From Cyclobacteriaceae bacterium (GTDB lineage Bacteria > Bacteroidota > Bacteroidia > Cytophagales > Cyclobacteriaceae), in NCBI GenBank assembly GCA_947458475.1, contig CANGZP010000005.1:1-57895 (forward strand): a stretch of 57,895 bases of DNA, read 5' to 3'. Position numbers and translations under genes: made by a program. Positions 1 to 57,895 of the stretch are shown here, piece after piece. How positions within the stretch are numbered: the first letter of the stretch is position 1; every line of letters begins with the position of its first letter. The notes under the pieces were generated by a model, which saw only the letters and a list, made by a program, of their open reading frames with translations, was not told the DNA's origin and made no database searches.

Positions 1-75
1 AGAGTGGAACTTGGGAGACCCCCAGCTAGAATTGATTGGAATTCTTAGCCCTTCGGAGGTAGTAGCTTTGGGATG

Positions 76-651
76 CTATTCCAATACTTTTTTTACGATT
101 TTCCGCTTGATCACGACTACACAAAGCCAAGAAAAGAATGCAGCAAGGACGCCAACAAGCGCTCCAAAAAACAGATCCAAAGGATAGTGTACTCCAAGGT
201 AAATTCGAGTGTAGCTTACCACAAGGGCATAAAGAAATAACCAAGCGATGGCCTTTTGCTTTTTACCTAGTTTGAGGGTTAAAAATGTAGCCAAGCCAAA
301 GGTATTGGCTGCATGAGAGGAAACAAACCCATATAATCCACCGCATCGACCATAATTGTGCATCATTCCTTCCCAGCGTGGATCATTGCAAGGACGGAGC
401 CGTTCAAAATAGGGTTTCATCAATCCCGAGCTAACTTGATCGGCAAGCAGGATAGTAAGCATAACACCACCAAGGATCCATACTATATTCTTGGAATCTA
501 TACGGTAGATCAAATAGAGGAGCAACACATACAAAGGAATCCAAGTGATTGTTTGCGTAAGTTGCAGCACAACGGGATCCAATGCCTCCAAATGGAAGGA
601 ATTAAGCCATAGAAAGGCCTTCTCGTCCCAATAGTTGATGGTTTCAATCAT
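76..651 (-). CDS. PAP2-family membrane phosphatase
   Basis: A 191-residue polytopic membrane protein with the three-part PAP2 phosphatase signature: KPYFERLRP at about residues 79-87, SSHA with the catalytic-type His at about 113, and TRIYLGVHYPLD with Arg about 149 and His about 155. Family members dephosphorylate lipid phosphates such as undecaprenyl pyrophosphate, phosphatidylglycerophosphate or lipid A; the substrate cannot be read from sequence. The start is taken at ATG 651, because translation from there gives a normal N-terminus (MIETINYW) and overlaps the hemF stop by 8 bases, which suggests translational coupling; another start lies 7 codons upstream. The 75 bases to its left, at the window edge, show no gene I can identify. 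Confidence 0.9.
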   Translation of the reverse strand: MIETINYWDEKAFLWLNSFHLEALDPVVLQLTQTITWIPLYVLLLYLIYRIDSKNIVWILGGVMLTILLADQVSSGLMKPYFERLRPCNDPRWEGMMHNYGRCGGLYGFVSSHAANTFGLATFLTLKLGKKQKAIAWLFLYALVVSYTRIYLGVHYPLDLFFGALVGVLAAFFSWLCVVVIKRKIVKKVLE

Positions 652-1558
652 GGTTGTAGCTGAGCCAGTCAATGCCTTTTTTTAGATGATCCAAGGTGAA
701 TTGCTCTGGGCTACCTGCCTGGGGTTGATGTTGGTAGGTCCATTCTGCCTGTGGGGGCATGCTCATCAAAATGCTTTCGGTTCGCCCATTAGTATCTAAT
801 CCAAACTTTGTTCCTGCATCCCAAACCAAATTGAATTCTACATATCGGCCACGACGTAGGTTTTGCCAAGCTTTTTGGTTCGGACCAAAGGGTTGACTTG
901 CATTTTTATGCATCAAATGGATGTATACTTCCGGAAATAGTCTTCCAAGGGCAAGGCTAAAATCCAGAATCTCTTGAAAATGGCTGTCCGATGTAGCGCT
1001 CAAGCGATCGTAAAAAATCCCTCCAATTCCGCGAGTTTCTTCCCGATGTTTGATGAAAAAGTATTCATCTGCCCAATCTTTGAACTTGGGATAGTAGCTT
1101 GGGTCAAAGGAGTCACAGGTTTCTTTCAACTTCTGGTGAAAAAAAGTTGCATCCTCGGGGACAATGTAGTGGGGTGTCAAATCTATTCCTCCACCAAACC
1201 AATGGGTGCCATCCTCCATTTCGAAATAGCGGATGTTCATGTGGATGATTGGGACCATCGGACTGAAGGGATGCAAAACGATGGATACGCCAGTAGCGAA
1301 AAAAATGCCGGACTCCAATCCAAGTTTGTCGGAAATCTTTTTGGGTGTAGGCCCATGCACTGCAGAAAATGCGACCCCCCCTTTTTCAAGGAGAGCTCCA
1401 TCTTGGAAAATTCGAGTTTGACCTCCTCCTCCTGCTTCTCGAGTCCAAGTATCTGCTTTAAACTTTCCTAAACCGTCTCCAGCCTCTAGCGCATCGCAAA
1501 TGTATTCCTGCATTTGCTTGTAAATGGCGGCGATTTCTTCTTTTGATTTTCTACTCAT
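644..1558 (-). CDS. hemF: Coproporphyrinogen III oxidase, oxygen-dependent
   Basis: A 304-residue homologue of aerobic coproporphyrinogen III oxidase, which uses O2 to decarboxylate two propionates of coproporphyrinogen III and form protoporphyrinogen IX in heme synthesis; soluble, usually a homodimer. Family hallmarks are visible: GGGGQTRIFQDG near the N-terminus, HMNIRYFE, FGGGIDLTPHYI, and the C-terminal GRYVEFNLVWDAGTKFGL with SMPPQAEW. Length matches E. coli HemF (299 residues). I chose ATG 1558 (MSRKSKEE) over a start 22 codons upstream that would run into the 3' end of tamL and add residues not typical of the family. The order tamL-hemF-PAP2 on one strand suggests an operon, though no pathway links them. 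Confidence 0.96.
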   Translation of the reverse strand: MSRKSKEEIAAIYKQMQEYICDALEAGDGLGKFKADTWTREAGGGGQTRIFQDGALLEKGGVAFSAVHGPTPKKISDKLGLESGIFFATGVSIVLHPFSPMVPIIHMNIRYFEMEDGTHWFGGGIDLTPHYIVPEDATFFHQKLKETCDSFDPSYYPKFKDWADEYFFIKHREETRGIGGIFYDRLSATSDSHFQEILDFSLALGRLFPEVYIHLMHKNASQPFGPNQKAWQNLRRGRYVEFNLVWDAGTKFGLDTNGRTESILMSMPPQAEWTYQHQPQAGSPEQFTLDHLKKGIDWLSYNHD

Positions 1559-1571
1559 TGGCCTATTGATT

Positions 1572-3989
1572 TTAGAATGGATATCCAATTCCAAAATTAA
1601 ACACGGTTTGTCCTCTTTCCCCAAAGGGTCTATTCAAACGGATATTGTCAAGAATCCAACGCTGTCCTTCTTGGCGTGCGGGATCTAGGGCTTTGGTAGC
1701 TAGGTCAAGGCGGATGACCAAAAAGTCAAAATCCATGCGCAAGCCCACCCCTGTTCCGATGGCAATCTCTTTGTAAAATCGATCGTATCTAAAATCTGCT
1801 CCAGGGCGAGCATCGTCTCGACCAATCATCCAAGAGTTACCAGCATCAAGGAAAACAGCCATATCGAAGTAGCTAAACAACTTTCTTCGGTACTCAAACA
1901 TACTCTCAAGAATCATTTCAGCAGGTTGCTCATTTCGGTAATCGTAACTTCCTCCTGGTCCTGTGATTGGGGTAGAACTTCCAGGTCCTAGTCTTCTCGC
2001 CTGCCATGCACGGATACTCGTGCCTCCTCCAGCAAAGAAATACTTCTCATAGGGCAAAATCCCCGCACTGACTCCATATGGGCGAGCCAAGCCAAAATTC
2101 AGTCGGTAGGCAAGCGTCTGTTTCTTACTAATTGGATAATACCTCCTGTAATCTACCTGGCCTTTTAACCATTGGAAATTGGCATAATCAATCTCTGGGG
2201 AATCGTTTCTCCGAACATTGGTGAAATTCAGCGTAGTACCACCACTTTCTCCAAAAATTCGGAGAAGGGAAGCTTTTCGCGCTGAGAAGTCCCCATAGCG
2301 ATTGAAGTTGATTAAAGTTTGACCTGAAAAACTGCTGATCAAGGAGGGTAGAAATGACCAGATTAGGTTGTTCCCATCTTTTTGTAAATTTTCAAGAATC
2401 CCTAGAAATTCATCTTGAATATAGGGCGTACGGATGTAGCTGACGTCCGCGGCATTGATGGTAAAGGACTGCCGGTTATTTCGCGTAGACCAGGTATATC
2501 CCAATTGTCCATTGATTGCATTTCGGTCGTATTCAGGCCTATTGGTACTCAAATACCCAAATTGAACGCGAGTGTTTGGATTGTATTTCCCAAACTGTTG
2601 GAGTGTCTTAGGTGCAAAAGGGATGATGAATCTGGGGAAAATTACAGAAAGCGAGGTATTGATTTCGCTACTCTGGTAGACACCCTGACCTGTGGCCGAA
2701 GCAACACCTTCCAATCCTGCGCGGAAATTGAGTTCCAACAATTCTCCTGCCCTAAAGAAATTACGATTCCGCAAAGCTGTACTGAAGAATGGTCCTGGCA
2801 GCTGCTCGGTGATAGTCATCCCCAGCTGATTGGTGAGCTGGTATTTTTGATTGGGTTGGGTATAGATACTAGCGGTCAAAGAAGTTCCTAGTGTATCAAA
2901 TGTGATATTGACAAATCGAAAAAGGTCCAGGCTATTGATCAGGCGTTGCGTTTCAAGTGCATCCGTTCGATTGTAAGGCTTGCCTTTTTGCAATTGAATT
3001 CGAGAGGCAAGGACTTTGGCAGAGTAACGATCCCGGTAAAACGAAAAATCAATCCCTTGGTACTGGGTTTGAATTTGTCGGTCAGCAAACTCATCTGAAG
3101 GGGGGTTGATGCGTAGGCTGATGGAATCAATCGTGTATACTTGATGGCTTTCAGCGAAGGTGGGCTTTTGGATGACTTGCTCTATCCGTATGGACTTCGC
3201 TGCCGTATCTTGGTAAGCGATGAAGTTGATATAGGACTTCGAAAACATGTAGTAGCCCTTATTTTTCAGCAATTCTTCCAGCCGATTTCGTTCTGCTGTA
3301 ATATTATCTTGGTTGTAAATCTGACCTTTCTGGAGAAAGGAATTTGATGAAAAGCTGAAAATCAGGTTTTGTAATTCCGGATTATCTACACGAGAATACA
3401 CCGAATCTAAGAGGTAGGGCTTTTTTTCTTCGATTAGGTAGGAGATAGAGGCTTTTTTATTTTTAGTTGAAATACTGTAGTCTACGGCAGCATCAAAAAA
3501 ACCATGATTGATCAGGTAACCTTTCATGTTCCTGCTGGACTTTTCAACCAGGTTACTATCTAAGATGACTACAGGGTTTCCAGTACGCATCAGCGTATTT
3601 CCGTACTCGATCTTCTTATCAAGACCTTCTAGCTTAAGCTTTAAATTTTCCCCTTTTCGTTTGTAGGCCAATTCACTGGATTGTGCTTCCTTATTCAATT
3701 GAAGAGTATTCAATTGATCGATCACTTTTTGGCGCTTGGCAGCTACTTTGCTGCTGTCGTAAAATTGGCTTCCCAGTCGGTAAAGTAGTACCCCAGGGGA
3801 GGTTCCGAGAATCCGGGTATTGGGTTCTTGCTCGAGCAATTGCAGCAGTGCGTCCGCATCGGCTTGATTTATGCCGACTATTTCATTGTCGTAGACTACA
3901 TTCTCTCCCTCTTCCAAATTTCTGGTCAAAGAGCAGCCAAGGCAAAACCAGAGTAGACTGAGAAAAAGTATATATTTGAAAGATTTCAA
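1572..3989 (-). CDS. tamL: TamL-type BamA/TamA-family outer-membrane lipoprotein
   Basis: An 805-residue BamA-superfamily protein. It begins with a lipoprotein signal (MKSFKYILFLSLLWFCLGC, lipidation Cys at 19), then POTRA-like repeats in the first half, including a segment on RIQLQKGKPYNRTDALETQRL, and a C-terminal surface-antigen/D15 barrel with the GGxxSIRAWQARRLGPGS segment typical of the barrel lid. It ends in FNFGIGYPF, a good beta-signal with terminal Phe. In Bacteroidota the lipidated TamA equivalent, TamL, is thought to work with TamB in outer-membrane protein or lipid assembly. The start is TTG at 3989; an in-frame stop lies just upstream and no ATG precedes the signal peptide. Only 18 bases separate it from the divergent methyltransferase gene. 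Confidence 0.87.
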   Translation of the reverse strand: MKSFKYILFLSLLWFCLGCSLTRNLEEGENVVYDNEIVGINQADADALLQLLEQEPNTRILGTSPGVLLYRLGSQFYDSSKVAAKRQKVIDQLNTLQLNKEAQSSELAYKRKGENLKLKLEGLDKKIEYGNTLMRTGNPVVILDSNLVEKSSRNMKGYLINHGFFDAAVDYSISTKNKKASISYLIEEKKPYLLDSVYSRVDNPELQNLIFSFSSNSFLQKGQIYNQDNITAERNRLEELLKNKGYYMFSKSYINFIAYQDTAAKSIRIEQVIQKPTFAESHQVYTIDSISLRINPPSDEFADRQIQTQYQGIDFSFYRDRYSAKVLASRIQLQKGKPYNRTDALETQRLINSLDLFRFVNITFDTLGTSLTASIYTQPNQKYQLTNQLGMTITEQLPGPFFSTALRNRNFFRAGELLELNFRAGLEGVASATGQGVYQSSEINTSLSVIFPRFIIPFAPKTLQQFGKYNPNTRVQFGYLSTNRPEYDRNAINGQLGYTWSTRNNRQSFTINAADVSYIRTPYIQDEFLGILENLQKDGNNLIWSFLPSLISSFSGQTLINFNRYGDFSARKASLLRIFGESGGTTLNFTNVRRNDSPEIDYANFQWLKGQVDYRRYYPISKKQTLAYRLNFGLARPYGVSAGILPYEKYFFAGGGTSIRAWQARRLGPGSSTPITGPGGSYDYRNEQPAEMILESMFEYRRKLFSYFDMAVFLDAGNSWMIGRDDARPGADFRYDRFYKEIAIGTGVGLRMDFDFLVIRLDLATKALDPARQEGQRWILDNIRLNRPFGERGQTVFNFGIGYPF

Positions 3990-4007
3990 GTTCGAATTGG
4001 AGGAGGA

Positions 4008-4757
4008 ATGCTAAGCAAAAATACGGTTAAGTTTATAAAATCCTTACATCAAAAAAAATACCGAGTTGAGTCGGGTAAATTCTTTGTGGAAGGCGAGAAA
4101 AGTGTACTAGAAGTACTTCAGTCTAGTTTTACGGTGGATTTACTGCTTGTTACTCAAGAGTTTGCTACAAAACACGCCAAAGTATTGTCTGGCGTTCAAG
4201 CGGAAGTTGAGTATGTAACTACCAATCAGCTCGAACAGGTGGGACAGTACCAAAGTAACGATGCTGCCTTGGCAGTGGTTCAAATGAAGCCAAACGAAGC
4301 CTTTACACCCGTAAAAGGAGAACTTATCCTTGCCTTGGATGAGGTGCGGGATCCGGGCAACCTGGGTACAATCATTCGTATTGCCGATTGGTATGGCATC
4401 AAAAAGTTAATTTTTTCTTCGTACACCGCAGAATTTTACAATCCTAAAGTGATTCAATCTTCCATGGGTTCGTTTACACGGGTTCAGTTTTACTATGGCG
4501 ATCTCGGCCAAGCGTTTCAAGCGTGGAAGCTACCCGTCTATGGTGCTTTTTTGGAAGGAGAATCCATCCATCAACTTACAAATCCAGCTCCTGGAGTGCT
4601 TTTACTTGGAAATGAGTCCCAAGGAATTTCAAAGGAGGTGGAAAAGTGGGTGAGTAATACCATTACCATTCCAGGCTTTGGAAATGCAGAATCACTCAAT
4701 GTTGCGATAGCCACAGCGATTTTTTGTGATAATTTCAAAAGGATGCTAAATCAGTAA
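4008..4757 (+). CDS. TrmH/SpoU-family RNA 2'-O-ribose methyltransferase
   Basis: A 249-residue SPOUT enzyme that would use S-adenosylmethionine to methylate a ribose 2'-OH in rRNA or tRNA. All three SpoU motifs are present: LDEVRDPGNLGTIIR (motif 1), LLLGNESQGIS (motif 2) and IPGFGNAESLNVAIATAIF (motif 3, forming the trefoil knot). An N-terminal substrate-binding domain (MLSKNTVKFIKSLHQKKYR) precedes them, as in RlmB/TrmH-like proteins. GGAGGAGGA lies directly before the ATG, a strong purine tract for a phylum where Shine-Dalgarno sequences are usually weak. The stop overlaps the next start as TAATG, so it is probably co-translated with the transporter. The target nucleotide is unknown, so no symbol is given. 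Confidence 0.93.
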   Translation: MLSKNTVKFIKSLHQKKYRVESGKFFVEGEKSVLEVLQSSFTVDLLLVTQEFATKHAKVLSGVQAEVEYVTTNQLEQVGQYQSNDAALAVVQMKPNEAFTPVKGELILALDEVRDPGNLGTIIRIADWYGIKKLIFSSYTAEFYNPKVIQSSMGSFTRVQFYYGDLGQAFQAWKLPVYGAFLEGESIHQLTNPAPGVLLLGNESQGISKEVEKWVSNTITIPGFGNAESLNVAIATAIFCDNFKRMLNQ

Positions 4758-5743
4758 TGGGTAAACTAAGCAAGCTACTTTCTCGGCTAGGGCTGAATGG
4801 ATTTTTGGTTGGCATTTTGGCTTCTATTGGCTTGGCTGCAGTTTTCCCAGAGTTCGGCTCAGCGAATTCAGGTTTCCCATGGAAACCTATAATTCAGGTC
4901 GGTATTGGATTACTTTTCTTTTTATATGGGTTGAAACTAGATCCCGCACAACTTCGTTCGGGCCTCAGTAATTGGAGATTGCATCTTTTAATTCAAGTGA
5001 CCACCTTTTTGGTTTTTCCGATTATTATTTTCCCAATTTTATATCTTTTTCCAAACCTAGACCCAAATCTTGCTTTGGGTATTCGTTTCCTAAGTGCCTT
5101 ACCTTCAACCGTCAGTGCATCAGTAGTCCTGGTTGCCATTGCAAGAGGTAATGTGGCGGCTACTATTTTCAACGCCAGTTTGTCAAGTTTATTAGGAATA
5201 GTTTTGACGCCACTGTGGATGAAGTTAGCAAGTGTCAACAGCGCTGCTGAATTCGACTTGGCGGTTGCGTTTCAAGATTTATCCTTCAAAGTCTTAGTTC
5301 CAGTGGTTCTGGGGATTTCTTTGCACAAGTACATTTTTCCAAGATTAAAAAATGTATTGACTCGGCTTAAATTTTTAGATCAATCGGTGATTTTAATTTT
5401 AGTGTTTACCACCTTTTCTGAGTCTTTTTCTCAAGGTGTCTTCAATTCATTCCCGATTAAAAATTTAATCACGTTGTTTGCTGGAATTTCAGGGATTGTG
5501 ATCCTAGCACAAATGGTGCTCTATTTTTCTGCTTTCAAATTGGGATTTTCAAAAGAGGATAGAATTACGGCTCTTTTTTGCGGATCTACAAAATCATTGG
5601 TGCATGGGGTAGCAATTGGAAAAGTATTATTCCCGAGTTCCTCTTTACTTGGCTTGGTCCTATTGCCTATCATGATGTATCATTTGCAGCAATTGATCCT
5701 AGGAAGTTTATTGGCAAGACGCTTTGAAAAAAATAAGCCCTGA
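4757..5743 (+). CDS. Bile acid:sodium symporter (SBF)-family transporter
   Basis: A 328-residue integral membrane protein with about nine to ten hydrophobic segments. It resembles SBF-like/YfeH transporters: LFFLYGLKLDPAQLRSGL after the second segment, FLSALPSTVSASVVLVAIARGN (the conserved small-residue ion-binding crossover region), and a second repeat ending in ITALFCGSTKSLVHGVAIGKVLF. Family members import organic anions with sodium; the substrate here is unknown. The start codon shares its A with the preceding TAA stop (TAATG), indicating coupling to the methyltransferase. Its stop codon is inside the left arm of a terminator hairpin. Confidence 0.88.
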   Translation: MGKLSKLLSRLGLNGFLVGILASIGLAAVFPEFGSANSGFPWKPIIQVGIGLLFFLYGLKLDPAQLRSGLSNWRLHLLIQVTTFLVFPIIIFPILYLFPNLDPNLALGIRFLSALPSTVSASVVLVAIARGNVAATIFNASLSSLLGIVLTPLWMKLASVNSAAEFDLAVAFQDLSFKVLVPVVLGISLHKYIFPRLKNVLTRLKFLDQSVILILVFTTFSESFSQGVFNSFPIKNLITLFAGISGIVILAQMVLYFSAFKLGFSKEDRITALFCGSTKSLVHGVAIGKVLFPSSSLLGLVLLPIMMYHLQQLILGSLLARRFEKNKP

Positions 5744-5757
5744 AAAAAATCAGGGCT
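5736..5757. terminator. Bidirectional terminator
   Basis: Perfect 8-bp inverted repeat AGCCCTGA / TCAGGGCT around an A6 loop. The transporter stop codon lies inside the left arm. It sits between convergent genes and could serve both. Confidence 0.7.
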
Positions 5758-5765
5758 CATATTAT

Positions 5766-6026
5766 TCACATGTATTTTCCAGCTAATTCGCTGACCAATT
5801 CTCGATAGGCTAAGTCAGCATCTTCTTTGGATTTCCCTTTTAATGTTAGCCAGGCGTTGTATTTCGCGGCCGCTTTAAAATCAAATCCTCCTGGTCTTTC
5901 CTCCTCATTGTCTCCTTCGGTAGCTTGCTTGTACAAGCCATACAAGCGAAGAAGTTCTTCGTTGGATGGGCGGGAAGTAAATTTTTGGGTTAGGGCAACT
6001 GCCTCTTCAAGCGTTTGTGGTGTCAT
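5766..6026 (-). CDS. Acyl-CoA-binding protein
   Basis: An 86-residue protein covering the whole acyl-CoA-binding (ACBP) fold of four helices. Diagnostic residues are visible: [28 protein letters not shown] and [17 protein letters not shown], which contain the Tyr/Lys residues that contact the CoA ribose-phosphate and the Trp of helix 3. It should bind medium- to long-chain acyl-CoA esters in the cytosol, as a pool former or carrier. The family is ubiquitous in eukaryotes and scattered in bacteria, including Bacteroidota. It is a single-gene unit upstream of no obvious lipid gene; citrate synthase follows on the same strand but behind its own terminator. Confidence 0.93.
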
Positions 6027-6072
6027 CGATTCTTAGGATCTAAGCTTTGTATTTTTTTAACGAATAAAAAAA

Positions 6073-6119
6073 CGCCTTTTTTCTTGTTAGCTAGATGAAC
6101 AAACTAAAGAAAAAAGGCG
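6073..6119 (-). terminator. Intrinsic terminator after citrate synthase
   Basis: 13-bp perfect stem (CGCCTTTTTTCTT at 6073-6085 with AAGAAAAAAGGCG at 6107-6119) around a 21-nt loop. On the minus strand it is followed by TTTTTTTATT, so it ends gltA. Confidence 0.75.
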
Positions 6120-6139
6120 CTGGAGGATAATTCAAAGGA

Positions 6140-7426
6140 TTAACGATTTGGCATCGCTACGTAATCTCTTTCTGTAGCTCCGGTATATACTTGTCGAGGT
6201 CTACCGATTGGTTCGCCTTTTTCAGTCATTTCCTTCCACTGCGCAATCCAGCCTGGTAAACGACCCAAGGCAAACATCACAGTAAACATGTCGGTAGGAA
6301 TACCAAGGGCTCTGTAAATGATGCCAGAGTAAAAATCCACATTTGGATACAACTTTTTATCCACGAAATAAGGATCATTCAAGGCAGCAAATTCCAATTC
6401 TTTTGCAATCTCAAGGATTGGATCTTTAACCCCTAATTTTGCCAAAACATCGTCTGCAGCTTTCTTGATTATTTTCGCTCTTGGATCGAAGTTTTTGTAA
6501 ACGCGGTGACCAAATCCCATCAAACGGAACGGATCGTTCTTGTCTTTGGCCTTGTCTAGGTATTTTTTGGTATTTCCGCCGTCAGCTTTTATTGCCTCCA
6601 GCATTTCAATTACGGACTGGTTGGCTCCACCATGTAGTGGCCCCCAAAGGGCATTGATACCTGCTGAGATCGAAGCGTAAATTGGACCTTGAGAAGAACC
6701 AACCATACGAACGGTGGAGGTGGAGCAGTTTTGCTCGTGATCTGCATGAAGAATCAAAAGTGCATCCAAAGCTTTGGCTACTACTGGGTCTACTTGATAG
6801 CGCTCTGCAGGAAGTGCAAACATCATTTTCAAGAAGTTGGAGCAGTAGTCCAGTGAGTTGTCAGGATAGTTCACTGGATGTCCCATCTTGTTTTTATAGG
6901 CCCAAGCTGCGAAAGTTGGCATCTTGGCAAGCAGACGAATCATGCTCAAGTTGACTTCTTCTGGTGTGCTGTTTGGATTAAGTGAATCCGGATAGAATGC
7001 AGATAATGAGCAGATTAAAGAGGAAAGTACACCCATTGGATGGGCATTGGAAGGAAATCCGTCCAAGATTTTTTTGATGTCTTCATGTACCAAGGTGTGG
7101 TAGGTGATCTGCTTCGTGAAATCTTCAAACTGAGCCTGTGTGGGTAGTTCACCATAAATCAGGAGGTAAGCCACTTCCATGAAGCTTGATTTTTCGGCAA
7201 GGTCTTCGATTCGATAGCCTCTGTATCGAAGGATACCTTCTTCGCCATCTAAAAATGTGATCGAACTCGTTGTTGAACCTGTATTTTTGAAGCCAGAGTC
7301 AATGGTGATTAGACCAGTATCGCTTCTAAGTTTTGCAATGTCAATAGCAGGTTCATTTTCAGTACCAATGATTACTGGAAATTCAAATTCTTGTCCTTTG
7401 TAGAACAGCTTGGCAGAATCAGACAT
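6140..7426 (-). CDS. gltA: Citrate synthase
   Basis: A 428-residue hexameric-type (type II) citrate synthase that condenses acetyl-CoA and oxaloacetate at the entry to the TCA cycle. The catalytic triad is in place: His265 in GPLHGGAN, His307 in MGFGHRVYKNFDPRA and Asp364 in YPNVDFYSG. The N-terminal beta-rich region (LFYKGQEFEFPVI, then FLDGEEGILRYRGY) is characteristic of Gram-negative enzymes that can be NADH-regulated. The length is that of E. coli GltA. It has its own terminator downstream and about 250 bases of non-coding sequence upstream, so it is probably a single-gene unit. Confidence 0.98.
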   Translation of the reverse strand: MSDSAKLFYKGQEFEFPVIIGTENEPAIDIAKLRSDTGLITIDSGFKNTGSTTSSITFLDGEEGILRYRGYRIEDLAEKSSFMEVAYLLIYGELPTQAQFEDFTKQITYHTLVHEDIKKILDGFPSNAHPMGVLSSLICSLSAFYPDSLNPNSTPEEVNLSMIRLLAKMPTFAAWAYKNKMGHPVNYPDNSLDYCSNFLKMMFALPAERYQVDPVVAKALDALLILHADHEQNCSTSTVRMVGSSQGPIYASISAGINALWGPLHGGANQSVIEMLEAIKADGGNTKKYLDKAKDKNDPFRLMGFGHRVYKNFDPRAKIIKKAADDVLAKLGVKDPILEIAKELEFAALNDPYFVDKKLYPNVDFYSGIIYRALGIPTDMFTVMFALGRLPGWIAQWKEMTEKGEPIGRPRQVYTGATERDYVAMPNR

Positions 7427-7653
7427 GTTGGGTAGGGTTGTAGCTTATTTTGGTTGTTTAACTCTAAAATCGGCCTCAAGTTACTAAAATCACCCATTTT
7501 TTAAATAAATTATTCAAATGGTAATCAGAACTCCAGGTTGAATCAAATGAGGCATAGGTAATTCAATTCTAAGGAATTGATAATCAGTTGCTTTCTGAAA
7601 TTTTATGGATAAATCCCTTTTATGGAAAGGATAATCTCCTTTTGTGAGCAAAC

Positions 7654-7674
7654 AAAAAAGTCCCGAAGGACTTT
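7654..7674 (-). terminator. Terminator of the suf operon (UUCG loop)
   Basis: AAAGTCC (7657-7663) pairs with GGACTTT (7668-7674). On the minus strand the loop reads TTCG, a very stable tetraloop, and the stem runs into TTTTTTG. It begins two bases past the bacilliredoxin stop codon. Confidence 0.8.
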
Positions 7675-7675
7675 C

Positions 7676-8098
7676 TTAATCACAAAAATGTTCAAAAACT
7701 TCTACCAAGTGCTCCCCAATCATTTTGGCATTTCTTCCTTCAATATGGTGTCTCTCAATAAAGTGGACGAGTTCACCATCTTTAAATAATGCCATCGCTG
7801 GAGAGGAGGGAGGGTAGGGCAATACCAACTCTCGAACCTTGGCAACTGCATCCCGGTCATTCCCAGCAAATACAGTAGCTAATGTTGTTGGTTTCTTGCC
7901 AGCTTGCTCTAGGGCCATTCGTACGCCTGGTCTAGCTGCGCCAGCAGCACATCCACATACCGAGTTGACTACTACGAAAGTAGTTCCTTTGTGATTTGGA
8001 CCTAGGTGAGCCGCAACTTGCTCTGCTGTACGAAATTCTTCGAATCCAACGGCAGACAATTCAGTGCGCATGGGGGCGATTAATTCTTCAGGATACAT
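7676..8098 (-). CDS. Bacilliredoxin of the BrxA/BrxB (YphP/YqiW) family
   Basis: A 140-residue thioredoxin-fold protein with the family's CGC redox motif at residues 48-50 (VVNSVCGCAAGAARPG) and the conserved YPPSSPAMALFKDGELVHFIERHHIEGR region. In Firmicutes these proteins remove bacillithiol from mixed disulfides on proteins. Many Bacteroidota make bacillithiol, so the same role is plausible. It is the last gene of the suf run, 25 bases after the MIP18-like gene, with a terminator directly behind it. The placement suggests protection or repair of thiols in Fe-S assembly proteins, which is my inference. A Cys at the penultimate residue is additional to the motif. Confidence 0.92.
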   Translation of the reverse strand: MYPEELIAPMRTELSAVGFEEFRTAEQVAAHLGPNHKGTTFVVVNSVCGCAAGAARPGVRMALEQAGKKPTTLATVFAGNDRDAVAKVRELVLPYPPSSPAMALFKDGELVHFIERHHIEGRNAKMIGEHLVEVFEHFCD

Positions 8099-8123
8099 AA
8101 TTCTGTCTGTTTATTTTTTCGTG

Positions 8124-8465
8124 TTAAAGAAATCCTAATTCTAATTTAGCTACCTCAGACATCATGTCTTGGGTATAGGGTGGTTCAAAGGTTACTTCCA
8201 CTTCCACATGGTTAATTCCTTCGATTTGCTGAATCTTCTCCTTCACTTCTGAAGGAATAAATTCTGCCGATGGGCAATTTGGAGAAGTTAGCGTCATCAA
8301 TACAAATACATTGTTTACTGGGTAAACACTGATCTCATAGATCAATCCGAGTTCATACACATCCACGGGGATTTCTGGGTCATACACCAACTTGATGGCA
8401 GTAACCACCTTGTCCCGCAGGTTGTCAATTTGGATTTTAGTATCGGAAGTTTCGTCGACGTTCAT
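8124..8465 (-). CDS. MIP18/DUF59-family Fe-S assembly protein (SufT/PaaD-like)
   Basis: A 113-residue protein made almost entirely of a DUF59/MIP18 domain: VYDPEIPVDVYELGLIYEI at residues 27-45, then LTSPNCPSAEFIP with the conserved Cys at 64, and FEPPYTQDMMSEVAKLELGF at the C-terminus. Relatives such as SufT help mature Fe-S proteins by carrying or transferring clusters. It starts one base after the sufE stop codon and lies within the suf operon, which supports an auxiliary maturation role. It is shorter than Actinobacterial or Staphylococcal SufT fusions, being the domain alone. Confidence 0.92.
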   Translation of the reverse strand: MNVDETSDTKIQIDNLRDKVVTAIKLVYDPEIPVDVYELGLIYEISVYPVNNVFVLMTLTSPNCPSAEFIPSEVKEKIQQIEGINHVEVEVTFEPPYTQDMMSEVAKLELGFL

Positions 8466-8466
8466 C

Positions 8467-8898
8467 TTAGGCGTTTTGCTTGGTTTGAAAAGCTAGTGCA
8501 TAGCGCTTCATTTGATTCATCATTGCAGCCAATCCATTGGATCGTTGACTGCCCAAGATATTACCCATTCCAATTCGGGGGATAAAATCTAGATTTGCTT
8601 CAAGAATCTCCTTTGGGCTTCGATCATTCAATACACGAATGAGTAATGAAATCAACCCTTTGGTAATGTCCGTATTGCTATCGGCTTTATAAATTACTTT
8701 TCCTTCCTGCTCCTCCGCTACTAGCCATACCTTCGATTGGCAGCCTTGGATGATGTATTCATCCTTACGGAAGTCCTCTGGATAGGGTTCTAAACTTCCG
8801 CCCAACTCCATGATGTAAAAGATGGTTGATTCTCGGTCGTCACCCAGAATTTCGAATTCGGACACGATTTCATTTTGTATGTCTGCTATCGTGCTCAT
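8467..8898 (-). CDS. sufE: SufE-family sulfur acceptor
   Basis: A 143-residue SufE-like protein that accepts persulfide sulfur from SufS and passes it to the SufBCD scaffold. The active Cys is at residue 53 in YIIQGCQSKVWLVAEE. Other family marks are FYIMELGGSLEPYPEDFRKDEY and the C-terminal IPRIGMGNILGSQRSNGLAAMMNQMK. Its ATG overlaps the sufS stop (ATGA at 8895-8898), so the partner proteins are translationally coupled. Confidence 0.96.
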   Translation of the reverse strand: MSTIADIQNEIVSEFEILGDDRESTIFYIMELGGSLEPYPEDFRKDEYIIQGCQSKVWLVAEEQEGKVIYKADSNTDITKGLISLLIRVLNDRSPKEILEANLDFIPRIGMGNILGSQRSNGLAAMMNQMKRYALAFQTKQNA

Positions 8899-10118
8899 TT
8901 ATTTTTAAGGCTTGCGATTTTGGAGACTGCTTGCGCAAATACATCCACTTCTGCACGGGTATTGTAAACTGCAAAGGAGGCGCGTACAGTTCCTTCTAAT
9001 CCCAATCTGCGCATCAAGGGCTGTGTACAGTGGTGGCCTGTACGAACTGCAATGCCTTTGGCATCGAGCAACTGTCCCACATCAAATGGGTGCATCCCTT
9101 GAACGTTAAAGGAGAAAACGGCTACTTTTTCGGGAGCAGTACCCACAGGAATCAAGCCCTTAACATCACGTAGGATTCCAGTGGCATAGTCCAGCAAGTC
9201 ATTTTCATGCGCTAGGATTTGCTTTTTACCCGTTGTAAAAATAAAATCAAGCGCAGGCTTAAATGCGATTACCTCTGCGATACTTGGTGTCCCTGCTTCA
9301 AACTTGAAAGGAATGGTGTTGTAAGTTGTTTTTTCAAAGGTCACCTCTCGAATCATCTCTCCACCTCCAAGGAAAGGAGGCATTTCTTCCAAAAGTTCTC
9401 TTTTCCCATACAAAACGCCTAAACCAGTAGGGCCATAGAGTTTGTGCGCAGAAAAAGCAAGAAAATCACAATCCAGCTCCTGAACATCTACTTCCAAGTG
9501 AGAAGCAGACTGGGCGCCATCTAGTAAAACTTTTGCTCCTACCGCATGGGCAGCAGCAATGATGGATTTTACTGGATTGATGGTTCCTAATGCATTGGAA
9601 GCATGGACGATGCAGACCAATTTTGTTTTTGAACTAAGTAGCTTTTCGAACTCCTCCAGAATCAGTTCTCCTGAATCTGTAATGGGAATTACTTTAAGGA
9701 TGGCTCCATTTTGCTCACTGAGCATCTGCCAGGGCACAATGTTGCTGTGATGCTCAAGAGTAGAAATGAGGATTTCATCTCCTTTTTGAATGAATTTGGA
9801 CCCGAAGGTTTTGGCAACTAGGTTAATACTCTCCGTGGTTCCCTTCGTAAATATCACTTCAGCAGCTTCGCGCGCATTGAGTAGGGATCGGACACTTTCT
9901 CTAGTTTCCTCATACTGCCGTGTAGCACGATCGGCCAAGGTATGGGCACCTCTGTGGATATTCGAATTGTCCTTTTCGTAGTACTGTTGAATTGCATCCA
10001 GTACCGCGACCGGTTTCTGTGTGGTGGCGGCATTGTCAAAATAAATCAAGGGATGCCCGTTTACTTCTTGATGAAGTATGGGGAAAAGGCTCCTGATGGC
10101 ATTGACTTGGATGGACAT
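8895..10118 (-). CDS. sufS: Cysteine desulfurase SufS
   Basis: A 407-residue class II cysteine desulfurase, a PLP enzyme that takes sulfur from L-cysteine as an enzyme-bound persulfide. The PLP lysine is Lys226 in AFSAHKLYGPTG, the catalytic cysteine Cys364 in VRTGHHCTQPLMRRLG (short loop, typical of SufS rather than IscS), and the N-terminus reads YFDNAATTQKP. It lies three bases after sufD and overlaps sufE, as expected in a SUF operon. Confidence 0.98.
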   Translation of the reverse strand: MSIQVNAIRSLFPILHQEVNGHPLIYFDNAATTQKPVAVLDAIQQYYEKDNSNIHRGAHTLADRATRQYEETRESVRSLLNAREAAEVIFTKGTTESINLVAKTFGSKFIQKGDEILISTLEHHSNIVPWQMLSEQNGAILKVIPITDSGELILEEFEKLLSSKTKLVCIVHASNALGTINPVKSIIAAAHAVGAKVLLDGAQSASHLEVDVQELDCDFLAFSAHKLYGPTGLGVLYGKRELLEEMPPFLGGGEMIREVTFEKTTYNTIPFKFEAGTPSIAEVIAFKPALDFIFTTGKKQILAHENDLLDYATGILRDVKGLIPVGTAPEKVAVFSFNVQGMHPFDVGQLLDAKGIAVRTGHHCTQPLMRRLGLEGTVRASFAVYNTRAEVDVFAQAVSKIASLKNK

Positions 10119-10121
10119 GGC

Positions 10122-11390
10122 TTAGAAATTACTTCCTAGTCGCTCTTGGATCTGATTTACGATAAATTTTTGTAGGCTTTCCACCTCGATTTTGTCAAGG
10201 ACTTCACCCGCAAAAGCATACAACAACAATCCTCTTGCAGTGATTTTATCGATCCCTCGTGCTTGCAAATAAAATAGGGCTTCCTCGTCGAGCTGACCTA
10301 CGGTACATCCATGTGAGCATTTCACATCATCTGCCCAAATCTCCAGTTGAGGTTTGGTATTAATGATTGCATCCTCAGATAGAAGGATATTGTTGTTTTG
10401 CTGGAAGGCATTTGTTTTTTGTGCGATTTGGCGTACGAAAATCTTACCGTTGAATACGCCACGGCTTTGATCTGCAAGAATGCCTTTGTAAAGTTCATTC
10501 GATTCCGCATGCGGAATGGTATGGTCAACGTTGGTGTGATTGTCCACATGGGTTTTGCCGTTGAGCAAGTAGACACCATACATGTTGCCTACAGAATTGC
10601 TTCCCAATAGATTGAGCGTCAGGTTATTTCGAACCATGTCTCCTGAAAGGGTGATTTGGGTAGAAGTAAACTGGGAATCTTTTTGGATATCCGTCACCAA
10701 GTTGCTCACCTCGATCACTTGGTTGTGCTCTTGTTGGAGACTATGGTAAGTTAGGTCAGCATTGATCCCTCCTTTGATTTCTACTACCTTATTCACAAAG
10801 TAGGGGGCATCATCCAAAGAGATATGGTAGTCGATAAAGGTTGCTTTGGAAAAATCACCTGCTTCAATCCAAATCCGTGGAGAAATTACTTGACCTCCTT
10901 TTGCTTGATGAAACTGGAGTAGTAAAATCGGAGATTCGATGGATATCTTTTTAGCAATCGAAATATGAATCCCGTCCACGAAAGTTGCCTGATTTAGGGC
11001 TGTGAATGGATCTTTAGCTGCATCGGCAATACTTCCCAGAGGAGTATTTTCTTTCTCAGAAAGTGAATGGATGGTAAGCCCTTCAGAATTAGAAGATAGC
11101 TGAGGAAGAAAGTATCCGTTTGAAAAAACCAAAACTACGCCCTCAAAACCAGGGAAAATAGCAGATTTGACTTGCTCAGCGCTGATGGTAACCTGCTCTG
11201 CGGGGGAGAATTCAGTGATACTGTTCTCCAATTTCTTTGCTATGGGGGTGAATTTGTATTCTTCGGATTTGAGGGCAGGCAATCCTTGCGCATAGAAGCT
11301 TTCCTTGCCCAGTTGACGCAAAGAGGAAAAGCTAGCGGGTGCTGCTTCAAAAAGACCGAGAACGAATTCAGGTTGGGTCAAGGTAGACAT
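10122..11390 (-). CDS. sufD: Fe-S cluster assembly protein SufD
   Basis: A 422-residue SufD, which with SufB and the ATPase SufC forms the SufBC2D scaffold for de novo Fe-S assembly. The beta-helix core and the C-terminal signature are visible: GIFNGKI-type segment RGVFNGKIFVRQIAQKTNAFQQNNNILLS, then IWADDVKCSHGCTVGQLDEEALFYLQARGI. ATG 11390 is preferred, giving MSTLTQPEFV 17 bases after the sufC stop. A TTG seven codons upstream would overlap sufC and is the less usual choice. Confidence 0.96.
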   Translation of the reverse strand: MSTLTQPEFVLGLFEAAPASFSSLRQLGKESFYAQGLPALKSEEYKFTPIAKKLENSITEFSPAEQVTISAEQVKSAIFPGFEGVVLVFSNGYFLPQLSSNSEGLTIHSLSEKENTPLGSIADAAKDPFTALNQATFVDGIHISIAKKISIESPILLLQFHQAKGGQVISPRIWIEAGDFSKATFIDYHISLDDAPYFVNKVVEIKGGINADLTYHSLQQEHNQVIEVSNLVTDIQKDSQFTSTQITLSGDMVRNNLTLNLLGSNSVGNMYGVYLLNGKTHVDNHTNVDHTIPHAESNELYKGILADQSRGVFNGKIFVRQIAQKTNAFQQNNNILLSEDAIINTKPQLEIWADDVKCSHGCTVGQLDEEALFYLQARGIDKITARGLLLYAFAGEVLDKIEVESLQKFIVNQIQERLGSNF

Positions 11391-11407
11391 GACTTTGGAG
11401 GTTGGGA

Positions 11408-12172
11408 TCAAACTGTGGCTGTAGAATCAACTTCTTCTTTGATCCAATCGTAGCCTTTCTCTTCGAGTTCGAGGGCAAGCTCCTTGGTACCTGACTTCAC
11501 GATTCTTCCTTTGTACAATACATGGACAAAGTCTGGGACTATGTAGTCGAGGAGTCGTTGGTAGTGAGTTACCACAATAGTTGCCGTCTTTTCAGATTTC
11601 AACTTGTTTACTCCATTGGAAACGATTCGAAGTGCGTCGATATCGAGGCCAGAATCGGTTTCATCCAAAATGGAAAGTACAGGCTCAAGCATGGCCATTT
11701 GAAAGATCTCATTTCGTTTTTTTTCTCCACCGGAGAAGCCTTCATTTAAGGAGCGACTCAACAATTTTTGATCAATCTCCACCAAGGCCATTTTCTCCTT
11801 CATTAGCGAGAGAAACTTGACCGCGTCCAAAGGCTCCTGGCCTCTGTACTCACGTACTTGATTGAGCGCGGTGCGCAAGAAATTGGTAGTAGACACACCC
11901 GGGATTTCAATTGGATACTGAAATGCCAAAAACACGCCTTCACGAGCCCGGTCTTCGGGGGAGAGGGGTAGGAGTTCTTTTCCCTGAAATAGGACTTCAC
12001 CTTCGGTAACTTCGTATTCTTCTCTTCCAGCAAGTACGGAGGCTAAGGTAGATTTCCCTGAGCCATTTGGACCCATGATGGCATGGACTTCGCCTGCTTT
12101 CACTTCTAGGTTAATTCCTCTAAGAATAGGAGTGCCTTCAATGGAGGCATGTAGATTTTTAATAGATAGCAT
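11408..12172 (-). CDS. sufC: Fe-S assembly ATPase SufC
   Basis: A 254-residue ABC-type ATPase, cytosolic partner of SufB and SufD. Walker A GPNGSGKST is at residues 34-42, Q-loop at FLAFQYP (about 81-87), ABC signature FSGGE at 146-150 and Walker B SILDETDSGLD at about 167-177. It lacks a membrane partner, and the sequence around FSGGEKKRNEIFQM is specific to SufC. It lies 41 bases downstream of sufB. Confidence 0.98.
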   Translation of the reverse strand: MLSIKNLHASIEGTPILRGINLEVKAGEVHAIMGPNGSGKSTLASVLAGREEYEVTEGEVLFQGKELLPLSPEDRAREGVFLAFQYPIEIPGVSTTNFLRTALNQVREYRGQEPLDAVKFLSLMKEKMALVEIDQKLLSRSLNEGFSGGEKKRNEIFQMAMLEPVLSILDETDSGLDIDALRIVSNGVNKLKSEKTATIVVTHYQRLLDYIVPDFVHVLYKGRIVKSGTKELALELEEKGYDWIKEEVDSTATV

Positions 12173-12213
12173 GAGCTAGTTTTTTCTAAGGTAAGCGTTT
12201 GATTATCGGCAGG

Positions 12214-13659
12214 TTAACCTACCGAACCCTCAAGGGTAAGTGCTAATAGTTTTTGAGCTTCCACCGCAAACTCCATTGGGAGTTGGTTCAGTACTTCTTT
12301 AGCATAGCCATTGACAATCAAGGCTACTGCATCTTCAGTGGCAATGCCGCGCTGGTTGCAATAGAAGATCTGATCCTCACCGATTTTAGAGGTGGTTGCC
12401 TCATGTTCCACTTTAGCAGAAGGATTGGCAATGTCGATGTAAGGGAAGGTATGTGCTCCGCATTGGTCGCCCATCAGGAGAGAGTCACATTGGGAGAAAT
12501 TGCGGGCATTATGTGCACGCTTCATCACCTGAACCTGTCCTCGGTAGGAGTTTTGAGATTTACCAGCAGAGATACCTTTGGAGACAATTCTTGATTTGGT
12601 GTTTTTCCCGATGTGGATCATTTTAGTTCCTGTGTCGGCTTGCTGGTAGTTGTTGGTCACTGCTACCGAATAGAATTCTCCGATGGAATAATCTCCTTTC
12701 AGAATGCAGGAAGGATATTTCCAAGTGACGGCCGAACCTGTTTCTACCTGTGTCCAAGAAATCTTGGAGTGGTCTCCCGCGCAAATTCCTCGCTTGGTTA
12801 CAAAATTGTAGATTCCACCTTTTCCATCTTTATCACCTGGAAACCAGTTTTGAACGGTGGAGTACTTCACCTCGGCATGTGCGCCGGCATAAATTTCTAC
12901 CACTGCAGCATGCAGTTGGTTTTCATCACGCTGAGGAGCGGTACAACCTTCCAAGTAGGACACGTATGAAGAGTCATCTGCTACGATCAAGGTGCGCTCA
13001 AACTGTCCAGTATTTGCAGCATTGATTCGGAAATAGGTGGACAATTCCATCGGGCAGCGTACTCCTTTAGGGATATAGCAAAAAGATCCGTCTGAAAAAA
13101 CAGCAGCATTTAATGCAGCATAGTAGTTGTCTGTCATCGGGACAACCGAGCCTAGGTATTTTTTAACAAGATCTGGATGTTCTTTTACTGCTTCGCTGAA
13201 GGAGCAAAAAATGATACCAAGCTTCCCTAATGTTTCCTTAAAGGTGGTTGCTACCGATACGGAATCAAGTACTACATCAATCGCAATTCCTTGAAGTCTT
13301 TTTTGTTCATTGAGTGAGATGCCCAGTCTTTCGTAGATGGCAATCAACTCAGGGTCTACTTCATTGATGTTCTTCGGCTTTTTACTTTGCTTGGGAGCAG
13401 AGTAGTAACGCAAAGCCTGTAAATCCATCTTTGCATAATGGACATTGGCCCATTCTGGCTCGCTCATGGCTTGCCAGGTTTTAAATGCCTTTAGTCTCCA
13501 TTCCAGCAACCAACTAGGTTCTTCTTTTTTAGTAGAGATCCAGCGGATAATATCTTCATTTAGGCCAAGTGGGGCCTCATCTGTTTCGAAATTAACTGAC
13601 CAACCGTGCTCGTATTCTTTTGCGGTTAGGTCTTCTAAAATCTGATTGTCTTTGCTCAT
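12214..13659 (-). CDS. sufB: Fe-S cluster assembly scaffold SufB
   Basis: A 481-residue SufB, first gene of the operon. Conserved blocks include [46 protein letters not shown] (the conserved Cys in EGC), [33 protein letters not shown], and the C-terminal [18 protein letters not shown] and [22 protein letters not shown]. SufB holds the nascent cluster in the SufBC2D complex. The region upstream (13660-13811) should carry the operon promoter and has two TTAG-N-CTAA palindromes. Confidence 0.98.
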
Positions 13660-13671
13660 GAACTGAGTTGT

Positions 13672-13680
13672 TTAGACTAA
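13672..13680. promoter_or_regulatory. TTAG-A-CTAA palindrome, proximal suf operator candidate
   Basis: A perfect 4+1+4 palindrome centred 17 bases upstream of the sufB ATG. It shares the core TTAG-N-CTAA with a second site centred 105 bases away. The motif resembles half of a DtxR/IdeR-type box, which is an inference from sequence shape only. Confidence 0.4.
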
Positions 13681-13772
13681 TTATATTTTGGTCGTAAAAG
13701 TACAACATTCAAACAAAAAAATATGTTCGCCTCACTACCAAAAAACTAATATGCTTGATAGTTATTTTCGGG

Positions 13773-13789
13773 TTCATTAGTCTAATGAA
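13773..13789. promoter_or_regulatory. Distal suf operator candidate, 17-base palindrome
   Basis: TTCATTAG-T-CTAATGAA is a perfect 8+1+8 inverted repeat between the Lrp terminator and sufB. Its core TTAG-T-CTAA matches the proximal site. It is too short-looped to be a terminator and fits a dimeric repressor site. Confidence 0.5.
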
Positions 13790-13811
13790 TTGATTATTAA
13801 TAAAATAAGTC

Positions 13812-13849
13812 AAAAAAAAATGTGAAGTAATTTCTTCACATTTTTTTTT
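13812..13849. terminator. Terminator after the Lrp-family gene
   Basis: A 16-bp perfect stem (A9-TGTGAAG with CTTCACA-T9) around a 6-nt loop. The symmetrical A/T tracts allow termination in both directions; the minus-strand gene that ends at 13901 is the obvious user. Confidence 0.8.
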
Positions 13850-13900
13850 AAGTTCTGAGGTGTAAAAAATTTTATTTATTTAGATTTAATCCAAATAGAT

Positions 13901-14374
13901 TTATTTCTCTTTGTCAAAAAATGAAATCGGTCTATTGATACTTTCTTCCAGTACGATTAGGGTTTCAGTTCGGTCAATACCGTCTACTTTTTGGATTTTA
14001 TCAAGCACAAGACGGAGGTGGTTGGTATCTCTGCAGATGATTTTGGCGAAAATAGAATAGTTACCTGTGGTGTAGTAGGCACTCACTACCTCGGCAATTC
14101 CTTTCAACTTTTCGATGACGGTGTCATACAAGGAACTTTTCTCCAGATAGATCCCCAAGAACGCAGAGATATCATAACCTAGCTTGGAGAAATCAATGTT
14201 CAGGGTAGCACTTTTTACTACGCCCATATCCTCCAATTTCTTCATTCGCACATGGACTGTACCTGAGGAAACAAATACTTTTTTTGCTATTTCCGTATAG
14301 GGTGTCTTCGCATCTTCATTGAGTAAAGAAATAATCTTTAGATCAACATTATCGATATCTAAAATTTTGTCCAT
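13901..14374 (-). CDS. Lrp/AsnC-family transcriptional regulator
   Basis: A 157-residue Lrp/AsnC regulator. The N-terminal winged helix-turn-helix covers about residues 5-60 (DLKIISLLNEDAKTPYTEIAKKVFVSSGTVHVRMKKLEDMGVV), and the C-terminal RAM/AsnC ligand-binding domain includes YYTTGNYSIFAKIICRD and the GIDRTETLIVLEESINR strand. Such proteins sense amino acids and form octamers. The start at ATG 14374 gives MDKILDID. It is transcribed towards suf but is separated by a strong terminator, so it is not part of that operon. The divergent neighbour encodes exported peptidases, so a role in peptide or amino-acid use is possible but unproven. Confidence 0.95.
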   Translation of the reverse strand: MDKILDIDNVDLKIISLLNEDAKTPYTEIAKKVFVSSGTVHVRMKKLEDMGVVKSATLNIDFSKLGYDISAFLGIYLEKSSLYDTVIEKLKGIAEVVSAYYTTGNYSIFAKIICRDTNHLRLVLDKIQKVDGIDRTETLIVLEESINRPISFFDKEK

Positions 14375-14415
14375 TTTTCGGTGTATGATTTAGATGATTT
14401 TTAATAAAGGATGCA

Positions 14416-14446
14416 TGAAATTACATATTGTCTAAAATATTCCAAA
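14416..14446 (-). promoter_or_regulatory. Bacteroidota-type promoter candidate for the Lrp-family gene
   Basis: On the minus strand TTTG (14443-14446) is followed after exactly 19 bases by TAATTTCA (14416-14423), close to the phylum consensus TTTG-N19-TANNTTTG at -33/-7. The -7 element matches the first six fixed or free positions but ends CA rather than TG. It lies about 42 bases before the ATG. Confidence 0.4.
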
Positions 14447-14632
14447 ATTATTTTTTCAATTTGCAATTTTCCATAAAATCTATTTGCTTTGTAAATCTAT
14501 TTTAAAGCCAAATTAAATTTTGAGATTTTGAATTTAGTATTCAAAAATTAGTTGCTCAACAGATTTAGGCCGAAGAATTGAAATTGAAAAAGAACTTTTA
14601 ATCTCTAAAGTTATATTTGGGTTTATATTCTG

Positions 14633-14663
14633 AAAAGAGTCTTGTCTTTGGCAAGACTTTTTT
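14633..14663 (+). terminator. Orphan terminator-like hairpin
   Basis: AGTCTTG (14638-14644) pairs with CAAGACT (14652-14658) across a 7-nt loop, flanked by A4 on the left and T6 then GTTTT on the right, as in an intrinsic terminator reading plus. No annotated plus-strand gene lies upstream, so it may end a small RNA or a leader transcript. Confidence 0.5.
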
Positions 14664-14755
14664 GTTTTAAAGGGTTGAGCAGACCATGTTTTTTTTGAGC
14701 GGCAAGTAATTCTCTAGTTCTCTTCCCTATTTTTAGCTAGACAATGACTCTTTCT

Positions 14756-16675
14756 ATGAAAAAACACATCCTTACGCTACTTGTCTTACTTCTTGCAGGA
14801 AGTCTTTCTGCTCAGGTTAGACCATTTGTGCCAGAGAAGCCTTTTCCCGAAAAGTTTACCAAATCAACCCAGTATTGGGTTTCTGGAGAACGCCACGGGA
14901 GTTCGTTTTTTAAAAAACATTCCTTTCCTGAAGTTGAATACATTCCAGGCACCAGCCTTGACTTTAATCGCTACCACACCGTAGATGTCATGTATCATTG
15001 GTATGAAACCTGGGCAAAGCAATACCCGAACCTGGTAGACCTTTATGTGATCGAGGAATCGTTTGAGGGAAGACCAATCTACCAAATGACGCTTACCAAT
15101 AAGGCTACTGGGAAAGATACAGACAAGCCAGCAGCCTATTTTGAAGGAGGCAGACACTCGGGCGAAATCACCTCCAGTGAATCTATCCTGTGGTTGACAC
15201 AGCATTTATTAGAAAACTATGGCAAAGACCCAGAAATCACCGCGCTTATCGATACCAAGGTGATTTACCTGCGCCCTCAAAATAACCCAGACGGTTCAAA
15301 CATGTACTTGTTCACTGCTCAGCGCAACCGTAGTACAGTCAAACCTCAGGATACCGATCGGGATGGCTTGGTGGATGAGGATCCAGAAGAAGATTTGGAT
15401 GGAGATGGCATCTTGTACCAAGTCCGCAAAAAGGCGGTGACTCCTGAAGAAAAAGAAAAGGCAAATTACATCCTTGATCCTAGAGATTCCAAAGGGCGAT
15501 TGATGAAGCAAACTTTCCCTGGAAAGGGAGAATACCTGATGTACAGCGAAGGGATAGATAACGATGGCGATGGTCGCTACAACGAAGATGGAATTGGTGG
15601 ATTAGATCTTCACCGCAACTATCCGGAAAACTGGAGACCAAACACTGGTGGAGACCTCACCGGAAGAGGATATACCCAGTTTGGTGCAGGAGAATATCCA
15701 CTCAGTGAAATTGAATCTCGCGCTACGGTTCTATGGATGTTGAGCCATCCCAATATCTCCGTGGTCAACTCCATGGATACTCGCGTACCCATGCATTTGC
15801 GCCCACCTTCCACCTCCAAAAGTGAGGAGCGGATGTATCCGCAAGATTTGGCGATTTACAAGGAGATGGATCAGCTTGGTCTTTCGTTTACCGCCTACCC
15901 TTGGGCTGGCGATGTGTACGAAACTTATGCCACCCGCTACAAGGTCAACTCCATGACGGGTGATCCGCTGAAGCCTGAACCACTTTTCGGCCATGGTCCT
16001 GACTTCGGCTACTTCTACTATGGAAGCATTTGGTATGGGGATGAGCTCTGGAACAATGGAGCGATGAAAGATTACGACAACGATGGCATCTACGACGATT
16101 ACGATGGATTGATGTGGGATGACGAGGCCAATGGAAGCAAAGGTTTTAAGGTTTGGACGGCATTTACCCATCCTGAATTGGGTGAAGTGGAGCTTGGAGG
16201 CTTTCACCCTAAGTTTTTTGGACAAAATGGTCCTCCATGGCAATTGGAGAGCTGGGCTAAGAAACAAGCACTATTCAACCTTGCCATGGCAAAAAGACTT
16301 CCTCAGCTCGTGGTAGATGATTTGAAAGTGAAAAAATTGAAGGCTGGAGAATACCAAGTGACCCTAACCTGGACCAATTCGGGCAAGTTGCCTGTAGCAC
16401 TCGAGCAGGCCAAGTTGGTGAAAATAGTCCAGGAGGACCGCGTATCCTTGGATTTTGACAAGGCCTTGCTCAAAGGAGACCAAGACGCTACGGTTCGAAT
16501 TTCCACTCCAAATTTGTACGATAAAACCATCTATGCAGGCTACACCGGAGCAGGGGAGAAGAAGACCGCCACTTTTGTTGTACAGGTAAAAGGCGATGCG
16601 CCTGTCAAAGGAAAAATAAAGCTTTCTTCCACCCGAGGAGGATTTATCGAAAAAGAATTTACCCTAAGTAATTAA
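14756..16675 (+). CDS. Exported M14-family metallocarboxypeptidase-like protein
   Basis: A 639-residue protein with a signal peptide (MKKHILTLLVLLLAGSLSAQ). The M14 fold is recognisable from GGRHSGEITSSE (the His-x-x-Glu zinc pair), LRPQNNPDGSNMY and LDLHRNYPENW (the usual NRNF Asn is His here, the Arg is kept). Where the third zinc His is normally found, the sequence reads NSMDTRVPMHLRPP, which seems to place Asp at that position. Three Asp-rich loops, DTDRDGLVDEDPEEDLDGDG, DNDGDGRYNEDG and DYDNDGIYDDYDG, look like calcium-binding loops. A C-terminal beta-sandwich extends past residue 520. ATG 14756 starts directly at the signal peptide; an ATG four codons upstream is possible. The next gene starts eight bases downstream. 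Confidence 0.85.
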   Translation: MKKHILTLLVLLLAGSLSAQVRPFVPEKPFPEKFTKSTQYWVSGERHGSSFFKKHSFPEVEYIPGTSLDFNRYHTVDVMYHWYETWAKQYPNLVDLYVIEESFEGRPIYQMTLTNKATGKDTDKPAAYFEGGRHSGEITSSESILWLTQHLLENYGKDPEITALIDTKVIYLRPQNNPDGSNMYLFTAQRNRSTVKPQDTDRDGLVDEDPEEDLDGDGILYQVRKKAVTPEEKEKANYILDPRDSKGRLMKQTFPGKGEYLMYSEGIDNDGDGRYNEDGIGGLDLHRNYPENWRPNTGGDLTGRGYTQFGAGEYPLSEIESRATVLWMLSHPNISVVNSMDTRVPMHLRPPSTSKSEERMYPQDLAIYKEMDQLGLSFTAYPWAGDVYETYATRYKVNSMTGDPLKPEPLFGHGPDFGYFYYGSIWYGDELWNNGAMKDYDNDGIYDDYDGLMWDDEANGSKGFKVWTAFTHPELGEVELGGFHPKFFGQNGPPWQLESWAKKQALFNLAMAKRLPQLVVDDLKVKKLKAGEYQVTLTWTNSGKLPVALEQAKLVKIVQEDRVSLDFDKALLKGDQDATVRISTPNLYDKTIYAGYTGAGEKKTATFVVQVKGDAPVKGKIKLSSTRGGFIEKEFTLSN

Positions 16676-16683
16676 TTGCACCC

Positions 16684-19512
16684 ATGATCAATTTAAGAAT
16701 CACCACTGGATGGGTTTTTACCCTTCTACTGATTTCCCAATCCCTTATCGCACAGCAAAAGCGATCGTTGACCCACGCAGATTACGACGGATGGGAGAGC
16801 CTTTCTTCAGATAAAATCACCAAAAACGGACAGTTTGTTGGGTATCAGATTTCTCCTCAAGATGGGGATGGAAGATTGGAAATTTTCCCATTTAAAACTC
16901 CCACAAAAAAGACTACGATCCCTCGTGGAACTGGATTCTTATTTACCCCAGATGATGCCTTTGCCGTAGGGAGAATTGTGGCTCAAAAAGATTCCGTTCG
17001 GGCACTTAAACTAAAAAAGAAGAAGGCCGATGACCTGCCAAAGGATAGTTTATTTATCCTCCAGCTAGAAACAGGGAAATTGGAGAAAATCGCTCGTGTG
17101 AAGTCTTTTGCTACCCCAACCGAAAAGGGGAGTTGGATTGCCATCCACCTAGAGAAGGAACTTGCAAAGAAGGAAGATCCAAAAGAGAAAAGCAGTTCTG
17201 ACTCTACCAAAAAGGCTGAAAAGCCTAAAAAGACAGATGGCACCAAATTGATTGTTAGGTCACTCGATGGAACAAAAAGCTGGGACATCGAACGTGTAAA
17301 ATCATTCAGCTTTTCCCCGAATGGAGACTTCCTCTATTACGTGCTTGCTGAAGAGGAGAAACAAGACAATGCCGCCATCCATCTGCTTGAATTGAGCTCA
17401 GGGGAACATCGATTGGTGCACGAAAAGATGACTTCCTATGCACGAATGGCCTTTTCTCCCCAGTCCGCATACCTTTCCTTTGTGGCGAGTGATGATTCCC
17501 TAAAAGCCAAAAAGCCAAGCCATACTCTGCTGGTTTATGATGTAAAAAAGAAAGGCATGCTGGCTGAATTGGATAAATCAGCAGTCAAACTTGAAAATAG
17601 CCGAATCAGTCCAGATGCTTCACTTCGGTTTTCAGAAGATGAAGGGCGTCTATTTTTTGGAGTTACTGCCGAATACCAGGACTATGCCTATGAAAATGAC
17701 ACCACACTCTTGGATGAGGATCGCGTAAGCCTTGACATCTGGGGCTGGCAGGAGGCTGAAATCCAACCCATGCAGTTGAAGAACAAGTCTCAAGAAGAAA
17801 AGAAAAGTTACTTGGCTGTTCTTTCGTTGGAGGATTTACGGGTGGTTCAACTTGGAACTCCAGAAGTGGATGAAGTGCAGTTGGAAGATAAGATCACCAA
17901 AGACATAGCTTTAGCCTCCACAGATGCGCCCTATCGACGGAATTACAGTTGGGATATTCAACTCGGGCGAGACGTGTACCTTTTAGATCTGACCACCGGC
18001 GCGAAAGAATTAATTGAAAAGAATGCTTCGGGATCTCCGAGATTATCCCCATCTGGTCATTATGCATATTGGTATGCAGCGAAAGATAGTTCTTGGGTGG
18101 CCTACGACCTAAAGGCTAAAACCAAGATCAATTTAACCAAAGGCTTACCGGTTCCTTTTTACGATGAATTGAATGATTCTCCTTCTTTACCAAGTAGTTA
18201 TGGTATGGTAGGCTGGCTATCCGAAGATGAAGCTGTACTTGTTAATGACCGTTTTGATATATGGAAGATTGATCCTCGAAATCCGGTTTCAGCAAAAAAC
18301 ATCACCTTAGGAGAAGGTAGAAAGCGCCAAATCACCTTCCGTCGAGAGCGATTGAAATTGGATGAGACAGCTATAGAAACCAAAGAACCCTTGATCCTAG
18401 CTGCTTTTGATGAGCATAGTAAGAAGAGTGGGTATTTCACTGGAGACTATTCTGGGAAAAATCTACCCAAACAATTGCTTCTTACCGATCATCGCTATAC
18501 AGGTCTGAAAAAGGCAGAAAATTCCAATCAGGTCTTGTTTAGAAGATCAACGTACATTGAAAACCCAGATCTCTACCTCGGGGATTTAAGTTTCTCTTCC
18601 TTAGTAAAAGCGTCAGCGCTCAATCCACAGCAAGCAGAAGTTAAGTGGGGAAATGTGAAGTTGGTATCCTACTTGGCTCAGGATGGGACCCCACTTCAAG
18701 GGCTTTTGTTTACTCCAGAAGGATTTGATGGGGTGAAGAAATTCCCGATGATGGTGTATTTCTACGAACGAAATAGTGAGACACTTCACAATTACCGTCC
18801 GCCAGCTCCCAGCCGATCTACGATCAATATCCCGTATTTCGTGAGTAACGATTATGTAGTATTCGTGCCAGACATCAAGTACGATTTGGGCCTACCAGGA
18901 CCTAGTGCCTACGACTGCATTATGCCAGGAGTACAAGCAGTGGTTGCACTAGGAGGTATTGATAAGGAGAACATGGCAATCCAAGGCCAAAGCTGGGGCG
19001 GCTATCAGGTGGCGTATTTGATGACTCGAACCAACCTATTTAAAGCAGCAGGTGCAGGTGCTCCAGTGGTCAACATGACTTCTGCTTATGGGGGCATTCG
19101 CTGGGGAACGGGCATGAGCCGCATGTTTCAATACGAGCAGACCCAATCTAGAATTGGTGGAACGCTTTGGGAAAAGCCCTTGTACTACTTGGAAAATTCG
19201 CCCTTATTTACCCTGGATCGGGTCAATACTCCGGTCTTGATCATGCACAACGATGCAGATGGCGCTGTGCCTTGGTACCAAGGAATTGAAATGTTTATGG
19301 GGCTCAAGCGCCTCAACAAGCCAGCCTGGCTTCTTCAATACAATGGAGAGGATCACAACTTGGTGCAGCGAAAGAATGCGAAAGATCTTTCGATTCGTTT
19401 GAGCCAGTTTTTTGATCATTACTTGAAAGGGGCTCCGGCTCCGCTTTGGATGACCGAAGGGCTTCCAGCAGTAGAAAAAGGAAGAACACTCAAGTATGAG
19501 TTGGGGAATTAA
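16684..19512 (+). CDS. Exported S9-family (prolyl oligopeptidase) serine peptidase
   Basis: A 942-residue protein with an N-terminal signal (about residues 1-24, ending in SLIAQQ), a long beta-propeller-like region and a C-terminal alpha/beta-hydrolase domain. The catalytic triad is apparent: Ser770 in GQSWGGYQVAYLM, Asp859 in HNDADGAVPWYQG and His891 in NGEDHNLVQ. A Lys/Glu/Ser-rich low-complexity insert sits at about residues 160-185. Family members cleave short peptides, often at proline or as dipeptidyl- or aminopeptidases. It follows the M14 gene by eight bases, so the two probably act together on extracellular or periplasmic peptides, and shares a terminator region with convergent thyA. 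Confidence 0.92.
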   Translation: MINLRITTGWVFTLLLISQSLIAQQKRSLTHADYDGWESLSSDKITKNGQFVGYQISPQDGDGRLEIFPFKTPTKKTTIPRGTGFLFTPDDAFAVGRIVAQKDSVRALKLKKKKADDLPKDSLFILQLETGKLEKIARVKSFATPTEKGSWIAIHLEKELAKKEDPKEKSSSDSTKKAEKPKKTDGTKLIVRSLDGTKSWDIERVKSFSFSPNGDFLYYVLAEEEKQDNAAIHLLELSSGEHRLVHEKMTSYARMAFSPQSAYLSFVASDDSLKAKKPSHTLLVYDVKKKGMLAELDKSAVKLENSRISPDASLRFSEDEGRLFFGVTAEYQDYAYENDTTLLDEDRVSLDIWGWQEAEIQPMQLKNKSQEEKKSYLAVLSLEDLRVVQLGTPEVDEVQLEDKITKDIALASTDAPYRRNYSWDIQLGRDVYLLDLTTGAKELIEKNASGSPRLSPSGHYAYWYAAKDSSWVAYDLKAKTKINLTKGLPVPFYDELNDSPSLPSSYGMVGWLSEDEAVLVNDRFDIWKIDPRNPVSAKNITLGEGRKRQITFRRERLKLDETAIETKEPLILAAFDEHSKKSGYFTGDYSGKNLPKQLLLTDHRYTGLKKAENSNQVLFRRSTYIENPDLYLGDLSFSSLVKASALNPQQAEVKWGNVKLVSYLAQDGTPLQGLLFTPEGFDGVKKFPMMVYFYERNSETLHNYRPPAPSRSTINIPYFVSNDYVVFVPDIKYDLGLPGPSAYDCIMPGVQAVVALGGIDKENMAIQGQSWGGYQVAYLMTRTNLFKAAGAGAPVVNMTSAYGGIRWGTGMSRMFQYEQTQSRIGGTLWEKPLYYLENSPLFTLDRVNTPVLIMHNDADGAVPWYQGIEMFMGLKRLNKPAWLLQYNGEDHNLVQRKNAKDLSIRLSQFFDHYLKGAPAPLWMTEGLPAVEKGRTLKYELGN

Positions 19513-19533
19513 ATCCCTATTCCAAAAACCAAT

Positions 19534-19568
19534 AAAAAACGCCTCCAGAATTTTTGGAGGCGTTTTTT
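19534..19568. terminator. Bidirectional terminator between S9 peptidase and thyA
   Basis: ACGCCTCCA (19539-19547) pairs with TGGAGGCGT (19555-19563) around a 7-nt loop; A-tract on the left and T8 on the right allow use from both strands. Confidence 0.85.
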
Positions 19569-19610
19569 TTAGTATCCCAATCAAATTGGTTGAGCAACTT
19601 GTAGTTTGTA

Positions 19611-20405
19611 TCAAATGGCTACGGGTGCTTTGATATGTGGATGAGGATCGTAGTTCTGCAATTCAAAATCTTCGTAGGTAAAGGCAAAAATATCTTTCAC
19701 TGCAGGATTGATCTTCATGGTAGGGAGCGGTCTACATTCTCGGCTGAGTTGCAATTCAGTTTGCTCTAGATGGTTGAGGTACAAATGTGCATCTCCAAAA
19801 GTATGGACAAAGTCTCCAGGCTCAAGATCACAGACTTGAGCAACCATCATGGTGAAGAGGGCATAAGATGCAATGTTGAAAGGAACTCCTAGAAAGACAT
19901 CTGCACTGCGTTGGTAGAGTTGGCAAGATAATTTGCCATCGGCTACATAAAACTGGAAGAGCGTATGGCAAGGTGGGAGGGCCATCTCGTCCACATTTGC
20001 CACATTCCAAGCACTCACTAGGTGTCTTCTGCTATCGGGCTTGGTTTTGATTTGGTGAATCAGATTTTTGATCTGATCGATTTCTCCACCTTTTCCATCG
20101 GGCCAGTGTCTCCACTGGTAGCCATATACTGGGCCTAGGTCTCCATTTTCATCCGCCCATTCGTCCCAAATCGAACACCCATTTTCTTTTAGCCAGGTGA
20201 TGTTGGAATCTCCTCTCAAAAACCAAAGCAATTCGATGATGATGGAGCGTAGGTGCAATTTCTTGGTGGTCACCACAGGGAATCCCTCTGCGAGGTTAAA
20301 TCGCATTTGATGCCCAAAGACACTGATTGTACCTGTTCCAGTTCGGTCGGTTTTTTTGACCCCTTCGGAAAGGATTCGTTTCATCAAGTCGTGGTATTGC
20401 TGCAT
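19611..20405 (-). CDS. thyA: Thymidylate synthase
   Basis: A 264-residue enzyme, the same length as E. coli ThyA, converting dUMP and methylene-tetrahydrofolate to dTMP and dihydrofolate. The nucleophile is Cys146 in [12 protein letters not shown]. Other signatures are [17 protein letters not shown], the [20 protein letters not shown] substrate-binding block and [11 protein letters not shown]. It ends in APVAI as in many homologues. dfrA, its common partner, is not next to it. Confidence 0.98.
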
Positions 20406-20488
20406 AAAGGCTGAGATTTTTGCTGGTGATGCAAGATAGGAAATTGACCTATTTTTTTAACAAGCTGGGCTTTAGTTTCCTTTGAAAT

Positions 20489-20519
20489 TTGAATGCGTTT
20501 GAAAAAGAATGGCATTCAA
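20489..20519. repeat. Small inverted repeat between thyA and the EEP gene
   Basis: TTGAATGC (20489-20496) and GCATTCAA (20512-20519) form an 8-bp stem with a 15-nt loop. It lies just past the end of the EEP gene, but no T-run follows on the minus strand, so its use as a terminator is doubtful. Confidence 0.35.
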
Positions 20520-20532
20520 TTACCAATGGAGT

Positions 20533-21576
20533 TTAGGGTTCAAAACCATCCCAGGTAAACGTAGCGGAAATGGGGTAATGGTCTGAATAGTCCACCTCGG
20601 CGTGTGTTTTAAACTGTATAGGCTTTAATGCAGGTGTGGAGAAAATATGGTCGATTCTCAAGAAAAAAAGGATTCGATTGAAGGTAAAGCCAAAACCTCT
20701 GCCAGCCAGTTCAAAGGCATTTTGTAAGGGTTCACTCAGACGGAAATAGGCATTTGAGTAGGGCAACTCATTGAGATCTCCCATGAGTACCACTTCGTAG
20801 GGACTATTTTCAAGGTGTTCCAAGAGGATATTCATCTGCTGTGCACGCTGCAGGCTTCCCAAGTGTAGTTTACCAATGGTTTGTTTGTAAACCAATTTTG
20901 CACTGTCATAATTTTCAAATGCTTCGGCCTCAATAGCCATGGAGGCTAAATGCACGTTGTATACGCGCAAGGTATCTTTCCCTACTTTTATGTCTGCGAA
21001 AATGGCGCCATTGCTGTTTTTTTCATCAAACACCACTCCATTGTTGATGATGGGGTATTTGGAAAAAATGGCCATGCCATAGGATCGTTTTTTAGGTTCT
21101 CCTTGAAGAGGATGGTAGGTGTAATCAAATTCCCCGTCTTTACTCAAAAACTTTAATGCATCTTTATTCTCAATGGTGTAATCTTGGTAGAATTCCTGAA
21201 TGACTTTAACATCTGCAGGGTGTTCGTTCACCCATGAAAATACAGTGGGGTCCTCTGCACCAGTGGGTGGATTTTTGTAATTGAAGAGGTGTGCATTAAA
21301 GGAAAGCACTTTAAAGCCAACAGCCTCTTCGTTTTTTGGATGAAATTGGAAGGAAATCAGAAAGAATTTATACCCAATGGCAAGGCAAATCAAGGGGAAA
21401 AATGCAAGCCTTCTCCAGGCCAATGCCAGCATGAAAAAAAGAAAGATGTTGACAATAATCGCAACAGGAACTAAAAATGGAAGTAATCCTGCATAAGGGA
21501 ATACTTCAGGGGAAACGAAGACAGACCCAAATACAAGTAGGCTCAAAACCACTACTAGCCCAGTGATAAATTTCAT
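20533..21576 (-). CDS. Membrane-anchored endonuclease/exonuclease/phosphatase-family protein
   Basis: A 347-residue protein. Residues 1-80 form two or three hydrophobic helices; the rest is an EEP (DNase I-like) domain. Motifs are VLSFNAHLFN at its start, VIQEFYQDY (metal-binding Glu in the QE motif), VYNVHLAS, VLMGDLNELPYSNAY (the GDxN motif) and YSDHYPISATF (catalytic SDHYP His). The family hydrolyses phosphodiester or phosphomonoester bonds; whether it acts on nucleic acid, sphingomyelin-like lipid or something else is not evident. Topology implies the catalytic domain lies outside the cytoplasmic membrane. It is common in Bacteroidota. Confidence 0.9.
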   Translation of the reverse strand: MKFITGLVVVLSLLVFGSVFVSPEVFPYAGLLPFLVPVAIIVNIFLFFMLALAWRRLAFFPLICLAIGYKFFLISFQFHPKNEEAVGFKVLSFNAHLFNYKNPPTGAEDPTVFSWVNEHPADVKVIQEFYQDYTIENKDALKFLSKDGEFDYTYHPLQGEPKKRSYGMAIFSKYPIINNGVVFDEKNSNGAIFADIKVGKDTLRVYNVHLASMAIEAEAFENYDSAKLVYKQTIGKLHLGSLQRAQQMNILLEHLENSPYEVVLMGDLNELPYSNAYFRLSEPLQNAFELAGRGFGFTFNRILFFLRIDHIFSTPALKPIQFKTHAEVDYSDHYPISATFTWDGFEP

Positions 21577-21826
21577 TTGAATAATTCGGAGGTGATGCGA
21601 TCGATTTGGCCCTCAAAAATGGGAAAAATTTCCTCAATAAACATGTTGCAGCAATTTTTTGACTACTTAAAAAGTACCACTAGGAGTAAGGTGCTTCGAT
21701 TTTTTGTCCAAATTTCTCAGGATAGCATTTTTTCAAACTCCTTTATCATAAGTTCGTATGAATCCTTATAAATTTTAGTTCAATCCCTTATTTTTAAGCA
21801 TTCAAATTTTTATTAAATTTCTACTC

Positions 21827-22393
21827 ATGAAGAAGCACTATTTAGGATACGTTTTGGTAGGATCTCTCTTTTTCACGGTAGCCTGCCAGCCCAAATCAGA
21901 AGAATCAAGTTCTGCGGAGACTCAGGAACAAGCAGCCGAACAAAGTAAGGAACAACGGCCAAGCCCATTGATGACTGCAGAAGGTCAGGCGTCTGGGAAA
22001 TCGATTAAAGTACACTATGGATCTCCTTCCGTAAAAGGAAGAACAATTTGGGGGGATCTTGTCCCCTACAATGTAGTTTGGAGAACAGGTGCTAATGAGG
22101 CCACCTACGTAGAACTAGCTGATGCAGTCACGGTAGAAGGTAAGGTACTTGCAGCAGGTAAATATTCGATATTTACCATCCCAAAAGAAAGTGGAACCTG
22201 GACAGTTATTTTTAATTCCGATTGGAACCTCGAGCATGGACATTTTCAGCACAATGAGAAAAATGATGTTTTGCGTGTGGAGGTTCAGCCCCAGTGGGAG
22301 GCAACAAGCCAAGAAAGCTTGAGCATCGCAGTAGAAGGTCCAGGAATGGTAATCAAATGGGAAAAATTAAAGTTGCCAATCGCAATCCAATAA
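21827..22393 (+). CDS. DUF2911-domain lipoprotein
   Basis: A 188-residue predicted lipoprotein: signal [20 protein letters not shown] with lipidation Cys at 20, then a Glu/Gln/Ser-rich linker (about 25-48), then a DUF2911 domain with the usual [33 protein letters not shown] and [23 protein letters not shown] blocks. DUF2911 proteins are frequent in Bacteroidota; no function is established. It is followed by its own terminator, so it appears monocistronic. Confidence 0.9.
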
Positions 22394-22401
22394 GTAATTC
22401 C

Positions 22402-22432
22402 AATCCCCGACCTGAGTTCGGGGATTTTTTTT
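22402..22432 (+). terminator. Terminator after the DUF2911 gene
   Basis: AATCCCCGA (22402-22410) pairs with TCGGGGATT (22418-22426) over a 7-nt loop, followed by a T-run. Confidence 0.85.
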
Positions 22433-22500
22433 GATTTTAAAATTCCCTAAGTTTCCGATACAATTTGTAACCCAAGATAATTTCCACCCCGGATCTTGCT

Positions 22501-24918
22501 ATGAAATACATTTCCTTTTTCAGTATCCTAATCCTTACCTGTGCTTTGGGAGTACTGGTTTCCCTACCTTTTGGGCAGATACCACCTCTAGCGCCTTTGT
22601 TGGATCCCAATCATGGCTTTTGGCAAAATTCATTTAGCGAGGACCAGCTAGCTGAGGAATCCTTGGATTTAGAAAATCTAAATGCCGCGGTTGAAGTGGT
22701 CTATGATGAGCAGTTGATTCCGCATATCTATGCAGAGAATGAGTTGGATCTCTACCGAGCCCAAGGTTACATCACTGCCAAGCATCGGCTTTGGCAAATG
22801 GAGTTTCAAACCCGTGCAGCAGCAGGAAGGCTTTCTGAAATTGTGGGCCCGATGGCCCTGGAGTTGGATCGCATGACCCGAAGAAAAGGGCTTGCCTATG
22901 GAGCAGAAAAAGGAATAAGCTACCTTACTGAAAATGATCCAGCAACACTTGCTTTGGTGGAAGCCTATGCAGATGGCGTCAATCAATACATTGCCCAATT
23001 GACCAATGCGCGGTTGCCAGTAGAATACAAGCTATTGAATTACAGACCGGAAGCTTGGTCTGCCTACAAGTCTTTGCTATTGCTCAAGTACATGTCTGAC
23101 ATGCTTGTCGGTGATCGGGATTTGGAGTACAGCAATCTGAAAAAAATCTTAGGAAAGGTAAATTTAGATCGCCTGTATCCTGACTTTCCAATTGAAAATG
23201 ATCCTGTAATTGAAAAGGAACGAGTTTGGGATTTTACTTCCTCGGCACCTGCAAAACCAGATAGTCTAAATTATCCTGAAGAAACCCTTCAGCTAGAGCC
23301 TTTGGTTCAGCCTACCGAAGGTACAGGCTCAAACAACTGGGCTGTCAGTGGAAAAAAGACCAAGAATGGCAATCCAATTCTTGCGAATGATCCTCATTTG
23401 AGTTTGAACCTCCCTTCCTTGTGGTATTCCATGCAATTGAGTACGCCTACGCATACCGTCAAAGGCGCCACGCTCCCTGGTGCACTTGGGATCATTTCTG
23501 GGTTCAATGAAAATATCGCCTGGGGAGTAACCAATGCGACTAAGGATACCCGAGACTGGTATAAAATCACCTTTCAGGATGCCTCTCGAAAAGCCTACAA
23601 GTATGGTCAGGAGTGGAAGCCCACTGAATTTAGAGTTGAAGAAATTCTCGTAAAAGGCCAAGAAACCTTTTTGGATACCGTGGTGTATACGCACTACGGA
23701 CCGGTAGTTTACGATCAATCCTTTAAGGCCGATCGCCAGGATGTTAATTTTGCCCTGCGTTGGATTGTGCATCAGGGTACTTCCAATGAGCAGAAAACCT
23801 TTATTCAACTAAACAAGGCTACCAACCACGAGCAGTATACCGAGGCCTTGAAAGATTACGCTGCCCCGGCCCAAAATTTCGTGTTTGCTTCCAAAAGTGG
23901 AGATATTGCCATGCGTATTCAAGGTAAATTCCCATTGAAGTGGGAAGAGCAAGGCAAATTCTTCATGGATGGTGCCGACCCTAGAATGGAATGGCAGGGT
24001 TTTATTCCGTTCGAACACAATGCGAATACCCTCAACCCGGAGCGTGGATTTGTTTCTTCTGCCAACCAGCATCCCGTAGATAGCACCTATCCGTACTATG
24101 TTTTTGATAATTCGTACGAGCATTACCGAAACCGCAGGTTGAACCGCGAGCTAGCCGCAATGGAACAAATTACAGTGGAGGACATGAAGGGCTTGCAGTT
24201 CGATTCCTACAACCTCCAAGCGGAAGAATCTTTACCGGTCATGCTCAATTTACTAGCCACCTATGGTTCTTCTTCCAAGGAAGCACAGAAGTACTTGACT
24301 GATTTGAGGGCTTGGGACTTTTTTGCTGACCCTGCCAAAAAAGGGCAAACCCTTTATTCCATTTGGTTTGCAGAAACTGCAGAGAGTGTTTGGAGAGAGT
24401 TAATGGATCAAGGAGCGCCAGTGGTGCGTCCCAATAACTACCAGACGATTGCATTGATGCGTGATACTCCGGAGGATGCCATTTTTGATGTACACATGGC
24501 TGAGGGTGTTCAAACAGCTCAATACCATGTGCGCGTAGGGTTCGATTCCTTGCTTGTGGCCATGAAAAAGTGGGAAAGTAAGGAAGGGGATTACGGTTGG
24601 GCGGATTACAAGAAAACGACAATTCAGCACCTTGTACCTACATTTAAAGCGTTCTCTGTACCAGATGTGTATACTGGAGGAGGGGCTGGTATCCTCAACG
24701 CCACAGGCCCTAGACATGGAGCGAGTTGGAGAATGGTAGTCGAGTTAGGATCGACCATCCAGGCCTTTGGAATTTATCCTGGAGGTCAATCCGGCAATCC
24801 AGGAAGTAGATTTTACGATAATTTTATTCCTATCTGGGCCAAAGGCGATTACGTAGATTTTGGTCTGAAGAAGAAGGGAGATCAAAAAGGAATATTGTTC
24901 AAAACGATTTTAAACTAA
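22501..24918 (+). CDS. Penicillin acylase-family (Ntn-hydrolase) protein, first copy
   Basis: An 805-residue precursor of the penicillin G acylase family, with an N-terminal export signal or membrane anchor (MKYISFFSILILTCALGVLVSL). The alpha-chain part shows IPHIYAENELDLYRAQGYITAKHRLWQMEFQTRAAAGRLSEI. Autocleavage is expected before Ser277 in GTGSNNWAVSG; the new N-terminal Ser is the nucleophile. Downstream are NDPHLSLNLPSLWYSMQL and FNENIAWGVTNA. These enzymes cleave N-acyl amides such as beta-lactam side chains, acyl-homoserine lactones or N-acyl amino acids; the substrate is unknown. The small membrane protein gene starts eight bases downstream. A second family member lies at 31.6 kb. 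Confidence 0.93.
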   Translation: MKYISFFSILILTCALGVLVSLPFGQIPPLAPLLDPNHGFWQNSFSEDQLAEESLDLENLNAAVEVVYDEQLIPHIYAENELDLYRAQGYITAKHRLWQMEFQTRAAAGRLSEIVGPMALELDRMTRRKGLAYGAEKGISYLTENDPATLALVEAYADGVNQYIAQLTNARLPVEYKLLNYRPEAWSAYKSLLLLKYMSDMLVGDRDLEYSNLKKILGKVNLDRLYPDFPIENDPVIEKERVWDFTSSAPAKPDSLNYPEETLQLEPLVQPTEGTGSNNWAVSGKKTKNGNPILANDPHLSLNLPSLWYSMQLSTPTHTVKGATLPGALGIISGFNENIAWGVTNATKDTRDWYKITFQDASRKAYKYGQEWKPTEFRVEEILVKGQETFLDTVVYTHYGPVVYDQSFKADRQDVNFALRWIVHQGTSNEQKTFIQLNKATNHEQYTEALKDYAAPAQNFVFASKSGDIAMRIQGKFPLKWEEQGKFFMDGADPRMEWQGFIPFEHNANTLNPERGFVSSANQHPVDSTYPYYVFDNSYEHYRNRRLNRELAAMEQITVEDMKGLQFDSYNLQAEESLPVMLNLLATYGSSSKEAQKYLTDLRAWDFFADPAKKGQTLYSIWFAETAESVWRELMDQGAPVVRPNNYQTIALMRDTPEDAIFDVHMAEGVQTAQYHVRVGFDSLLVAMKKWESKEGDYGWADYKKTTIQHLVPTFKAFSVPDVYTGGGAGILNATGPRHGASWRMVVELGSTIQAFGIYPGGQSGNPGSRFYDNFIPIWAKGDYVDFGLKKKGDQKGILFKTILN

Positions 24919-24925
24919 GGCAACC

Positions 24926-25297
24926 ATGAAATTTCTATTATTTACCCTCTTAAGCGCCTTAGTGGTGGTATTTCTAAACATCGTAGCCCCATATTGGGTG
25001 GTGATGATCGCGGTGACGGCACTTGCTGCATTAATTCGACCTACTGTTTGGGGAGGATTTTTGGGAGGAGGACTCGGAATGGGGCTCGTTTGGCTGGGTC
25101 AAACGCTGTACATCTCAGCGGTGACTTCCAGTACTTTACCCGACAAGATGGGTGCATTGATGGGGCTTGGTTCAGGACTAAGCTTGATGCTGCTTACTGC
25201 GGTGTTGGGCTTTATTTTGGGTGGATGCAGTGGCCTTCTTGGTGTGATGTTTCGCAATTTGATCCAAAAGAAACCTACGGATGTTTACCTAGGCTAA
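24926..25297 (+). CDS. Small integral membrane protein, unknown function
   Basis: A 123-residue protein almost wholly hydrophobic, with three to four transmembrane segments and Gly-rich stretches (GGFLGGGLGMGL, LGFILGGCSGLLG). It ends in a short charged tail, NLIQKKPTDVYLG. I do not recognise a family. It starts eight bases after the acylase gene, so the two are probably co-transcribed. Confidence 0.75.
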   Translation: MKFLLFTLLSALVVVFLNIVAPYWVVMIAVTALAALIRPTVWGGFLGGGLGMGLVWLGQTLYISAVTSSTLPDKMGALMGLGSGLSLMLLTAVLGFILGGCSGLLGVMFRNLIQKKPTDVYLG

Positions 25298-25309
25298 AAT
25301 GCCTTTCTT

Positions 25310-25348
25310 TCCCTAGATTTTAGTGCCAATGGTACTGAAATCTAGGGA
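25310..25348. repeat. Long near-perfect hairpin
   Basis: TCCCTAGATTT (25310-25320) pairs perfectly with AAATCTAGGGA (25338-25348). The stem continues for seven more pairs, two of them G-T, down to a 3-nt loop. No T-run follows on either strand, so it is not a standard intrinsic terminator, although it sits between convergent genes. Confidence 0.6.
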
Positions 25349-25400
25349 TCGCCTTTTGGCTCACACCCAAACAACCCATCAAATTTGTTTGTAGAATAAA

Positions 25401-26981
25401 TTAGGCATTAGATGCGGTGTCTTCGTCAGGCCCCTTGGGTGCTACCAAAATCACTTTTTCTCGGTCCACCACCACTGATCCAGGGGCAGACCCCTTCACT
25501 TTCCGTACAAACTTGACCTCAGTTACTATCACAGGACTCAGGGAATCTGTTTTAAGTTTGGAGTAAAATGCTGCCAGTGCCGCAGCTCGCTCCACCACCT
25601 GCTGAGGTACTGCAGGCATGCCTTTTTTTCGAATGATCACATGAGATCCTGGTACTTGCCTGGCATGGAGCCATAGGTCGTCTTTGTGTACAAAGTTGCG
25701 GAGCATCTCGTCATTGTCTTTGGCAGATTTGCCAACCCATACGGTAAATCCTTCAACTTCAAACACTTTGAATGGACTGCCCACTTCATTTTTTGTAGCT
25801 GGAAGGTCCTCCTTGTGTTCTTTTTTGAACTCTTTCAATCCACGGAAATCTGAGGCTTCACTAAGTCGATCCAATAAGGCTTGAAGCGCAATAGCCTGTT
25901 CATTTTTTGCTGCAATCGTCTTTTCCAGTTGATCCAATTCCAGCTGTCTATTTTTAGATTTCCGGTACAGGGATGCAGCCAAATCCTGTGGTTTTTGCTT
26001 GGGTTTGAGGTTTACCGTTACAGGTTCGCCAGTATAGAAATTTTCCAATTCGACCGGTCCAAGTGCATCTTCAAAAGCATGGAGGTTAGCCATGATCACA
26101 TCGGCAAGCTGGGAGGGTGGAGGAGAATCCTTCAGCTCCCTTAATTTCTCCGTGGATTTTTTGAGGTAGGCTTGGGTTCTTTTCAGCTGCTCCTGATAGG
26201 ATTTCAGTAAGTTGTTTTTCTCTTTTTCAAAACTCCCCACTACCAATGCCTGATAAAAAAGTTCGTTGCAGGCAAGAATAGGGTCCGCATAGGTAGCTTT
26301 AGCTTGGGTTTCAGGCAGCAGACTTAAGAGTAGTTCTCCTTCTTTCTCCACCAATGCGTACAATGGGCTATCGAGGAGGTCTATCAATTCTTCCATCAGC
26401 CCCCATTTTTCAGAAAGGGTTTTTTCCAGGTAACCCTTTTCCTTAAGCCAAGCTCTAGGCACTGGACCGAGGGTAGGGAGGAACTGCGAAACATTCCCTT
26501 CCAAAAAAATGAACTGTTCTAAACTTAGATTTAGTTCACGGTCTAAACTCCTCCAATCCAAGTTTTTGTCTTCGGAAATGGCATTTTTAAAAATTAGAGC
26601 CGGTTCAGTTTCATTGGGAAGGTACAGCAGACAATTGCTGCGGTTGCCATGGAGCTTTAGCACCAGTACTTTTCCAGAAGAAAGCTCAAATTTTAGTGCT
26701 CGCTCATTGGAAAAAGCGCTACAGGACAGAATTTGCTCGCCAATTAGAGAGTCAAATAAGCTAACGGTATTCCTTTTGGCGCGGTGAAACTGGGTTGGAA
26801 AGGAGAGGTAAACTTGTGGCGGGAGTAAATGTGCCCGAATAAATCGAGTTCCCTGAGCACCTTCAGTTTCAAGAATTAGTTCATCCTTACTTTGAGAAAA
26901 GCAGGAAACTATCGTATTTCCACCAAATGCATCGGATAATGCCGGCGCAAGAAACCGCAGAAAATGATAGGTCAAGTGCAT
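25401..26981 (-). CDS. NFACT-domain protein, RqcH-like ribosome quality control factor
   Basis: A 526-residue protein with the NFACT architecture: NFACT-N (about 1-190), coiled-coil region (about 245-400, rich in Lys/Glu/Leu) and NFACT-R (about 405-510) with GKSAKDNDEMLRNFVHKDDLWLHARQVPGSHVII, the most conserved block. Homologues (RqcH, Rqc2/NEMF) bind stalled 50S-peptidyl-tRNA complexes and add C-terminal Ala tails. The position of the Asp-Arg pair needed for tailing in B. subtilis RqcH appears to read Glu93-Arg94 (SNERALKFEL), by my own visual alignment. It is one base from the MBL gene on the same strand. Length is slightly short compared with about 570 in B. subtilis. Confidence 0.87.
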   Translation of the reverse strand: MHLTYHFLRFLAPALSDAFGGNTIVSCFSQSKDELILETEGAQGTRFIRAHLLPPQVYLSFPTQFHRAKRNTVSLFDSLIGEQILSCSAFSNERALKFELSSGKVLVLKLHGNRSNCLLYLPNETEPALIFKNAISEDKNLDWRSLDRELNLSLEQFIFLEGNVSQFLPTLGPVPRAWLKEKGYLEKTLSEKWGLMEELIDLLDSPLYALVEKEGELLLSLLPETQAKATYADPILACNELFYQALVVGSFEKEKNNLLKSYQEQLKRTQAYLKKSTEKLRELKDSPPPSQLADVIMANLHAFEDALGPVELENFYTGEPVTVNLKPKQKPQDLAASLYRKSKNRQLELDQLEKTIAAKNEQAIALQALLDRLSEASDFRGLKEFKKEHKEDLPATKNEVGSPFKVFEVEGFTVWVGKSAKDNDEMLRNFVHKDDLWLHARQVPGSHVIIRKKGMPAVPQQVVERAAALAAFYSKLKTDSLSPVIVTEVKFVRKVKGSAPGSVVVDREKVILVAPKGPDEDTASNA

Positions 26982-26982
26982 G

Positions 26983-27744
26983 TTAGCTCGATAGCTTTAG
27001 TCCATCATAGGCCAAAAACATCCCCTCAGGAAGCTCCTTTTCTACCTCGTCGTGCAGACCAAGGCGATGCGAGATGTGCGTAAAATAGGTTTTTTTTGCC
27101 CCAATCCGCAGTGCTTGTTCAATGGCTTGATCCAAGGTAAAGTGGGAGATATGGGCTTCCTTTTGCAAAGCATTGAGCACCAAAATTTCAGTTCCTTCAA
27201 GTAGTGCAAAGGACTCTTCAGGAATGTGGTTTGCGTCCGTGATGTAGCTAAAGTCACCGATTCGAAACCCTAAAACAGGGAGCTTGTAGTGAAGAACTGG
27301 AATAGGAGTGATGCCCACACCTTTGATTTGAAAGGGGTTGTGATCAATTTCCACGCAATCGACCTGTGGTACGCCTGGATATCTTTTTTCATTAAAGATG
27401 TAGGCATATTCGCGCTGAAGTTGCTCCAGAACTGCTAGTCGGCCAAATATGGGGATGTCGGCTTGCTGGTAATAATTGAAGGGTCGGATGTCATCCAATC
27501 CAGCAGTGTGGTCTTTGTGCTCGTGTGTAAACAGTACCGCATCCAATTTCTTGATTCCTTCGCGGAGCATTTGCATGCGAAAATCAGGACCTGTATCGAT
27601 GACAATAGATTGGCCCATAACCTCCAAGTGAATGGAGGCTCGAAATCTTTTGTTTCGAAAATCTAGGGATTGACACACCGGGCAGGGACAACCGATGACT
27701 GGGACTCCCTGGGAGGTACCTGTTCCCAAAAAGGTGACGATCAA
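26983..27744 (-). CDS. MBL-fold metallo-hydrolase (PhnP-like)
   Basis: A 253-residue metallo-beta-lactamase-fold enzyme. The metal motif THEHKDHTAGLDD places His74, His76, Asp78 and His79. The start FLGTGTSQGVPVIGCPCPVC and the later YITDANHIPEES and THISHRLGLHDEVE resemble PhnP-type cyclic phosphodiesterases and related proteins. A CxCxxC element at about residues 19-24 may bind a structural zinc, as in PhnP. The start is TTG at 27744, in a TTGA overlap with the preceding gene; an in-frame stop lies two codons upstream, so no ATG is available. Substrate not determinable. Confidence 0.9.
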   Translation of the reverse strand: MIVTFLGTGTSQGVPVIGCPCPVCQSLDFRNKRFRASIHLEVMGQSIVIDTGPDFRMQMLREGIKKLDAVLFTHEHKDHTAGLDDIRPFNYYQQADIPIFGRLAVLEQLQREYAYIFNEKRYPGVPQVDCVEIDHNPFQIKGVGITPIPVLHYKLPVLGFRIGDFSYITDANHIPEESFALLEGTEILVLNALQKEAHISHFTLDQAIEQALRIGAKKTYFTHISHRLGLHDEVEKELPEGMFLAYDGLKLSS

Positions 27745-28019
27745 AATTTAAGGGTGGTTTGGCGTAATTCGGAAAGGAAATCTTGGTTCACTTTTTCTTT
27801 GAATTCTTTGGGATCAAAGTCTAATTCTGCAAGGATGTCTATCAAAGCATTGATTTTGCCTTCCAAGGGGAAGTATTTGTTGATGATCACCACTTTGGTG
27901 TCTTTGAGTAAACAATACCCAGATTTGAAGTTTCCTTTTTCGTAGCGAAGGTGGTAGGAGGAGGCGGCAAACAAATTTTCCAATTTGTCCAAAAAGTTTT
28001 TGGTGTATTTGATTGCCAT
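27741..28019 (-). CDS. Conserved small protein of unknown function
   Basis: A 92-residue soluble, charged protein (MAIKYTKNFLDKLENLFAAS...). A central segment, YCLLKDTKVVIINKYFPLEGKINALIDIL, has alternating hydrophobic residues as in a beta-strand pair plus helix. I recognise no domain. It is coupled to the MBL gene by a 4-base overlap and follows the response regulator by three bases, so it belongs to the same operon. Confidence 0.75.
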   Translation of the reverse strand: MAIKYTKNFLDKLENLFAASSYHLRYEKGNFKSGYCLLKDTKVVIINKYFPLEGKINALIDILAELDFDPKEFKEKVNQDFLSELRQTTLKF

Positions 28020-28022
28020 GGC

Positions 28023-28400
28023 TTAACTCAAGATTTTTTTGACCGTAGCCAGCACTAAGTCGTAGTTCAATGGTTTCTGAATGAATTCATTAAACCCAAA
28101 CTTTCGGAAATCTTCTGGAGTATGGTTGGCTGCATTTCCAGTAATTGCAATGATGGGGATGTTATTTTTTGCAGGGTCAGCCAATTTCCGAATTGCTTTG
28201 GTGCATTCGATGCCATCCATTTGAGGCATGGTGATATCCATCAAAATCAAGTCAAAATCTTCGGTTGCAAGCATTTCCAGTACCTGCTTCCCATTCCGAG
28301 CAGCTTTCATGCTGTAATTCTCAAAGGCTAAAACACTTTTTGTCAGGTTGATAATGATGGAGCTATCTTCACCTACCAAAATCTTAATCTTATTAGACAT
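28023..28400 (-). CDS. Stand-alone receiver-domain response regulator
   Basis: A 125-residue CheY-like single receiver domain with all key residues: acidic pair Glu11-Asp12, phospho-acceptor Asp55 in LILMDITMPQMDG, Thr87 in AITGN and Lys109 in FIQKPLN. There is no output domain. It overlaps the preceding receiver-Hpt gene by eight bases, so it is the likely phospho-transfer partner of that Hpt domain. No histidine kinase is nearby. Confidence 0.94.
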   Translation of the reverse strand: MSNKIKILVGEDSSIIINLTKSVLAFENYSMKAARNGKQVLEMLATEDFDLILMDITMPQMDGIECTKAIRKLADPAKNNIPIIAITGNAANHTPEDFRKFGFNEFIQKPLNYDLVLATVKKILS

Positions 28401-29148
28401 TATTCAAACTTAGTTCGTTTCTTAAAAATTCCTGAAACTCTTTTATTGCAGCCTTAAGGTAGTGAAGACTTTCAGCAAATTCAATGCTTTTTTCCTGTCT
28501 CCCTAAAGATTCACTCTGCTTTGCAGCGTCAAAGAGTTTATCTAACCCTAATGTACCTGAATTCCCTTTTAGTGTATGAATGGCCCGTGTAATTTCTTCT
28601 GCTGTTTCAATTGCGCTACTCCTCTCCAAAAGCTGGAGGAGGTTATCGCACTCTTCAGCAAAATCTGAAAAGACTTGAAGAATTACTTCTTTTGAACTCA
28701 AGCGAAGCAGCTGTTGGTAAATCTCAGGATTAAGAATTGGTTCTGAACTCGGCTTTACTTCTTCATTCGCTCCAGTTTTTTCTGGTAGGGCCAATAAACT
28801 TTGAATCTTGGGGATAAACTCTTTGGGACGGATGGGCTTTACAATCAACTCCTCAAAGCCTAGTTCTCTGAAGTATGGAATCTGCTGCTCTTCAGTACTT
28901 GAAATGAGGCCTACCACTCGGCAGGAATGATTCCCTAGTGCTCTAACTTTTTGTAAAAAAAGAATGGGCTCGATATCAAGGAGTTGGAGGGAAATGAGAA
29001 TCAAATCAGGATTCTGATTTGCCAATTGAGACAAAGCAACCGATCCCTGATCAAAACTTTGGAAGGTATGAGCCTGTCCAATCAAGTATTCCATCAGCTT
29101 TCGATCTTGCTCCTTATTTTCTACGATCAAGATATTTTTGCTTTTCAT
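28393..29148 (-). CDS. Degenerate receiver plus Hpt phosphotransfer protein
   Basis: A 251-residue two-domain protein. Residues 3-120 form a receiver fold whose phospho-acceptor Asp is replaced by Ser53 (DLILISLQL) and whose acidic pair is Glu10-Asn11; the Lys (Lys104, IVKPIRP) is kept. It is therefore a pseudo-receiver. Residues 145-245 are a helical Hpt domain with the phospho-accepting His191 in AIHTLKGNSGTLG. A flexible linker (about 122-140) joins them. It is the first gene of a minus-strand operon: receiver-Hpt, response regulator, small protein, MBL, RqcH-like. It likely relays phosphate from an unlinked hybrid kinase to the stand-alone regulator. Confidence 0.9.
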   Translation of the reverse strand: MKSKNILIVENKEQDRKLMEYLIGQAHTFQSFDQGSVALSQLANQNPDLILISLQLLDIEPILFLQKVRALGNHSCRVVGLISSTEEQQIPYFRELGFEELIVKPIRPKEFIPKIQSLLALPEKTGANEEVKPSSEPILNPEIYQQLLRLSSKEVILQVFSDFAEECDNLLQLLERSSAIETAEEITRAIHTLKGNSGTLGLDKLFDAAKQSESLGRQEKSIEFAESLHYLKAAIKEFQEFLRNELSLNNV

Positions 29149-29186
29149 CCCAAACCTGCTGACTTTTAAGTTTTAAAAATTGAGTA

Positions 29187-30128
29187 ATGCCAACCGACCC
29201 TAAGTATTTAATTCTTGTCGTAGGGCCAACAGCTGTTGGTAAATCGGACCTTTGTTTAAATCTAGCCAAAAAATTCGAGACGGAGATTCTTTCCTGCGAT
29301 AGCAGGCAGTTTTATCGAGAAATGAATCTAGGTACCGCTAAGCCAAGCGCAGAGGAATTGGCCCAAATTCAGCATCACTTCATCAATAACCTATCGATTG
29401 AGGAGCCTTACGATGTACGGGACTATGAGGAGGATGCGTTGACATTATTGGAAGACTTATTTCAAACCAAGCAGGTGGTCTTAATGACAGGTGGAACAGG
29501 TCTTTTTGCAGATGTGATTGCAAATGGCCTAGATGCAATTCCGGAGGTGGCTCCAGAAATCCGTGTTGAACTCATTCAAGAATTTGAGGATAAAGGCCTT
29601 CCCTGGCTTCAGGGATCTGTTGAATCCGTCGATCCGGAGTATTATGCCCAGGTGGATCGTGCCAATCCACAGCGCTTGATGCGCGCTTTAGAGGTTTGGC
29701 GAGGCACTGGATTGAAGTTCAGTTCCTTCCGAACTAAAACTAAGGTAAAGCGACCTTTCGAAATTATTAAAATTGGATTGGATAGGCCAAGAGAAGAGCT
29801 CTACCAGCGAATTGACCAGCGAATGGAATTGATGCTTGGTAAGGGCTTAGTTGAAGAAGCGGAGGGATTATTTGGTAGGAGGGGATTGAATGCACTTCAA
29901 ACCTTAGGCTACACAGAAATATTTGACTTTTTGGAGGGAAAGTACGACGAGCAAGAGATGGTTCGATTACTGAAGCGTAATTCTAGGCGCTATGCCAAAA
30001 GGCAGCTCACATGGTTTCGAAAAGATCCCTTGATCCGCTGGTTTCATCCCAATCAGGAACTTGAGATTTTTGCTTACCTAAGCGATCAAATCGCCTTAAA
30101 TCCACCAAAAGCAGCCACCCAGTTGTAG
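29187..30128 (+). CDS. miaA: tRNA dimethylallyltransferase
   Basis: A 313-residue MiaA, which adds a dimethylallyl group to N6 of A37 in tRNAs reading UNN codons. The P-loop GPTAVGKSDL is at residues 13-22, followed by SCDSRQFYREMNLGTAKP, TGGTGLFADVI and the C-terminal LQTLGYTEIFDFLEG and RRYAKRQLTWFRKD. MiaB, the next enzyme on the same adenosine, is also in this window, at its right end. The last 43 bases overlap the convergent small membrane protein gene. Confidence 0.97.
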   Translation: MPTDPKYLILVVGPTAVGKSDLCLNLAKKFETEILSCDSRQFYREMNLGTAKPSAEELAQIQHHFINNLSIEEPYDVRDYEEDALTLLEDLFQTKQVVLMTGGTGLFADVIANGLDAIPEVAPEIRVELIQEFEDKGLPWLQGSVESVDPEYYAQVDRANPQRLMRALEVWRGTGLKFSSFRTKTKVKRPFEIIKIGLDRPREELYQRIDQRMELMLGKGLVEEAEGLFGRRGLNALQTLGYTEIFDFLEGKYDEQEMVRLLKRNSRRYAKRQLTWFRKDPLIRWFHPNQELEIFAYLSDQIALNPPKAATQL

Positions 30129-30421
30129 GGAGCTTTTTTGATTAATGCGTTGAATTGGTATTGATTGACTTTCATGGCTCTTAATTGTTCAATGCTGCTT
30201 TGCGGAATTGAATTTTGAGGTGCCTTTTCTTTCAATAGCTGTTGAATTTTCTCTGGATTTATGAGTTCACCCGCTTCAATCCCGAGTTCAGGATGAGCCT
30301 GGACGAGTTGGGAAGCTAAATTTCTTTGGTAGGATAATTTCCCAAGCATGTAATGCCTTACCGTCAGAAAGAAGAGGAGGCAAGCACCTGAAGCAGTTAA
30401 AAACAAAGGAATGAAGCCCAT
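30086..30421 (-). CDS. Small single-pass membrane protein, unknown function
   Basis: A 111-residue protein with one N-terminal transmembrane helix (IPLFLTASGACLLFFLTV) and a mostly soluble C-terminal part with Gln/Lys/Glu-rich helices. No known domain is recognised. It starts one base after the pfkA stop codon, so it is probably co-transcribed with pfkA. Its 3' end overlaps miaA on the other strand by 43 bases, which weakens but does not exclude the call. Confidence 0.6.
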   Translation of the reverse strand: MGFIPLFLTASGACLLFFLTVRHYMLGKLSYQRNLASQLVQAHPELGIEAGELINPEKIQQLLKEKAPQNSIPQSSIEQLRAMKVNQYQFNALIKKAPYNWVAAFGGFKAI

Positions 30422-30422
30422 A

Positions 30423-31397
30423 TTAGATGCTGAGTAGATTAATTAATTTCAAGTGATCTGGAATAAGTGTTTTGGGTTTGCCTATGCAATCTTCAAATGG
30501 GGTGTACACCACTTGAAGATTCATCACGCCTGCCATGCAATTTGTTTTTCCTGCAATTAGCCCTTCTACTGCAGCCATTCCACAGCGGCTAGCCAATACG
30601 CGATCCCGCGCAGTAGGCTTTCCGCCACGCTGAATATGACCTAAGGTAGTTACCTTGAAATCTTTGGTAGGGTCTTGAATTTGCTCTTTGACAAGTTTCA
30701 TAATCGTTTCTGCCGATCCCAATTCATCGCCTTCAGCAACTACGATAATACTTGAACTTTTACTTTTTCTGAGGTTTTTTAAAGACTTGACAATTTGGTT
30801 GATATCGGTTTTTGTTTCCGGAACCAATACAAATTCAGCACCCCCGCCAATTCCAGATTCAACAGCAATAAAACCAGCATCTCTTCCCATTACTTCAATA
30901 AAGAAAACTCGGTCGTGAGCAGCTGCAGTATCTCGGATTTTGTCGATTGCATCCAGAGCCGTGTTCACTGCTGTGTCAAAGCCAATGGTATAGTCAGTTC
31001 CGAAAATGTCGTTGTCAATGGTACCTGGACATCCCACCGTAGGGATTCCAAACTCCTCAAAAAATACCTTGGCTCCAGTGAAGGTTCCGTCTCCACCAAT
31101 GGCAACTAATCCTTCAATCCCATGAGATTGTAAGTGATCAAAGGCCTTTTTTCTTCCTTCGGGAGTCATAAATTCCATGGAACGAGCAGATTTGAGGATT
31201 GTTCCGCCACGTTGAACGATGTTGGAAACGGAATAGGAATGCATTCGCTTGATGTCCCCTTCAATCATCCCTTCATAGCCTCTGTTGATTCCATAGACTT
31301 CTAAACCATGGTAGATACCAGTTCTCACGACTGCACGGATACAGGCATTCATTCCAGGTGCATCACCACCTGAGGTGAATACGGCTATTTTTTTCAT
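30423..31397 (-). CDS. pfkA: ATP-dependent 6-phosphofructokinase
   Basis: A 324-residue PfkA phosphorylating fructose 6-phosphate, the committed step of glycolysis. Motifs: FTSGGDAPGMNACIRAVVR (ATP), GIEGLVAIGGDGTFTGA (the GGDGT that indicates ATP use rather than pyrophosphate), VGCPGTIDNDIFGTDYTIGFDTA with the catalytic Asp, and LGHIQRGGKPTARDRVLASR. Length matches E. coli PfkA (320). The divergent acylase gene starts about 220 bases upstream. Confidence 0.97.
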   Translation of the reverse strand: MKKIAVFTSGGDAPGMNACIRAVVRTGIYHGLEVYGINRGYEGMIEGDIKRMHSYSVSNIVQRGGTILKSARSMEFMTPEGRKKAFDHLQSHGIEGLVAIGGDGTFTGAKVFFEEFGIPTVGCPGTIDNDIFGTDYTIGFDTAVNTALDAIDKIRDTAAAHDRVFFIEVMGRDAGFIAVESGIGGGAEFVLVPETKTDINQIVKSLKNLRKSKSSSIIVVAEGDELGSAETIMKLVKEQIQDPTKDFKVTTLGHIQRGGKPTARDRVLASRCGMAAVEGLIAGKTNCMAGVMNLQVVYTPFEDCIGKPKTLIPDHLKLINLLSI

Positions 31398-31525
31398 GAT
31401 ACCACGGTTTTAAAAAACCAAAAATAGACATAAATGGACTAAAAAATCCACTTTTTTAGAAAAAGGAAGGGTGAGGTCTCAATTAAAATCCAATTTTAGT
31501 CGTAGCTGCTAAAGGATGATTTTCT

Positions 31526-31552
31526 AACGTTTTTACAGGAACGTTTTTCAGG
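31526..31552. repeat. Imperfect tandem direct repeat upstream of the second acylase
   Basis: AACGTTTTTACAGG (31526-31539) is followed directly by AACGTTTTTCAGG (31540-31552), differing by one missing base. It lies in the promoter region between pfkA and the acylase gene and could be a paired protein-binding site or a chance slippage product. Confidence 0.45.
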
Positions 31553-31618
31553 TTTAAATGAACCAATTAGCCAGTGATTTTAAAAAAATACTACCTTGAA
31601 AGCTCAAACAAACCCAGC

Positions 31619-33799
31619 ATGAAATCTTTACTTTTTCTGACCCGCACCTTCATTGCAATCCTCCTCTTTGCTTCTGCCGCCACAGCCCAACAACTGGAAA
31701 AGGAGCGTTGGGAATCTCAAGCAAAAAAGGTGGAGATCATTCGCGATGATTTTGGGGTTCCTCATATCTACGGCTCCACAGATGCAACGGCAGTTTTTGG
31801 CTTATTGTACGCGCATTGTGAGGATGATTTCAGAAGAGTAGAGCGCAATTACTTGTGGGCTATTGGAAGGCTTGCCGAACTCGAAGGGGAGAAGGAATTG
31901 TACTCTGACTTGCGTGCGCAGCTTTACATGACCACTGAGGAAGCACAAAAAGCCTATGCTCAAGCTCCAAATTGGTTGAAAGAATTGTGCATGGCCTTTG
32001 CGGATGGCATCAACTATTACTTGTATACGCATCCAGAAGTAAAGCCACAAGTAATCACGCATTACGAACCATGGATGCCCCTGTTTTTCTTTGAGGGATC
32101 CATAGGTGGAGACTTGGAGCGCATTTCCACAGCGCAGTTGAAGGCCTTTTATGAACCCAAGTCTGCCCTGGGATTTCAAGAAGCACAGGAGCAACTTACG
32201 CCGCTTGCCTTTGACGAACCTAAGGGGTCTAATGGCATTGCGATAGCACCAAGCAAGTCTGAATCAGGAAATGCAATGCTGCTTATCAACCCGCATACCT
32301 CTTTTTATTTTCGCCCAGAAGTACACGTGATTAGCGAAGAAGGTCTCAATGCCTATGGAGCAGTTACCTGGGGGCAGTTTTTTGTGTACCAAGGCTTCAA
32401 TGAGAAAACAGGCTGGATTCACACCTCGAACTTTGTGGATTTCATCGATGAATTCGTAGAGGATGTTTCCGAAGAAAATGGCAAATTTTCCTACCGCTAT
32501 GGAAATGAAAAGAGACCAGTAGCTACCCAAAAAATCACTTTGAAATACAAGGATGGGGAGCAGCTGAAGGAAAAAGAATTCACCATCTACCGCACCCACC
32601 ACGGTCCCATCACCCATCTGGAACAAGGGAAGTGGGTGGCAACAAAGATTAATTGGGATCCTGTACCTGCTTTGGTTCAAAGTTACACCCGAACCAAACT
32701 AGCCAATTATACGGAATTCAAGGAAATGATGAATATTCGAACCAATAGCTCCAATAGCACTGTTTTTGCCGATGCAGAAGGGAATATTGGATACTTCCAT
32801 GGAAACTTTATTCCCAAACGAAATCCGCAAATCGATTTTTCAAAATCAGTAGATGGGACTGATCCTGGTACGGATTGGCAGGGCCTACACACGGTGGATG
32901 AGAGCATTCTTATTCTCAATCCTGGTACCGGATGGATTCAAAATTGCAATTCTACCCCATTCACTGCAGCAGGGGAGTTTAGTCCCAAAAGGGAGAATTA
33001 CCCTTTTTACATGGCTCCAGATCAAGAAAATTTTCGTGGAATTCATGCAAGCCAGTTGCTTTCCCAGCAAAAGGAGAAACTCAATTTGGACACCTTTCTA
33101 CAACTTGCCTATGATCCTTACCTCCCAGCTTTCTCTTTTTTAATTCCCGAATTGCTTGGATCGATTTCTACTACACTTCCCGCTGCATATTCACCGGCAA
33201 TGGAACAGCTGCGTGCTTGGGATTACAGAACATCCAAAGAGTCCGTAGCCATGTCCATCGCTCATTTTTATGGAGAAAACTACCAGCGGCGATTTAGAAG
33301 TTTGAACCGATTTGCTCAGGAAGATCCATCTGCTACGGTTCCAACTGCTGCTGAGATCCAAGCGGTATTTATCCAGACCTTAGATCAAATGACTCGCGAT
33401 TTTGGTACGTGGAATACGCCTTGGGGAGAGATCAATCGCTTCCAGCGTTTGAGTGGAGCCATTGATGCAGATTTTGATGATAGCAAGCCTTATGTGCCAG
33501 TGGGGCTAGCATCTGGCAATTGGGGAGCCTTGGCTGCCTATGGTGCGAGAGCCACTTCAACTACCAAAAGACTGTATGGCTACCGAGGCAATAGCTTTGT
33601 AGCAGTGGTGGAGTTTGGACCGAAGGTCCGTGCCAAATCCATGTTGGCTGGTGGGCAACAAGCAGATCCTAATTCTCCTCATTTCTTTGACCAAGGCCAG
33701 CGCTATGCAGATGCTCAATTCAAAGAGGTGGCCTTCTACCGAGAGGATGTTGAAAAAAGAAAAGTGACTTCCTATCACCCCGGGCAACGCCAGAAATAG
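31619..33799 (+). CDS. Penicillin acylase-family (Ntn-hydrolase) protein, second copy
   Basis: A 726-residue exported acylase with signal peptide MKSLLFLTRTFIAILLFASAATAQ. The alpha part shows IIRDDFGVPHIYGSTDATAVFGLLYAHCEDDF. Autocleavage is expected before Ser204 in PKGSNGIAIAPSKS. Later blocks are INPHTSFYFRPEVHV, TVFADAEGNIGYFHGN and WGEINRFQRLSG. This layout (GSNG, HTSFYF) resembles acyl-homoserine-lactone or aculeacin acylase-like members more than the first copy does. ATG 31619 is chosen because the signal peptide begins there; a GTG 15 codons upstream is less likely. Confidence 0.92.
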   Translation: MKSLLFLTRTFIAILLFASAATAQQLEKERWESQAKKVEIIRDDFGVPHIYGSTDATAVFGLLYAHCEDDFRRVERNYLWAIGRLAELEGEKELYSDLRAQLYMTTEEAQKAYAQAPNWLKELCMAFADGINYYLYTHPEVKPQVITHYEPWMPLFFFEGSIGGDLERISTAQLKAFYEPKSALGFQEAQEQLTPLAFDEPKGSNGIAIAPSKSESGNAMLLINPHTSFYFRPEVHVISEEGLNAYGAVTWGQFFVYQGFNEKTGWIHTSNFVDFIDEFVEDVSEENGKFSYRYGNEKRPVATQKITLKYKDGEQLKEKEFTIYRTHHGPITHLEQGKWVATKINWDPVPALVQSYTRTKLANYTEFKEMMNIRTNSSNSTVFADAEGNIGYFHGNFIPKRNPQIDFSKSVDGTDPGTDWQGLHTVDESILILNPGTGWIQNCNSTPFTAAGEFSPKRENYPFYMAPDQENFRGIHASQLLSQQKEKLNLDTFLQLAYDPYLPAFSFLIPELLGSISTTLPAAYSPAMEQLRAWDYRTSKESVAMSIAHFYGENYQRRFRSLNRFAQEDPSATVPTAAEIQAVFIQTLDQMTRDFGTWNTPWGEINRFQRLSGAIDADFDDSKPYVPVGLASGNWGALAAYGARATSTTKRLYGYRGNSFVAVVEFGPKVRAKSMLAGGQQADPNSPHFFDQGQRYADAQFKEVAFYREDVEKRKVTSYHPGQRQK

Positions 33800-33866
33800 G
33801 GAGCTTATTCTCTTCTTTTTCTCAAAATCAATTGGGATTACTTGGATGAATTTCTGTCTTTCTTTT

Positions 33867-34499
33867 CTACGCTGGGCTCAGGTTCTTTTTGGCTCGCTTG
33901 CGCTGTACCACGCGAATTAGGAAGGCACTAAGTCCGATGATAAAACCCACTCCAAACCAGAAGAATGGGTTGTATAAATCAAACAACACCCGATATCCTG
34001 CCGTAAATAAAAACAAGATTAGGCCTGTAATCGCCCATAGGGGTTTATTTTCTTCTTGATCTTTGGCTTCAGGTTGGTGGGGTAAATTAATCAAGGAGCG
34101 TAGCTCTCCCCAATGCCAGATCAATAGCATCACATTGGCAGCAAGCATCAATCCGGTAATTAAGGGTGTCCCTCCAAATTCCATGGAAATGGTAATCACA
34201 AATACATTTAGGAGGATGGGAAAATTGACCAAGGCACCAAGTTTGGCGTAGCGCTGGGTCATCAGCAAGAAACCAGCCAGCAACTGTGCCCATCCAATAA
34301 ACTGCCAGTAAAGCCCTGTCTGGTAAAGCACTTCGAAAAAGTGCATCGCAGAGCCAAGAGGAGCATCTTCTTGCGAATAGGTAGTGAACCGTTTGCCTTT
34401 AATCTTGATGATGCAGGCAAAAACAAAGGCTCCACCGATCAAATACCGGGTGTAAATGATAAATAGTTGAGCTAAAAAAAAGGATTTAAGACGGTTCAT
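33867..34499 (-). CDS. DoxX-like multipass membrane protein
   Basis: A 210-residue protein with about five transmembrane helices. The first, YTRYLIGGAFVFACIIKIKGKRF, together with YQTGLYWQFIGWAQLLAGFLLMTQRYAKLGALVNFPILLNVFVI, resembles DoxX/DoxD-type membrane proteins, whose role is poorly known. The start ATG at 34499 is eight bases past the HAD gene stop; a longer frame would overlap that gene and adds a non-membrane, Ser/Arg-rich stretch typical of a wrong frame. It is the last gene of the long minus-strand run. Confidence 0.8.
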   Translation of the reverse strand: MNRLKSFFLAQLFIIYTRYLIGGAFVFACIIKIKGKRFTTYSQEDAPLGSAMHFFEVLYQTGLYWQFIGWAQLLAGFLLMTQRYAKLGALVNFPILLNVFVITISMEFGGTPLITGLMLAANVMLLIWHWGELRSLINLPHQPEAKDQEENKPLWAITGLILFLFTAGYRVLFDLYNPFFWFGVGFIIGLSAFLIRVVQRKRAKKNLSPA

Positions 34500-34507
34500 G
34501 GATTGAG

Positions 34508-35203
34508 TTAGGCTAAAGACTGGATAAGAGCTGCTGCTTCTCCGAGGTGTTCTGCAGTAAAAAACCTCTCGTGTTTTACTTCGTGATCGACTTGTTCGTG
34601 AATCCAAGTGGTATGAAAAGGAACATGGATCCCATATCCACCAAGCTCCAATACGGGTAGAATATCCGACTTGAGGCTATTGCCGATCATCACAAATTCG
34701 CTGGCTTGGATATCGAGATGCCCAATCAATTTTTCATAATCCGAAGTCCGTTTTTCACTCATGATTTCAATGTGATGAAAGAAGCCTTCTAATCCAGATT
34801 TTTGAAGTTTCCGCTCCTGATCTACCAAATCCCCTTTGGTAGCCAACACAATGCGGTATTTTCCCTGCAAGGATTGCAAGACCTCCCTCACCCCAGGAAG
34901 TAAATCCACCGGTTTACCCAGCATTTCTTGACCGATTTGTATGATTTTTTCCACCAAGGCAATGGGCATTTTTCCCCCCGAAATGCGGAGCGCCGTCTCG
35001 ATCATCGAAAGCATAAATCCTTTGATGCCATAGCCATAGAGACTCAAATTTGCAATTTCGGTTCGGTAAAGCTCCTTCATGATCGCATGCTGGGGAAGAA
35101 AATCCTCGAGGAGACTTGCAAACTTTTCTTCAGCCTCACGAAAATAGGTTTCATTGATCCAAAGGGTGTCGTCCGCATCAAAGGCAATTACACGAATAGG
35201 CAT
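34508..35203 (-). CDS. HAD-superfamily hydrolase
   Basis: A 231-residue HAD phosphatase. Motif I is FDADDTLW with nucleophile Asp9 and acid Asp11. Motif II lies around VLATKGD, Lys in the region EKRTSDYEKL, and motif III GNSLKSDILPVLELGGYGIHVPF. A helical cap (about 15-90) includes YGYGIKGFMLSMIETAL, as in 5'-nucleotidase/YjjG-like members. The substrate is unknown. It lies 44 bases after the esterase gene in the fucose-cluster run. Confidence 0.9.
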   Translation of the reverse strand: MPIRVIAFDADDTLWINETYFREAEEKFASLLEDFLPQHAIMKELYRTEIANLSLYGYGIKGFMLSMIETALRISGGKMPIALVEKIIQIGQEMLGKPVDLLPGVREVLQSLQGKYRIVLATKGDLVDQERKLQKSGLEGFFHHIEIMSEKRTSDYEKLIGHLDIQASEFVMIGNSLKSDILPVLELGGYGIHVPFHTTWIHEQVDHEVKHERFFTAEHLGEAAALIQSLA

Positions 35204-35247
35204 GGGGTGTTCAGATAGTTAGTTGGTTAATTTTTAGACAATAGAAT

Positions 35248-36165
35248 TTATTTCACGGTTTCTTTGATCCAAGCAAGTAGCACTTCTCGCCATCCTTCCA
35301 CAGCCCCTTTCCCCAAGCCAAATGCAAAGCCATGTCCTCCTGTCGGATAAATATGCAGGGAAGCTTTAACACCTTTCGCATGAAGTGCTTGATAATAAAG
35401 CAAGGAATTTTCAAGGGGAACGGCTTTGTCATCTTGGGCATGGACCAGGAAGGTAGGAGGGGTGTTTGCAGTAACCTGAATTTCGTTGGAAAACCGCTTC
35501 ACTAATTCGGGACTTGCAGGTTCTCCAATCAGATTTTTGCGTGAGCCACCATGGGTAGGGGCATCTTGAAACGAGATGACTGGGTAAACTAGAATCGAAA
35601 AATCTGGTCTCGCCGAGAGGGTATCGATCGCGTCTTTTTCAAAGGGTAGCTGATGGGCAAAAGAAGTGCTCAAAGTAGCTGCCAGGTGCCCACCTGCAGA
35701 AAATCCCATGATCCCAACTTTGGACGGGTTGATATGCCAAGCCGCTGCATGCTGCCGCACCAAGCGGATGGCGCGTTGTGCATCGAGCAAGGGAACTTCC
35801 TTGGGATCTGTGAGCGAAGTGGAAATCGGCAGTCGATACTTGACGACGATACCTGCTATTCCATGCGCATTGAGCCACTTTGCAAAATCAGTTCCTTCCC
35901 AATCATAGGCCAGGATACCATAGCCGCCTCCAGGAAAAATCAAAACTGCTTCCCCAGTGGCGATCTGCTTTGTTGGCAGGTAAACCTCAATGCTGGGAAT
36001 TTGAACATTGGATATGCGAACAATGCCCTCCTGCACGGATTTCTCTTGTTGATTCGAAACTTTTTGTAGTGGAGGGAGTCCCGGCCATAAGTTTAAGGTA
36101 TGATTTTGGGAAAAGGCCAGGTTTGTAGCAGAAAGGAGAGCGAGGATGCAAAGTAGGTGTTTCAT
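35248..36165 (-). CDS. Exported alpha/beta-hydrolase, carbohydrate-esterase-like
   Basis: A 305-residue alpha/beta-hydrolase with signal peptide MKHLLCILALLSATNLAFSQ. HGGG-type oxyanion loop FPGGGYGILAYDWEG is at about 77-91, the nucleophile Ser156 in MGFSAGGHLA, Asp245/246 in VHAQDDKAVP and His278 in PTGGHGFAFGLG. The pattern LNLWPGLPP at the start and the GGGY loop are typical of acetyl-xylan esterase and related polysaccharide deacylases (BD-FAE/AXE-like). Being exported and next to a sugar catabolic cluster, it may deacylate fucose-containing glycans; that is inference. Confidence 0.9.
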   Translation of the reverse strand: MKHLLCILALLSATNLAFSQNHTLNLWPGLPPLQKVSNQQEKSVQEGIVRISNVQIPSIEVYLPTKQIATGEAVLIFPGGGYGILAYDWEGTDFAKWLNAHGIAGIVVKYRLPISTSLTDPKEVPLLDAQRAIRLVRQHAAAWHINPSKVGIMGFSAGGHLAATLSTSFAHQLPFEKDAIDTLSARPDFSILVYPVISFQDAPTHGGSRKNLIGEPASPELVKRFSNEIQVTANTPPTFLVHAQDDKAVPLENSLLYYQALHAKGVKASLHIYPTGGHGFAFGLGKGAVEGWREVLLAWIKETVK

Positions 36166-36213
36166 GGAGGGAAGATATTGAATGGAGTAATTTTTGCGAC
36201 TTGCAATCCAAGC

Positions 36214-36549
36214 TTAAGTGCTGAAGCTGAATATTTTTTCTGTGAGGGCCCATCTCCAGTTAGGGGGTGTGCCAGGAAGATTAGTTTGGTACTGTCCAAG
36301 AAATGCCTCCCATTCTTGAACTTTTGGGTTGGCCAGATCTAGTGCCGCTTTTTTTTCAAAGCTAAAGTCATCTGATGTCACAAGGATCATACTGAGGCGT
36401 TGTTCCCATCGGTAAATGCTCATTTCCAGAATGCCCGCTACACGTATACTTTCCAGAATGGCTGGATCCACTTGTTTGTGGCAGCGAACATAGGCTTCAA
36501 TGGCCTCAGGCTCATTTTTGAGATCACAGATGAGGACGAAGGTTTTCAT
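36214..36549 (-). CDS. RhaM-type (DUF718) sugar mutarotase, probably for L-fucose
   Basis: A 111-residue protein of the L-rhamnose mutarotase family (PF05336). It shows VLICDLKNEPEAIEAYVRCHKQVDPAILESIRVAGILEMSIYRWEQRLSMILVT, with the conserved His in the CHK segment and Trp of PNWRW. The reaction is interconversion of sugar anomers. It lies 25 bases after fucP and within a fucose cluster, so L-fucose is the more likely substrate than rhamnose. ATG 36549 gives a family-typical start; a longer frame would overlap fucP. Confidence 0.9.
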   Translation of the reverse strand: MKTFVLICDLKNEPEAIEAYVRCHKQVDPAILESIRVAGILEMSIYRWEQRLSMILVTSDDFSFEKKAALDLANPKVQEWEAFLGQYQTNLPGTPPNWRWALTEKIFSFST

Positions 36550-36574
36550 GGTAGCAGAAAAAAGGTGGATGAAC

Positions 36575-37879
36575 TTATTTTCGAGCTCGGAGGGCGAATA
36601 TAAAAACGAGCAGGAAGCATGCCAATGGCAAGGTAAACGAGAAGTTGACTTCAGAAACGCCAAGAATCAAGAGGTCGGTATAGCCGGTTCCTCCTAAATC
36701 CAAAATCATTCCTTGAAGGGTAGGCATGATGGCTCCACCAACGATAGCCATCACTAGAAATGCAGCGGCAAACTTGGAATCCTCTCCAAGCCCTTCCAAT
36801 GCAATTCCATAGATGGTGGGGAACATCAAAGACATCGCAAAACTCACGCCGACAAGCGAATAGAGTCCTACCATCCCCGTGATGAAAATAGCGCCGAGCA
36901 TAAAGGCCATCGCCAAGACGGAAAACCAGGCCAAAAGACTTGCCGCTGGGATTATTCGCAATAGGAAGGTACAAATCCAACGCCCCACTAAAAACACACC
37001 TAAGGAGGCAAAGGCATAATTTACGGCTTCGTAGGTTTGAATTCCCAGTGCTTCAGCGTATTGGTAAATGTAGGTCCAAACCATAATTTGAGCACCTACA
37101 TACACCAACTGCGCCAGGGTGCCTTCCACAAAATTTCTATTTTTTACCAAGCGCTTTAGGGTAGGGACAAAGTCTACTTTTTCACCCTCAACCTTTGATT
37201 CTGGCATTTTCACCAAGGCAATCACCACCAAAATCACTAGGACTACGAGTCCAAGCATCACATAAGGATCTCGAATTACCAGTAGATCATTGCTGCGGAC
37301 GGCTGCCTTTGTGGCTTCATCAAGGCTATCGAAAAGGTATACTTTACCGGATTCGTCGGTGGCAGAACTTTGGAGATCGTTGAGGATGAAGGTTTTTGCC
37401 ACAAATAGACCCGCCAAGGCACCCATAGGATTGAAGGCTTGTGCCAAGTTTAAGCGCTGCGTGGCGGTTTCTTCACTCCCCATGGACAGGATGTAGGGGT
37501 TGGCAGTAGTTTCAAGAAAGGCTAGACCAAAGGTTAGAATGTACAGTGCTGCCAAAAAGAATCCATAGCTCTCCAATGCTGCTGCGGGGTAAAAAAGACA
37601 GGCTCCAAAACCATACAGTCCTAAGCCAAGAAGAACCCCAGTTTTGTAGGAATACTTTTTTATAAAAAAGGCTGCAGGCAAGGCCATCGTGAAGTAGCCA
37701 CCATAAAAAGCCAGCTGTACCCAAGAAGCTTGCGTATTTGTCAGTTCCAGTACGCGTTTAAACGCCGCCACCATGGGATTGGTGATGTCATTCGCGAATC
37801 CCCACAGCGCAAACAAGGAAGTGATTAGGATGAAGGGAAGTAGAAGTTTCTTGGGAACAAGTTCGGCTTTGCTGCTCAT
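36575..37879 (-). CDS. fucP: L-fucose:H+ symporter permease
   Basis: A 434-residue major-facilitator protein with 12 predicted transmembrane helices of the FucP family. Diagnostic segments are LFALWGFANDITNPMVAAFKRVLELTNTQASWVQLAFYGGYFTMALPAAF, FGLAFLETTANPYILSMG and NLAQAFNPMGALAG, containing the Asp and Glu used for proton coupling in E. coli FucP. The stop of the SDR gene overlaps its start as ATGA. Neighbouring genes fit uptake and oxidation of L-fucose. Confidence 0.95.
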   Translation of the reverse strand: MSSKAELVPKKLLLPFILITSLFALWGFANDITNPMVAAFKRVLELTNTQASWVQLAFYGGYFTMALPAAFFIKKYSYKTGVLLGLGLYGFGACLFYPAAALESYGFFLAALYILTFGLAFLETTANPYILSMGSEETATQRLNLAQAFNPMGALAGLFVAKTFILNDLQSSATDESGKVYLFDSLDEATKAAVRSNDLLVIRDPYVMLGLVVLVILVVIALVKMPESKVEGEKVDFVPTLKRLVKNRNFVEGTLAQLVYVGAQIMVWTYIYQYAEALGIQTYEAVNYAFASLGVFLVGRWICTFLLRIIPAASLLAWFSVLAMAFMLGAIFITGMVGLYSLVGVSFAMSLMFPTIYGIALEGLGEDSKFAAAFLVMAIVGGAIMPTLQGMILDLGGTGYTDLLILGVSEVNFSFTLPLACFLLVFIFALRARK

Positions 37880-38646
37880 AAGGCTCTGTCTAAGTGCGTG
37901 TAGCCACCGTCGACAAAAATATGCTGTCCGGTGATGTGTGAAGCTTTTTCGGAAAGAAGAAATAGCGCCATGTTTGCGATTTCTAAGGCTGTAGTCATCC
38001 GGTTTTGAAAAGGCACTCGGCGGCTAATTTCTTCCAATTTTTCTACTGGGTTTGGAAATGATTGAATCCAAGTGGCATACATCGGAGTATATACCTCTGC
38101 AGGAACAAGGGCATTGACCCGAATGTGGTAGGGGAGTAGTTCTACCGCCCACTCTCGGGTAAGGGCCAATTGAGCACCTTTTGCAGCGACATAGCCTGAG
38201 GTATTGCCCTGCCCCGTAACGGCAGTTTTAGAGGAAATATTAAGAATTACCCCCTTGGATTTTTTCAAGGCTTCCAAGGCATAATGGGCGAGGAAATAGT
38301 AATGGCCTACATTTTTTTCTACCGACTTGAGGAAAGCCTCTGGGCTTCCTTTTTCCAATCCTACCCCATCATTTGTGCCTGCATTATTTACCAATCCATC
38401 GATTCTACCGTAGGTGGAGAATGTTTCTTGCACCACTTCTTGAGCATCTCCTGCCGAGAAAAGCCGTTTTTTGAGTTGCAAGGCTTTTCCTTTGGCAAAC
38501 TCCAGCAGTTCTTGCCCTTCCACCTCGGATGGGTCAATGATGACGGGAATGGCACCCTCTTCGATAAGACCCCTTGAAATCGCTCCTCCGATGCCTTTTG
38601 CACCACCTGAAACTAAAATAACTTTATCCTGAAGCTGTAAATCCAT
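37876..38646 (-). CDS. SDR oxidoreductase, probable L-fucose dehydrogenase
   Basis: A 256-residue classical short-chain dehydrogenase. NAD(P)-binding GGAKGIGGA is at about 15-23, NNAG at about 87-90, catalytic Ser in NISSKT, and YVAAK with Tyr and Lys. Its closest recognisable type is L-fucose dehydrogenase, which oxidises L-fucose to L-fuconolactone, from the C-terminal HIFVDGGYTHLDRAL and its position between fucP and the lactonase. Assignment of the two SDRs in this cluster to the two dehydrogenase steps is inferred. Confidence 0.9.
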   Translation of the reverse strand: MDLQLQDKVILVSGGAKGIGGAISRGLIEEGAIPVIIDPSEVEGQELLEFAKGKALQLKKRLFSAGDAQEVVQETFSTYGRIDGLVNNAGTNDGVGLEKGSPEAFLKSVEKNVGHYYFLAHYALEALKKSKGVILNISSKTAVTGQGNTSGYVAAKGAQLALTREWAVELLPYHIRVNALVPAEVYTPMYATWIQSFPNPVEKLEEISRRVPFQNRMTTALEIANMALFLLSEKASHITGQHIFVDGGYTHLDRAL

Positions 38647-38663
38647 GTTTGGTTCGATACGGA

Positions 38664-39488
38664 TTAAATTTTGTAAAATTCTTGAGCAGTTCCTCCGAAA
38701 AGTGCTTCTTTTTCGTGCGGTGAAAGTTGGTCAGCAAATGATTCAATCACCCCTAACACTTCCTTGTACTGCCCAGCCACTTGGCACACGGGCCAATCGC
38801 TTCCAAAAAGGAGCCTTTTCGGTCCAAATAATTCCAAGGCAATTTCCAAGTAAGGGAAAAGATCAGCCGGATTCCATTTTTTCCAATCCGCCTCTGTGAC
38901 CAGTCCTGAAACCTTTGCATAAACTAGCTCCCGTTCACTAAATGGTTGGAGGCTTTTTTTCCATGCTTTCCAATCTCCAGCCTTGATATCAGGCTTGGAT
39001 AAGTGATCGATGACAAAGAATTGATTGGGGCAAGCATCTACGAGTTGAAGTGCTGCAGGCAGCTGCTGCGGATAGGTAAGTAGGTCGTAAGTGTAGCCGC
39101 GCTGCCCAAGCTTATGAATCCCGCGAATGAATTCCTTGCGAAGCATGTATTCCGGTTCCTTGGATTGGAGGACTTCTCGAAATCCCAGCAACCTGCTATA
39201 ATTTGACCACAGGTCAAGAGCCTCGTCCAAGTTGTCCTGTGCTAGTTCAGCCCAGCCTACCACCCCAAGTATCCAGGGATGATCTTCACTAAGTTCAAGC
39301 AAAAATGCTGTTTCTCGAAGATGCTCCTCGGCTTGTACGGCGATGCATCCATCAATTTGTGAGGCTTGCAGTATTGGGTACAGGTCTTCAGGAAGAAAAT
39401 TTCTCCGAAGTGCAGCCATGTCATCGTTTATCCAGTCAAATCGCTTGGAATCATAGTTCCAAAAGTGCTGATGCGCGTCGATTCTCAT
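38664..39488 (-). CDS. Amidohydrolase-family lactonase, probable L-fuconolactonase
   Basis: A 274-residue metal-dependent amidohydrolase (PF04909 type). It starts MRIDAHQHFWNYD with the His-x-His motif, has GVVGWAEL, FFVIDHLSKPDIKAG (metal-ligand His region) and LLFGSDWPVC with the conserved Asp. This is the L-fuconolactonase/rhamnono-lactonase subgroup that opens sugar lactones. Its ATG overlaps the FAH gene stop (39485-39488). With the neighbouring dehydrogenases, it fits step two of fucose oxidation. Confidence 0.92.
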   Translation of the reverse strand: MRIDAHQHFWNYDSKRFDWINDDMAALRRNFLPEDLYPILQASQIDGCIAVQAEEHLRETAFLLELSEDHPWILGVVGWAELAQDNLDEALDLWSNYSRLLGFREVLQSKEPEYMLRKEFIRGIHKLGQRGYTYDLLTYPQQLPAALQLVDACPNQFFVIDHLSKPDIKAGDWKAWKKSLQPFSERELVYAKVSGLVTEADWKKWNPADLFPYLEIALELFGPKRLLFGSDWPVCQVAGQYKEVLGVIESFADQLSPHEKEALFGGTAQEFYKI

Positions 39489-40345
39489 GCTTCCGGATCT
39501 TGAACAGCCAGTTGTTCGGATACTCCCAATCCTTCGATTCCTAGGCGAACACGGTCACCCGATTTCAAATAACGGGGTTCCTTCAAGCCCATTCCCACGC
39601 CTGCGGGTGTTCCAGTAGATATCACATCTCCAGGGAGGAGGGTCATGTAATTGCTCACATAGGAAATCAGTGTAGGAACATCAAAAATCAAATCTGAAGT
39701 ACTGCTATTTTGGAGCAATTCCCCATTTACTTCAAGCCAAAGGGATAGTTGCTGTGGGTCCGGTATTTCGTCTTTGGTCACAAGGTAGGGGCCTAAGGGA
39801 GCAAAATGGTCCGCACTTTTTCCTTTGGTCCATTGTCCGCCTTGGCGAAGCTGAAAGTCTCGCTCGCTCACATCGTTGTGGACGCAATAGCCGGCAATGT
39901 AGTCGTAGGCATTTTCTTTGGTGACGTACTTGGCTCGCTTCCCAATGACCACGGCCAACTCAACCTCCCAATCGGTTTGCGTTGAGTTTCTTGGAATGTA
40001 AATGGGATCAAATGGTCCGCAAAGGGAGCTGCTTGCTTTCATGAAGAGGATAGGGACCTCTGGAACAGGCATGCCTGCTTCTTCTGCATGCTTTCGGTAA
40101 TTGAGACCGATGCATAGGATCTTGGAGGGGCGGGCAATGGGAGAGCCGAGACGACTTTCTGATGGAATTTCGTTGAGTGAGCTTTGATGGATTGTCAACC
40201 AATCTCTCAATCGTTCCAAGCCTTGGTTCTCAAAAAATGCTTCATTCCAATCTTCACCAAAAGAGGAACAATCCAAGCGTCTGCCTGAAGGGTCTTCTAT
40301 GCCTGGAAGTTCATTGCCTGCTGCTCCAAATCGGATTAGTTTCAT
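39485..40345 (-). CDS. FAH-family hydrolase, probable 2,4-diketo-3-deoxy-L-fuconate hydrolase
   Basis: A 286-residue fumarylacetoacetase-family protein. Family marks: CIGLNYRKHAEEAGMPVPEVPILFMKASSSLCGP, DWEVELAVVIGKRAKYV (metal-binding Glu pair), GYCVHNDVSERDFQ, GKSADHFAPLGPYLVT and TGTPAGVGMG. In oxidative fucose pathways the FAH-family enzyme splits 2,4-diketo-3-deoxy-L-fuconate to pyruvate and lactate. The coupling with lactonase and SDR genes supports that assignment. Confidence 0.92.
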   Translation of the reverse strand: MKLIRFGAAGNELPGIEDPSGRRLDCSSFGEDWNEAFFENQGLERLRDWLTIHQSSLNEIPSESRLGSPIARPSKILCIGLNYRKHAEEAGMPVPEVPILFMKASSSLCGPFDPIYIPRNSTQTDWEVELAVVIGKRAKYVTKENAYDYIAGYCVHNDVSERDFQLRQGGQWTKGKSADHFAPLGPYLVTKDEIPDPQQLSLWLEVNGELLQNSSTSDLIFDVPTLISYVSNYMTLLPGDVISTGTPAGVGMGLKEPRYLKSGDRVRLGIEGLGVSEQLAVQDPEA

Positions 40346-40395
40346 GGTGGGGTAGGTTAATGGGTTTCTGTCTTCTATTGAATTGGTGGAAGGGA

Positions 40396-41154
40396 TTACA
40401 TTTTAATTCCTGTAAAGCCGCCATCGATTGTGAAATTGGAACCGGTGATGAACTTGCCGGCATCGGAAGAAATAAAATAAGCCAGCTCTGCGATCTCATC
40501 TGGAGTCCCCATTCTCCCTATGGGCTGTGTGGCAGCTAGTTGCTCAAACATTTCTCGCTCTTTGCCGGGGTAGTTTTTAGCCAAAAACCCATCTACAAAA
40601 GGGGTATGAACCCTTCCTGGAGAGATGCAATTGCAGCGAATCCCCTGTTTTACGTAATCCCGAGCAATGCTTAAGGTCATGGAAAGTGTGGCTCCCTTGG
40701 TCATGCTGTAGGCAAATCGATCTGGGATTCCCATGGTCGCAGCTACGGAACATAGGTTGAGGATGGACCCTCCACCTTGTTCGATCAGTTTGGGGAGGGC
40801 CGCTTGGCTACAGAGAAACATGCCCGTGACATTTACTGCGAATAGTCGCTCGAAATCAGCCAGGGATGTGGATGCTAAGTTTCCGATATGTGAGATGCCC
40901 GCATTGTTGATCAGTACATCCAATTTGCCAGGAATAGATTGAATTGCAGTCTGAACCTGACTTTCTTCGCGAATATCGACTTCTAAAAAAGTAACCGACT
41001 TTCCTTTTTCTTGAAATTCTTTTTCCACTTGTTGTCCAAGGAGGGCATTGGAGTCAATAAAGAAGACCGTACTCCCTTGGCTTGAAAATTTTCCGACAAG
41101 AGCAAGCCCAATTCCACTTGCTCCACCGGTAATAAGAATGGTTTTATTTTCCAT
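40396..41154 (-). CDS. SDR oxidoreductase, probable 2-keto-3-deoxy-L-fuconate dehydrogenase
   Basis: A 252-residue classical SDR: GGASGIG nucleotide-binding loop, NNAGIS, catalytic YSMTK, and substrate-region ISPGRVHTPFVDGFLAKNYPGKEREM. This last block is typical of the SDR in oxidative L-fucose clusters that turns 2-keto-3-deoxy-L-fuconate into the diketo acid. It follows the Gfo/Idh/MocA gene by 46 bases and precedes the FAH gene by 50, the enzyme that uses its product. Confidence 0.91.
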   Translation of the reverse strand: MENKTILITGGASGIGLALVGKFSSQGSTVFFIDSNALLGQQVEKEFQEKGKSVTFLEVDIREESQVQTAIQSIPGKLDVLINNAGISHIGNLASTSLADFERLFAVNVTGMFLCSQAALPKLIEQGGGSILNLCSVAATMGIPDRFAYSMTKGATLSMTLSIARDYVKQGIRCNCISPGRVHTPFVDGFLAKNYPGKEREMFEQLAATQPIGRMGTPDEIAELAYFISSDAGKFITGSNFTIDGGFTGIKM

Positions 41155-41200
41155 TTACTTGAGATTTTGGGTTTAGCCTTACGTTCCTAGGCTTATATTT

Positions 41201-42274
41201 TTAAAGGGAAACCCCTTTTCCAGTTTTTACAGATTCATCACAAGCGAATGCAATTTTTAGGCTATTCAGTGCATCGTCCAAATGCTCCTTCAGGTCTAAA
41301 TCTTCAAGAATCGCCTGTAGAAAATAGGCTTGCTCTCGGTTGCACAATTCTTGATGGCTAGGTTCATCTTTCAGATCTATCCATTCGTCTTTTTTGGCGA
41401 ACAATTGCTTTTCGTTCAAGTCAGCGTGGTGAACCAATAACGATTCGGTTTTAGTATGCGAATCGATTTGGTCGGATTGTCCTGCGGATGCAGCGATTTT
41501 GGCTACAATGGAAACCGCCCCCATTGGCCCCATGACATCTTTGATGAAAAAGGCTGTTTCACTGATCATGGGTCCCCATCCCGCTTCGTACCAGCCAACG
41601 GATCCATCTTCAAATCGAATTTGAAGTTGCCCATAGTTGTAATTGTCGGCAGAGACCTCCTCGCTGAGACGGGCGCCGATGGCGGAAACCCATACTGGTT
41701 TGGAACGGGTCATTTGGCACATCACGTCAATGTAATGGACCCCGCAATCCACGATTGGGCTCAAGGTCTTCATCAGGTTTCGATGGACGTCCCACATGTA
41801 GCCTTGGCTTTGTTGATTTAGGTTCATCCGCATCACCAATGGCTTGCCTAGCTTTTGCGCTTCTTCAATAAATCTGATCCAGGAGGGGTGGTGTCGCAGG
41901 ATGTAGCCGACTACTACTTTCTTATTGGTTTCCTTTGCCACGGCAAGGATTCGTTCTGCACCAGAAATGCTGTAGGCCAAAGGTTTTTCCAAAAATACAT
42001 GGCAGCCCGCCTGCATGGCTTTGCAGGCAAAGTCCTCATGGGTGTCCGGGTAGGTAGAAATGCAGACGGCATCGGATTGGCTCTCCGCTAAGGCGGTTTC
42101 GAAGTCCTCAAAAAGGGGATAGTCGTTCCTTAATTTTTCTTGGAGGCGCAACTTTGAATCCCCTCTAGAGACAAGACCAGAGATCTCAAATTCGGGCATT
42201 TGGTGGTAGGCGGTAGCATGGGAGGCACCCATATTTCCACAACCTACCACAAGGATTCGAATTGGTTTATTCAT
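41201..42274 (-). CDS. Gfo/Idh/MocA-family oxidoreductase
   Basis: A 357-residue NAD(P)-dependent oxidoreductase of the Gfo/Idh/MocA type. The N-terminal Rossmann domain starts RILVVGCGNMGASHATAYHQM, followed by AVCISTYPDTHEDFACKAMQAGCHVFLEKPLAYSI with the EKP motif whose Lys is catalytic. The C-terminal part holds DCGVHYIDVMCQMT with the usual His. Substrates of this family are sugars or cyclitols; this one may handle fucose or a related 6-deoxy sugar, but is not a standard pathway enzyme. Overlaps the cyclophilin gene by eight bases. Confidence 0.92.
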   Translation of the reverse strand: MNKPIRILVVGCGNMGASHATAYHQMPEFEISGLVSRGDSKLRLQEKLRNDYPLFEDFETALAESQSDAVCISTYPDTHEDFACKAMQAGCHVFLEKPLAYSISGAERILAVAKETNKKVVVGYILRHHPSWIRFIEEAQKLGKPLVMRMNLNQQSQGYMWDVHRNLMKTLSPIVDCGVHYIDVMCQMTRSKPVWVSAIGARLSEEVSADNYNYGQLQIRFEDGSVGWYEAGWGPMISETAFFIKDVMGPMGAVSIVAKIAASAGQSDQIDSHTKTESLLVHHADLNEKQLFAKKDEWIDLKDEPSHQELCNREQAYFLQAILEDLDLKEHLDDALNSLKIAFACDESVKTGKGVSL

Positions 42275-42857
42275 CAGTGGCCGCGGTTAAAAGTGCAGCA
42301 ATTTCACTTTTGCTGAGGTATTTTATTTCTACGCGCAAGGAAATTGGGCTTAGGGGTTGGTCTTGCTTGTCTCGCGGAACAGATACGATGCGGTCAATGA
42401 TGTCCATCCCTTTGATGATTCTTCCAAAGACCGTATAATCTCCATCCAGTCGAGGGATTCCTGCAGGATTTTGTACGATGTAAAATTGGCATCGGGCGGA
42501 CAGTTTGCCGGGATTATCGTCCCTGCCTGCTCCTAAAGCACCGTACACATGTTTCAATTCTGGGTGAAACTCAGGTGCCAATAGGTATTCCGGATCAGTG
42601 AATCCAGCCGGAGTATCTGGGCATCCCCCTTGAGCGACAAAGTTTGGAATCACTCGATTGAAGGTGAGTGAATCCCAATAACCGGCTTCAGCAAGTTGAA
42701 TAAAGCTTTTTTTGTGATTGGGGGTACGCTCATCCAATTCTATCCAAAGTTCGCCTTCTGGAGTTTGAATGTATCCTACTGGGATTTTATCGGTTTGGGC
42801 GATGCCCACTTGCCAAAAAAGCAGGAAGAGGCAACAGAGGAATAGTGGTTTTCTCAT
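42267..42857 (-). CDS. Exported cyclophilin-type peptidyl-prolyl isomerase
   Basis: A 196-residue cyclophilin with a signal peptide (MRKPLFLCCLFLLFWQVGIAQ). Typical residues: YWDSLTFNRVIPNFVAQGGCPDTP (catalytic Arg in FNRVIP), GALGAGRDDNPGKLSARCQFYIVQ, YTVFGRIIKGMDIIDRI. It would assist folding outside the cytoplasm. It is the first gene of the long minus-strand run and overlaps the Gfo/Idh/MocA gene; no functional link to fucose is known. Confidence 0.93.
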   Translation of the reverse strand: MRKPLFLCCLFLLFWQVGIAQTDKIPVGYIQTPEGELWIELDERTPNHKKSFIQLAEAGYWDSLTFNRVIPNFVAQGGCPDTPAGFTDPEYLLAPEFHPELKHVYGALGAGRDDNPGKLSARCQFYIVQNPAGIPRLDGDYTVFGRIIKGMDIIDRIVSVPRDKQDQPLSPISLRVEIKYLSKSEIAALLTAATDE

Positions 42858-43019
42858 CGTAGAAAAGTTTACTTCCTAAACTACGGATTTCTGAGTTACA
42901 TTTTATTTCCTTTTTGAGGAAAGCTAGGATTTAAAGTCCCAAACTGAGTTTTAGCTTATTCAAAGGGAAGAGGTTTTTTCTACTTCCTAGGTGATAAAAT
43001 CAGGTTCTAACCTAAAAAA

Positions 43020-44144
43020 TTAGAGGCCCAACTGGTTGATAACAGGGTGGGCATACATGCTAAGAAATTTTTCTACCTCTAGGGGATTTTCTTGATTTAC
43101 TTTTTGGGAAAGGCGCTTTTCAAAACTCGCTTTTTCTGCTGTAGTGTACTGCGATGTAAATTGACTTTTCTGATTTAGAAGATCGTGAGCAATATAATTG
43201 CTAGGCCAGAGTTTGTATCCTTTCCAAATTTCCTGATCAATCAACTCTCCGAGTTTGCTTAGTTTTTCGTTTTGCGTGAGCTCCTCTTTTTTCAGTTGAC
43301 GGATCTCCTTGGTCATCACTTTATTGACCTGGATGTGGATACGCTTTTTGGGTCCCATGATGCCACTCAACAATGTGATAAAGTCCTCATTTTCTCCTTT
43401 TACATAGATTTCTTCCTTTGATTTTGCAATCAATTCAGGGATTTTCAAGGAGTCGGTTGGGTCATATTCGTAAGAGATCGAAACTGGGACCAGCTGTATT
43501 TTTTCAAAGAAATTGAATGGATTACTGCCTTTTTCGGCAAGGGTAAGCATTTTCAAAACGCCCTTTTGTGTGCTGTCGTTTCCGTCTTTGGTTCTCCCTT
43601 CGCGCTGTGCGGTCCATACGGATCGGTTTTCGCGTAGGAGGGATTTGTGAATAAATTGAGAGGCGAGTTGGGAGCTTTCCAGTAAAGCTCTACCGCTAAG
43701 ACCTCTTCGAATGGCAAAATTCCGATTTAGCTTAGATAGGATGTGAATGAAAGGCTTTTTGATCAAGTTGTCTCCGATGGCAGAAGTTGTCATGACTAGC
43801 CCATTTTCGTACAGACAGGCATTTAGCAAGGAGGTGTCCAAGATGATATCGCGGTGGTTGGAAACAAACAGATAAGCTGTGTTGGGTTCTAATTGCTCAA
43901 AGCCACCTACTGTCAAGCCTTCCGAACTCATTTCCAATACTTTTCGGACAGCAGGATAGATAAAGTTGATTTGAAAATCCCGCAAGGAATGGGTGTGTTT
44001 CATACGATCCTTCCAGGACTTTGCTTGGTCCTCAGGAAAGGTAAACTGCATCATGGCTTCCAGCATGGGGTCGTCCACAATCTCTCGGATGGCAGCATTT
44101 ACCTCTGCGTCGTAAAAGGGGCGGATTGAATCGAACTGGGACAT
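43020..44144 (-). CDS. 1-acyl-glycerol-3-phosphate acyltransferase (PlsC-like)
   Basis: A 374-residue acyltransferase of the PlsC/LPLAT superfamily. The catalytic block reads FVSNHRDIILDTSLL at about residues 93-107, so the His is followed by Asp at +2 and +6, rather than the canonical His-x4-Asp. Further blocks are NFAIRRGLSGRALLESS (substrate-binding region) and VWTAQREGRTKDGNDSTQKGV (the EGxR block). This fits a Bacteroidota-type phospholipid or lipid A-like acyltransferase; acyl donor and acceptor are not readable. It is a single gene facing no partner. Confidence 0.86.
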   Translation of the reverse strand: MSQFDSIRPFYDAEVNAAIREIVDDPMLEAMMQFTFPEDQAKSWKDRMKHTHSLRDFQINFIYPAVRKVLEMSSEGLTVGGFEQLEPNTAYLFVSNHRDIILDTSLLNACLYENGLVMTTSAIGDNLIKKPFIHILSKLNRNFAIRRGLSGRALLESSQLASQFIHKSLLRENRSVWTAQREGRTKDGNDSTQKGVLKMLTLAEKGSNPFNFFEKIQLVPVSISYEYDPTDSLKIPELIAKSKEEIYVKGENEDFITLLSGIMGPKKRIHIQVNKVMTKEIRQLKKEELTQNEKLSKLGELIDQEIWKGYKLWPSNYIAHDLLNQKSQFTSQYTTAEKASFEKRLSQKVNQENPLEVEKFLSMYAHPVINQLGL

Positions 44145-44228
44145 GGTTGAATAGGCTTAAACTTAGCGTGTAAAGTTAGTTTAATTTTAAAAGGGATTAA
44201 AATTTGGGGATCGAGCCTCTCCGCTAGT

Positions 44229-45077
44229 TTACCGCTTTAGGGATTTGGTCAAAAAGAAAAACTGTACCGGCAATGCATCAGTCCAATAGTTCCAAGTATG
44301 TGCACCTGGTCTTTCAATGTATTCGTGTGGGATTTTATTTTCCATCAAAAGCGAATGCATTTGACGGTTGGTCTCGATCAAAAAGTCATCTACCCCACAA
44401 TCAATGAGTACCGAGATTTTTTGATTTTTAAGTTGATCTACTAGGCCTACCGCAGTGTAAGAACTAAATACTGGACCTTGGTAATTGATGGCTCCCAGCA
44501 TTTCTTTTTGACCTTGTTTCCGCAGGTTTCGAAACTCTTCGCCAACTTTCCATAGGTCGGTATCAATGTTCATCACGCCACTCATGCTTCCTGCAGCGAT
44601 AAATAGGGTAGGGTGCTTGGCAGCAAGGGTAATGGCTCCATGACCCCCCATGGACAAGCCGGTGATGGCCCGAGATTCTTTTTGTGCAAGTGTTCGGTAA
44701 TTTTTGTCGACAAATGGAATCAATTCTTGAATCATGTAGGTTTCGTAGCGAACAGAATCTAGTAGCGGACTATCGTAATAATAGCTTGCAGGACCTACCC
44801 CAGGGGTGACAATCAACACCTGATGTTCCTCTGCCAATTGATTCACGATTCCTTTTTCGGTTACTTTTTGATGCCAATCCGAAAAGGCGCCAGATCCACC
44901 ATGCAGGAGGTAGATCACCGGGTAGCTGCTTTTCCCATTTTCATAGCTAGATGGAAAAGTGATGGCTGCTTTCAGCGTCTTTTTCATGGATGGGCTGAAT
45001 ACTGAAATGGTATCCACTTTAGCCTGAGCAAAAAGGAGGGAAGGAAGCAGGAGAAGTGCAAGCAATAGGCTTTTCAT
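44229..45077 (-). CDS. Exported esterase of the esterase D/antigen 85 type
   Basis: A 282-residue alpha/beta-hydrolase with a signal peptide (MKSLLLALLLLPSLLFAQ). It shows YPVIYLLHGGSGAFSDWH (oxyanion loop), nucleophile Ser142 in TGLSMGGHGAI, Asp in IDCGVDDFLIE and His in RPGAHTWNYW. The family (PF00756) includes ferric-enterobactin and feruloyl esterases and S-formylglutathione hydrolases. Being exported, carbohydrate-ester or feruloyl-like cleavage is plausible; the substrate is not determined. Confidence 0.92.
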   Translation of the reverse strand: MKSLLLALLLLPSLLFAQAKVDTISVFSPSMKKTLKAAITFPSSYENGKSSYPVIYLLHGGSGAFSDWHQKVTEKGIVNQLAEEHQVLIVTPGVGPASYYYDSPLLDSVRYETYMIQELIPFVDKNYRTLAQKESRAITGLSMGGHGAITLAAKHPTLFIAAGSMSGVMNIDTDLWKVGEEFRNLRKQGQKEMLGAINYQGPVFSSYTAVGLVDQLKNQKISVLIDCGVDDFLIETNRQMHSLLMENKIPHEYIERPGAHTWNYWTDALPVQFFFLTKSLKR

Positions 45078-45344
45078 AGTAGCGGTTGAATTTGAGTGCT
45101 AGATTGGTTGTAACTGGTTTGCTAAGATCAGACAAGAATCCTATCTGAGTTTTAGAAAACCTAGTTTGAAAGGTTCATTTCAAAAATAAGTAATCCTTCA
45201 GGGTATTCCGAATAAGCTTTTTGCTGGAATTCAGATTTTTAATTTGCATAGACTGGAAGAAGCTATTTTTTCGAATTTGAACAAATAAGTTACCAATACA
45301 TTGGCCTTATGCTTATCTTAATCCAATCATTTTTTATTGATCCC

Positions 45345-46430
45345 ATGAAAACACTACAACACCTTGCCTACGCACTTTTAGTTTTGGTTTTGGGCGCCCT
45401 AGTAGCGAAAGAAGGATCCTTTATTTTTGTACCGCTGGTTTGGGGAATATTTTTTGCCTTTGCCTTGTATCCGATATCCTCCTGGTTTGAACGAAGAAGA
45501 TTCCCCAGAGGGCTTGCAATATTTCTGAGTATCCTGGGCATTTCTATCCTAGCCTTTGGGATTTTTTACCTCTTGTTGAACCAAGTGTTTGGATTGATCC
45601 GTGAGATCCCCGAGATAGAAGCCAATATTTCTGGAAAAATGGCACGCTATTCCGAGGAACTCAACCTCTTCTTCGGTGAGGACTGGATCAGTTCGAATAC
45701 GCTTCCTAGCCTTGACTCCTTAGTTAGTTCATTCGATTTCAACAAAACCCTTTTTGCAACTGGAAAATCGCTTACGCTGATTGGGATTGTGCCTTTGTAC
45801 ATTTTTTTATTGCTCTATTACAAAGATTTTTTTGCCGAATTTCTGGTGCGGTATTCCTCCAAAAACCAGGAAACGGTACTTCATTGGGTCAATGATTCAG
45901 GACAAGTGATTCAGGATTATTTGGTGGGGATGATTCGTGTGACCGGAATCGTTGCCTTCTTGTCTGGTCTGTTTTTTTATTCCATTGGGGTTGAATTCTT
46001 TATTCTGTTTGCGGTATTTATTGCCCTGATGAATTTGATTCCCTTTGTGGGGGTTTTTCTTTCTTCCGTATTCGCGGTCGTCTATGTTTTTTTGACTACA
46101 GACTCCCTGATTTATCCCTTGCTTACTTTCGTGTGTTTGTGGGGGATTCAACTATTGGAAAACAACTTGATTACGCCCATGGTGGTAGGGTCTAAGGTGA
46201 AAGTAAATGCCTTAGCTGTCCTCATCTCCATTTTAATTGGCGGTTGGCTTTGGGGAATTTCTGGAATGATCTTGTTTATTCCCTTGGTGGGAATATTGAA
46301 AATCACCCTTGAAAAAAGTGAACAATTCAAAGCCTTTGGCTTTTTGTTGAGCGACGATGTCCAAGTCAACGAGGACTCAGAAAACTTCTGGAAGATTTTG
46401 AGAAAGATGATTGTGAAGCAAAAAAAGTAA
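45345..46430 (+). CDS. AI-2E-family transporter
   Basis: A 361-residue polytopic protein of the AI-2E (PF01594) family. It has a first hydrophobic pair (KTLQHLAYALLVLVLGALVAKEGSFIFVPLVWGIFFAFALYPISSWFERR), a large loop at about 85-140, and the C-terminal block LENNLITPMVVGSKVKVNALAVLISILIGGWLWGISGMILFIPL, the family hallmark. Members are reported as autoinducer-2 exporters or Na+/H+ antiporters. ATG 45345 gives MKTLQH; an ATG 12 codons upstream is possible but would prepend hydrophobic residues to the first helix. Confidence 0.92.
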   Translation: MKTLQHLAYALLVLVLGALVAKEGSFIFVPLVWGIFFAFALYPISSWFERRRFPRGLAIFLSILGISILAFGIFYLLLNQVFGLIREIPEIEANISGKMARYSEELNLFFGEDWISSNTLPSLDSLVSSFDFNKTLFATGKSLTLIGIVPLYIFLLLYYKDFFAEFLVRYSSKNQETVLHWVNDSGQVIQDYLVGMIRVTGIVAFLSGLFFYSIGVEFFILFAVFIALMNLIPFVGVFLSSVFAVVYVFLTTDSLIYPLLTFVCLWGIQLLENNLITPMVVGSKVKVNALAVLISILIGGWLWGISGMILFIPLVGILKITLEKSEQFKAFGFLLSDDVQVNEDSENFWKILRKMIVKQKK

Positions 46431-46443
46431 ATCAAAAAATAAG

Positions 46444-46518
46444 TCGGGGTGGCAGGATTCGAACCTACGACCTTCCCGCACCCTTGCGGGACGAGATACC
46501 TGGCTACTCTACACCCAG
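46444..46518 (-). pseudogene. tRNA-Pro-like copy with the anticodon arm replaced by a hairpin
   Basis: Minus strand, 75 bases. T-arm and 3' acceptor half are identical to the intact tRNA-Pro at 46576-46649, including seven bases of 3' flank. The 5' half has CTGGGTG in place of CGGGGTG (one acceptor mismatch) and a D-stem GAG/CTC in place of GCG/CGC, a compensated pair change. The anticodon arm is TCCCGCA-AGGG-TGCGGGA, a 7-bp stem with a 4-nt loop, 18 bases instead of 17, so no anticodon loop with U33 can form. It lies downstream of the terminator of the intact tRNA. Confidence 0.75.
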
Positions 46519-46522
46519 GAAC

Positions 46523-46552
46523 AAAAAAAGCCAACAAGTATTTGCTGGCTTT
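46523..46552 (-). terminator. Terminator after tRNA-Pro(TGG)
   Basis: On the minus strand AAAGCCA (46552-46546) pairs with TGGCTTT (46533-46527), with an inner CAA/TTG pairing, followed by a T7 run. It lies 23 bases past the tRNA-Pro 3' end. Confidence 0.65.
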
Positions 46553-46575
46553 AAGTGATTTTGATTTTAAATAAG

Positions 46576-46649
46576 TCGGGGTGGCAGGATTCGAACCTAC
46601 GACCTCCACATCCCAAATGTGGCGCGATACCGGGCTACGCTACACCCCG
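46576..46649 (-). tRNA. tRNA-Pro (anticodon TGG)
   Basis: Minus strand, 74 bases without an encoded CCA. Acceptor stem CGGGGTG/CACCCCG with discriminator A; D-stem GCG/CGC with GG in the D-loop; anticodon stem CCACA/TGTGG around TTTGGGA, giving anticodon TGG; T-arm GTAGG-TTCGAAT-CCTGC. It reads CCA and, by wobble, other proline codons. Confidence 0.95.
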
Positions 46650-46708
46650 AACTTTTTTATAGATTCAACTAGCCGTTGCTAATTGAGTGTTTTTTGTTTT
46701 CTTTCATT

Positions 46709-46775
46709 AAGGGATTCGAAACTGGGACCTTCCCGCACTGCTGCGGGACGCGATACCGGGCTACGCTACACCCCG
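46709..46775 (-). pseudogene. Truncated tRNA-Pro-like copy with the same hairpin swap
   Basis: Minus strand. The first 27 bases (acceptor 5' strand and D-arm) match the intact tRNA-Pro exactly. The anticodon arm is TCCCGCA-GCAG-TGCGGGA, the same 7-bp stem as the copy at 46444-46518 with a different tetraloop. The variable loop AGGTC and T-loop TTCGAAT survive, but the T-stem is broken and the 3' acceptor strand is absent. It therefore cannot form a complete tRNA. Confidence 0.7.
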
Positions 46776-46776
46776 A

Positions 46777-47150
46777 AATTGTTCCAAAGCGCTTTTGCTT
46801 TGAAGTGGTGCAAACATAGCCAAAAATACTTTCTAAGTACCTATCCCTGAAAAAAATTGTTTTTTAAGGCTCTAGTCGTGTTCAAGCACTTAGTATTTGG
46901 CCAAAAAAACAGGACGTATTTACACGAGCGATGCTATCAGTTGAAGGTCGGAGAGGAACTTTTCTAGCAATTCCCTTAACTTGCTGAAGGGCAAGCCAGA
47001 TCCAGACATCAATGCGATGAAGGAAAGTAAAAATTTCAAGCAATAAATTCCGGTCTATCCAATTGGGATAGTTTACTTATCCTTAAAGGTATTTAGATTA
47101 GATCGTTCAAGTTAAAACCCAATACATTTCACCAAATACTAGTTAAACCC
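46777..47150. other. Non-coding gap between tRNA cluster and S10 peptidase
   Basis: About 370 bases with no supported gene. The plus-strand promoter of the peptidase must be here but I cannot place it. No tRNA-like element beyond the truncated copy is visible. Confidence 0.5.
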
Positions 47151-48659
47151 ATGAAAAAACACATTTTCCTGCTATTTCTATTCCTATCAGGAATAAGTAT
47201 GGCTCAAACTACCAAAGAAGCTTCTACAAGTACCTCACCTAAAGCTCAGGTGGCGGAGTCCAAACAATCCGTAACATTGGACGGAAAAGTAATTCCACTT
47301 CTTGCAAAGGCAGGAACTATGGAGTTGAAAGACGAGAATAATCGTCCGATCGCTCTTTTTGGATTTACTGCCTATTTCAAAGAAAACCCAGAGAAAAACC
47401 GTCCCATTGTCTTTGCATTCAATGGAGGTCCTGGTTCTTCTTCCTATTGGTTGCACATGGGCGTAATGGGACCCAAGCGAATTGTAGTGGATGATCCCAA
47501 CTACAACGCTGCGGCACCTTACCAGCTAACCAACAATGAGTTTTCGATCCTTGATGTGGCCGATGTGGTCATGATGGACCCCGTGGGAACAGGTCTTAGT
47601 GTACCTATAGGTGACGCAAAGGGCGCTGATTTCTGGGGAGTGGATCAGGACATCCGCAGCACCAGCTTGTTTATCATGCAGTTTTTAAAAGAATATGGCC
47701 GACTCAATTCTCCCAAATACATTTTGGGTGAGAGCTACGGTACCTTCCGCAATGCAGGGGTGATGAATTACCTGTTGGACAAAGGCTATGCCTTGAATGG
47801 AGTGATCATGGTGTCTGCAGTTTTTGACCTGCGCACCCTGTTTTTTGCTCCAAATGAAGACTTGCCTTACAGCGTGTACCTGCCGACAATAGCTGCTACC
47901 AGCTGGTACCACAACAAGGTGACTGACAAAGGGAAGGATCTTCCTTCTTTTGTACAGGAGGTGAGAGAATTTGTTGAGAATGTATACGCGCCGTCCTTAT
48001 TTAAAGGTAACCGGCTTGCTGCCACAGAAAAAACTGAGATTGCTGCAAAATTGGAAGACTATACAGGCATTGCAGCCAAGGTATGGGAGCGTGCAGACCT
48101 TCGAATCACTCCAGGAGAATATTACCAAGAACTGCTTCGGGAAGAGGGAATGACTGTAGGCAGGTTGGATTCCCGTTACAAGGGGATCAACCTGGACCCA
48201 ATGGCCATGTCGGCCTTTACGGATCCTCAAAGTGATGCCATTTCACCGGCTTACACCATGGGTTTTTTGGATTATTTCCATGGGAGCTTGGGCGTGAGTA
48301 AAGATTTGCAGTATGCCACTTCTGCCTATGCCAAAGAAGGATTTAAATGGGATTGGAAGCACCAAGGAAATAATTTCTGGGGTGCAGATGCCGCTGTTAC
48401 CACCGTGCCTGACATGGCGGAAGCCTTGAGCAAGGATCCACACGTCGAGGTCTTGATCATGAATGGTTACTACGACTTGGCCACTGTATTTCATGGCGTG
48501 GAGCACTCGATTTCTCATATGGGTTTACCTGCTTCCGCTACCGACCGAATCAAGATGACGTATTACGAGGCGGGCCACATGATGTACACGCATTTGCCTT
48601 CTGCAAAATTATTCAGAGAAGACTTGAAAAAGTTCATTCAGGATACTGTAAGTAAATAA
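47151..48659 (+). CDS. Exported S10-family serine carboxypeptidase-like protein
   Basis: A 502-residue protein with signal peptide MKKHIFLLFLFLSGISMAQ. It has the S10 oxyanion/substrate motif NGGPGSSSYW at 91-100, catalytic Ser195 in ILGESYGTFR, Asp in IMNGYYDLAT and His in YEAGHMMYTHLPS. S10 enzymes remove C-terminal residues at acidic pH. It is a third exported peptidase in this window besides the M14 and S9 proteins, but lies in its own transcription unit with its own terminator. Confidence 0.93.
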   Translation: MKKHIFLLFLFLSGISMAQTTKEASTSTSPKAQVAESKQSVTLDGKVIPLLAKAGTMELKDENNRPIALFGFTAYFKENPEKNRPIVFAFNGGPGSSSYWLHMGVMGPKRIVVDDPNYNAAAPYQLTNNEFSILDVADVVMMDPVGTGLSVPIGDAKGADFWGVDQDIRSTSLFIMQFLKEYGRLNSPKYILGESYGTFRNAGVMNYLLDKGYALNGVIMVSAVFDLRTLFFAPNEDLPYSVYLPTIAATSWYHNKVTDKGKDLPSFVQEVREFVENVYAPSLFKGNRLAATEKTEIAAKLEDYTGIAAKVWERADLRITPGEYYQELLREEGMTVGRLDSRYKGINLDPMAMSAFTDPQSDAISPAYTMGFLDYFHGSLGVSKDLQYATSAYAKEGFKWDWKHQGNNFWGADAAVTTVPDMAEALSKDPHVEVLIMNGYYDLATVFHGVEHSISHMGLPASATDRIKMTYYEAGHMMYTHLPSAKLFREDLKKFIQDTVSK

Positions 48660-48668
48660 AATCACAGC

Positions 48669-48723
48669 GCCCAGTTCTTGAAACCTTTTGTTTTGAAGAA
48701 GGTGGAAGAGCTGGGCTTTTTTT
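48669..48723 (+). terminator. Terminator after the S10 peptidase
   Basis: GCCCAG (48669-48674) pairs with CTGGGC (48711-48716), extended by further pairs with an internal loop, followed by T7. Confidence 0.75.
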
Positions 48724-48870
48724 CTCTGGAATTGGCAGTTTGATAGTTTTATGCTCCGAATTCCGCCACTTTACCTAGCACAAAACGTTTTAAGCCATTT
48801 TAAAGAGTCAGAAAGCAAATGATTTGAGCTGAAAATTTGTAAATTGAATTAGCATTTAAGGCTTAAAAAT

Positions 48871-49092
48871 ATGTTCAACCCAATAGAAATAGACAGAAGT
48901 AATCTGACAATCATGGGAGTTAAGTTTTCCGACTTGAAATCCTTAGAGAGCACTGCAAACGCCCTGGGGAGTAATATGTTTGAAGGTTACGAACCGACTC
49001 CAAAAGGCATTGAAATTATAAGAGACTATGTTGCAGGAAAAATAACATTGCCTGAGCTTGTGGCATTTGCCAAAGAAAAAGCCTATGTCTAA
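48871..49092 (+). CDS. Class I Fic antitoxin (VbhA/FicA-like)
   Basis: A 73-residue protein in front of a Fic gene. It carries the inhibitory motif (S/T)xxxE(G/N) as SNMFEG at residues 34-39, whose Glu blocks ATP gamma-phosphate binding in class I Fic modules. The C-terminal part, PTPKGIEIIRDYVAGKITLPELVAFAKEKAYV, is the small helical antitoxin domain. Its stop overlaps the Fic start by eight bases, so toxin and antitoxin are translationally coupled with the antitoxin first. The base composition looks more AT-rich than the flanking genes. Confidence 0.88.
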   Translation: MFNPIEIDRSNLTIMGVKFSDLKSLESTANALGSNMFEGYEPTPKGIEIIRDYVAGKITLPELVAFAKEKAYV

Positions 49093-49699
49093 TTCTTACG
49101 AATACATAGATTCTGACTTCATCTACACAGACCCGAATACAGGACTTTTAAGGAATTTACAAGATATTTCAGACCCCGATGTTTTACTTTTTGTTGAGAG
49201 TGGTGTTGTAACCAAGCGACTTAAAGAACTTTACGAAAATCCAATAAAAATCAAGGGAGTTGACAGCCTTTTTGAAATTCATAGAATTTTATTTCAAGAC
49301 ATTTACGGTTGGGCAGGAAAAAAGCGGACAGTAGAAATTAGCAAAGACGGTAAGCAGTTCTTCCCTACTTCGCACTTTGAAAATGCTTTAAGATACATTG
49401 ACCAGTTAATGGCTGGGTTCAAGAAAATTTCGAAAAACAACAAAAAACTGCTAGCAGAGAAATTGGCAGAAGTTTTAGATAACGTCAATTATTTACACCC
49501 CTTTAGAGAAGGGAATGGACGAGCACAAAGGGAGTTTTTGAGACTGTTAGCGTTAGAAAAAGACTTGGCCCTAAATCTCAATCCGCCAGATAACAAAAGT
49601 GTTTTCGAACGCTATATGCAAGGAACAATTGAAAGTGATGTGAAGATATTGACTGAATTGATTTTTGAGCTTATTGATACGATTGACCGTACCCCTTAA
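49085..49699 (+). CDS. Fic-domain toxin (adenylyltransferase-type)
   Basis: A 204-residue Fic protein. The core motif HPFREGNGRAQR is at about residues 138-149, with the catalytic His, the acidic residue and the phosphate-binding GNGR complete, so an active AMP-transferase is expected. The flap GKKRTVEISKDGKQFFP lies upstream, and residues 15-45 form the usual N-terminal lead. ATG 49085 (MSNSYEY) is chosen over a start nine codons upstream. Class I Fic toxins of this type, e.g. VbhT and FicT, modify DNA gyrase or topoisomerase IV; the target here is unknown. Confidence 0.92.
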   Translation: MSNSYEYIDSDFIYTDPNTGLLRNLQDISDPDVLLFVESGVVTKRLKELYENPIKIKGVDSLFEIHRILFQDIYGWAGKKRTVEISKDGKQFFPTSHFENALRYIDQLMAGFKKISKNNKKLLAEKLAEVLDNVNYLHPFREGNGRAQREFLRLLALEKDLALNLNPPDNKSVFERYMQGTIESDVKILTELIFELIDTIDRTP

Positions 49700-49902
49700 A
49701 TTCGGTCTGGTCTAAGGTTGGCAAAATCGCTGATTTATAATAATCCAATAAAAAACAGGAAGTCAGAGTTCAAAGCATGTTGAATTCAACCTCAGGTAAC
49801 CGAAACGATTTAATCGCTTATTTCTGTAAATTAGAAGTGATAATGGATAAAAAGTGCCGCAAATAAAAGAGTTAGGTGCGATTCAATGACGACCGTAAAT
49901 TC

Positions 49903-50640
49903 ATGGAATTAACACTGTCAATATTATTCTTTTTACTTCTCCTTACTTGGAGCCTATTTAGGTCCAGAATTAAAGGAGTTGTCGGAGAGAAAAAGGTTTC
50001 ATTTATTCTAAATTTCCTTGATAGGTCAAAGTACAAAGTCATTAATAATATAGTGCTTAAAGCAGGTGATAAGACTATTCAAATTGATCATATTGTTATT
50101 TCTGACTTTGGAATATTTGTTATTGAGACAAAGAATTACAAAGGTTGGATTTTGGGAAATGAGAATTCTGATTTTTGGACCCAAGTAATATTTAAACGGA
50201 AGGAAAAGCTTTATAATCCGATACGTCAAAACTTAAGTCATATCTGGGCGTTGAAAAGTTGCCTTCGCGAATACCCTGATATAGAATATAAGTCCATCAT
50301 CGTATTTCCTCGAACAGCCTATATAAAAGTCAATACATCCACCGAGGTTATATATTCACACCGACTACTGAAAACGATTAAACGTTATTCGGATATAAAG
50401 CTAACGGAAGCTGACAAAGAGATCATCTTTAAAAAAATCATTTCTTTGAATTTGATTGAAACATATGACAGAAGTCAGCACATTAAATCAATTAAACAAA
50501 GGATAAAGAAAAGAGAGAGCGCAATAGCTGCAAACAAATGCCCTCAATGCGGTGACGATTTGATCATACGAAATGGAAAGTTTGGAAAATTCTTGGGCTG
50601 TACTTCATATCCTAAATGCAAATTCAGTCGACCTATTTGA
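49903..50640 (+). CDS. NERD-domain protein with topoisomerase-type zinc finger
   Basis: A 245-residue protein with one N-terminal transmembrane helix (about residues 4-20), a NERD domain (about 25-140) and a C-terminal topoisomerase-like zinc finger with four Cys (CPQCGDDLIIRNGKFGKFLGC...YPKC). The NERD core VVGEKKV, IQIDHIVISDFGIFVIETKN gives Asp62, Glu75 and Lys77, a PD-(D/E)xK-like set. NERD proteins are predicted nucleases, cited in DNA processing or defence. ATG 49903 is preferred; a GTG nine codons upstream is possible. Codons are strikingly AT-rich (many ATA, TTA, AAA), suggesting a different origin from the neighbours. Confidence 0.85.
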   Translation: MELTLSILFFLLLLTWSLFRSRIKGVVGEKKVSFILNFLDRSKYKVINNIVLKAGDKTIQIDHIVISDFGIFVIETKNYKGWILGNENSDFWTQVIFKRKEKLYNPIRQNLSHIWALKSCLREYPDIEYKSIIVFPRTAYIKVNTSTEVIYSHRLLKTIKRYSDIKLTEADKEIIFKKIISLNLIETYDRSQHIKSIKQRIKKRESAIAANKCPQCGDDLIIRNGKFGKFLGCTSYPKCKFSRPI

Positions 50641-50957
50641 AAAAGAACTTTGCTTCACAAAAGTTTGGTGAAATAGGGTTAAAGTCTTTCGTTGTAAGGT
50701 TCTTGTTTTATTTTGTTTTGTTCGATAATTTTTTTTCCAAACCCCAAACTGAACTAGGCTTGAAAACCTTGATTGCAAGTGGAAAGAAGGATATCAAATC
50801 AAAAGAAAAAAATAAGGTTTCTAAAAAATTAAAGCTTTTGTTTTAAAACGCACTTATCCTGCTTATTCATCTTTAAAAGCTTAATGAATACTTTCTGGGC
50901 TAAACAAAAAAAGGAGATCCAGTTGGATCTCCTTTTTCTTTGTAAAAGCAGTTTGAA
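50641..50957. other. AT-rich gap before groEL
   Basis: About 317 bases. A 76-codon frame overlaps the end of the NERD gene but has Lys/Leu-rich composition and no recognisable domain, so I do not call it a gene. The groEL terminator lies at its right end. Confidence 0.5.
50908..50937 (-). terminator. Terminator after groEL
   Basis: AAAAAGGAGATCC (50908-50920) pairs with GGATCTCCTTTTT (50925-50937) around a 4-nt loop; the minus strand runs into a T-tract. Confidence 0.85.
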
Positions 50958-52897
<1,940 letters not shown>

Positions 52898-53096
52898 AGA
52901 TATAAAATGTTAAGGGTTAAAGTAATCTTTCAGACACCTACCTGCACTTCTTATGCCAAGGCTTGATCTTGACTTAATTCTGACAAATCGACGGAAAATC
53001 ATCCGTATTCCGACATAAAAGACATTTTTCGCTGCGACTTTATCTGCCAATTTTTCTCTTTTTTTGGATTTGCTTCTTTCAAAGTGTCAGTATACC

Positions 53097-53129
53097 CAAA
53101 AAAAGAGCCTTACTGAGAAGTAAGGCTCT
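53097..53129 (-). terminator. Terminator after secG
   Basis: AGAGCCTTACT (53104-53114) pairs with AGTAAGGCTCT (53119-53129) around a GAGA loop; a T7 tract follows on the minus strand. Confidence 0.85.
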
Positions 53130-53152
53130 AAAATATTTAGGTAGTACTTGAC

Positions 53153-53509
53153 TTATTTTGTTGCAGTAGAATCAGCAGGAGCTGCTTCTGTTGCAGGAAG
53201 TGCATTTTGAGTATCGCCAAATGCTGGAGCAACTACCTGCTCTTTTGCAGTCTCAATATTTGGAGATGAAAATTGGTTCGGCTGGCTGCTTGTAAAAAAC
53301 ACAGATGAAGCTAGCGCCAAGGCTAGAATAGAAATCGCTAAAACCCAGGTTGCCTTTTCTAAAACATTTCCTGTACGTGTTACCCCCATGATTTGTGAAG
53401 CACTACCACCAAAAGCAGCACCAGCGCCACCCTTTGAGTTTTGGCCTAAAATCACTAGAATTAGCAATACTGCTAGAACCAAAATAACACTGATTAATAT
53501 AGTAAACAT
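53153..53509 (-). CDS. secG: Preprotein translocase subunit SecG
   Basis: A 118-residue SecG: first helix FTILISVILVLAVLLILVILGQ, then SKGGAGAAFGGSASQIMGVTRTGNVLEKATWVLAISILALALASSVFF with the conserved cytoplasmic loop and second helix. It stimulates SecYEG-dependent export. The low-complexity C-tail (Ala/Pro/Glu-rich) is common in this phylum. ATG 53509 is chosen because the first helix follows directly; upstream residues would overlap the TPR-like gene. Confidence 0.94.
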   Translation of the reverse strand: MFTILISVILVLAVLLILVILGQNSKGGAGAAFGGSASQIMGVTRTGNVLEKATWVLAISILALALASSVFFTSSQPNQFSSPNIETAKEQVVAPAFGDTQNALPATEAAPADSTATK

Positions 53510-53519
53510 ACGATTGGAA

Positions 53520-54185
53520 TTATTCTTTTGATTTTTCAATTAAGTCCGCAAAGTAAGCCCTTTTCTCGGGAAACTTCAAAGCAAGCTTCTCATAAATTTC
53601 GATTGCCATTGCTTTTTTACTCTGCTGAAGTAGAATAGCAGCAAAAGTTTCAGAAATCAAGCCCTCATTTAGGCTGGTACTCGCGTTTGCTAAATTCTCA
53701 TTATTTTGATTTGCTTCAATCTCCTTGATTGTTGCTAGCTTGATTTCTTTTTTGCTAAATGCCTTAATCAAGTCAATCTGAGCTCTTTTTTCAGCATCTA
53801 AAATTTCTTTCTTTTCTTTTCTCCGGATACTTTCGATTAAGTCATCCTTCGGTGCCTTCCGTTTTTTTGGCTTTTCTTTAGCGCTGACTTCATTTATTGC
53901 TTGTACCGCTTCTCTTGTCGCTATTGGAGCGCTTTCTTTTGCCTCAGATTCACTTTTAGCGGACGGAAAAAGCCAGTTTTTCAGCCAAATTCGGTCTGTA
54001 CTTGTGGCAGCAGCTAGCGGAAGGGAAGGGCTGCTGTCTTGATTTTTTACCTCAAATCGAGTGCAAAGCGCATGAGATAGGTAGAAAAAGGGAAAGTTTT
54101 TTTGAACTTTCTTGAGCAGCAAATAATCCGCTTTTTCCAGCCGATCTGATTTTTGGATGAGTTCTAGAAATTGAGAGGCGTTCAC
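53520..54185 (-). CDS. Conserved protein with a C-terminal TPR-like helix pair
   Basis: A 221-residue protein of unknown function. The N-terminal 55 residues (FLELIQKSDRLEKADYLLLKKVQKNFPFFYLSHAL) look helical; the middle is Lys/Glu-rich and probably disordered or coiled-coil; the C-terminal ISETFAAILLQQSKKAMAIEIYEKLALKFPEKRAYFADLI resembles a TPR repeat. The start is GTG at 54185; no in-frame ATG precedes the conserved region. It lies between lptE and secG, an arrangement I recall from several Bacteroidota genomes, which suggests a role in the cell envelope. Confidence 0.8.
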   Translation of the reverse strand: MNASQFLELIQKSDRLEKADYLLLKKVQKNFPFFYLSHALCTRFEVKNQDSSPSLPLAAATSTDRIWLKNWLFPSAKSESEAKESAPIATREAVQAINEVSAKEKPKKRKAPKDDLIESIRRKEKKEILDAEKRAQIDLIKAFSKKEIKLATIKEIEANQNNENLANASTSLNEGLISETFAAILLQQSKKAMAIEIYEKLALKFPEKRAYFADLIEKSKE

Positions 54186-54215
54186 AGCAATTAATTTGAA
54201 TTCAATATACGGATT

Positions 54216-54749
54216 TTACCAGTTGGCTACGGTGGCCGTGAAAATATCTTGAATTATTGTTTCGAAAATATCTTCAACCAGTTGATTTTCCACATCCAAT
54301 AAGGTCACCGTGCGAGGATCGTAATCTTGGAAAAAGGTAAAGGTCTGTTTTTTATTTTCCTCCTCATTACTCAAGTTGAGGTATTCCACTTCCACTGCAA
54401 TGGTGAGTCGCATTTGTCCAGCACGGTCGGGTAAATTGGGATCTCCAGAGGATACGACGGCCTGGGGGGATAAGGAATAGCGTACGATTGAACCTGAAAA
54501 CTGCAAATCCCCATTATTTCGTACCAGTTCCAATTGGGTATTGCGCTGGTAATACTCTTTCAATGCTTCGGTAAATCGCTGCTCCATGTTGGCAGGACCT
54601 CCTCCTGAGTCATTGAAAAAATTCTCTACAGAAAACGATTTGACTAGCTCGTAATTGATATTGGTACCCGTAAAGCTGTATTTGACGGAGCATGCAGAGA
54701 GTCCTAGGCATAGGACAAGCAACAGCAGCAATGATCTATTCAATATCAT
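54216..54749 (-). CDS. lptE: LptE-like LPS-assembly lipoprotein
   Basis: A 177-residue lipoprotein: signal peptide with lipobox LSAC (Cys at about 20), then YSFTGTNINYELVKSFSVENFFNDSGGGPANMEQRFTEALKEYY, the pattern of the LptE family in Bacteroidota. It would sit at the inner leaflet of the outer membrane as partner of LptD in LPS insertion. The start overlaps the end of the regulator gene by 14 bases. LptD itself is not in the window. Confidence 0.88.
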   Translation of the reverse strand: MILNRSLLLLLVLCLGLSACSVKYSFTGTNINYELVKSFSVENFFNDSGGGPANMEQRFTEALKEYYQRNTQLELVRNNGDLQFSGSIVRYSLSPQAVVSSGDPNLPDRAGQMRLTIAVEVEYLNLSNEEENKKQTFTFFQDYDPRTVTLLDVENQLVEDIFETIIQDIFTATVANW

Positions 54750-56019
54750 ATTGTTTGATTTTTCGGTAGAGCGTACGTTCGGAGATCCCGAGGTCGTTGG
54801 CTGCGTACTTTCTTTTGTTGTTGTGTTTTCGCAATGCTTTGAGGATCATCTCTTTTTCTTTCCGCTCCAAGGATAGGGAATTGTCATCTTCTTCATGAAG
54901 GATATCTTCGATGACTTCCTCCTCGTACTCCTCTTCCTGCGGCACTTCTGTCTTTTTTGATTCAAGGAGCAATGGCATGGTAAATTGACTCGGTGATTCT
55001 GACATCTCCTTAGGCACCATGCTCGTCTCCAGGTCTTCAAATAATCCCTGATGCTTTTGGATCAGCGACGAATTGATTCCTCCACTTTGGTAGGATTCTA
55101 GAATGAGTTTTTTTAATTCATTCATGTCCTTTTTCATGTCAAAAAGGACTTTGTATAAGATGTCTCTTTCGGAGAAATCCATGGACTCGGAGCCCCCACC
55201 TTTCAATGCCAAGGGAAGACGGCTGCTTGCCTCAGGCAAATAGCGAGACATCGTGAGTGCATCAACTTCCCGCTGTTCTTCTAAGAGAGAGACCTGTTCC
55301 GCAATATTTTTCAGCTGCCGAATATTGCCTGGAAAGGGATACCGTAGAATCACTTCTTGAGCACCTGCATCTAGCGTAATGGGCTTCACATGGTATTTTT
55401 CTGAAAAATCGCCTGTAAACTTTCTGAAAAGTAGCAGGATGTCTTCTCCTCTTTCTCGAAGGGGAGGTACAAAAATGGGCACCGTGTTTAGTCGGTAATA
55501 GAGGTCTTCTCTGAATTTCCCTTTTTCTACTGCTTTGATCAAATTGACATTGGTCGCTGTGATGACACGAACATTGGTTTTCTGGACTTTAGAAGATCCT
55601 ACTTTGATGAACTCCCCATTTTCCAATACCCGAAGGAGTCGTGCCTGTGTGCCCAATGGCATCTCACCAATTTCATCCAAGAATATGGATCCTCCATCTG
55701 TGACTTCAAAATACCCTTTTCGAGCTTCATGTGCCCCTGTAAAGGATCCTTTTTCATGACCGAATAATTCGGAGTCGATCGTTCCTTCAGGAATTGCGCC
55801 ACAGTTGATGGCGATGAACTTGCCATGCTTGCGTAGGGAAAGGGAGTGGATGATTTTAGAAAAGCTTTCCTTACCACTGCCACTTTCGCCAGTGATCAGC
55901 ACGGTCATCTCCGTGGGAGCTGCTTGCATGGCCACCTGAATGGCATGGTTGAGCAAGGGACTGTGTCCGATTATCCCAAATCGTTGTTTGACGCTTTGAA
56001 TTTCCGGTGCAGTGATCAT
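54736..56019 (-). CDS. Sigma-54-dependent transcriptional activator lacking a receiver domain
   Basis: A 427-residue AAA+ activator. Walker A GESGSGKE is at 44-51, GSFTGA at 91-96 (sigma-54 contact loop, a Ser for the usual Ala), Walker [10 protein letters not shown] at about 112-120, and a Fis-type helix-turn-helix at the C-terminus ([27 protein letters not shown]). An acidic region (about 355-395) precedes it. No receiver or sensory domain precedes the AAA+ domain, so its control is not by direct phosphorylation in cis. It overlaps miaB (ATGA) and lptE, so it is co-expressed with them. Confidence 0.93.
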
Positions 56020-57491
56020 ACTTGACTTGGGTTTATTTCAAGCACCTCTCCAAAAAGAGTCGCCGGCGAACATTCGGTAATTCTCACGCGCACGTAATCT
56101 CCGAGCTTTAAGCCATCTCCTGATACAATCACCACTTTGTTTGCTGAATTGCGGCCTTTCAGTTCGTTGGCTGACTTTTTCGAAGTGCCATCGATTAGAA
56201 TTACCTGTTCTTTTCCAAGATCCAAACGGTTTCGGTCGTGTGAAATCTGGCTTTGTTTTTCGATAATTTCCGCAAGCCTTCTTTTCTTGGTTTCCAAAGA
56301 AATATCATCTGCATACTTTTTTGCAGCAAGTGTTCCTGGGCGCTCTGAGTAGTAGAACATGTAGGAGAAGTCGTATTTCACCAGATCCATCAAACTTAGG
56401 GTGTCTTGGTGTTCGGCTTCGGTCTCGGAGCAAAAGCCAGCAATCATATCCGAAGAAATACCGCATTCTTCACCCAAAATCTCACGAATGGCACGCACAC
56501 GATCCAAGTACCATTCTCGGTCATAGGTTCGATTCATCAGTTCAAGCACTCTCGAGTTGCCAGATTGGACAGGAAGGTGAATGTACTTGCAGATGTTGTC
56601 GTATTTTTTGATGGTATGGAGCACCTCGTCGGTGATGTCCTTGGGATGAGAGGTAGAGAAGCGAACTCGCAATTGAGGGCTTACCTGGGCTACCATTTCG
56701 AGTAAATTGGCAAAATTGATTACCTCAGTTACCTCCTCCTCTTTTTTATTCAATCTGGCCTTGTTGTTTTCTTCTGGCGACCATTTGTATGAATCTACAT
56801 TTTGGCCCAATAGGGATACCTCTTTGTAGCCTTTACTCCAGAGATCTCTTGCTTCGGCAAGAATGGATTCTGGATCTCGGCTTCGCTCTCTACCTCGGGT
56901 AAATGGGACCACACAGAAAGAACACATGTTGTCGCAGCCACGCATGATGGAGATAAAGGCCGATACGCCATTCGAATTCAGACGAACTGGTGAAATATCT
57001 CCGTAGGTTTCTTCTCTTGACAAGAAAGTGTTGATGGCCTTTAAGCCATCTTCTGCGGTAGCTACCAAATTGGGTAAATCACGGTAGGCATCAGGTCCCA
57101 CTACAAGGTCGACGATTTTCTCTTCCTCTAGCAATTTTTCTTTGAGACGCTCAGCCATGCAGCCAAGTATTCCAATAGTCATGCTTGGTTTGTGACGCTT
57201 CAGTCCGTTGAAATGGGTAAGTCGATTGCGTACGGTCTGCTCTGCTTTTTCACGGATTGAACAGGTATTGAGAAATATCACATCCGCCTTCTTTAAATCA
57301 GAAGTGGTGTCGTAACCATTCTCCTTCATGATGGAAGCGACAATTTCTGAATCCGAAAAATTCATCTGACAGCCATAGCTCTCGATGTATACTTTTTTTT
57401 CTTTTCCAGTGCTATGCTCTTCCGAGGTTTTGAAATCACAAGCCTGCGCTTCTTCGGCAGATAAAATGTCTATGTCTTTGATCAGATCCAT
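56016..57491 (-). CDS. miaB: tRNA-2-methylthio-N6-dimethylallyladenosine synthase
   Basis: A 491-residue radical-SAM methylthiotransferase that converts i6A37 to ms2i6A37 in tRNA. The N-terminal UPF0004 domain has three cluster cysteines (about 41, 77 and 111: [24 protein letters not shown]), the radical-SAM motif is Cys186, Cys190, Cys193 in [10 protein letters not shown], and a C-terminal TRAM domain ends the protein. ATG 57491 is chosen; a TTG ten codons upstream would be unusual. The MiaA product from the left half of this window is its substrate. Confidence 0.97.
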
Positions 57492-57631
57492 GGAACTGTG
57501 GTCGTAAGGGTAATTGAGCAATCTCAGTTGTTTCTTAAACTAGCTGCAACGAAAAAGGATTGCTATTGAATACAAATTTAAGAAAATACAGACAAAATGG
57601 CAGGATTATTCTCCTTTTTGAAAATGGAGAT

Positions 57632-57895
57632 TTAAAAAGGAATAGGCAATTGTTCAGGGATGTTCAGGGGGGGATCACCTTCGGAAAAATTGGAAACTCC
57701 CAATCCCAGGAGGCGAATGGGTTTGGCGAAAGATTCCTGGTTTAAAAGCTCCAAAGCAGTTTGCCAAAGGAGTTCATCTTGAGGAAATTGATCAAAGGTT
57801 TTACTTCTTGTCTGTTGGGAAAAATCATTGTATTTGATCTTTAGCGTGACTGTTCTGCCTCGAATGCCTGTTTTCTTAGATCTACGTAGTAGTTC
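57632..57895 (-). CDS. dinB: DNA polymerase IV, C-terminal part (cut by the window edge)
   Basis: Minus-strand frame from the window edge to TAA at 57632-57634, 87 residues. It reads ELLRRSKKTGIRGRTVTLKIKYNDF and later SKTFDQFPQ and PIRLLGLGVSNFSEGD, which is the little-finger (IMS C-terminal) domain of Y-family polymerase IV. It ends in a short PLNIPEQLPIPF tail. The catalytic domain lies outside the window. It is a translesion polymerase gene on the same strand as miaB but behind a gap of 140 bases. Confidence 0.88.
   Translation of the reverse strand, partial: ELLRRSKKTGIRGRTVTLKIKYNDFSQQTRSKTFDQFPQDELLWQTALELLNQESFAKPIRLLGLGVSNFSEGDPPLNIPEQLPIPF

What the first reader, a model, noticed from the sequence alone, without database searches (positions are those of the whole stretch)
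46444..46775. Two tRNA-Pro copies share the same anticodon-arm replacement, TCCCGCA-N4-TGCGGGA
Beside an intact tRNA-Pro(TGG) lie two derived copies in the same orientation. In both, the 17-base anticodon arm is replaced by an 18-base perfect 7-bp hairpin with a 4-nt loop (AGGG in one, GCAG in the other). Two independent replacements with the same stem but different loops are hard to explain by random decay. Either the hairpin is a small mobile palindrome with a preference for this tRNA, or a modified tRNA-like unit was copied. The result cannot decode, so a decoy, structural or processing role would be new. The flanking 46.4-46.8 kb shows no integrase or transposase.
Basis: seen in the sequence. 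Interest (0 to 1): 0.72.

Follow-up and report, generated by a model that had tools for sequence, protein, structure and literature searches.

The report
Hairpin-stuffed tRNA copies beside tRNA-Pro
Two broken copies of a proline tRNA gene carry a small DNA hairpin where the anticodon should be, and they seem to belong to a widespread kind of bacterial repeat in which a tiny nuclease gene sits beside a tRNA gene and the tRNA is copied in tandem with a hairpin placed in the copy.

Summary
In detail: tRNA-Pro(UGG) at 46575-46649(-) lies between two same-strand copies whose 17-nt anticodon arm is an 18-nt TCCCGCA-N4-TGCGGGA hairpin. It is not a Pro peculiarity. Such hairpins sit in tRNA copies across Bacteroidota, and in complete arrays a small GIY-YIG nuclease gene (UPF0213/SLX1-like, about 85 aa) lies between intact tRNA and copy. 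Of 50 loci fetched by nuclease sequence, 39 have a same-strand intact tRNA beside the gene; RAYT control 0 of 21. Of 42 downstream copies, 31 carry a CCCG..CGGG palindrome (intact tRNAs 2, flanks 5); both inner pairs are complementary in 27 of 31. Its place depends on the tRNA: anticodon arm in Val, Lys, Pro and most Ala, T-arm in Asp, Gly, Thr, Leu. At the orthologous Pro locus 8 of 11 genomes (own included) hold hairpinned copies, some with other stems; 3 have a lone tRNA. The window copies are best read as nuclease-less members of tRNA-anchored, homing-like tandem units. That the nuclease cuts where the hairpin sits is inferred. I found no Pro-linked nuclease in this genus.

The parts
46443..46518 (-). 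downstream hairpinned copy of tRNA-Pro; 3' end intact, acceptor with one mismatch, anticodon arm replaced
   Evidence: ARAGORN tRNA-???(aggg); sequence; 39.9-bit Rfam tRNA match at 46444-46518
46474..46491 (.). 18-nt hairpin TCCCGCA-N4-TGCGGGA in place of the 17-nt anticodon arm
46523..46552 (-). terminator-like inverted repeat (one mismatch) and T-run between intact tRNA and downstream copy; complete units elsewhere have a terminator plus the GIY-YIG gene here
   Evidence: read by eye; compare
46575..46649 (-). intact tRNA-Pro(UGG)
46709..46775 (-). upstream hairpinned copy of tRNA-Pro; 5' half kept, 3' acceptor strand lost (3' limit by eye)
46731..46748 (.). 18-nt hairpin in place of the anticodon arm of the upstream copy
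45309..46430 (+). flanking gene (AI-2E family transporter), anchor for the orthologous locus
47151..48659 (+). flanking gene on the other side (serine carboxypeptidase S10)

Best explanation
The window holds a nuclease-less array of a tRNA-anchored tandem unit that is common in Bacteroidota. A complete unit is: intact tRNA gene, usually a terminator, a GIY-YIG nuclease ORF of about 85 codons, then a second copy of the tRNA (3' part or nearly whole) with a palindrome, most often TCCCG..CGGGA, in one arm. SHOWN: the association, the same-strand order, tandem repetition of whole units, a place of the hairpin that goes with tRNA type, hairpin stems that vary in a paired way, purifying selection on the nuclease, exchange of arms between copies. 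INFERRED: the nuclease cuts the tRNA gene DNA at or near the arm where the hairpin sits; repair duplicates the tRNA-nuclease segment in tandem, as reported for phage SegB; the hairpin, a palindrome that ends the unit or is swapped in at the break, removes the cut site from the displaced copy and leaves it dead. In the Pro array of this window no nuclease ORF is present (lost, or supplied in trans); the two copies are leftovers of such events.
For: Complete units read in Flavobacterium, Maribacter, Fulvivirga and Algoriphagus (ORFs confirmed by profile) and in a Thermodesulfovibrionales MAG with tRNA-Asn. Profile hits in 57 of 90 Bacteroidota genomes and 68 of 71 of the genus. Same-strand intact tRNA beside the gene in 39 of 50 loci against 0 of 21 RAYT loci. 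Of 42 downstream copies 31 have CCCG..CGGG, against 2 of 42 intact tRNAs and 5 of 42 flanks; both inner pairs complementary in 27 of 31, reached by 0 of 2000 shuffles. Hairpin place by tRNA type. Nuclease domains cluster by tRNA type: 22 changes, shuffled mean 43.2, 0 of 200 as low. Median dN/dS 0.118 over 9 pairs, none above 1. L117: a Pro-Leu segment is duplicated; the Leu copy stays intact, only the Pro copy is hairpinned. Orthologous Pro locus: 8 of 11 genomes with hairpinned copies, 3 of 11 with a lone tRNA-Pro. Chimeric and shared composite arms in L128 and L110. Own genome: a nuclease ORF in its tRNA-Ala array.
Against: No nuclease ORF lies in the window array (the only PF01541 matches in the own genome are on contigs 25 and 14), and I found none beside a tRNA-Pro in this genus. 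The intact tRNA next to each unit should itself be a target unless protected; unexplained. 11 of 50 nuclease loci have no same-strand intact tRNA nearby; 11 of 42 copies lack the CCCG palindrome; by stem length alone (6 bp or more) copies and intact tRNAs differ little, 32 against 22 of 42. Many CCCGCA palindromes of this genome lie far from tRNAs. The tree is weak (81 columns, 9 of 86 inner branches starred), near-copies add to clustering, and the Ser and Asp groups do not cluster. The seed alignment came from tRNA loci, so the association may be overestimated.
Confidence: 0.6

Rival explanations
1. A generic mobile palindrome (REP-like, moved by the RAYT/Y1 transposases of the genome) lands in dispensable tRNA copies; the nuclease is a bystander.
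For: The own genome has 7 Y1_Tnp matches; CCCGCA hairpins also sit outside tRNAs, often after GCCTG; a second palindrome with a CAGGC tail is nested in the arm hairpin of Pro copies of two relatives (L109, L110).
Against: Of 21 RAYT loci, only 3 have a CCCGCA hairpin within 900 nt (L154, L145, L083); most of the others show other hairpin families, four (L138, L140, L142, L147) none. RAYT loci have no tRNA within 900 nt (0 of 21). A free palindrome does not predict a place that depends on tRNA type or the nuclease link.
Confidence: 0.2
2. Ordinary tandem duplication and pseudogene decay of tRNA genes; the hairpin is a chance or template-switch product.
For: Copies are truncated and many look dead; template switching makes perfect palindromes (recalled).
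Against: The same TCCCG/CGGGA stem base recurs in copies of several tRNA types and families; the Leu copy duplicated together with Pro in L117 is intact.
Confidence: 0.08
3. The hairpinned copies are functional tRNA-like RNAs (decoy, sponge or processing signal).
For: 5' half, T-loop and hairpin persist in several genomes; ARAGORN still scores some as tRNA-???.
Against: Upstream copies lack the acceptor 3' strand, and downstream copies in Flavobacterium and Maribacter lack the 5' third; the window units fold no better than shuffles.
Confidence: 0.07

Closest known systems
Free-standing GIY-YIG homing endonuclease SegB of T-even phages (PMC13096335; passages seen)
   Same: GIY-YIG gene beside tRNA genes; implicated in cutting in tRNA-containing sequence; promotes tandem amplification of the tRNA-segB segment, likely through microhomology between tRNA 5' region and segB 3' region
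   Different: Phage; no palindrome in a tRNA copy is mentioned in the passages seen. Here chromosomal, common in a phylum, an about 85-aa UPF0213/SLX1-like domain alone; the own ORF has no match in 50,697 phage records
REP palindromes with RAYT/TnpA-REP transposases (PMC3733652, PMC6006769; passages seen)
   Same: Nuclease gene with dispersed palindromes nearby; in G166 15 of 20 ATNCCCGC palindromes lie within 1.5 kb of a listed GIY gene
   Different: GIY-YIG, not HUH Y1; no GTAG or CGTC foot in the arm hairpins; palindrome sits inside tRNA copies
tRNA-targeting integrative elements (recalled)
   Same: Displaced 3' tRNA half beyond the insert, tRNA kept intact upstream
   Different: Complete units of about 345-420 bp hold a nuclease ORF, no integrase seen; the displaced half carries a foreign hairpin
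UPF0213 / SLX1 GIY-YIG nucleases (PDB 1zg2, 1ywl, 4xlg, 7cq2)
   Same: Sequence family
   Different: SLX1 is a repair nuclease (recalled); here multi-copy and tRNA-linked

Membership tests
Free-standing GIY-YIG homing endonuclease element (SegB-like) | GIY-YIG catalytic domain with conserved catalytic residues | tested here: met
   PF01541, E 1.1e-15 to 2.4e-17 in 3 proteins; Y5, R26, H30, E63 invariant in the 6 rows of A1; their catalytic role is recalled from I-TevI
Free-standing GIY-YIG homing endonuclease element (SegB-like) | Gene lies beside its presumed target gene | tested here: met
   39 of 50 loci, control 0 of 21. Not met in the window's own Pro array: no PF01541 match on its contig
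Free-standing GIY-YIG homing endonuclease element (SegB-like) | Presence/absence polymorphism at the target | tested here: inconclusive
   Hairpinned Pro copies in 8 of 11 genomes, lone tRNA in 3, but the nuclease itself was not tracked at an orthologous site
Free-standing GIY-YIG homing endonuclease element (SegB-like) | Double-strand cleavage in the target and biased inheritance | not testable with these tools
   needs enzyme assay and cross
REP / RAYT | HUH Y1 transposase gene flanked by this palindrome | tested here: not met
   RAYT genes exist; CCCGCA hairpin within 900 nt at 3 of 21 loci, other hairpins at most
REP / RAYT | GTAG or CGTC tetranucleotide at the hairpin foot | tested here: not met
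   arm hairpins of Pro and Ala copies abut tRNA sequence, e.g. ATCGCG-TCCCGCA, 25 distinct contexts
tRNA-integrating island | integrase gene and island-sized insert | tested here: not met
   window units are 126-132 nt apart without room for a gene; the complete units read hold only the nuclease ORF. The rest of the genome was not searched for integrases
Functional tRNA | cloverleaf with 7-nt anticodon loop | tested here: not met
   7-bp stem with 4-nt loop in both window copies; predicted folds are not cloverleaves

The most novel reading that the evidence does not exclude
A distinct class of very small selfish element: a GIY-YIG (SLX1-like) nuclease and a cognate palindrome, parasitising tRNA genes of at least eleven amino-acid types in Bacteroidota (and one Nitrospirota MAG). 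The palindrome is exchanged for a tRNA stem-loop at the cut, making the displaced copy immune; the pair works like a RAYT-REP system but with an unrelated nuclease. Palindromes clustered round nuclease genes even without tRNAs (G166) fit this.
Probability: 0.35. Interest if true: 0.9.

Novelty: new variant of a known kind. Interest (0 to 1): 0.74.

Why it matters
Small GIY-YIG genes of the UPF0213 type are widespread and, to my knowledge, mostly without a known role. A systematic link to tRNA genes, with marked tRNA copies, gives them a testable biology (tRNA-targeted homing or amplification) and explains a class of odd tRNA-like calls in Bacteroidota annotations. It would extend the phage SegB phenomenon to bacterial chromosomes and suggest a second nuclease-plus-palindrome system besides RAYT-REP.

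Tried and rejected
Rejected: (1) RAYT as mover of this hairpin: 3 of 21 RAYT loci have a CCCGCA hairpin within 900 nt; Y1_Tnp matches 65 of 72 genus genomes with no visible relation to the hairpin (G013 has the hairpin twice, and no Y1_Tnp match). (2) A Pro-specific palindrome: other tRNAs are hit. (3) Quadruplet-decoding tRNA (ARAGORN 'aggg'): no U33, copies often without acceptor strand. (4) Rfam: in 45500-47500 the hits to Flavo-1, ar9 and tmRNA are below gathering and judged chance; the copy at 46444-46518 does pass the tRNA cut-off at 39.9 bits in the genome search.

Led nowhere: regex for RAYT motifs found none and was replaced by coordinates. The script stopped at L168 after ten loci. 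The output was cut in the middle; counts come. One search listed hairpins only beyond position 1400 and so missed copies in some loci; redid it over whole loci and changed the count of lone tRNA-Pro from 4 to 3 of 11. Literature: nine full-text searches of the held PMC library listed no paper on GIY-YIG genes linked to tRNA genes in bacterial chromosomes; one search listed only 25 of 134 papers and only 15 of 408, so those two are partial. The one paper with 'GIY-YIG' and 'downstream of tRNA' was the SegB paper. Preprints and most subscription papers are not held.

Results against my reading: 11 of 50 nuclease loci without same-strand intact tRNA nearby; 11 of 42 copies without CCCG..CGGG; L281, L290 and L292 show no perfect hairpin of 5 bp or more in the aligned copy; stems of 6 bp or more occur in 32 of 42 copies but also in 22 of 42 intact tRNAs; genome counts of TCCCGN8CGGGA do not track nuclease number (G104 66 against 1 and G109 53 against 0 control, but GIY-rich G122 4 against 0 and GIY-free G126 11 against 0); none of 24 ATNCCCGC palindromes of G159 lies within 1.5 kb of its listed nuclease genes, of which 10 of 13 were listed; Ser and Asp nuclease groups do not cluster on the tree. 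Dropped before the count of 42: loci without an intact upstream tRNA and copies with alignment score under 50, out of 79 loci. In dN/dS 13 sequences passed the length filter and 9 pairs the distance filter. The 20 extra nuclease loci were chosen by me from the list, several because they were tandem arrays; the other 30 were loci given by that search. RAYT controls come mostly from the window's own small-genome clade, the nuclease loci from the whole phylum. L110 and L128 are the only loci whose copies I read after the recount.

Full report
OBSERVATION. On the minus strand the order is upstream copy (5' end at 46775), intact tRNA-Pro(UGG) 46649-46575, terminator-like repeat, downstream copy 46518-46443, between an AI-2E transporter gene and an S10 peptidase gene. 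Start-to-start spacing is 126-132 nt. The upstream copy keeps the tRNA 5' half and loses the 3' acceptor strand; the downstream copy keeps the 3' end. In both, the 17-nt anticodon arm is replaced by the 18-nt hairpin. The three units do not fold better than shuffled sequence (z -0.97 to -1.35).

THE HAIRPIN ELSEWHERE. TCCCGCA-N4-TGCGGGA occurs 10 times in the own genome (2.77 Mb, 188 contigs, 79% complete), and 16 of 58 searched genomes, own included, have it; the reversed control pattern gives 0 in all 58. The relaxed form CCCGCA-N2..8-TGCGGG gives 24 against 0 in the own genome. Copies sit in tRNA-Ala-like and tRNA-Pro-like units, in terminator-like stems and in plain intergenic DNA, often as GCCTG-hairpin (by eye). 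Neighbours found in genome contigs are named Algoriphagus, Cyclobacteriaceae or (probably misnamed) Spirosoma fluviale MAGs.

PHYLUM-WIDE PATTERN. A scan for hairpin plus T-loop (TCCCGNANNNNTNCGGGA-N4..12-GTTCGAAT) returned 69 stretches. By eye 8 of 69 look like chance hits without tRNA context (L161, L186, L187, L203, L204, L222, L223 and doubtfully L183). Of 95 matches, 77 (in 56 of 69 stretches) have exactly 9 nt between hairpin and GTTCGAAT, the distance of the anticodon arm, although 4 to 12 were allowed. Records include Algoriphagus, Flavobacterium, Maribacter, Fulvivirga, Mucilaginibacter, Ferruginibacter, Croceitalea, Saprospiraceae and a few of other phyla. In most Flavobacterium and Maribacter loci the copy is the 3' two-thirds of tRNA-Ala; where an intact tRNA-Ala(GGC) is seen it lies 100-440 nt upstream on the same strand.

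THE MISSING GENE. Reading these loci shows a small ORF between intact tRNA and copy. It is a GIY-YIG domain alone: PF01541, E 1e-15 to 2e-17 in three proteins; closest solved relatives are UPF0213 proteins and, weaker, SLX1. A profile from four such ORFs hits 36 of the 69 stretches. The ORF's stop codon is often supplied by the tRNA copy (TAG of TAGAGCG; TAA in the copied anticodon loop of tRNA-Asn in L162, by eye). In L196 whole units are repeated in tandem; in G146:C34 eight nuclease genes stand at 359-370 bp intervals. In Maribacter L208 and L214 units shortened to 112-118 nt lack the ORF: the form seen in the window. The own genome has one such ORF and a broken second one, both in its tRNA-Ala array on contig 25.

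TESTS. (1) Association: the profile matches 57 of 90 Bacteroidota genomes and 68 of 71 of the genus, own included. Of 50 nuclease loci, 31 have an intact same-strand tRNA upstream and 39 one upstream or just downstream; the RAYT control gives 0 of 21. All 126 distinct nuclease domains collected, which include stretches selected for tRNA context, give 94 with a same-strand tRNA within 600 nt, of 11 amino-acid types. (2) Hairpin: of 42 downstream copies aligning to their intact tRNA with score 50 or more, 31 contain CCCG..CGGG, against 2 of 42 intact tRNAs and 5 of 42 flanks; both inner pairs are complementary in 27 of 31, in six combinations, 0 of 2000 shuffles as good. So a hairpin, not a fixed sequence, is kept. 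By stem length alone the contrast is small: 6 bp or more in 32 of 42 copies and 22 of 42 intact tRNAs. (3) Place: Val, Lys, Pro and most Ala copies have it over the anticodon arm, Asn copies from there to the variable region, Asp, Gly, Thr and Leu copies in the T-arm; numbers per type are small (3 Asp, 2 Gly, 2 Thr, 2 Leu), the Asp loci come from three families (in L239 the inserted hairpin was seen, one search scored the native arm). (4) Specificity: on a tree of 89 domains, 65 with a tRNA label, tRNA type changes 22 times, shuffled mean 43.2, 0 of 200 as low; the tree is weakly supported, near-copies add to the clustering, and Ser and Asp do not cluster. (5) Selection: median dN/dS 0.118 in 9 pairs, none above 1. 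(6) Palindromes without tRNA: in G166, 15 of 20 ATNCCCGCNNNNGCGGGNAT palindromes lie within 1.5 kb of the seven listed nuclease genes (of nine), 0.7% of the genome, and G163's single one is 57 nt from a nuclease gene; four nuclease-free genomes have none. The pattern was chosen from two G166 loci, and none of the 24 copies in G159 is within 1.5 kb of its listed nuclease genes (10 of 13 listed). In the own genome 5 of 24 CCCGCA palindromes lie within 1.5 kb of the nuclease ORF, 0.12% of the genome.

THE PRO LOCUS IN RELATIVES. Of 30 loci anchored on the AI-2E gene, 11 show an intact tRNA-Pro(tgg). Eight have hairpinned copies (L106 own, L107, L108, L109, L110, L114, L117, L128); three have a lone tRNA-Pro (L125, L129, L135) (which corrects). 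Stems differ: TCCCGCA in L106-L108, TCCCGAT in L114, L117 and L128, and in L109 and L110 a second palindrome with a CAGGC tail is nested inside the arm hairpin. In L110 the upstream and the downstream copy share this composite arm, and in L128 one copy has a chimeric arm whose 5' part matches the intact tRNA and 3' part the hairpin: arms move between copies, so the shared stem of the two window copies needs no two events. In L117 a Pro-Leu segment is duplicated, both Leu copies are called intact and only the Pro copy is hairpinned. This is hard to explain by decay.

MECHANISM. The nearest described parallel is SegB, a phage GIY-YIG homing endonuclease beside tRNA genes, which promotes tandem amplification of the tRNA-segB segment, likely after cutting and recombination through microhomology between tRNA 5' and segB 3' regions (PMC13096335, passages). 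The units here have the same order, tandem growth, and fusion of nuclease 3' end to tRNA. I therefore propose tRNA-targeted homing-like units; the hairpin marks and removes the cut site in the displaced copy. The chimeric arm of L128, with its breakpoint in the arm, fits a break there. Cleavage, its site, and how the intact tRNA escapes are not shown. Whether the hairpin is the unit's own end or is recruited from dispersed palindromes is open; the turnover of stems favours recruitment or exchange.

LIMITS. The window array has no nuclease gene, and I found no Pro-linked nuclease in this genus among the loci examined (ARAGORN's 'Pro' in L292 is itself a hairpinned copy); Pro-linked ones seen are in other families (L249, L251).

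Noticed in passing
L136-L154, L105 (RAYT loci): Y1_Tnp/RAYT genes of this clade show at least four sets of flanking hairpins: TTGCTCC-GGAGCAA, GACCCGC-GCGGGTC, CAGCCAAT/CCCATGG types, ACCCCCGG-CCGGGGGT; no GTAG foot noticed by eye.
   Followed up: partly
L154:2314-2331: A TCCCGCAGAATTGCGGGA hairpin sits where a TTGCTCC-type hairpin might be expected (its flank resembles that of its neighbours): possible hairpin-for-hairpin exchange outside tRNAs.
   Followed up: no
L260:1947-2383: Array of about 68-nt units, each a T-loop plus ATCCCGACACGTCGGGAT, between GIY-YIG genes, with no tRNA called within 900 nt of them.
   Followed up: no
L291, L294, L295, L296: Dead tRNA-Ala copies hold two or three different palindromes at once, e.g. 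an insert CCTGCC..GGCAGG between T-arm and acceptor.
   Followed up: no
L128:1061-1120: Copy of tRNA-Pro with a chimeric anticodon arm, 5' part from the intact tRNA, 3' part from the hairpin.
   Followed up: partly
window 48871-49699: VbhA-like antitoxin and Fic protein genes overlapping head to tail.
   Followed up: no
window 49876-50640: NERD nuclease-related domain with topoisomerase-type zinc ribbon.
   Followed up: no
window 46148-46609 (-): A 153-codon open frame runs through tRNA sequence (VVGSNPATPTY); a spurious ORF.
   Followed up: no
L286: ARAGORN reports a tRNA-Ala(agc) whose anticodon arm is the hairpin CCCGATAGCAATCGGG: a hairpinned copy that would be mis-annotated as a rare tRNA.
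   Followed up: no
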